This document shows, piece after piece, positions 1 through 24,534 of a stretch of DNA of 24,534 bases. The position numbers and the translations under genes are program-made. The stretch lies in IMG/VR virus record IMGVR_UViG_3300017956_000123, positions 1 through 24,534 of that record, one strand, 5' to 3'. This DNA comes from a virus. Under the pieces are notes generated by a model that saw only the letters and a list, made by a program, of their open reading frames with translations, had not been told where the DNA came from and did no database searches. Position 1 is the stretch's first letter, and each line of letters starts with the position of its first letter.

Positions 1-678
1 GACCTAACGCTGACCGGCAATGGTACGGGCAAGGTCAACCTTGAGGCGGGCACGAAGCTAGACGGCACTGCGCTGGGCACTGCTGCTACGCTCAACGCGG
101 GCAGCGGGTCCGGCGACCTGCTTCGCACAGACGGCAGCGCGGCATCTCTGACGGGTATTCCCGCCTATTATGAGTTGATAACGAGCGGCACCCTCTCCGC
201 AGCTTCATCCTTGGCTATTGAGGGGTCGTCTTATATTAACGACAACTATATTCGGTACGTTCTTGAATACGAAGAAACCGGAAATGTAACCGCCGGAATA
301 CAAATTACTTTCCGCGAGGAAGCGACTGGTACTTATTTTTCCGCCAATTACGGACATGCTTTGACTGGCGTTAGTGGGGCAGGTAGCGCTTATACTAACT
401 CAGCTTACAACACGTCCAATATCTACCCCAGTTTCACTTTCTTCCACCCCAACCATACGAGCGGCACGAAGTTTGAGTTCCACAGCTTTCGGGCTAGCGA
501 TTGCTACTCCAGCGTGTTCTGGCACGCTGGGTATCCCGAGGATTACTACAGCAAAACAGCCGTTGCATACGGGTATGGCACCCTGCGCGACAATGCAGTC
601 ATTGACGGCATGAAGTGGACTGCCGTTACCGGCACCTTTACTGGTCGTTATTGGTGGTACGGATTAAAAGGGGCTTAA
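1..678 (+). CDS. Tail fibre / receptor-binding protein, C-terminal part (5' end outside window)
   Basis: The reading frame is open from the first base and stops at TAA 676-678, so only the last 225 residues are visible. The first part is rich in Gly, Thr, Ala and Leu in short beta-type repeats (such as LTLTGNGTGKVNLEAGTKL), typical of trimeric phage tail fibre shafts. The rest is rich in Tyr, Phe, Ser, Thr and Asn, as in a receptor-binding head domain. The tail assembly chaperone-like gene follows after 2 bp, a common neighbour of tail fibre genes. It probably sits at the tail tip and binds the host surface. I do not recognise a specific fibre family; the assignment rests on composition and position. 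Confidence 0.65.
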   Translation, partial: DLTLTGNGTGKVNLEAGTKLDGTALGTAATLNAGSGSGDLLRTDGSAASLTGIPAYYELITSGTLSAASSLAIEGSSYINDNYIRYVLEYEETGNVTAGIQITFREEATGTYFSANYGHALTGVSGAGSAYTNSAYNTSNIYPSFTFFHPNHTSGTKFEFHSFRASDCYSSVFWHAGYPEDYYSKTAVAYGYGTLRDNAVIDGMKWTAVTGTFTGRYWWYGLKGA

Positions 679-680
679 TC

Positions 681-989
681 ATGGCACGAACAAAAGTCAT
701 TAACGGCGTCGTCTACCCGCTGACCGCAGAAGAAGAAGCCGAGGCTGACGCTCAGGATGCTGCGTGGGTTGCGGGTGCAACCGACCGCGCTTGGGCCGAG
801 TTGCGCGCTGAGCGAGATCGCCTGCTGGCCGAGACGGACTGGGTGAGCCTTCGCGCCGTAGACGCGAGCGCTGACGGCTTGGGCATACAGCTTCCTCAGG
901 TGTGGGTTGATTATCGGCAGGCGCTGCGCGATCTGCCTGCCAACACGACTGACCCTGCCAATCCGGTCTGGCCTGCGAAGCCATCATGA
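681..989 (+). CDS. Phage tail assembly chaperone-like protein (Phage_tail_APC type)
   Basis: This 102-residue protein starts at the ATG 2 bp after the fibre gene stop. It has the pattern of the small tail fibre assembly chaperone-like family: an N-terminal segment ending VVYPLTAEEEAE, an acidic Ala-rich helix, the signature RDRLLAETDW near residues 46-54, then WVDYRQALRDLP near residues 75-86, and a Pro-rich end with VWPAKPS. Known members lie next to tail fibre genes and are thought to help fibre assembly. The family resemblance is strong; the precise role is inferred. Its stop overlaps the next start (ATGA), so translation is probably coupled. Confidence 0.8.
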   Translation: MARTKVINGVVYPLTAEEEAEADAQDAAWVAGATDRAWAELRAERDRLLAETDWVSLRAVDASADGLGIQLPQVWVDYRQALRDLPANTTDPANPVWPAKPS

Positions 990-1258
990 TGATGCGCATC
1001 CTCGCAATTGTTGCGTGCTTGTTTGCAACGCCGCTTTCCGCTCAGCAGCAGATTGTGTGCGTGCCGGATGTAACGGCGGCGGACAAGGCAGCGCGCAATG
1101 CGGGCGAGGAATTGGCACTTGAATTAGAGACAAGCAACGGCGTCGCAATGCGGTTATATCTGGGGCGTGATACATGGACGGTATGGTTTGAGCGCAACGG
1201 GCAATGGTGTACCGCGCCCAGCATGGTCGGCAAAATCAAGCGAGATGGAGTCGCGTGA
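986..1258 (+). CDS. Small exported protein of unknown function
   Basis: This 90-residue protein begins with three ATG codons in a row, so the exact start is uncertain by one or two residues. Residues 1 to about 20 form a signal peptide: positive Arg at position 4, a hydrophobic core, and a probable signal peptidase I site after PLSAQ. There is no lipobox, so it is not an obvious outer-membrane spanin lipoprotein. The mature part has two Cys residues (near 25 and 78) that could form a disulfide in the periplasm. It overlaps the genes on both sides (ATGA before, TGATG after) and leads into the lysis genes, so a role in the cell envelope is plausible. I do not recognise the family. Confidence 0.75.
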   Translation: MMMRILAIVACLFATPLSAQQQIVCVPDVTAADKAARNAGEELALELETSNGVAMRLYLGRDTWTVWFERNGQWCTAPSMVGKIKRDGVA

Positions 1259-1407
1259 TGGACATTCACAAAGACCTAATCGACGCGGCTAGTCTTGCGC
1301 TTGTGATCGGCACGCTTGCCGAATGGTTGCCGCCAATTGCTGCTGCAATCAGCATTGTATGGACGTGCATCCGCATCCACGATTGGTGGCGCAGCAGAGC
1401 GCACTAA
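1258..1407 (+). CDS. Small membrane protein, holin-like candidate
   Basis: This 49-residue protein starts at the ATG overlapping the previous stop (TGATG). It has an acidic start (MDIHKDLIDAAS), a hydrophobic stretch at about residues 10-36 that can make one long or two short membrane helices, and a Trp-, Arg- and His-rich end (WWRSRAH). Size, topology and position just before other lysis genes fit a small holin, pinholin or lysis accessory peptide. Sequence alone does not settle which cassette member is the real holin, since the gene at 1768 is also a good candidate. Confidence 0.6.
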   Translation: MDIHKDLIDAASLALVIGTLAEWLPPIAAAISIVWTCIRIHDWWRSRAH

Positions 1408-1408
1408 C

Positions 1409-1771
1409 ATGGACGGCGCGATAGATATTAGGTTGATCGTCACGCTTGGCGGTATTTTGTTTAGCGTGGCTGGCGCTGCGGCTGTCGGCAAGATGCAGAT
1501 CAAGGCAATGCAAGACACGCTACATGATCTTGAGCAACGGCTACGCAAGATCGACCAGCGAATTGACGGACTAGAAAATGGCGAGAGTGTCATCAAGCAG
1601 CGCGTTGACATTATCGCCAAGATGAATGCTCCCGAGTTGCTGCGTCGAGAGCACATGCAGACGGCCAATATGCTTGCCGACATCTCCTACCTAAAGGCAG
1701 AGGCAGAGCGTATGCACAAGCTGCACAACGGCGTGCATCCGCCTGTAGCAAGCGAAAGGAAGGCGACATGA
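1409..1771 (+). CDS. Membrane-anchored coiled-coil protein, possible inner-membrane spanin
   Basis: I chose the ATG at 1409, right after the previous stop, giving 120 residues. Residues about 8-28 form one hydrophobic membrane helix. From about residue 32 to 105 the sequence is charged and heptad-like (segments such as LHDLEQRLRKIDQRIDGLE), predicting a long coiled coil. One N-terminal helix followed by a periplasmic coiled coil is the architecture of Rz-type i-spanins, and the gene lies within the lysis cassette. I see no companion o-spanin lipoprotein. The end overlaps the next start by ATGA. An alternative is a generic phage membrane-anchored coiled-coil protein with no lysis role. Confidence 0.65.
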   Translation: MDGAIDIRLIVTLGGILFSVAGAAAVGKMQIKAMQDTLHDLEQRLRKIDQRIDGLENGESVIKQRVDIIAKMNAPELLRREHMQTANMLADISYLKAEAERMHKLHNGVHPPVASERKAT

Positions 1772-2163
1772 TCGGCATTATCGGGACGCTGCTTGGCCCT
1801 ATTGTAAACGGCGTTAAAGATTACGTTGCAGGCGAGCAGGAAATTAAGAAAGCGGAGAAAGAGAACCGCGCGCGCTTGTTGCGCGACAAGCAGTCGAACA
1901 ATCACGACTGGGAAATGGCTAATCTTACCGACAAGGACAAGTGGCTGCGCCGCATTTCGTTCTTGATGTTTTCAGCGCCGTTTGTGTGGGCGCTGTTCGA
2001 CCCGCTTGCGGTTGAGGCGTACTTCACGCTGGCGCTAAGTGCCATGCCCGAGTGGTATATTCAAATGTACGGCGCAATGGTCGGCGGCGTGTGGGGTATT
2101 AGTGCCCTCAAAAACACTGCGCCCGCACTTGTCGCTGGCGTCGTCAAAGCGGTAAAGAAATAA
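1768..2163 (+). CDS. Putative holin, similar to the 3TM / gene-transfer-agent holin family
   Basis: This 131-residue protein has a good ribosome site (AAGGAAGG) just before its ATG and overlaps the upstream stop by ATGA. An N-terminal amphipathic segment (about 1-20) and a charged, Lys/Glu-rich helix (about 22-50) are followed by two clear membrane helices (about 67-85 and 97-115). The stretch DKWLRRISFLMFSAPFVWAL resembles the holin family found in alphaproteobacterial gene transfer agents and related phages. In that family the protein permeabilises the inner membrane so that endolysin escapes. The lysozyme gene follows 2 bp later, which supports the call. Family membership is from memory of the pattern. 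Confidence 0.65.
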   Translation: MIGIIGTLLGPIVNGVKDYVAGEQEIKKAEKENRARLLRDKQSNNHDWEMANLTDKDKWLRRISFLMFSAPFVWALFDPLAVEAYFTLALSAMPEWYIQMYGAMVGGVWGISALKNTAPALVAGVVKAVKK

Positions 2164-2165
2164 AC

Positions 2166-2597
2166 GTGAATGAAGTTTACGACATTGAAGGCATAGCCCA
2201 GGTCTTAACTCAAGAAGAAGGGTACCGACGCTATTCCTACAAAGACCATCTAGGCTATACGACCGTTGGCATTGGCCGTTGTCTTGAAGAAGGCGTTGGG
2301 TACGGAATAGATGAAGAAGAGGCTCAGTGGCTCTTAAAACGCGATATACAGCGTGTCTGGGACAACTGTAGTGGGCAAATTTCATTTTGGCCTAACGTCA
2401 GTTCTAATATAAAAGAAACAGTAGTTATGCTGGTTTTTCAAATGGGGCTTGGCGGATACCTAAAATTTAAAAAGCACATTGCTGCAATAGAAGCTCAAGA
2501 CTTTGAGCTAGCTGCTGCAGAGTTGTTAGATTCTAGGTTTGCCCGACAAACACCAGAACGTGCAAAACGAATGGCGAGTCGAATTGCAGCGGGGTAG
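2166..2597 (+). CDS. Endolysin, T4-type lysozyme (glycoside hydrolase 24)
   Basis: This 143-residue protein starts at GTG; the nearby ATG at 2170 is out of frame. It carries the T4 lysozyme catalytic pattern with exact spacing: Glu18, Asp27 and Thr33 in EEGYRRYSYKDHLGYTTVGI, matching Glu11, Asp20 and Thr26 of T4 lysozyme. The following GIGR and the helical C-terminal half, with SRFARQTPERAKRMA, are also typical. It would cut the bond between N-acetylmuramic acid and N-acetylglucosamine in the host wall. There is no signal peptide or SAR helix, so it should need a holin to reach the wall, consistent with the membrane genes upstream. Confidence 0.93.
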   Translation: MNEVYDIEGIAQVLTQEEGYRRYSYKDHLGYTTVGIGRCLEEGVGYGIDEEEAQWLLKRDIQRVWDNCSGQISFWPNVSSNIKETVVMLVFQMGLGGYLKFKKHIAAIEAQDFELAAAELLDSRFARQTPERAKRMASRIAAG

Positions 2598-2599
2598 TT

Positions 2600-3556
2600 A
2601 TGACTGGCGCACCCGGAAAAGTTCCTGCGGATGAGTTTCTTGATTTAATACGAGAGCATGGTTTAGGAGAAACCGCTCGAATGCTCGGAATAAACGAGCG
2701 AGCTGTTTATGCTAGGCGCGCGCGTCTGGAAAAGAAAACAAATTCAAAAATTGCGCGAAAAGAATATCTTACGGGATACAACCAGCGTTACGCTGAGCGA
2801 TTAACTTACGACATCCCTGATGGCGATATTTTAATTGCCTCGGACGCTCATTACTGGCCGGGTGAAATAACTACTGCTCACCGCGCTTTTGTTCACCTTA
2901 TCAAAAAACTAAAACCCAAAGCCGTTATCTACAACGGCGACATTCTTGATGGGGCCTCTATTAGTCGCCACCCTCGCATTGGCTGGGAAGAACGCCCGAC
3001 CCTTTCTGAAGAGCTTGACGTTTGCAAGGAGCGTTTAGACGAGGTTCGCGCTGCTGCCCCTAAATCCTCTTTGCTTATTCATACGCTTGGCAATCACGAC
3101 CTTCGTTTCGCTACCCGCCTTTCTAATGCTGTGCCTGAATACTCGTCTGTGCAAGGTACTCGCTTTGAAGACCATTTTCCCCACTGGGAAAGCGCGTGGT
3201 CAGTCTGGATAAACGACAGCATTGTTATCAAGCACCGTTTCAAAGGCGGCATTCACGCAACGCACAACAACGCTTTGTGGTCCGGCAAAACAATGGTGAC
3301 AGGGCATCTTCATTCGCTGAAGGTTACGCCATTGTCGGACTATAATGGTGTACGATGGGGCGTAGATAGCGGTACACTAGCGGACCCCTATGGCCCACAG
3401 TTCTCATTTTACACGGAAGACGGTCCCGTGAACTGGAGGTCTGGCTTTGTTGTTCTGACCATTGTTGACGGACAACTGTTGTGGCCTGACATCTGCTCAG
3501 TCGTAGATGACGGGACCGTTTGTTTTCGTGGTGAACTAATTGATGTATCGGGATGA
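2600..3556 (+). CDS. Calcineurin-like metallophosphoesterase with N-terminal helix-turn-helix
   Basis: This 318-residue protein has two parts. Residues about 10-45 form a helix-turn-helix (LGETARMLGINERAVYARR). From about residue 76 onward there is a metallophosphoesterase core with the standard metal-binding motifs in order: ASDAHYW (Asp82, His84), NGDILDG (Gly113, Asp114), GNHD (164-167), a later His in KHRFKGG and the final TGHLHS. All ligands appear present, so it should be an active two-metal phosphodiesterase or phosphatase. The same HTH-phosphoesterase arrangement is seen in other phages, but the substrate is unknown. It sits between the lysozyme gene and a DUF6378-like gene, whose start it overlaps by 14 bp. 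Confidence 0.85.
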   Translation: MTGAPGKVPADEFLDLIREHGLGETARMLGINERAVYARRARLEKKTNSKIARKEYLTGYNQRYAERLTYDIPDGDILIASDAHYWPGEITTAHRAFVHLIKKLKPKAVIYNGDILDGASISRHPRIGWEERPTLSEELDVCKERLDEVRAAAPKSSLLIHTLGNHDLRFATRLSNAVPEYSSVQGTRFEDHFPHWESAWSVWINDSIVIKHRFKGGIHATHNNALWSGKTMVTGHLHSLKVTPLSDYNGVRWGVDSGTLADPYGPQFSFYTEDGPVNWRSGFVVLTIVDGQLLWPDICSVVDDGTVCFRGELIDVSG

Positions 3557-3827
3557 AGCGTTAGAGCGAGCACTTGCGCTAGTAACCAAAGAACGTGAGA
3601 CACAACACGGGCCTGCAGACCGCAACGCAGAAGTTGTGGCTGCCCTATGGTCCGCTTACATTGGCAAAAAAATAAGCGAGCATGATGTGCCGGTCATGCT
3701 CGCTCTTATGAAAATAGGTAGGTTATCTGTTGGTGACCCTAAGGTTGAGGATCACTGGGTAGACGCCATAGGTTACTTGTCTATCGGCGTTGAAATTTGC
3801 ACAGTCAATTCATCTGATCCGAAGTAG
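3543..3827 (+). CDS. DUF6378-like small phage protein
   Basis: I chose ATG 3543; a TTG one codon earlier is possible. The 94-residue protein has the pattern I know from DUF6378-type phage proteins: a KERETQHGPADRN segment, then VAALWSAYIGKKISEHDVPV, MLALMKIGRLSVGDPKVEDH and a final DAIGYLSIGVEI helix. The fold is all-helical and may be MazG/dUTPase-like, so a nucleotide-pool role has been suggested for such proteins, but none is shown here. The gene ends the plus-strand block and overlaps the convergent DnaA-like gene by 23 bp at the 3' end, with no terminator between them. Confidence 0.75.
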   Translation: MYRDEALERALALVTKERETQHGPADRNAEVVAALWSAYIGKKISEHDVPVMLALMKIGRLSVGDPKVEDHWVDAIGYLSIGVEICTVNSSDPK

Positions 3828-4323
3828 GCGTATACATAGCCTGCAGAGCAGTCATGACTGCAGAGTACTTGCTTGAAAAATCTTTGTCGCTAGACATTAA
3901 CTGCTCTGCTCTCTCGCAAGCGTGAAGAATTGTTGTGTGGTCCCTATTTAGGAGACCGGCAACATAAGAAGAACTACGGCCAAGTCGCTTGTGAGCTATG
4001 TGGCAAAAAGCAAAGCGTGGGTACGTGGCACCGCGACCTCGAAGCTCGCTCATCACCAATTCAACAGGAATGTCCCATTGGTGGCAAACTGCTTCTAACA
4101 CTTTAGCTATTTGCCCCTTTGGCACAGCAAATTCTAACGAAGGTTTTACCTCAGCAACAGGTTGAGGCGCGTTAAACGACTCAAACAATGCTTGGATTTG
4201 CTTGCGCTCTGACGCAATACGCTGGGCAACTTTTGCGCCCTCGGCAACGGCTTCTGAGAGAGCGTCAATTGCTTCCCTCAGAAGCCGTACCTCGAACGCA
4301 AGATCACGAGGATCATGCGGCAT
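3805..4323 (-). CDS. Stand-alone DnaA domain IV-like DNA-binding protein
   Basis: This 172-residue protein has a helical N-terminal half (about 7-50, coiled-coil-like), a short linker, and a C-terminal region (about 70-165) that matches DnaA domain IV. The key signature is NRDHTTILHA at residues 126-135, the DnaA-box-reading loop, preceded by the helix-turn-helix RFAFCHIAHKRLGRSSSYVAGLL. The AAA+ ATPase part of DnaA is absent. It probably binds DnaA-box-like sites and could load host replication proteins at the phage origin, or occupy host oriC; both ideas are inference. It is the last gene of the minus-strand block, and its ATG overlaps the DUF932-like gene by 11 bp. Confidence 0.85.
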   Translation of the reverse strand: MPHDPRDLAFEVRLLREAIDALSEAVAEGAKVAQRIASERKQIQALFESFNAPQPVAEVKPSLEFAVPKGQIAKVLEAVCHQWDIPVELVMSELRGRGATYPRFAFCHIAHKRLGRSSSYVAGLLNRDHTTILHACERAEQLMSSDKDFSSKYSAVMTALQAMYTPTSDQMN

Positions 4324-5179
4324 TCGCTAGCTCCGGTTCATAGCTGCGCCAGCTCTTGCCGCTTTCAAGAGCAGCAACAGCATGCTGACGCTCGATCTGG
4401 GTTTTGACATTGGGATTGTTGTAGTGGGTAGCCCACGTAGTCAAGCAATCATCAAGACCTGCCATGCTCCAAGACAAATCCTGGACAAACTCCTGATAGA
4501 TATGATCGCGCGTAGATTTGGAGACTTTCATCGAAGCCAACAATTTGTATGCTTGGTCAGCTTCGAGTCGAATCTCATCCCAATGGGCGCGACGAGACTG
4601 AACTGTCTCAAAATCATGGATAGCGCCCAGCAGAGTATCAATGATTTCTGGTGTGCGCTCCATGATGTTTGTCGTGTGCCGCGCCTGAATGTGACCGTAC
4701 TCGCCACCGGAGTAAGGAATCACAGCCTGATTGGCACAGACAAACTTGTAACGTCCAGCACGGATTGAAAACGCGCAACTGCCGTCGTAACTGTCGAACA
4801 TAATAATGCGCAGGGCTTCTGCGCGTGTGCCTTCGAGGCTGGTGTATGCAGGAAGCAGTGCTTGCACAAACAGACGGCCACCATTGCTTGTCATGTCAAA
4901 CGACAAGTGCATGTCAGTGGTATCGATCTGATTGCTGTTGAGTGATTCGAGCAACGCTGCGGTTGACACGCGGTAGTCAGTAAGACCGTAACGAGACGAA
5001 TGAATCTCAATCGTTTCGTTGTTGTCTTTGTTGTAGACGCGCTGCCAGTAACGCCCGTCATTGTCATTGGTAAAGACACGCTCGATGCCAACGTCAAAGA
5101 ACTGAGGCTCTGCGTGGTTTGCTGGAACAAATCCGTGCTGAGCAATTTTTTCTGCGTAAGGAAGATTATCGAAAGGCAT
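4313..5179 (-). CDS. DUF932-like phage/plasmid protein
   Basis: I chose the ATG at 5179 (MPFDNLPY) because AGGAG lies 8 bases upstream; a start at 5215 is possible but has no better signal. The 288-residue product resembles the DUF932 family found in phages and plasmids. It has a conserved stretch around KFVCANQAVIPY and a HTTN motif (about residues 149-175), followed by a long helical C-terminal region. The biochemical role of the family is unknown, but members travel with phage replication and recombination genes, as here. It lies 25 bp after ssb and overlaps the DnaA-like gene. Confidence 0.75.
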   Translation of the reverse strand: MPFDNLPYAEKIAQHGFVPANHAEPQFFDVGIERVFTNDNDGRYWQRVYNKDNNETIEIHSSRYGLTDYRVSTAALLESLNSNQIDTTDMHLSFDMTSNGGRLFVQALLPAYTSLEGTRAEALRIIMFDSYDGSCAFSIRAGRYKFVCANQAVIPYSGGEYGHIQARHTTNIMERTPEIIDTLLGAIHDFETVQSRRAHWDEIRLEADQAYKLLASMKVSKSTRDHIYQEFVQDLSWSMAGLDDCLTTWATHYNNPNVKTQIERQHAVAALESGKSWRSYEPELANAA

Positions 5180-5204
5180 TGTTTGGACTCCTACCTTGTG
5201 TTGA

Positions 5205-5603
5205 TTACCATTCAATCAGTTCGTCGGACGAACCGGATGAGTCGCTGTTGACTGGCGCTGAGCCTTGCTTGCCTGAAATGCGACCAATGGTGCCATCGAA
5301 GCCAACATCGACAGACACGCTGCGACGCTTAACACCATCGTTATCAGTATACTCACCGATAGATAGAGTACCTTCAACGTAGACAATATCGCCCTTGCTG
5401 AGTTTGCCATCCAGGATTTTGACCAAGCGCTCTTGAAAGGTAACGACGTTGTGCCAAGTAGTTTCTTCTTCATAGCTGTCTCCTACTTTGCGGCTCTTGT
5501 TGGTGGCAACGCTTAGCTTTGCGAAAAGCTTGCCGTTTTTGGTTGTTTTGATTTCGAGGTCACGGCCAAGGCGACCAACAATAATCATGCGATTTACGTC
5601 CAT
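5205..5603 (-). CDS. ssb: Single-stranded DNA-binding protein
   Basis: This 132-residue protein is a typical SSB. It begins with MDVNRMIIVGRLGRDLEIK, contains the central ETTWHNVVTFQERL and KGDIVYVEGTLSIGEYTDND segments of the OB fold (about 1-105), then a short Ser/Gly-rich linker and an acidic end, DELIEW. Bacterial SSB tails usually end DDIPF and bind partner proteins; here the tail keeps the acidic residues and an aromatic end. AGGAG precedes the ATG. It lies between the DUF932-like gene and the annealing-protein candidate, fitting a replication and recombination operon. It would coat single-stranded phage DNA. Confidence 0.93.
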   Translation of the reverse strand: MDVNRMIIVGRLGRDLEIKTTKNGKLFAKLSVATNKSRKVGDSYEEETTWHNVVTFQERLVKILDGKLSKGDIVYVEGTLSIGEYTDNDGVKRRSVSVDVGFDGTIGRISGKQGSAPVNSDSSGSSDELIEW

Positions 5604-5612
5604 AGGGTTCTC

Positions 5613-6338
5613 CTACTCTTCTGTTTTGTAGAATGAAGGGGCAACAAACTGTGAGTTGTAATACTCGATGATGCGTTTGACCGCTTCGCTCAAAGCCTGA
5701 TTGGCTTTGCAAGCACCTTTGTAGTTCGTAACAAGGTCTCGGAAAGCATCGCTTCCCATTTCCTTGTCCATAACGAAAAAAGCTTGTCGGGCAAAATCGT
5801 CAAACACAGTACGATCTTTTTCTTCTAGGGCTTTAACACCCTCGAACACTTCACCGCCAATGTCTTCGATGCAGCGCTCGAGCGGGGTAGTTGTGTTTTG
5901 TGCTGGTTCCTCCGTAACCAGTTTGTTTAGCTCGTCAATCTTGCGAACCTTTTCCTGATGGTTAACAATTTCGTTGAGACTTGCGTACTCACCGCCATGC
6001 AGGCCAAAGCAGGCAAGTGCGCGGCCGATGGCAGATGTCTCGCAGTTCTCTAGCGCACTGCCTTTGTTGACAGGGCTAGTGCCACGCACCTCTTCTGCAA
6101 GGCCCGAGGCAACAATGTTGCCAAGCTTGTCGCGGATGACAGCTCGAACACGAACGTACTTGTCACCTGCGTCGATTACTTCTGTTTCGATGCCAAGGTT
6201 AGCACCATAGGCGCGACGGAATACCGTAACGCGATGCTTAACCTCCAGGTATTTTTTGCCGCCGCGCTGCTGAACACCGTGCTTTTCAAGCAGTATGTCA
6301 GCCTCTGTCATAACGTCAATGTGGTTTACTTCGGTCAT
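5613..6338 (-). CDS. Candidate single-strand annealing / recombination protein
   Basis: The 241-residue product starts at an ATG with AAGGAG upstream. Residues about 30-120 hold a pattern known from many phage proteins near exonucleases: KYLEVKHRVTVFRRAYG, a VRVRAVIRDKLGNIVASG strand pair, and the signature SALENCETSAIGRALACFG (about 94-112). The signature resembles the ETSAIGRAL-type motif of ERF/Rad52-like annealing proteins. The C-terminal third is helical and not recognisable. Beside SSB and a YqaJ-type exonuclease, it most likely anneals single strands as the Beta/RecT partner. The family assignment is an inference from motif and neighbours; an unrelated ssDNA-binding role is possible. 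Confidence 0.6.
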   Translation of the reverse strand: MTEVNHIDVMTEADILLEKHGVQQRGGKKYLEVKHRVTVFRRAYGANLGIETEVIDAGDKYVRVRAVIRDKLGNIVASGLAEEVRGTSPVNKGSALENCETSAIGRALACFGLHGGEYASLNEIVNHQEKVRKIDELNKLVTEEPAQNTTTPLERCIEDIGGEVFEGVKALEEKDRTVFDDFARQAFFVMDKEMGSDAFRDLVTNYKGACKANQALSEAVKRIIEYYNSQFVAPSFYKTEE

Positions 6339-6347
6339 GCGAACTCC

Positions 6348-6665
6348 TTAGATAAAAGATAGCTGTTGATTGCCAGTTACAAACACTCGATGCACGTGAA
6401 CGATGGCGTTGCGACCAGAAGGCGTCTTGCGACGTTGGGTGGTAGGGACAATGAATCCTTCTGCTGACAGCTCTGAACGACGAGTGCGATAGCTACTGCC
6501 AAAGTCATTGAAATGCTGCTGCATCTCTACGTCTGTAAACCCTTCTGGCCCTGCCTCTGTTGCAAACTGCAGGACTTCATCGCGGATTCGGTTCTTGTAG
6601 TCAGATGTAAGCGACTCTGCTGCTTCCCAGCTTGTCTCTGGGTCGCTGTTTCTTGCGTAACTCAT
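6348..6665 (-). CDS. Winged-helix DNA-binding protein of phage type
   Basis: This 105-residue protein opens with RNSDPETSWEAAESL, then an IRDEVLQFATEAGPEGFTDV helix pair, a recognition-type segment SSYRTRRSELSAEGFI (about 57-72) and a wing with RRKTPSGRNAIVHVHRV. This order is that of a small winged-helix protein common in phage genomes, often near recombination genes. It may regulate early transcription or assist recombination; neither is shown. It overlaps the exonuclease stop by 4 bp (ATGA) and is followed by the annealing-protein candidate after 9 bp, so it belongs to the same operon. Confidence 0.7.
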   Translation of the reverse strand: MSYARNSDPETSWEAAESLTSDYKNRIRDEVLQFATEAGPEGFTDVEMQQHFNDFGSSYRTRRSELSAEGFIVPTTQRRKTPSGRNAIVHVHRVFVTGNQQLSFI

Positions 6666-7438
6666 TCGTCTTCCTCCGTGTATTTGTTGTCCACGCGGAC
6701 AGTTAGACTGTTGTTCTTTGCACGAGTAATGCGAACGCCATTGCCGTATGCTTCTCTAGCGTCCTGAGGGACAATAGCTTTGAGATGTCGCTGTGCTGTC
6801 TCAAAGCGTTTCTTGAACGGCTGCATCTCTATCCACTCCACAGCCTCGCTACCCCACTCGTTGTTGGCGCTCATGTCCACAACACGCATGTCGTCCAGCA
6901 CAACGCTTGTGGGCTCGACGGCTATGGGTTGCTCAGATGGTGGCCTGTCTTCCTGTATACAGCGCGCTACGTGGTGCATAGCGTCGATCAAGGGGTCTAG
7001 GAACGCCTCGTCACGTGCAACGCGCTGACGACGATATGTGTTTCCGTGAATGACAGACAGATGTGCTTCTTCTGCGTCTGCCATCCAGATGTAGAACTGA
7101 AGCTGACCGTAGTAGTAGTCAGCAACAGCGTAGTTATAGGACGAGGTGTGCTTGCACTCGAGCGGTGCGTTGCCTGATCCTTTAATCATGCCGTCAAGGT
7201 GGGCGACAAAGTAAGGAAACTCGTCGTGGTGAAGCTCGACTTCGGGGGTAACTGTTAAACCAGACTGCTTCTCGAACCACTTGATATTAAAAGGCTCAGT
7301 GAAGATGCCGAGTTGCACTGCAATGCTGTCGGTAAGGTCTTCGTCTTCGAGGCGACCAGTTGCGCGCTGCCAAACATCATAGGCATTGCCCTGACTGATT
7401 TGATTGGCAGCACTGCCGCCAAGATGATACTGAGCCAT
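6662..7438 (-). CDS. YqaJ / lambda-exonuclease-type recombinase nuclease
   Basis: The 258-residue protein carries the PD-(D/E)XK nuclease pattern of the YqaJ/lambda exonuclease family: GGSAANQI near the start, a helix with LGIFTEPF (Glu48), AHLDGMI (Asp82), PLECKH (Glu94 and Lys96), and YYGQLQFYIWMA (Gln112). All expected catalytic positions are present. Such enzymes chew one strand from a DNA end and work with an annealing protein, here probably the product of 5613-6338. The ATG overlaps the previous stop by one base (TAATG). The C-terminal region after about residue 160 is family-variable. Confidence 0.88.
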   Translation of the reverse strand: MAQYHLGGSAANQISQGNAYDVWQRATGRLEDEDLTDSIAVQLGIFTEPFNIKWFEKQSGLTVTPEVELHHDEFPYFVAHLDGMIKGSGNAPLECKHTSSYNYAVADYYYGQLQFYIWMADAEEAHLSVIHGNTYRRQRVARDEAFLDPLIDAMHHVARCIQEDRPPSEQPIAVEPTSVVLDDMRVVDMSANNEWGSEAVEWIEMQPFKKRFETAQRHLKAIVPQDAREAYGNGVRITRAKNNSLTVRVDNKYTEEDE

Positions 7439-7725
7439 TAGATACCTCTACCTGTTGATAGCGCTTTTAGTGTTTCCATTGCGTCACCAATGAGATCGTC
7501 TGCCCCGTCAACATTTTCTTCTAGGTACTGAATAATATCTTTAAGGGCGTCTTTAATTTCGTCAGAAGCACGAACGTAATCTTCACGTTCAAACTCACGA
7601 TTGATTACGACGACTTGTGCGGTTGTGTCGCCATTGTTAGCGGCTTCCATGTTGTTGTTTATGTCAACCGTTGCTTCTTCGATCTTGCGAGCAAGTTCGT
7701 TAAGGCGTTGTAATGATGTGTACAT
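7438..7725 (-). CDS. Small acidic helical protein of unknown function
   Basis: I chose ATG 7725 because AGGGAG lies just upstream and an in-frame start further up has no such site. The 95-residue product (MYTSLQRLNELARKIEEA...) is acidic, rich in helices with likely coiled-coil character, and has no recognisable domain. It is the first gene of the recombination and replication unit, transcribed from the promoter region at 7726-7787, and its stop overlaps the exonuclease start by one base. Being first suggests a regulatory or host-interaction role, but that is a guess. Confidence 0.75.
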   Translation of the reverse strand: MYTSLQRLNELARKIEEATVDINNNMEAANNGDTTAQVVVINREFEREDYVRASDEIKDALKDIIQYLEENVDGADDLIGDAMETLKALSTGRGI

Positions 7726-7787
7726 TGGACTCCCTTTCGTTGGGGATAACAGTATACATTGCATTAGTGCAATGATCTAGGCAAAAA
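7726..7787 (-). promoter_or_regulatory. Candidate promoter with operator-like inverted repeat for the recombination operon
   Basis: Upstream of the gene starting at 7725, the minus strand has a good -10-like box TATACT (plus strand 7751-7756) but no clear -35. In place of a -35 there is a perfect inverted repeat, CATTGCA-CTAA-TGCAATG on the minus strand (7757-7774), right against the -10. This is the layout of an activated or repressed promoter. Just downstream, TTATCCCC resembles part of a DnaA box. The region lies between the terminator at 7783-7825 and the gene, so it must supply the operon's own start. The regulator could be one of the HTH proteins nearby; that is inference. Confidence 0.4.
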
Positions 7788-7825
7788 AAATCACCGAGTG
7801 TATCGGCGTATGGCATCGGTGATTT
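7783..7825 (-). terminator. Rho-independent terminator on the minus strand
   Basis: A perfect 10-bp inverted repeat (AAATCACCGA at 7788-7797 with TCGGTGATTT at 7816-7825) encloses an 18-base loop. On the minus strand it is followed directly by a run of T (plus strand A-run 7783-7790). It follows the gene ending at 7849 and precedes the recombination operon promoter, separating two minus-strand transcription units. The loop is longer than usual. Confidence 0.75.
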
Positions 7826-7848
7826 CCTTTGACTTTTTGTATTCTGCT

Positions 7849-8127
7849 CTACTGGGATGCCTCTTCTCCTTCACTAATCGGTACGTCGAATTTGTATGAC
7901 TTGTCGCTTTTTTCGTCAAAGAAAAGAGAGCCGCTTTCATATACTCTTTTGTTGGCATGGTTGGCTTTCAAGATAAGTTTAGAGGTGAAATCTTCTAACT
8001 CCGTTACGAACGACTCGTTTGGAGTGAGTCGACCAAGTTCTTGCGCAGCGTCATCAAGGGCTTGCAAGTATTGGCGAACTTTGGCGAGGCTTTGCAAGTA
8101 AAGCTGAACAGTAGCGGTAGAAGTCAT
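7849..8127 (-). CDS. Small protein of unknown function
   Basis: The 92-residue product has a helical N-terminal half (QLYLQSLAKVRQYLQALDDA, then a segment with LTPNESFVTELEDFTSKL) and a charged C-terminal half with FFDEKSDKSYKFDVPISEGE. I do not recognise a family. It overlaps the DUF1064 nuclease stop by ATGA and is the last gene before the terminator at 7783-7825, so it belongs to the HTH-nuclease unit. Confidence 0.7.
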   Translation of the reverse strand: MTSTATVQLYLQSLAKVRQYLQALDDAAQELGRLTPNESFVTELEDFTSKLILKANHANKRVYESGSLFFDEKSDKSYKFDVPISEGEEASQ

Positions 8128-8486
8128 TTAACAATCTCCACTTCGATGTCGTAGGTTGCTTCAACAAGCTTTTTCTTGAGCTTGAACAATTCTGTAATAA
8201 CTCCTTTCACATCTTGTATGCGGAAACGTCCTTGCTCTTCATCATAGAAGATGAAGTCAGGCTCATACCTGCATATGCGCTTGTTGTTGATAGTGATTTG
8301 AAAGTCTTTAGGGTGAACCCGAAGCTGCGAGATTTTTCCTGCAGCTTCTAGAACTTTCAGGTCCTGGTAGTGAGCGCACTCACGTTTGCTATCAAACTTG
8401 ATGCCGTCATATTCAACTCGAACATTTCGGTATTTGCGTTTGCGTTTGCTGGGGATCGTCTTAGGTTCTGCTTGTTCAGTTGTCAT
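8124..8486 (-). CDS. DUF1064 family predicted PD-(D/E)XK nuclease
   Basis: This 120-residue protein starts with a basic tail (SKRKRKYRNVRVEYDGIKFD) and then shows the DUF1064 order: SKRECAHYQDLKVLE (Glu36), a QLRVHPKDFQI strand, RYEPDFIFYDE (Asp77), and RIQDVKGVIT (Asp92, Lys94). These residues make a PD-(D/E)XK-type nuclease core, so an endonuclease acting on phage recombination or repair intermediates is likely; activity in this family is predicted rather than well established. It overlaps both neighbours by ATGA and is co-transcribed with the two HTH genes. Confidence 0.85.
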   Translation of the reverse strand: MTTEQAEPKTIPSKRKRKYRNVRVEYDGIKFDSKRECAHYQDLKVLEAAGKISQLRVHPKDFQITINNKRICRYEPDFIFYDEEQGRFRIQDVKGVITELFKLKKKLVEATYDIEVEIVK

Positions 8487-8692
8487 TTAATTGTAAACTC
8501 CGCGTCTAGTGCATCAGCCCAGCAAGCTAGCAAGAATGCGCGAGGTTTGCGTTCACCCACTTCCCACTTGCCAACTTGGCCGCGAGTTACTCCGATGATT
8601 TCATCTAAATCATTTTGGCTAATACCAAGGTCTTTGCGCCGCTCACGCAGCGCATCTATGAGTGATTGGTATGCCTTAGACTCTTCGATCAT
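8483..8692 (-). CDS. XRE-type helix-turn-helix regulator (small)
   Basis: I chose the ATG at 8692; a TTG one codon upstream is also possible. The 69-residue product is almost only a DNA-binding domain: helices around LIDALRERRKDLGISQNDLD, then EIIGVTRGQVGKWEVGERKP (about 33-52) as turn and recognition helix. It has no oligomerisation or sensor domain. There is no ribosome site of its own; it overlaps the upstream HTH gene by 17 bp, so translation is probably coupled. It probably controls the phage early genes, including its own operon. Confidence 0.85.
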   Translation of the reverse strand: MIEESKAYQSLIDALRERRKDLGISQNDLDEIIGVTRGQVGKWEVGERKPRAFLLACWADALDAEFTIK

Positions 8693-8849
8693 CAAGGTAA
8701 GCCAAGATAGCTTCTACCGTTGACCAACGGGGGTTGTATTTGTTTTTCTGCCACCGCCAAATAGTTGTTGGAGATATGCCAACCTCTTTGGCAACGTCAG
8801 ACAAAGACAGCCCCTGTTCTTCACAACGCTGTTGTAGAAATCCAAACAT
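8676..8849 (-). CDS. Very small helix-turn-helix protein, possible leaderless repressor/activator
   Basis: This 57-residue gene runs from ATG 8849 to TAA 8676-8678. The product contains a clear HTH: LSLSDVAKEVGISPTTIWRW (residues 14-33) followed by a third-helix region STVEAILAYLDD. It is the first gene of a unit with a second HTH gene and the DUF1064 nuclease. There is no Shine-Dalgarno sequence before its ATG, and a -10-like TATGAA ends only 5 bases upstream, so the message may begin at or near the ATG, as for lambda cI from PRM. It faces the S24-like gene at 8896 across 46 bp. Confidence 0.8.
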   Translation of the reverse strand: MFGFLQQRCEEQGLSLSDVAKEVGISPTTIWRWQKNKYNPRWSTVEAILAYLDDRRV

Positions 8850-8854
8850 AAGAC

Positions 8855-8884
8855 TTCATACAGCGTAACTGTGCAGTTCTGCAA
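8855..8884 (-). promoter_or_regulatory. Candidate promoter and operator for the HTH unit
   Basis: Read on the minus strand there is TTGCAG (8879-8884), an 18-base spacer, and TATGAA (8855-8860). The spacer holds a perfect palindrome, AACTGTGCAGTT (8867-8878). The palindrome lies midway between the divergent genes starting at 8849 and 8896, so it could be an operator controlling both. The -35 match is weak. Confidence 0.4.
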
Positions 8885-8895
8885 GCGGTGGAAAG

Positions 8896-9174
8896 ATGCT
8901 TACTGTTAAAATAATTTGCAGTGCGGATACACTAAACAAGTACGGCATATACGCTGGCGATACGCTAACAATAGATTACGATAAGTCTATTGCTTATCAG
9001 AGAGATGATATTGTTTTAGCTAGGCCAGACTATGAGTTGGCTCCTTATTTGTTTAGACCTCCTTTTATTGTTCCTGTCTCAACTGACAGAAGTTATGTGT
9101 CTCACGAGATCAAGGACATCCCCATCCTTGGCCGTGTAGTCGAGCTTAAAAGAGTCTTCAAGCCACGTTCTTAG
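8896..9174 (+). CDS. Small protein resembling the S24 (LexA/UmuD-type) peptidase fold, probably inactive
   Basis: The 92-residue product shows the order seen in S24 domains of LexA- and CI-like repressors: SADTLNKYGIYAGDTLTID (residues 9-27, like the motif around the catalytic Ser and GD), DDIVLARPD (37-45), a DRSYVSHEIKDI segment (64-75) and ILGRVVELKRVF at the end (77-88). The expected catalytic Lys after the DIV strand is not visible, so it is probably not a protease. It has no HTH of its own but is divergent from two HTH-only genes. It could act as a separate dimerisation or sensor partner. The family call is tentative. The last 96 bp overlap the candidate gene at 9079-9264 on the other strand. 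Confidence 0.55.
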   Translation: MLTVKIICSADTLNKYGIYAGDTLTIDYDKSIAYQRDDIVLARPDYELAPYLFRPPFIVPVSTDRSYVSHEIKDIPILGRVVELKRVFKPRS

Positions 9175-9264
9175 AACCCTTACAAACTGTTGGTAAGTAA
9201 GTTCAGCGCAGTCTGGACAGGCGGCGCACGCTGCATCGTATACAGCTTGGTATTTTCTTTTGAT
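9079..9264 (-). CDS. Candidate gene with a non-canonical AUC start, Cys-motif protein
   Basis: There is no ATG, GTG or TTG near the 5' end of this frame, yet the product reads like a protein. From ATC 9264 it gives 61 residues with a CAACPDC cluster (13-19) and a helix ELTYQQFVRVLRTWLEDSF. The ATC overlaps the upstream stop by one base (TAATC, like the TAATG overlaps used elsewhere here), and GAGGAG lies 8 bases upstream. The 3' half (9079-9174) is antisense to the S24-like gene in the same codon phase, where shadow frames often stay open, so that part is weaker evidence. The CxxCxxC-type spacing could bind metal. Start codon and reality are inferred. Confidence 0.4.
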   Translation of the reverse strand: MKRKYQAVYDAACAACPDCAELTYQQFVRVLRTWLEDSFKLDYTAKDGDVLDLVRHITSVS

Positions 9265-9461
9265 TAGTTTGTCTCCTCGTAGCGTTCTCTGGTTTCACGG
9301 ACCAGTTGTCCGTATTGGTTAAGGCCGAGGCCGTGTCTGAAAGCCGCAAGATGTGCGGCCTCCTCTGGTGTGTAGTTCCTGCTGGAATCATCCATTAGCC
9401 ACACGACGGTATGGGTTGCTCTTGCGTAGCGGCGCTCGTATGCGTCTTGTCGGTCCGTCAA
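9264..9461 (-). CDS. Small protein of unknown function (TTG start)
   Basis: The 65-residue product is charged and helical, with segments YERRYARATHTVVWLMDD and EEAAHLAAFRHGLGLNQYGQ. The start is TTG at 9461: GGAGG lies 6 bases upstream and the start sits just past the previous stop, which makes it convincing despite the rare codon. I do not recognise a family. It is part of the string of small minus-strand genes from 11192 down to about 9079, usually the place for host-takeover proteins in phages. Confidence 0.7.
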   Translation of the reverse strand: MTDRQDAYERRYARATHTVVWLMDDSSRNYTPEEAAHLAAFRHGLGLNQYGQLVRETRERYEETN

Positions 9462-9462
9462 T

Positions 9463-9630
9463 TCAGCCCTCCATTTCTCGTAGCAACTCGTCTATTGTCA
9501 TGCGGTTGTAGTGATTGGTCATATCATTGGCGATGTATTCCATCGCGTCCTCGACTGACAGATTGTCTATGAACCTGTTCACCAGTGCGTTAACGAGTTT
9601 GTTTCGATCTGGCTTGATGACTACAAACAT
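9463..9630 (-). CDS. Small helical protein of unknown function
   Basis: This 55-residue gene runs from ATG 9630 to TGA 9463-9465. The product starts MFVVIKPDRNKLVNALVNRF and continues with acidic helices (NLSVEDAMEYIANDM, MTIDELLREMEG). It begins one base after the stop of the membrane protein gene at 9632, with AAGGG upstream, and carries at its end the ribosome site for the next gene. This tight spacing supports it as real. No family recognised. Confidence 0.7.
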   Translation of the reverse strand: MFVVIKPDRNKLVNALVNRFIDNLSVEDAMEYIANDMTNHYNRMTIDELLREMEG

Positions 9631-9631
9631 A

Positions 9632-9823
9632 CTATCCAACCCTTTTAGTCAGTTGGATTGTGATGAGAATCACGAGTATCCAATATGGAGCGGATACAAT
9701 TGACAGGATCATGGTTGGATTGACACCTGCGAGCAGCGCGCCCCATAAAGATGCAATCATAAGAATCAAGTAGTACAGCACGAACGCACCAATGGTTCGT
9801 GCAATTCGGGTTTGGCCCATCAT
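9632..9823 (-). CDS. Small two-helix membrane protein
   Basis: I chose the first of two ATG codons at 9823, which overlaps the stop of the zinc-ribbon gene (ATGA) and has AGGAAAG upstream. The 63-residue product has a short basic N-terminus (QTRIAR), two hydrophobic helices (about 10-33 and 38-57) and a basic end (TKRVG). It should sit in the inner membrane with both ends inside. No family recognised. It could act in host takeover or superinfection exclusion; this is a guess from size and context. Confidence 0.7.
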   Translation of the reverse strand: MMGQTRIARTIGAFVLYYLILMIASLWGALLAGVNPTMILSIVSAPYWILVILITIQLTKRVG

Positions 9824-10071
9824 CGTTCTTTCCTTTCCAGCCATTGGTTGCCAGATATGCCAAGGCAGTACTGAAGCTCCGTCTTGCATTTGGGGCAGTA
9901 GTCTTTGTTGTCACGGACAGCGTTGATGTTGACCCAAGTTTTGCAGGACGGGCATGTAACCTCTACGTCTTGGTATGCTCGAACGTAGTAGCGTTGGCGT
10001 TCAGCATCGGACATCTTGTAGTGACAAGGACGATCTGGGTGACGTAATTCGTCACAGTCAGGACAGATCAT
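9820..10071 (-). CDS. Small zinc-ribbon protein
   Basis: The 83-residue product contains several metal-type Cys pairs: CPDC at residues 3-6, a CHY further on, CPSC (about 40-43) and CPKC (about 59-62), the last two arranged as a zinc ribbon. GGGAG stands before the ATG. Such small ribbons in phages often bind nucleic acid or host polymerase subunits, but no target is visible. It overlaps the following membrane protein gene by ATGA and has a hairpin-forming GC-rich stretch upstream. Confidence 0.75.
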   Translation of the reverse strand: MICPDCDELRHPDRPCHYKMSDAERQRYYVRAYQDVEVTCPSCKTWVNINAVRDNKDYCPKCKTELQYCLGISGNQWLERKER

Positions 10072-10099
10072 AGGAAACTCCCTTGTTTAGAAACTTGCG

Positions 10100-10146
10100 G
10101 GTGACCTTGGCTAGCTGGAGGCGCGACGCTATGCGCCGCGACCCCG
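10100..10146 (-). other. GC-rich hairpin in the leader of the zinc-ribbon gene
   Basis: Between the genes ending at 10147 and starting at 10071, the minus strand can fold CGCGGCG-CATAG-CGTCGCG with one G-U pair. No T-run follows, so it is not a standard terminator. It may be an RNA stability or attenuation element. Confidence 0.35.
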
Positions 10147-10305
10147 TTAGTTGAAGATGAATTTCAGAATAAGTGCAGCAGCAATGATGTATGCAATGGG
10201 CTTGAACCAGCCAAAAGTGGTAGTTGCGTAGTCGTCAATCTGGTCGATGATTGGTTCAGCTTTGTCCACGAGATTGTGCAGTTTGTCTTTGCGAGAGTCG
10301 GTCAT
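10147..10305 (-). CDS. Small single-helix membrane protein
   Basis: I chose the ATG at 10305, which has GGAG 9 bases upstream; longer readings of this frame run back through the gene at 10415 and are not credible. The 52-residue product has a charged N-terminal part (MTDSRKDKLHNLVDKAEPII), then a C-terminal hydrophobic helix (about 36-51). It would be anchored in the inner membrane by its C-terminus. It lies just downstream of a strong terminator, so it either has its own promoter, which I cannot see, or depends on read-through. Confidence 0.7.
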   Translation of the reverse strand: MTDSRKDKLHNLVDKAEPIIDQIDDYATTTFGWFKPIAYIIAAALILKFIFN

Positions 10306-10366
10306 TGTGAACTCCAGTAACCCATGCGGGTGAGCGGTAACGCGCGGGACCCCTGTGGCGAGCGAG

Positions 10367-10407
10367 AAAAAAGGGGGAGGGCACCCTGCCGAAGCAGAGC
10401 GCCCTCC
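10367..10407 (-). terminator. Strong rho-independent terminator on the minus strand
   Basis: On the minus strand GGAGGGC (10401-10407) pairs with GCCCTCC (10376-10382); the inner part adds CTGC-TTCG-GCAG, a C(UUCG)G tetraloop, and six T residues follow (10367-10372). It comes right after the gene ending at 10415. It splits the minus-strand small-gene cluster into two units or sets a partial read-through ratio. Confidence 0.9.
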
Positions 10408-10414
10408 GGTGATG

Positions 10415-10903
10415 CTAGGCAAATCGCTTAGCGAGTTGCTGTGCAATGTCAGCAGACACCCTAGCCGGTGATCCAGACTGGGAGTTGGTGGGGACGTAAG
10501 GAGTCCAACGTTCGCCGGTACCATGCTCGATGGCGTCCACAAGCATATCGCGGAAGGTACACAGATCGCTGATCTGGTTGTCGATGTTAGCCTTGCGAAG
10601 AATGATGTCAGTAAGGCGTCCAGCGTCGATTTCCGTGCCAGTGGTGGAGGCAGCAGCGCTATTGATGTCGTTGCTGTATTTGTCGGCTTGGGCCTGCAGC
10701 CGCTTGGCCTTGTTGTCCAGGCCGGAGCAGAGAGGGTAGAGGTTGTACGCAGTGCCTTTGAGATTGTAGTCGTCGTGGTCGCCGTATGAAGAGAAGGCAT
10801 CCACGATGAGACGGGCAGCGCGCTCGAGCATTTCGTAGTCAGCACGAGGCAGATTGTCGACGGTTTCAGCAACAGTGTCGAGGAATGTAGCGGTCTGGGT
10901 CAT
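10415..10903 (-). CDS. Protein of unknown function, helical
   Basis: The 162-residue product is mostly helical, with an N-terminal half containing FLDTVAETVDNLPRADYEML and RLIVDAFSSYG, and a coiled-coil-like middle (NKAKRLQAQADKYSNDINSA, residues about 64-83). It has no recognisable domain. AAGGA lies before the ATG. It is the largest gene in the minus-strand small-gene cluster and is followed by the strong terminator at 10367-10407, which suggests a well-expressed early message. Confidence 0.75.
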   Translation of the reverse strand: MTQTATFLDTVAETVDNLPRADYEMLERAARLIVDAFSSYGDHDDYNLKGTAYNLYPLCSGLDNKAKRLQAQADKYSNDINSAAASTTGTEIDAGRLTDIILRKANIDNQISDLCTFRDMLVDAIEHGTGERWTPYVPTNSQSGSPARVSADIAQQLAKRFA

Positions 10904-10905
10904 GT

Positions 10906-11010
10906 CTAGAGTCCTTCACGTTCGTTAAGGTAGATGGCAATGAACAAAGCGCCCAAGAGAGCGCCAAAAGGTGTTGCAACAGCAAGCATGGGATAGATCC
11001 AGTCAGGCAT
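10906..11010 (-). CDS. 34-residue membrane peptide
   Basis: The ATG at 11010 overlaps the upstream stop (TGATG), and the product MPDWIYPMLAVATPFGALLG, continuing into a hydrophobic helix and ending NEREGL, is a single membrane helix with a short charged tail. It ends 2 bp before the next gene. The AGGAA upstream and the exact fit between neighbours support it. No family can be assigned at this size. Confidence 0.6.
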   Translation of the reverse strand: MPDWIYPMLAVATPFGALLGALFIAIYLNEREGL

Positions 11011-11192
11011 CAGATGCGTTCCTTTCCAGAAGTAACGGTAAGATGTGTCTGAAGTTCAGCGAGCGAGTCGTCATCGAAGCTGTCCCAGAATTTGTGTGAT
11101 TCAGTCCTGAAGCCGAGAAGAATGTGATCGATGAGAACGTCGTCATCGAAGTCTTCGTCCAGAATTTCGATCAGGTCAAAGTAGTTAGTCAT
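11010..11192 (-). CDS. Small, very acidic protein of unknown function
   Basis: The 60-residue product is strikingly acidic, with DLIEILDEDFDDDVLIDHIL near the start and DSFDDDSLAEL later. AAGGAG precedes the ATG at the usual distance. It is the first gene of the minus-strand cluster, so it may be the first early protein made. Very acidic small early proteins in other phages can mimic DNA and block DNA-binding host proteins; nothing here proves that. No family recognised. Confidence 0.7.
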   Translation of the reverse strand: MTNYFDLIEILDEDFDDDVLIDHILLGFRTESHKFWDSFDDDSLAELQTHLTVTSGKERI

Positions 11193-11260
11193 GTCTTGAA
11201 CTCCTTGTTGCCAACCTTGTTGTTGGTTTGCCCACTAGATCGTGCAAAATAGCGCAGCGG

Positions 11261-11411
11261 TGCTGTGTCAGGACCGAAGCCGCTGAAAGCGGGCCATTTT
11301 TTTACAGCTAAGATGTCGCAAGAAGCAGACTGACAATAAGCTGGGGCAGGAGTAGCAACAGGATAAACGGTTGGGAAAAAATGGAGTCTTGACACAGCAA
11401 TTTTGTATGAT
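11261..11411. promoter_or_regulatory. Inverted 10-bp repeat pair flanking divergent start region
   Basis: TGCTGTGTCA at 11261-11270 and its exact inverse TGACACAGCA at 11390-11399 lie about 120 bp apart. Each provides a TTGACA- or CTGACA-like box pointing outward: plus strand TTGACA (11389-11394) with TATGAT (11406-11411), and minus strand CTGACA with TATTTT (11246-11251). The spacings (11 and 14) are too short for ordinary sigma-70 promoters, so they may be regulator sites or unusual promoters for the leftward and rightward units. Confidence 0.35.
11279..11303 (+). terminator. Rho-independent terminator-like hairpin on the plus strand
   Basis: CCGCT-GAA-AGCGG (11280-11292) is followed by GCCA and seven T (11297-11303). 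It reads on the plus strand, although no plus-strand gene precedes it nearby. It may stop antisense or upstream transcription, or end a short RNA. Confidence 0.55.
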
Positions 11412-11457
11412 ACGCGCCCGGAGTGCTTGCACGTAGGGCGTGTGTGGGCGCAAACCA

Positions 11458-11620
11458 GCAACGAGGGGAGTAGGAAAGCTCGGTGGGAGCCAAGCAGCGA
11501 GTGCGAGAGGGACCGGAACGGGCCCGGCCCCGAAGGGGACGAAGCAACGAGTCGCTTGTGGCTCTAGTTGTTGGTGCATATTGCGCGAGCATTGCAGCGA
11601 GAAAACGCAGCGAAGCGAGG
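11458..11620 (+). repeat. Direct repeats of GCARCGAG
   Basis: Copies lie at 11458-11465, 11494-11501, 11544-11551 and 11594-11601, with a one-mismatch copy at 11607-11614 and further CGAG elements nearby. Start-to-start distances are 36, 50, 50 and 13. All are in the same orientation, ending about 175 bp before the small terminase start. Such iterated sites often bind a terminase small subunit or a replication initiator. Confidence 0.6.
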
Positions 11621-11738
11621 CTCGAGCGGGAAGAGTCAGCAAGGCTGCAGACTAATCCGACAAATAGCGCATCGACCCCGCAGGGGGCGGTGTGCGTGAA
11701 ACAAGAAGAATTCCACTAGCCTAATCAAAGGCATAGGC

Positions 11739-11746
11739 TGTGCGTT
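11739..11746 (+). promoter_or_regulatory. TGTGCGTT motif, copy 1 (upstream of small terminase)
   Basis: One of four plus-strand copies of TGTGCGTT in the late region. Here it is followed by GACA, making TTGACA at 11745-11750, but no good -10 box lies at the right distance. It directly follows the AGCCTA/TAGGCT hairpin. Confidence 0.4.
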
Positions 11747-11794
11747 GACAAGCAAATGAGTCTGTGTCTCTCTTTGTTCCAAGAGGTATCCGAT

Positions 11795-12199
11795 ATGAAT
11801 AACGTTGTCGCAAAAGCGGTATCGCAAGCGTCTCCAGATCGTGTCTTAACGGATAAGCAGATGGCTCTAGTTGATACGCTAGTAAGTACCGGATGTACTG
11901 TGAAACAGGCCTCCGTACAGGCAGGGTATAAGGACAGTGAAGGAGGGAGGGTAGCGGCACAGAAAACCCTGAAGCTTCCGCATGTTCAGGCGTATCTTCT
12001 TAAGGCTGTGTCAGAGCATCTCGGTACCAATGCAGCAAGGGCAGCCGCGAGGATGGTAACGCTGGCTACGGAAGCCCGCTCAGAGTACGTTCAACTCGAA
12101 GCGTCGAAGGACATCTTGGACCGGACTGGTTTTAAGCCACCGGATAGGACGAAGGCCGAAGTGCTAGGAGATATCTCGGTCAAGATTGACCTCGGCTAG
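11795..12199 (+). CDS. Terminase small subunit
   Basis: I chose the ATG at 11795, with AGAGG upstream; an ATG at 11756 has no ribosome site. The 134-residue product has an N-terminal HTH-type region: LTDKQMALVDTLVSTGCTVK, then ASVQAGYKDSEGGRVAAQKT and LPHVQAYLLKA (about 18-75), the usual order in phage small terminases. The C-terminal part includes SEYVQLEASKDILDRTGFKP, also typical. It would recognise the packaging site, possibly the repeats just upstream, and guide the large terminase. It is separated from the large terminase by five small genes, which is unusual but seen in some T7-like phages. Confidence 0.85.
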   Translation: MNNVVAKAVSQASPDRVLTDKQMALVDTLVSTGCTVKQASVQAGYKDSEGGRVAAQKTLKLPHVQAYLLKAVSEHLGTNAARAAARMVTLATEARSEYVQLEASKDILDRTGFKPPDRTKAEVLGDISVKIDLG

Positions 12200-12366
12200 C
12201 CTAGGCCATTCGTAGTGAAGAGGGGCCCCCAAAAAGTCGAAGACTTTTAGAACGATGTGGTGTTGCTCCGGCATTATTTGCTCTCAGGGTTCAATGTGCG
12301 TTTCCCCTTTGTTGGCAAACCTAAATAAATTTTTTTAGTCAAAAAGGTACGAGTTAGGAAACTGAT
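12200..12366 (+). promoter_or_regulatory. Intergenic region after small terminase with hairpins and the TGTGCGTT motif
   Basis: This 167-bp gap contains GGGGCCCC (12222-12229), the hairpin AAAAGTC-GAA-GACTTTT (12232-12248), a boxA-like TGCTCTCA (12279-12286), the motif AATGTGCGTT (12293-12302) and an AT-rich stretch with seven T near 12330. The hairpin could end the terminase message; the motif could start or modulate the next one. AGGAAA near the end is the ribosome site for the gene at 12367. Confidence 0.45.
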
Positions 12367-12564
12367 ATGCCGTATAGCCCCGGATCATATAATCGCCCTG
12401 CGCCTAAGGGTTCTGCTCCGCACAACAATCCTGCTCCTGACATGCGTAAGGGTATGGTTATGTCTGGTGACAAGACCAAAGACCTGTTTCGCATGGATGG
12501 CGACATGGTTAAGAATGCGCCTTGGTACAAGGATTCGCAGAAGGCTCCAAGTGGCGGTTACTGA
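12367..12564 (+). CDS. Small Pro/Gly-rich protein of unknown function
   Basis: The 65-residue product is low in hydrophobic residues and rich in Pro, Gly, Ser, Lys and Asn (starts MPYSPGSYNRPAPKGSAPHN; middle MSGDKTKDLFRMDGDMVKNA). It looks disordered. AGGAAA precedes the ATG, and the stop overlaps the next start (TGATG). It begins a run of small genes between the two terminase subunits. No family recognised; a minor virion or packaging role is possible. Confidence 0.65.
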   Translation: MPYSPGSYNRPAPKGSAPHNNPAPDMRKGMVMSGDKTKDLFRMDGDMVKNAPWYKDSQKAPSGGY

Positions 12565-12671
12565 TGGCTAAGACGCCACGTAAGCCTATGGGTTTGTCGT
12601 CGCCTAAGAAGGCGGGGTACGGCCCGAAAAAGGGTAAGCTTGCCCGTGGAAAGGGCAAGAAAAGGGGCTAG
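12564..12671 (+). CDS. 35-residue, extremely basic peptide
   Basis: This gene is coupled by TGATG to the previous one and followed one base later by the next ATG. The product MAKTPRKPMGLSSPKKAGYG, continuing with repeated KKGK/GKGKKRG, is about one-third Lys plus Arg with many Gly and Pro. It should bind nucleic acid or phosphate-rich surfaces. The perfect fit between neighbours supports a real gene; very small basic proteins of this kind are known from some phage heads. Confidence 0.6.
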   Translation: MAKTPRKPMGLSSPKKAGYGPKKGKLARGKGKKRG

Positions 12672-12672
12672 G

Positions 12673-12897
12673 ATGGACGCTGAAGACGCCCCGAAGCCTC
12701 AGACGTGGAACTTTGTGAGTGAGCTGTCTGTTGCTGATTTGCGCCGCTTGCGGACAATAGTTCGGAAGGTTCATATGCGCTATCACCCCACCGAGCTGGT
12801 CACTGACTATGAGGCTGACCGCATCATTGAAAGCTTTGGGCCGGAGACTGCCGCGCAGCTAGTGCGCACTGGTGTTGACGGGGGTTATGTCAACTAA
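12673..12897 (+). CDS. Small protein of unknown function
   Basis: I chose ATG 12673, preceded by GGGGCTAGG; a longer frame upstream lies inside the basic peptide gene. The 74-residue product is helical, with LSVADLRRLRTIVRKVHMRY and DYEADRIIESFGPETAAQLV, and has a VDGGYVN end. No family recognised. It couples to the next gene by TAATG. Confidence 0.7.
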   Translation: MDAEDAPKPQTWNFVSELSVADLRRLRTIVRKVHMRYHPTELVTDYEADRIIESFGPETAAQLVRTGVDGGYVN

Positions 12898-13190
12898 TGG
12901 CTACCAAGAAAGACCCTCGTTTGGCTCGAGCTGGCGTAAGCGGCTACAATAAGCCCAAGCGCACCCCCAACCACCCAACAAAGTCTCATGTTGTGGTGGC
13001 AAGGTCATCATCCGGCGAGGTTAAACTGATTCGCTTTGGCGAGCAGGGCGCTAAGACTGCTGGCAAGCCTAAAGCCGGGGAGTCCGAGAAGATGAAGAAG
13101 AAGCGCGCCAGCTTTAAGGCTAGGCATCGCAAGAACATTGCCCGGGGCAAGATGTCTGCGGCGTACTGGGCCGATAAGGTCAAGTGGTGA
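12897..13190 (+). CDS. Conserved basic phage protein of unknown function
   Basis: This 97-residue protein has a pattern I recognise from many marine T7-like phages: KDPRLARAGVSGYNKPKRTP, then HPTKSHVVVA, a KLIRFGEQGAKTAGKPKAGE segment, and a highly conserved end with MKKKRASFKARHRKNIARGK and MSAAYWADKVKW. It is strongly basic and probably binds DNA. Its role is not established. It typically lies near terminase and portal genes, as here. It is coupled to both neighbours (TAATG before, TGATG after). Confidence 0.8.
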   Translation: MATKKDPRLARAGVSGYNKPKRTPNHPTKSHVVVARSSSGEVKLIRFGEQGAKTAGKPKAGESEKMKKKRASFKARHRKNIARGKMSAAYWADKVKW

Positions 13191-13525
13191 TGGAAGAAGA
13201 ATTTGCCAAAATGCTTCCTTCTGAGCTGCCAGCATGGCTAAAACGAGCCTGGAATCCGAAGACTCCAATGACAAGTCAAAATGAGACGATGCGGACAGCA
13301 ACTCATTATGACCCATCTCTGGACGGCATGATGGTGTATCCCACCATTCGGATGGTTAATGGCAAACTAACAAAAATGAATGATGAAGAAGCGCGTGAGC
13401 GCGCAATGAAAGCAAAGGATTACATCCTTTTGCCCGGAGTGAAGGACTATAAGCAAGGCGCTCGTTTCTCGCAGTCTCTCAGCCGCGAAGCCGCGCGTCG
13501 GCGTAGTTTGTTTAATAACCGATAA
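13190..13525 (+). CDS. Protein of unknown function upstream of the large terminase
   Basis: I chose ATG 13190, which overlaps the previous stop (TGATG); GTG codons at 13184 and 13187 are alternatives. The 111-residue product contains LPSELPAWLKRAWNPKTPMT, an IRMVNGKLTKMNDEEARERA segment and a basic end (SQSLSREAARRRSLFNNR). The middle resembles short segments found in phage internal or structural proteins, but I cannot name the family. Its stop overlaps the large terminase start (TAATG). Confidence 0.7.
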   Translation: MEEEFAKMLPSELPAWLKRAWNPKTPMTSQNETMRTATHYDPSLDGMMVYPTIRMVNGKLTKMNDEEARERAMKAKDYILLPGVKDYKQGARFSQSLSREAARRRSLFNNR

Positions 13526-15054
13526 TGGCTACCCTTGAGTACAAGCCTGACGGCGAAACTCTAAAAACATTTATGAAGTCGGATACCTTCTTTCGGGGTA
13601 TCCGTGGCCCTGTAGGCTCTGGAAAGTCTGTATCCTGCTGCATCGAAGTCATGCGACGAGCCATGATGCAGGAAAAGAACAAAGACGGCATGCGCCGTAC
13701 GCGCTGGGCTGTTATTCGCAACACCAACCCGCAGTTGCGAACCACGACAATCAAAACATGGCTAGACTGGTTTCCCGAAAGCGTCTGGGGAAAGTTTAAC
13801 TGGTCTGTGCCTTACACGCACTTTCTCAAACGTGGCGAGATTGAGGCAGAAGTTATATTCCTGGCTCTTGATCGCCCTGAAGACGTGCGTAAGCTTCTGT
13901 CGCTCGAACTGACCGGCGTGTTTATTAACGAGGCACGTGAGGTGCCTAAGTCCATTGTGGACGCCTGTACGATGCGTGTAGGACGCTTCCCGTCTATGCG
14001 TGACGGCGGTCCTACGTGGTACGGCGTTATTGCAGACACAAACGCCCCGGAAGAAGACCACTGGTGGCCCATCATGGCAGGTGATGCGCCTATTCCTGAT
14101 TACATCTCTCAGGAAGAAGCCTTGATGATGGTCAAGCCTGACAACTGGGAGTTCTACACACAGCCGTCTGGCATGGATGAAATCCGTGACAAAGAAGGCA
14201 ATGTCACCGGTTACAACAAGAATCTAGATGCAGAGAATGTAAACAACCTGCAGCCGGATTATTATTCCAACATCATCCGCGGCAAAACGCGCTCATGGAT
14301 TGATGTCTACGTTATGAACCGGCTGGGCATGGTGGAAGAAGGCAAGCCCGTCTACAGTCAGTTCAACGATAAGGTTCATATAGCCAAAGAGGCTATAGAA
14401 ATTCCTGAAAACGCTGAGATACACGTTGGGCTGGACTTTGGCCTTACTCCGGCTGCTGCTTTTTGCTTGCAGTTGCCGCGTGGGCGCTGGGCCATTGTAA
14501 GGGAGCTAGTGGCTGTAGACATGGGAACAGTTCGCTTTGCCGAGCTGCTTCGCCACGAAATTGCCACAACTTTCCCAACCTGTAACGTATACGTACACGG
14601 CGACCCTGCTGGCGATATGCGCGCGCAAACAGATGAAACAACGCCCTTTCAAATCCTGCGCGCTGTCGGTCTGCAGGCTCGCCCTGCCCCATCGAATGAT
14701 GTTGCCTTGCGTCTTGATAGCGTTAATCAGTGCCTAATGCGTATGGTTGATGGCTCTCCGGGGCTGGTTATTGACCCGACATGCGTAAGCATCATTAAGG
14801 GATTTCAGGGTGGGTATCATTACCGCCGACTGTCTGTATCTGGAGACAGATATGAAGACCGGCCCTTCAAAAATAAATTTTCGCATATCCATGACGCATT
14901 GCAGTACGCTTTGTTGGGCGCAGGTGAAGGGCGACAACTTCTTGGTGGGATGAAGAAAACTCAGCCTTTTCAGGCTAAACGGGACTACGATGTGTTTAAT
15001 CGTAAGCCCAAGAAACAAAAGGCACGAACGTGGGCTAGCTTCCTTGCCCGCTAA
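13525..15054 (+). CDS. terL: Terminase large subunit
   Basis: The 509-residue packaging motor has all expected motifs. The ATPase half shows the Walker A motif GPVGSGKS (residues 28-35) and Walker B with catalytic Glu in GVFINEA (131-137, Glu136). The nuclease half shows HVGLDFG (Asp304), YVHGDPAGD (Asp360) and SHIHDALQYA (Asp457), the acidic residues of an RNase H-like nuclease. It would cut concatemers and pump DNA into proheads through the portal, together with the small subunit. It is coupled by TAATG to the gene before it. A copy of the AATGTGCGTT motif overlaps its stop. Confidence 0.95.
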   Translation: MATLEYKPDGETLKTFMKSDTFFRGIRGPVGSGKSVSCCIEVMRRAMMQEKNKDGMRRTRWAVIRNTNPQLRTTTIKTWLDWFPESVWGKFNWSVPYTHFLKRGEIEAEVIFLALDRPEDVRKLLSLELTGVFINEAREVPKSIVDACTMRVGRFPSMRDGGPTWYGVIADTNAPEEDHWWPIMAGDAPIPDYISQEEALMMVKPDNWEFYTQPSGMDEIRDKEGNVTGYNKNLDAENVNNLQPDYYSNIIRGKTRSWIDVYVMNRLGMVEEGKPVYSQFNDKVHIAKEAIEIPENAEIHVGLDFGLTPAAAFCLQLPRGRWAIVRELVAVDMGTVRFAELLRHEIATTFPTCNVYVHGDPAGDMRAQTDETTPFQILRAVGLQARPAPSNDVALRLDSVNQCLMRMVDGSPGLVIDPTCVSIIKGFQGGYHYRRLSVSGDRYEDRPFKNKFSHIHDALQYALLGAGEGRQLLGGMKKTQPFQAKRDYDVFNRKPKKQKARTWASFLAR

Positions 15055-15062
15055 TGTGCGTT
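15053..15062 (+). promoter_or_regulatory. AATGTGCGTT motif, copy 3 (at the large terminase stop)
   Basis: The motif begins on the last two bases of the terminase stop codon and ends on the TTG start of the gp13-like gene, in a 6-bp gap. It has no ribosome-site character. Confidence 0.4.
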
Positions 15063-15573
15063 GCGGACACTATCCTTAACAGCATTTCTGGCACACATGG
15101 ATGAATTCAGGCGCACAACAAAGGCTGACATCAAGGCTATTGCAAGCAATGCTCGGCCAGTCGATGTCTTTGAGTGCTACTATTGTAACGGCAAACCTTT
15201 TGCTGAAACGCTAGACGACGCAGTGCGTTGTTCACGTGATGCGTTTACTTGGCTTCACGATGGGCAGCCAACCGCCATATGGGGCGTTTCCTCGTTGGGC
15301 CAGAAACGAGGTGTGCCCTGGCTCCTTGGTTCTAAGACAATGGACTCCTTCTTGGAGCCAAGGAGCCTACGAAATAAAACGCGGTTTATGAAGCATTCCC
15401 GTCATGTCTTGCTTGGGTGGCAAGATATGTACGACCAGCTAGAAAACTGGGTTTGGAAAGAAAACAAAAAATCAATTGCGTGGCTTGAAAAACTAGGCTT
15501 TGACATACTGCCAGCAACGCCTTTTGGAAAGTTTAGAGAGCCATTTCATAAATTTACATGGAGCAGCAGTTAA
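15061..15573 (+). CDS. T7 gp13-like internal virion / acetyltransferase-fold protein (DUF2833 type)
   Basis: From TTG 15061 the product is 170 residues; the first ATG is at 15097. I prefer TTG because the N-terminal residues (RTLSLTAFLAHMDEF) align with the first strand of the GNAT-like fold, but neither start has a ribosome site. The C-terminal part, with QLENWVWKENKKSIAWLEKL, matches the T7 gp13 region around NYVW and FLK. T7 gp13 is needed for particle assembly or ejection; the acetyltransferase fold is probably not active there. The middle has an extra segment (SRDAFTWLHDGQPTAIWGVS). It couples to the next gene by TAATG. Confidence 0.7.
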   Translation: MRTLSLTAFLAHMDEFRRTTKADIKAIASNARPVDVFECYYCNGKPFAETLDDAVRCSRDAFTWLHDGQPTAIWGVSSLGQKRGVPWLLGSKTMDSFLEPRSLRNKTRFMKHSRHVLLGWQDMYDQLENWVWKENKKSIAWLEKLGFDILPATPFGKFREPFHKFTWSSS

Positions 15574-15821
15574 TGTGTATGCCGTCGAAGCCAAAAGCGC
15601 CCAGCGGTCCAAGCCAAGAAGAGTTGGACCGTCAGAGACAAATTCAGGAGCAACAGCTTGCTGAACTAAAGCGAAAGGAAGACGACCTCGCTGCCGCAGA
15701 GCAGCGTCGTGAGGATCGCTTGAGGAACAGTCGTTTGGGATATGCTTCTCTGTTTACGGGCGGCGCTGGCGGTGCTGGCTTTGAAGAAAATAATCAAACT
15801 AAACGCGCAACGCTAGGATAG
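15573..15821 (+). CDS. Small coiled-coil protein upstream of portal
   Basis: I chose the ATG overlapping the previous stop (TAATG), giving 82 residues; an ATG at 15558 is possible. The start MCMPSKPKAPSGPSQEEL is Pro-rich, followed by a long charged coiled coil (about 20-55: QRQIQEQQLAELKRKEDDLA) and a Gly-rich stretch (FTGGAGGAGFEE). Similar short proteins with MCxP starts lie before portal genes in many podoviruses. Their role is unknown; a minor head or connector protein is plausible. Confidence 0.7.
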   Translation: MCMPSKPKAPSGPSQEELDRQRQIQEQQLAELKRKEDDLAAAEQRREDRLRNSRLGYASLFTGGAGGAGFEENNQTKRATLG

Positions 15822-15825
15822 CTTG

Positions 15826-17406
15826 GTGGTTGTTGAGTCTCCCCCATACCCGACTGCGCCGGATGATCCAGTAGAATTGTATATGCGCCGCTTTGAGCGC
15901 GCTCGTGCAATTCGTGAAAACTGGGTTCCTCTGTTCGAGGACTGTTACACCTACACCCTTCCTGCCCGAGAAAGTTTCTATATGGAAACGGGCGGAAGCG
16001 ACCGCACAGATCGCATCTTTGATGAGACTGCTGTTGTCGGTGTGCAGGAGTTTTCATCTCGTTTGCAGTCAGGTCTTGTGCCAACTTTTGCTCGTTGGGC
16101 AGACCTAAAGGCAGGACAGGAGATTCCCGAAAAGCAGCGTGAAGCAGTAGACCGGCAACTGTCGTCCGTAACTGAGTATATTTTCGAGGTTTTGCAGAAC
16201 AGCAACTTTAACCAAGAAGTCCATGAGAGCTTCATGGACCTTGCTGTTGGCACGGGTTGCCTTTTGGTGGAAGAAGGTGACGTAAACCATCCAATTCGAT
16301 TTAATGCGGTACCATTGCCTCACGTATACTTGGAGGCTGGTCCAAATGATGAGGTAGAAGGGGTCTACCGGACGCGGCGCATGCGTCACGAAGACATTCC
16401 TCGTATGTGGCCGGGAGCAGAAATGCCTGCGTCTATGCAGGCCCGTATGCTGACCAACCAAACGCAGTATTGCGACTTGATTGAATGCACTCTGCGAAAC
16501 ACAGAGCGCCCAAATGAGGTTGCATACGATTACATTGTCATCTCCAAAAATGACAAAGCGGTGGTTTACAAAGACCAGTTCAAAGGAACGGGGTCTTCAC
16601 CTTGGGTGGTTTTCCGTTGGTCTAAGGCCAGTGGGGAAATTTACGGGCGCGGTCCCGTGCTTAATGCACTGCCCGCAATCCGAACGACCAATCTAACGGT
16701 TGAGTTGATTCTGGAAAACGCACAGCTTGCCATCTCTGGTATCTGGCAAGTAGATGATGACGGAACAGTTAATCCAGATACAATTAACCTTGTTCCTGGG
16801 ACCGTTGTGCCGCGCGCTCCGGGGTCTACTGGCCTAAGCCCTATTACCCCGCCGGGGCGGTTTGATGTTGCGCAGCTTATCTTGAACGATATGCGGCTAA
16901 ACATTCGACGCGCGCTTTACAACGAGATGCTCGGTGATCCTAACAAGACACCGATGAGCGCAACTGAAGTTGCGGAACGCATGGCCGACCTGTCTAGGCA
17001 AATTGGCAGTGCGTTTGGACGGCTGCAGGCAGAGTTGATTCAGCCTCTTTTGCAGCGCGTTATTTACATCCTCAAAAAACGCGGCCTGATCGAAGTCCCG
17101 CAAATTAATGGACGGGACATTAGGATTGCTGCTACATCACCTCTTGCGCGTTCGCAAAAGCTGCAAGACGTGACAACAGTTGATCGTTTTATTGAGTTGA
17201 TTGGTGCGCGATTTGGGCCGCAAGCTCTGTCCCTAACGGTTAAACCAGAGCAAGCAGCGGCCTTTATGGCAGAACGTTTGGGCGTTCCCCCAGAAATCTT
17301 GCGCACAGAGGTAGAGCGTCAGCAGTTGCTCAAGTATTTGCAGCAAGCGGCAAGCAGTATGCAGCAACAGCAAATGCAGGCACCAGATGCAGCACCGGGA
17401 CAATAA
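15826..17406 (+). CDS. Portal protein (podovirus head-to-tail connector)
   Basis: I chose GTG 15826, with AGGA 7 bases upstream; a TTG at 15823 is the alternative. The 526-residue product matches the T7 gp8-like head-to-tail connecting protein family: YMRRFERARAIRENWVPLFE and TYTLPARESF near the start, RIFDETAVVGVQEFSSRLQS, SGEIYGRGPVLNALPAIRTT in the middle, and the C-terminal AERLGVPPEILRTEVERQQL followed by a Gln-rich tail. It would form the dodecameric ring at the unique vertex through which DNA enters and leaves. It overlaps the next gene by 20 bp. Confidence 0.93.
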   Translation: MVVESPPYPTAPDDPVELYMRRFERARAIRENWVPLFEDCYTYTLPARESFYMETGGSDRTDRIFDETAVVGVQEFSSRLQSGLVPTFARWADLKAGQEIPEKQREAVDRQLSSVTEYIFEVLQNSNFNQEVHESFMDLAVGTGCLLVEEGDVNHPIRFNAVPLPHVYLEAGPNDEVEGVYRTRRMRHEDIPRMWPGAEMPASMQARMLTNQTQYCDLIECTLRNTERPNEVAYDYIVISKNDKAVVYKDQFKGTGSSPWVVFRWSKASGEIYGRGPVLNALPAIRTTNLTVELILENAQLAISGIWQVDDDGTVNPDTINLVPGTVVPRAPGSTGLSPITPPGRFDVAQLILNDMRLNIRRALYNEMLGDPNKTPMSATEVAERMADLSRQIGSAFGRLQAELIQPLLQRVIYILKKRGLIEVPQINGRDIRIAATSPLARSQKLQDVTTVDRFIELIGARFGPQALSLTVKPEQAAAFMAERLGVPPEILRTEVERQQLLKYLQQAASSMQQQQMQAPDAAPGQ

Positions 17407-17650
17407 CAGCACGTTATCCGTTGACGGCGTACTCCGAAGTGGTCAAAAAGAAAAAGATTTAAACTCTTTGTTTGCTGCAGTATTTGCTGGAGATAACGGA
17501 GAAAAGGCTTTAGCGTATATTCGTAGCGTTTCAATCGACCAAGTGTCTGGGCCTGAAATTAGTCCAGATAAGCTAATGCACTTGGAGGGTATGCGGTATC
17601 TGGCCGCAATTATTCAAAACCGCGTCAAGAAAGGCCGTGAGCATGAGTGA
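17387..17650 (+). CDS. Bbp19-like small phage protein
   Basis: The 87-residue product starts at an ATG inside the end of the portal gene; no other start is available before residue 60. It shows the pattern of the Bbp19-type phage protein family: DLNSLFAAVFAGDNGEKALA, a variable middle, and HLEGMRYLAAIIQNRV. Members are short proteins found between portal and scaffold or coat genes; their function is not known. It overlaps the scaffold gene by 8 bp. Confidence 0.7.
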   Translation: MQHRDNNSTLSVDGVLRSGQKEKDLNSLFAAVFAGDNGEKALAYIRSVSIDQVSGPEISPDKLMHLEGMRYLAAIIQNRVKKGREHE

Positions 17651-18392
17651 TGAAACAGCAAACACCGGAAGTGAGGGGGCAAACTTTTCTGCTGAGCCCT
17701 CTGGAGCAGAGCGACCGGAAAACGTACCAGAAAAATTTTGGGACTCAGAAAATGCTCAAGTTGATACAGAACGGCTTTTGCAATCTTACAAAGAGCTTGA
17801 AAGCTATAACGGTAAACGCATGGAAGAGCTTCGTGCCTCTGTGGCTGAAGAATACGTGCAAACGCGGATGGCGGATCGTCCGGCCAGCAAGGATGATTAC
17901 GCTCTGCCTAGTGATGGTCCCGTTGGAGATGCTGTGGCAAATGTTGACAGCGATGACCCGCTTCTTGGTTGGTGGCGCGAAACGGCTTTTGAAGCAGGTC
18001 TTAGCCAAGATCAGTTCAATGCGGGGCTAACGGCATACGTTAATCGCCGCATGTCTGAGATGCCTAATCCCGTTGAGGAGATGGCTAATCTAGGCGAGAA
18101 CGCGCGTGTTCGTGTAGATGCGGTAGAAGTCTGGTCCCGTCAAAATCTACCTGCTGAGTTGTTCCCAATGGTTGCGCAGATGTGTTCTACGGCACATGGG
18201 GTGCAGGTTATGGAGCATCTTATCAATCGAACAACGCCGGTTAATATGGCGGCTGTCACAGGGTCTGTTGCCGAACAGGCACCAACCCGTCAGGACATTC
18301 GAGACATGATGAACGACCCGCGATACTGGGACCCCAACGAAAGAGACCAGTATGTAAAGCAAGTAGAAAAGCTGGTAAACCGGGTTCGTTAG
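17643..18392 (+). CDS. Head scaffolding protein
   Basis: I chose ATG 17643 over GTG 17637. The 249-residue product is very acidic and helical, as podovirus scaffolds are: a disordered N-terminus (SDETANTGSEGANFSAEPSG), PENVPEKFWDSENAQVDTER, LLQSYKELESYNGKRMEELR, and an amphipathic C-terminal region (RDMMNDPRYWDPNERDQYVK) ending in basic residues, which usually binds the coat protein. Position just before the coat gene supports the call. It would guide prohead assembly and then leave. A terminator follows at 18427-18454. Confidence 0.8.
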   Translation: MSDETANTGSEGANFSAEPSGAERPENVPEKFWDSENAQVDTERLLQSYKELESYNGKRMEELRASVAEEYVQTRMADRPASKDDYALPSDGPVGDAVANVDSDDPLLGWWRETAFEAGLSQDQFNAGLTAYVNRRMSEMPNPVEEMANLGENARVRVDAVEVWSRQNLPAELFPMVAQMCSTAHGVQVMEHLINRTTPVNMAAVTGSVAEQAPTRQDIRDMMNDPRYWDPNERDQYVKQVEKLVNRVR

Positions 18393-18551
18393 AGTTTCTC
18401 CCTGCCTTACGCTCTCAATGTGCGTTGCGCGGCCCAGTGCCGCGCTCTTTTTTTAACGTGGCCCCATAACGAAATCTGCTTGGCCCTCGGATAACTAAGC
18501 AGCGCGTACTGGGATAACCGGCTGACACCAACTTTTAACTGTGAGGACGAC
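18393..18551 (+). promoter_or_regulatory. Regulatory gap between scaffold and coat genes, with motif copy 4
   Basis: This 159-bp gap contains the boxA-like CGCTCTCA (18410-18417) merging into AATGTGCGTT (18417-18426), then the terminator at 18427-18454, and before the coat gene the ribosome site GTGAGGA. No convincing sigma-70 promoter is visible after the terminator, so coat expression may rely on read-through, RNA processing or an unrecognised promoter. Confidence 0.5.
18427..18454 (+). terminator. Rho-independent terminator between scaffold and coat genes
   Basis: GCGCGGC (18427-18433) pairs with GCCGCGC (18439-18445) around a 5-base loop, followed by TC and seven T. It is a textbook terminator on the plus strand, and it directly follows the AATGTGCGTT motif. 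Confidence 0.9.
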
Positions 18552-19373
18552 ATGGCACTCGACATTTCCGATGCCTTTATCACGCAGTTCGAGTCGGAAG
18601 TGCATGTTGCTTATCAGCGTATGGGCTCTAAGCTCCGTCCGCTGGGTCGCAACATCACTGGCGTCACCGGCTCGACTGCTCGGTTCCAGAAGGTAGGAAC
18701 CGGCACGGCTGTCACCAAAGCGCGCAATGCTGAAGTGGCGGCGATGAACCTGACGCACAGCTCGGTCGATGTTACGCTGACTGACTACTATGCAGCGGAC
18801 TACATTGACCGTCTGGACGAACTGAAGACCAACATCGATGAGCGGCAGGTTGTTGCGCTCAACGCTGCTGCTGCTTTGGGTCGTAAGACCGACGAACTTA
18901 TCACGGATGCGCTCGACGGAACGTCGAACACGACCGTTCATGGTTCGACGGGCATTAACACCACGAAAATCTTCACGGTGTTTGAAAACATGGGCGAGAA
19001 CGACGTTCCCGATGACGGTCAGCGTTATTGGGTTGTTGCGCCTGACCAGTGGACCGAACTTCTGGGCATTTCTGCTTTTGCTGACGCGGACTTCATTGGC
19101 TCCGACGACCTCCCGTACAAGGGCGGTATGACGGCCAAGCGTTGGCTGGGCTATGTTTGGATGGTTCACTCCGGTCTGCCTACGGATGGCTCCGGCAACC
19201 GCAAGACCTTCTGCTGGCACAAGTCTGGCGTTGGTATTGCGACCGGTGCTGACATCTCGACCGAGGTGAACTACGTCCCGGAAAAAGTGTCTAACCTTGT
19301 TACTTCGATGCTCTCGCAGGGTGCCGTCCTGATTGACGACAACTCTGTGTTCGAAGTGCAGTGCAGCGAATAA
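18552..19373 (+). CDS. Major capsid (coat) protein
   Basis: The 273-residue product has features of a podovirus HK97-fold coat protein: ALDISDAFITQFESEVHVAY, a TGSTARFQKVGTGTAVTKAR segment with an early beta region, YYAADYIDRLDELKTNIDER (long helix), ALNAAAALGRKTDELITDAL, and a C-terminal TSMLSQGAVLIDDNSVFEVQ strand. The codon use is visibly more GC-rich and regular than in the small genes around it, as expected for a highly expressed gene. GTGAGGA precedes the ATG. Position after the scaffold gene agrees. Confidence 0.9.
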   Translation: MALDISDAFITQFESEVHVAYQRMGSKLRPLGRNITGVTGSTARFQKVGTGTAVTKARNAEVAAMNLTHSSVDVTLTDYYAADYIDRLDELKTNIDERQVVALNAAAALGRKTDELITDALDGTSNTTVHGSTGINTTKIFTVFENMGENDVPDDGQRYWVVAPDQWTELLGISAFADADFIGSDDLPYKGGMTAKRWLGYVWMVHSGLPTDGSGNRKTFCWHKSGVGIATGADISTEVNYVPEKVSNLVTSMLSQGAVLIDDNSVFEVQCSE

Positions 19374-19385
19374 GGAGGCTTACTG

Positions 19386-19631
19386 ATGGCTCTTTCTGCT
19401 AGTGATCTGCACAAGGTTGGCGGTGGCAATAAGCAGCTCTTTCTTTACGAATCGGCTGATGCGGTTGCCACTATTGCCGGTTCTGGTTACTTCAACGATG
19501 TAACCAACCAGCTTAACCAGGATGATGTAATCATCGCGGTTGGCTCCACCGGCGGTACGCGCACGGTTGACGTTCTCGTTGTTACGAGCGCCAGCGGTGC
19601 TGCGACCGTTACCACCACCAACGGTACGTAA
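19386..19631 (+). CDS. Small beta-rich structural protein, possible head decoration protein
   Basis: The 81-residue product starts MALSASDLHKVGGGNKQLFL and continues with strands YFNDVTNQLNQDDVIIAVGS and TVDVLVVTSASGAATVTTTN. It has a perfect GGAGG ribosome site and codon use like that of the coat gene, suggesting high expression. Size and place between coat and tail tube genes fit a decoration or head-completion protein. I recognise the general type but not a defined family. Confidence 0.6.
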   Translation: MALSASDLHKVGGGNKQLFLYESADAVATIAGSGYFNDVTNQLNQDDVIIAVGSTGGTRTVDVLVVTSASGAATVTTTNGT

Positions 19632-19639
19632 GTAGGAGA

Positions 19640-19661
19640 GGGAGGGGTTAGCGCCCCTCCC
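19640..19661 (+). other. Stable hairpin after the putative decoration gene
   Basis: GGGAGGGG (19640-19647) pairs with CCCCTCCC (19654-19661) around TTAGCG. The stem is perfect over 8 bp, but no T-run follows, only TTGACCCTTTGG. It could be a partial terminator or protect the 3' end of the message; it also sits just before the TTG start of the next gene. Confidence 0.55.
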
Positions 19662-19669
19662 TTGACCCT

Positions 19670-20290
19670 TTGGCAACACCGACAGCTTCTACATCAAGCA
19701 TTGATATTTGCGCCCGTGCGTTAGTTCTCGTTGGCGCAAACCCTATTACGTCTTTTGAAGACGGAACTACGGAAGCAACTATCACATCGAACCTTTACGA
19801 AGACGTTGTGAGAGCTGATCTTTCGTCTTATCGGTGGCGCTTTGCCACAAAGCAAGCGGTTCTTAATCGTTTGGCTGACGCACCAACATCCCGTTGGGAT
19901 GCGGCTTATCAGCTTCCAAGCGATGTTTTGACCGTAAATGCTGTAACCGTTGCGGACAAAGCGATTGATTATGACATTTACGGAGATGACGTATACGCCA
20001 ATGCGGGCGTAGATGAGTCACTTGTAATTGACTACGTATATCGTCCAGATGAGTCTGAGTGGCCTCCGCATTTTGTGCTGATGGTGCAGTATCATATGGC
20101 AAGCATCCTTGCTGGCTCTTTGGCTCGTGATAGTGGGCTTGCTAAGTTGATGGCAGACCAGCATCAGGTGCAAAATATTCGCGCGAGAAGCATTGACTCT
20201 CAGCAGCAAACAACTCGTCGTTTGACGGTTAATCGTTTTCTTGAAGGTTCTGGTCGTCGCTCAACGCGTGGCTCTAGGCGCGAGAGATAA
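19670..20290 (+). CDS. Tail tubular protein A (T7 gp11-like adaptor)
   Basis: The only start before residue 140 is TTG 19670, giving 206 residues, close to T7 gp11 (196). The product reads like the family: IDICARALVLVGANPITSFE, TITSNLYEDVVRADLSSYRW, FATKQAVLNRL, then RWDAAYQLPSDVL and EWPPHFVLMVQYHMASILAG, with a basic Arg-rich end. It would form the adaptor ring between portal and tail nozzle. It has no clear ribosome site, and a strong hairpin lies directly upstream, which may limit its expression. Its stop overlaps the next start (TAATG). Confidence 0.85.
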   Translation: MATPTASTSSIDICARALVLVGANPITSFEDGTTEATITSNLYEDVVRADLSSYRWRFATKQAVLNRLADAPTSRWDAAYQLPSDVLTVNAVTVADKAIDYDIYGDDVYANAGVDESLVIDYVYRPDESEWPPHFVLMVQYHMASILAGSLARDSGLAKLMADQHQVQNIRARSIDSQQQTTRRLTVNRFLEGSGRRSTRGSRRER

Positions 20291-22467
20291 TGCCGACTTA
20301 CCGTGTTAATCAAACAAACTTTCAAGCAGGTGAACTAGACCCCAACTTTCATGCGCGCTCTGACTTGCAAGCGTATGATGAAGGCGGGAAGCAAGTTCGC
20401 AATTTTTATTTGATGCTTACAGGCGGTGTAATGCGCCGCCCCGGCACAACTTACCTTAACGACTTAGGCGCTCAATCTAGGCTGCAAGGCTTCGCTTTTT
20501 CTGGCGACCAGCGTTATCTTATTGCGTTTCAAAGCGGTGGGGCAAAAGTATACAGTACAGCGGGGGTTTTGCTGACAACGCTGACTGGAGCGCCGTGGGG
20601 CGTTGATGACATCTACGAGCTAAACGTTGCCTCTGCTGGCGATATTATTATTGTTTGTCACCCTGACTACAAAACACAGCAAATTACACGAACAGGCGCG
20701 TCAACCTTTACTCTTGCTGATTTTGAGTTTGACGGTGATAGCACCACTGGTGGTGTTCGCCATGTTCGCCCATTTTTTAAATATGCAGACACAGACGTAA
20801 CTTTGCAGCCGTCAAGTACTGCTGGGTCTATTACCCTTACTGCAAGTGCCGCCGTTTGGGAATCGGATCACGTAGGTACTATCGTTGAGTTTACAGATGA
20901 AGACGACACGTCGGTTCTTATTGAAATTACGGGGTACACATCTAGCACCGTTGTAAGCGGTAATATTTTGTACGGAGAAGCCGTAAAGCACACTGTTGCG
21001 GAGTCTACATGGCGAGAGCAGCTTTATTCAGATGTTCGTGGGTGGCCTGCAGCGGTCACATTTCACGATAATAGACTGTGGTTTGGCGGCAATTCACAGC
21101 GTCCGGGTGGATTGGTTAGCTCTGTTTCTGGGTCATTTTTCAACTTTGACATTGGCACGGGCGAGGATGACGAAGCTGTTGATGTCAGCATTGCTTCAAG
21201 TAGCGTTAATGAGATTCGCCACCTAGTCTCAACACAGCGGCTTGAAATCCTAACTGACACAGGCGAATTCTTCATTTCTGACAGCGATGTTAGGGCAATC
21301 ACTCCATCTAATGTGTCCGTTCGTCGTCAAACAACCTTTGGATGCACCAGAACCCCTCCAACTTTTTTTGAGGGCCAAACTATATTTGTCCAAAGGTCTG
21401 GGCAAAACATGCGGTCGTATGCGTTTGATTTTGTTCGAGATACTTACGTGTCTGATCTGTTGAGTCTTACGGCTTCGCATTTGTTTGATGTTCCAAAACA
21501 AATTGCTGGAACTTTCGGCACAGACACTCGGCCGGAACAGTTTCTTTTGTTTGTAAACTCAGACGGCACACTTGTTCACATGCACTCGATTCGCGAGCAA
21601 AAGGTGCGCGGCTTTGCGCTTTGGTCTACTCGCTCGGGCGACACGTTTGAAAGCGCCGCCGGTGTTGGTGAAGATTTATTTGTTGCTGTTAAACGGACAA
21701 TTGATGGGTCGACCGTTCATTGTCTTGAGAGTCTTGCAGACGACGATAGTGTTACGCTCGATAGTTCTGTTGTTGGCACAATGTCTCAGTACGGGACGCC
21801 GCTTGTTAACGGTGGCTCACAAACAGGAAGCTCGCTTGTTATCGACGGATTGACAAGCACGCCCTTTGACGGCGATCAGTTTACTATTAGCGGTGTTACG
21901 GGCACGTACACAGTCACTAACGTAGACTATTCGGCTGGTAGCGCGACTTTGACGCTATCTTCTGATCTTAACAGCTCTCCGGCAGACAACGCGGCGATAA
22001 CCTTTACCACAAGCCGTCTTTATACTGGGTTTACCCATTTAGCTAATGAGACAGTCCATGTTGTTGCGGGTAATTTGTATCTAGGCACTGAGACTGTTTC
22101 TGCAGGCGGAACGATAGAAATTGATTATTCGGGCGTAGATGATGTCAGAGCAGGCTACACATACACACCTGTTTTGGAAACAATGCCGGTAACACCTCAA
22201 ACTGACCGTGGGCCGCTTAATGGCTCGTTCCGCAGGATTACTCGCTGCATTGTCGATATTAGCGGGGCGTACGATATTAAAGTTGCTGGCAACCAACTTG
22301 CTGTTCGCCAAGTAACAGATGATATGAGCCAGGAATTACAGGCGCAAACAGGGCATTACGAGTTTCCTATTCTTGGGTATTCTAGAGAACCTACGATCAC
22401 ATTGACACAAACCGATCCATTGCCCTTGCGTGTTTTGGGTATGGTTGTTGAAATGAGGGCTTACTAA
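20290..22467 (+). CDS. Tail tubular protein B (T7 gp12-like nozzle)
   Basis: The 725-residue product starts with the signature QTNFQAGELDPNFHARSDLQ and FYLMLTGGVMRRPGTTYLND, shared by gp12-like nozzle proteins of short-tailed phages (T7 gp12 is 794 residues). It continues with beta-propeller-like sequence, including HDNRLWFGGNSQRPGGLVSS and FGCTRTPPTFFEGQTIFVQR, and ends LRVLGMVVEMRAY. It would form the tail tube below the adaptor ring. It is coupled by TAATG at both ends. Confidence 0.9.
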   Translation: MPTYRVNQTNFQAGELDPNFHARSDLQAYDEGGKQVRNFYLMLTGGVMRRPGTTYLNDLGAQSRLQGFAFSGDQRYLIAFQSGGAKVYSTAGVLLTTLTGAPWGVDDIYELNVASAGDIIIVCHPDYKTQQITRTGASTFTLADFEFDGDSTTGGVRHVRPFFKYADTDVTLQPSSTAGSITLTASAAVWESDHVGTIVEFTDEDDTSVLIEITGYTSSTVVSGNILYGEAVKHTVAESTWREQLYSDVRGWPAAVTFHDNRLWFGGNSQRPGGLVSSVSGSFFNFDIGTGEDDEAVDVSIASSSVNEIRHLVSTQRLEILTDTGEFFISDSDVRAITPSNVSVRRQTTFGCTRTPPTFFEGQTIFVQRSGQNMRSYAFDFVRDTYVSDLLSLTASHLFDVPKQIAGTFGTDTRPEQFLLFVNSDGTLVHMHSIREQKVRGFALWSTRSGDTFESAAGVGEDLFVAVKRTIDGSTVHCLESLADDDSVTLDSSVVGTMSQYGTPLVNGGSQTGSSLVIDGLTSTPFDGDQFTISGVTGTYTVTNVDYSAGSATLTLSSDLNSSPADNAAITFTTSRLYTGFTHLANETVHVVAGNLYLGTETVSAGGTIEIDYSGVDDVRAGYTYTPVLETMPVTPQTDRGPLNGSFRRITRCIVDISGAYDIKVAGNQLAVRQVTDDMSQELQAQTGHYEFPILGYSREPTITLTQTDPLPLRVLGMVVEMRAY

Positions 22468-23141
22468 TGTGTGAACCCGTTACCGCAACCGCTGCTGCAA
22501 CAAGTATTGCTGCAGGAACGACTGCTGCAGCCGCTGCTCCTGTAGCAGCAGGAACTCTTGCCGCCGCAGGGCCGGGGATGTTTGCGGCTACTGCTGCTTC
22601 TGCAGTTCCGGGTGCTATTGGTTTTGCGCCGCTTGGGGCTTCTTTTGCCTCTGTTGCCCCGTCAGCTTCCCTTTTTAGCAGTATTGGAGCCATCGGTTCG
22701 TCGTTAAGCGGGGCATTGCCATACATTTCTCCGCTAGCAAGTGCTGCGAGTGCGTTTACTTCTTTTGGTAGCATGTCGGACATGGAAGCGATGGGGAGGT
22801 TAAACTCTCAAATTTCCATGATTAACATGAATCAGCAACTAATAGAGGCTTCGCAACGAGAACTTGAGCGGCGTGAGAGAGCGCAAGCAAATCTTGCTGC
22901 AATAATGTCTGGGGGAACTCAAGGGCAGTCAATGGTTGCTTTGGCTAATAAAAAACTTGAAGACGCCAAATTATCAAAAGGTCTTTTTGAAACGCAAATT
23001 GGTCAAATTGGAGTAGTGGGTCGAGCAGACACTGCTAACATTGACTTCAAAACTGCGCAGCAACTCTCAAGTGCGCGCAGTGAAGGCTTTACGGCTCTTG
23101 GGAAAGCGACGGGTCAAGCATTAACGGCCCTTAACGCTTAG
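22467..23141 (+). CDS. Internal virion protein, T7 gp14-like
   Basis: The 224-residue product starts MCEPVTATAAATSIAAGTTA with an Ala-rich, hydrophobic first third (to about 105), followed by a helical, Gln-rich part (NSQISMINMNQQLIEASQRE, ANLAAIMSGGTQGQSMVALA) and a small-residue end. T7 gp14 (196 residues) has the same order and position after gp12; it leaves the particle on infection and makes the outer-membrane part of the ejection channel. Similarity is by architecture and gene order, not by a catalytic motif. It couples to the previous gene by TAATG. Confidence 0.75.
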   Translation: MCEPVTATAAATSIAAGTTAAAAAPVAAGTLAAAGPGMFAATAASAVPGAIGFAPLGASFASVAPSASLFSSIGAIGSSLSGALPYISPLASAASAFTSFGSMSDMEAMGRLNSQISMINMNQQLIEASQRELERRERAQANLAAIMSGGTQGQSMVALANKKLEDAKLSKGLFETQIGQIGVVGRADTANIDFKTAQQLSSARSEGFTALGKATGQALTALNA

Positions 23142-23149
23142 AGGTAAAA

Positions 23150-24534
23150 ATGGTTGATCTTGCGGATATTGCTAGTTTTGCAAAAGGCGCTGCACCCTAT
23201 GCAGAGGCAGAGCTTCGACGACGCGAAGCAGAAGAGGCAAAACTAGAAACGCTAAACAAACAAAAAAAAGAAAGGGAGATGGACCAAGCAGAGCGCATCC
23301 GCGTTTTGCGGGCGCAAGAAGCGTTTAATGCAGAGCTTGATAGTTTGAATAGCCTTGCAGACGAAAATGAGTATGCGCCAGAAATTTACAATCAGAAACT
23401 TCAGGAGCTTCGGGAAAAGCACTCTGGGATTTCTGGGGTCAGTGAACTTCGAGCAACAACTTTTCAGACGAACATTTCTGATGTTGTTCGGAAGTCACAG
23501 AATTTGTATGAAAATAAAGCAGATAAAACTGCACGAGCATATGCAGATGCAAAGCTGTCCCTTGATTGGGCAAATCAAGTCAATGGAATACTTGATGATG
23601 CGGCACAGAACGGCTACGCCAAATCACCGCAAGAACTAGAAGAGCTAGTGGCGGAAGCCCTAAGCGGTGCGCTGGAGTCCATTGAAGATGGCAGCAAAGA
23701 AGGCGAAATAAGGGCTCTTAAATTCAGAGCATCTGCTGCCCGTAATTACGGGACGGCAATTCGTTCCTATACAACAGAACGAAACAAAATAATCAAAAAC
23801 GAGCGGCTTTCTAAGTTGAGCCAGATTTCTGATGTGTCTTTGGCTAACGCTGCAAACGTTTTGAGGGCTGCCCAAGAAGACCCCGGTCTTAAAGCAGCCG
23901 AGATTGCGGAACAGCTTAGTGCCTCTATCGACGTTGACGGTATCAGGGAGTTTGCTGAGGCGCTAGATGTGCCTTTTGAGAAATATTACCCCGTTAGTAC
24001 GCAGAACGCCCATGTTGCCACAATTTTGAGTGCATATTTTAGGGAGAAGTATCCCAATCAGTCTACTGATACAGATACGTTTGATGTGTTTGTGAATGAG
24101 ATTCGCAAGACAAGCCCAGAAAAAATGTCAACGTTGCTAAACAATGTTTTGGGCAAGGACACTGGGGGTCAGATTACAAGCTCGCCTGGACGACTTAATT
24201 CAATTTTGGTGAACGTTAAAGCGAACGTCGAAAGTTTCCGCCCCACGACAAGACTGCGGAGAGCGGCTTGGGCAGACGCCGAAAACACATCAAAAGTTTT
24301 TGTTGAGGGCGCGGTTAGGGACTTAAAAACCGAAACTCTTAGCAACATAGAAGCCAGTTCACAGGCAGGGCAATTGATTGCTCGCTTGGCAAATCCCCTT
24401 TCTTCTCCAGAAGACTTTGATTTTTTTGTTGAACGGGATCAGTTTGATTTGCTTGCTGAGTGGGATCAGACAGGTCTTGCTGGGAACAGCACAGAGTTTG
24501 ATGATGTCAATATGCCAAACGTGGCATATAGGGA
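23150..24534 (+). CDS. Large internal virion protein, N-terminal part (runs off the window)
   Basis: From ATG 23150 (with GAGGT upstream, 8 bp after the previous stop) the frame stays open to the last base, giving 461 codons. The sequence is helical and charged from the start (AEAELRRREAEEAKLETLNK), with predicted coiled coils and no signal peptide or enzyme motif in the visible part. Following a gp14-like gene, it fits T7 gp15 or a fused gp15/gp16-type ejection protein. Which of the two cannot be decided because the rest, including any transglycosylase domain, is outside the window. Confidence 0.75.
   Translation, partial: MVDLADIASFAKGAAPYAEAELRRREAEEAKLETLNKQKKEREMDQAERIRVLRAQEAFNAELDSLNSLADENEYAPEIYNQKLQELREKHSGISGVSELRATTFQTNISDVVRKSQNLYENKADKTARAYADAKLSLDWANQVNGILDDAAQNGYAKSPQELEELVAEALSGALESIEDGSKEGEIRALKFRASAARNYGTAIRSYTTERNKIIKNERLSKLSQISDVSLANAANVLRAAQEDPGLKAAEIAEQLSASIDVDGIREFAEALDVPFEKYYPVSTQNAHVATILSAYFREKYPNQSTDTDTFDVFVNEIRKTSPEKMSTLLNNVLGKDTGGQITSSPGRLNSILVNVKANVESFRPTTRLRRAAWADAENTSKVFVEGAVRDLKTETLSNIEASSQAGQLIARLANPLSSPEDFDFFVERDQFDLLAEWDQTGLAGNSTEFDDVNMPNVAYR

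Follow-up and report, generated by a model that had tools for sequence, protein, structure and literature searches.

A long hairpin over the start of a leftward phage gene beside terS: a candidate large structured RNA with antisense geometry

The antisense RNA C4 of P1 and P7 is short and is processed out of the transcript that also carries its target. RNA-OUT of IS10, likewise an antisense RNA, folds into a stable imperfect hairpin and covers an opposite-strand start region. Phages and prophages also encode the large, ornate RNAs GOLLD and ROOL, which are multibranched, contain pseudoknots, self-assemble into cages and are often encoded near tRNA islands (PMC12286853). Staphylococcal phages produce cabRNA, a structured RNA of about 400 nt that lies within the terS/terL coding sequence and is sensed by CBASS (PMC10686824). 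The locus described here carries a long predicted hairpin between terS and a divergent leftward gene, the start of which lies inside the hairpin.

The window, which is the whole stretch of DNA analysed (24,534 nt), is a 24.5-kb virus contig from a podovirus-like phage with T7-like connector and tail genes. Genes at 3805-11192 are mostly leftward and encode a DnaA_C-domain protein, SSB, a YqaJ-type exonuclease and HTH regulators; the small terminase gene terS (11795-12199, plus strand; phrog_2538 and phrog_51) and the head and tail genes are rightward. The point of divergence is a gap of 602 bp (11193-11794) between terS and a 60-aa leftward ORF without a family match (11010-11192, minus strand). 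The original prediction of about 600 bp of non-coding DNA before the small terminase gene was borne out. The third-position bias of coding substitutions was absent from every ORF in the gap and present in the terS control, and an overlooked protein-coding gene was rejected because substitutions in the gap ORFs were unlike those in terS. Selection on the gap had also been proposed, in agreement with its 93% identity to the related locus L097, compared with 85% in the neighbouring coding stretch on the terS side. No tRNA genes were found in the window. The protein encoded at 3808-4323 (minus strand) comprises the DnaA C-terminal DNA-binding domain alone, and the strict DnaA box TTWTNCACA is absent in the window; a DnaA-like protein is thus encoded as stated earlier, but about 7 kb away and not nearby. 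Amid the leftward genes, a rightward ORF of 92 aa (8896-9174, plus strand) diverges from an HTH gene (8676-8849); it may mark a lysogeny switch and may be a source of rightward read-through transcription.

Energy-based folding of the rightward-strand RNA predicts a long imperfect hairpin, a rod of roughly 395 nt at 11151-11545. For 11148-11548 on the plus strand, the minimum free energy structure coincides with the centroid (-161.7 kcal/mol; z -6.8), and none of 100 shuffles folded to so low an energy. The complementary strand of the same segment also folds better than its shuffles (z -4.3). The whole 602-nt gap gave a z of about -6 and the segment 11193-11480 a z of about -6.1; across the contig, no 300-nt window scored below -4.8.

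The outer left arm of the hairpin is the beginning of the leftward ORF. The left strand of the outermost helix (11153-11160) lies within that gene and pairs with 11537-11544 at all eight positions (8/8); the start codon (11190-11192, minus strand) and the Shine-Dalgarno sequence AAGGAG (11201-11206, minus strand) are also in the left arm, the latter within a helix. Towards the apex, the strands CTTGTTGC (11204-11211), 11215-11235, 11239-11250, 11261-11274 and CCATTTTTTT (11294-11303) pair with 11494-11501, 11444-11466, 11400-11411, 11386-11399 and 11375-11384, respectively. Two smaller hairpins, CCGCTGAAAGCGG with a GAA loop (11280-11292) and the side hairpin ACGCGCCC...GGGCGTGT (11412-11443), are also part of the rod; the side hairpin and the helix strand at 11239-11250 are invariant in four relatives. 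The 3' domain (11546-11700) folds more weakly (z about -2.3 for 11470-11700), is mostly invariant in four relatives and includes a terminal hairpin at 11667-11695, GCGCATCG ACCCC GCA GGGGG CGGTGTGC. The helix strands, the hairpins and the 3' domain are given on the plus strand. In the more distant locus L005, a manual reading found that the small hairpin is kept, as is the T-rich helix, each with a changed and re-paired sequence: CCGGCG-TAGA-CGCCGG stands in place of CCGCTGAAAGCGG, and CGATCTTTTT/AAAAAGATCG in place of the CCATTTTTTT helix.

The direct repeats GCARCGAG begin at exactly the positions first reported, 11458, 11494, 11544 and 11594, with the near copy GCAGCGAA at 11607, and the inverted repeats and C-rich/G-rich hairpins noted with them are present. 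Four copies in 602 nt exceed chance: none of 5000 dinucleotide shuffles held as many copies of GCARCGAG, although 6 of 300 shuffles reached four copies of any 8-mer with one degenerate position. In the fold, the plus-strand copies at 11458-11465 (GCAACGAG) and 11494-11501 (GCAGCGAG) pair fully with 11216-11223 and with CTTGTTGC, so that each matches, base for base, one of two CCTTGTTG repeats near the gap's left edge. The copy at 11544-11551 (GCAACGAG), which is not conserved in L004, forms a local stem with 11562-11571, and the copies within 11594-11614 (GCAGCGAG and GCAGCGAA) pair with each other. Because the copies are helix strands, their repetition reflects the repeated CCTTGTTG partners. 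Comparison with relatives showed an array that is partly kept, with two copies altered: L004 has GCTATGAG in place of the copy at 11544, and L097 has GCAGCGAA in place of that at 11594. An ordered array bound by a protein, the arrangement favoured originally, was rejected on both grounds. The proposed plus-strand terminator is probably not one either, as the T-run that follows the hairpin at 11280-11302 is paired with 11375-11384 inside the predicted long hairpin; the count of terminator-like sites in the region was also within the shuffle range.

TerS-based searches and a pattern search yielded 109 non-redundant related loci, mostly from uncultured phages. The sole cultured relative found was Pelagibacter phage Hodr, which shares 64.5% identity with the window phage in TerL and 51% in TerS; no DNA similarity to the region was found among GenBank phages. 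In a first sample of 53 loci, the 500 nt before terS had a mean plus-strand z of -6.9, compared with -0.2 for downstream coding sequence. Windows of 400 nt with z < -4, rough values based on 12 shuffles each, occurred upstream of terS in 94 of the 109 loci and downstream in 14. Arms of 130-260 nt were found in the long-hairpin members. A score for symmetric arm complementarity exceeded all of 10 shuffles in 38 of 54 loci; the window does not beat its shuffles by this score, and its evidence is the energy-based fold. In Hodr the hairpin spans about 4433-4930 of locus L082. The locus tags in the GenBank record OQ414635.1, named Hodr (EXVC031P), bear a different phage name (EXVC032PBaldr). The early operon of Hodr (L237) includes a gene for an ArdC-type anti-restriction protein (1574-2458); Hodr also encodes a protein with HTH and DnaT domains (3432-3959), and no recognisable polymerase was found among the early genes read.

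Compensatory changes in two clades of these relatives indicate a structured RNA under selection; the window clade has too few such changes for a verdict of its own. Sequence turnover between clades makes it unlikely that a single covariance model would span them. In clade A4 (five sequences), 32 of 124 pairs had changed on both sides, compared with 18.1 in shuffles (0/500 reached 32) and 4-9 in slid controls, and both pairing and covariation reached into the leftward coding sequence (11/49 pairs). Clade A5 (seven sequences) had 20 of 161 such pairs, compared with 11.4 in shuffles (0/500 reached 20) and 0-2 in slid controls. Across 131 pairs of related loci, which are not independent of each other, doubly changed pairs were still paired at 855:517 (62%) upstream; in the coding control the ratio was 409:563 (42%). 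The comparison across relatives was thus positive in A4 and A5 and within the shuffle range in the window clade. There, variation is low and the three doubly changed pairs were matched by 106 of 500 shuffles, so direct covariation for the window's own sequence is weak. The pair U11266-A11394, for example, is replaced by C-G in L097 and by U.U in L004.

Wobble pairs indicate which strand folds. Where a helix is predicted on both strands alike, G-U on the plus strand outnumbered A-C by 151:50, about 3:1. Changes at unpaired sites (124 C/T and 163 A/G) were proportional to composition, and strand-biased C-to-T mutation therefore does not explain the excess. The folded molecule under selection is thus most likely the rightward strand. 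Together, the fold, the covariation in relatives and this strand preference support a structured RNA, which had been listed as the third option for the gap.

The hairpin is anchored to the leftward gene. Of 41 strong hairpins, 39 contain the leftward ribosome-binding site (RBS) and start codon within the left arm (random placement expects 33%), at a median of 83 nt from the arm's outer end, and the position of the leftward start correlates with that of the hairpin apex (0.93). The distance from the hairpin end to terS ranges over 0-434 nt in the same set. As the start stays in the left arm even when the end is 434 nt away, the hairpin tracks the early gene rather than terS; this anchoring links the element to the leftward operon and speaks against a role in packaging.

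Several other elements lie close to terS. A TTGACA at 11745-11750 (plus strand) may be the -35 element of a promoter directed rightward. Of 109 relatives, 98 have a TTGACA in the last 260 nt ahead of terS, and in nearly all of these it is no more than about 130 nt away. A consistent sigma70-like rightward promoter was not found upstream of the left arm. The sequence TTGACA...TATGAT at 11389-11412 was rejected as a promoter, since its spacing is 12 nt and its TTGACA varies in relatives in ways that keep the pairing. A twin G-tract (G6-7, 3-11 nt, G6-7), absent in the window, is present in 96 of 109 related loci, mostly 30-31 nt (19 nt in 16 loci) from the start of the TTGACA before terS; in L101 it lies 36-18 nt before the gene. 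It is a candidate packaging site or G-initiating late promoter. Just before terS in L088 and L089, an inverted repeat of ~17 bp, CTGTTTTAACAAGAGAA...TTCTCTTGTTAAAACAG, brackets the TTGACA and G-tracts. Palindromes resembling GTGACG-N3-CGTCAC stand directly before the rightward TTGACA in L013, L029, L036 and L135, among others, and may be operators for a regulator.

Since strand preference and anchoring agree, the gap is read here as encoding a large structured rightward RNA of antisense type that acts on the leftward operon, a reading to which we give roughly an even chance of being right. The hairpin structure itself is well supported; its regulatory function and its promoter we infer. The rod at 11151-11545 would form the core of the RNA and would be transcribed rightward. 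In the geometry expected of a cis-antisense RNA, the hairpin covers the leftward translation start: the left arm would be antisense to the RBS, the start codon and the earliest codons of the gene that opens the leftward operon, and the right arm resembles an inverted copy of the same start region. Acting as an antisense-type regulator or as a structured antisense leader, the RNA may turn down the leftward operon, and this could coincide with a shift of transcription to the rightward late genes.

The opposite polarity is unlikely. A promoter to the right of the hairpin would then drive a leftward early mRNA that folds onto its own RBS and start codon, blocking or timing translation, possibly with processing by RNase III. 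The RBS and start codon do lie within the arm, the minus strand too folds better than shuffles, and a minus-strand TTGACA occurs to the right of the hairpin in about half of the relatives, clustered near -130 from terS. No consistent -10 was seen after that TTGACA, however, and plus-strand G-U, which would be A-C on a leftward mRNA, is three times commoner. Somewhat less likely again is a structural, scaffold or decoy RNA acting in trans by binding a host protein, a nuclease or a defence sensor, with the overlap of the leftward gene a by-product of its origin. The rod shape, the size of 350-500 nt and the rapid turnover of sequence with retained pairing would suit such a role, for which the sensing of a phage terminase-region RNA by CBASS offers a precedent (PMC10686824); left unexplained is why 39 of 41 left arms contain the leftward start.

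A DNA element, either a pac/cos packaging site or a replication origin, working through a repeat array or a hairpin in single-stranded DNA, is improbable. The gap adjoins terS, the phage encodes a DnaA_C protein and SSB while the early genes read include none for a polymerase, and a folded single DNA strand could likewise yield a G-T excess. Against this, the hairpin follows the leftward start and not terS, from which it ends 0-434 nt away, and the twin G-tract conserved nearer terS in relatives is the better candidate for packaging; the packaging site of the original prediction accordingly finds no support. Nor does its replication origin, given that the window holds no strict DnaA box and the repeats are helix strands, partly lost in relatives. 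Least probable is that the structure arose by chance, or through an inverted duplication long ago, and has no function. The arms are nearly perfect in Hodr and a few relatives, which is what one would expect soon after an inverted duplication, but the compensatory changes and strand-specific wobble, a position conserved in about 100 loci and a gap more conserved than the adjacent coding sequence all argue for function.

To return to the rightward antisense-type RNA, a broader proposal is advanced tentatively, as possible but short of probable: giant phage hairpin RNAs would be a new class, born by inverted duplication of an early gene start and kept as rod-like antisense RNAs that set the early-to-late switch in a large phage group, their sequences turning over fast but always keeping a hairpin across the gene start. 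At about a hundred sampled phage loci, a very long RNA hairpin is strongly selected at a fixed genomic place. Through the cultured relative Hodr, the early-to-late switch in this widespread group of phages is open to direct test, and the idea of long hairpin RNAs as phage regulators or immune decoys can be tested as well.

Rfam 15 gave no match at the gathering score in the window or in 18 related loci, and nothing at relaxed thresholds, where the best sub-threshold match was terC (E=2, minus strand). The two marks of GOLLD and ROOL, an Rfam model match and tRNA neighbours, were not found in the window, and no match to those models was found in the 18 related loci. A description of the element was not found in the open-access papers searched.

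The hairpin RNA resembles GOLLD and ROOL in being large (hundreds of nt), structured, noncoding and phage-encoded, with a function that is not known, but it is a rod over a gene start, with no Rfam match and no tRNA in the window. Like cabRNA, the element is structured, ~400 nt long and located in the terminase region; unlike cabRNA, it is intergenic and overlaps the leftward gene, and does not lie within the terS/terL coding sequence. With C4 it shares complementarity to the RBS of a phage regulatory operon, but it is roughly 400 nt long, lies on the opposite strand by the wobble evidence and has no Rfam match. RNA-OUT is likewise a stable imperfect hairpin over an opposite-strand start region, whereas the present element is roughly five times longer, occurs in phages, extends its arms into coding sequence and is represented by many unrelated sequences. 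On the best reading, this element, which is absent from Rfam, is a large structured phage RNA with antisense geometry.
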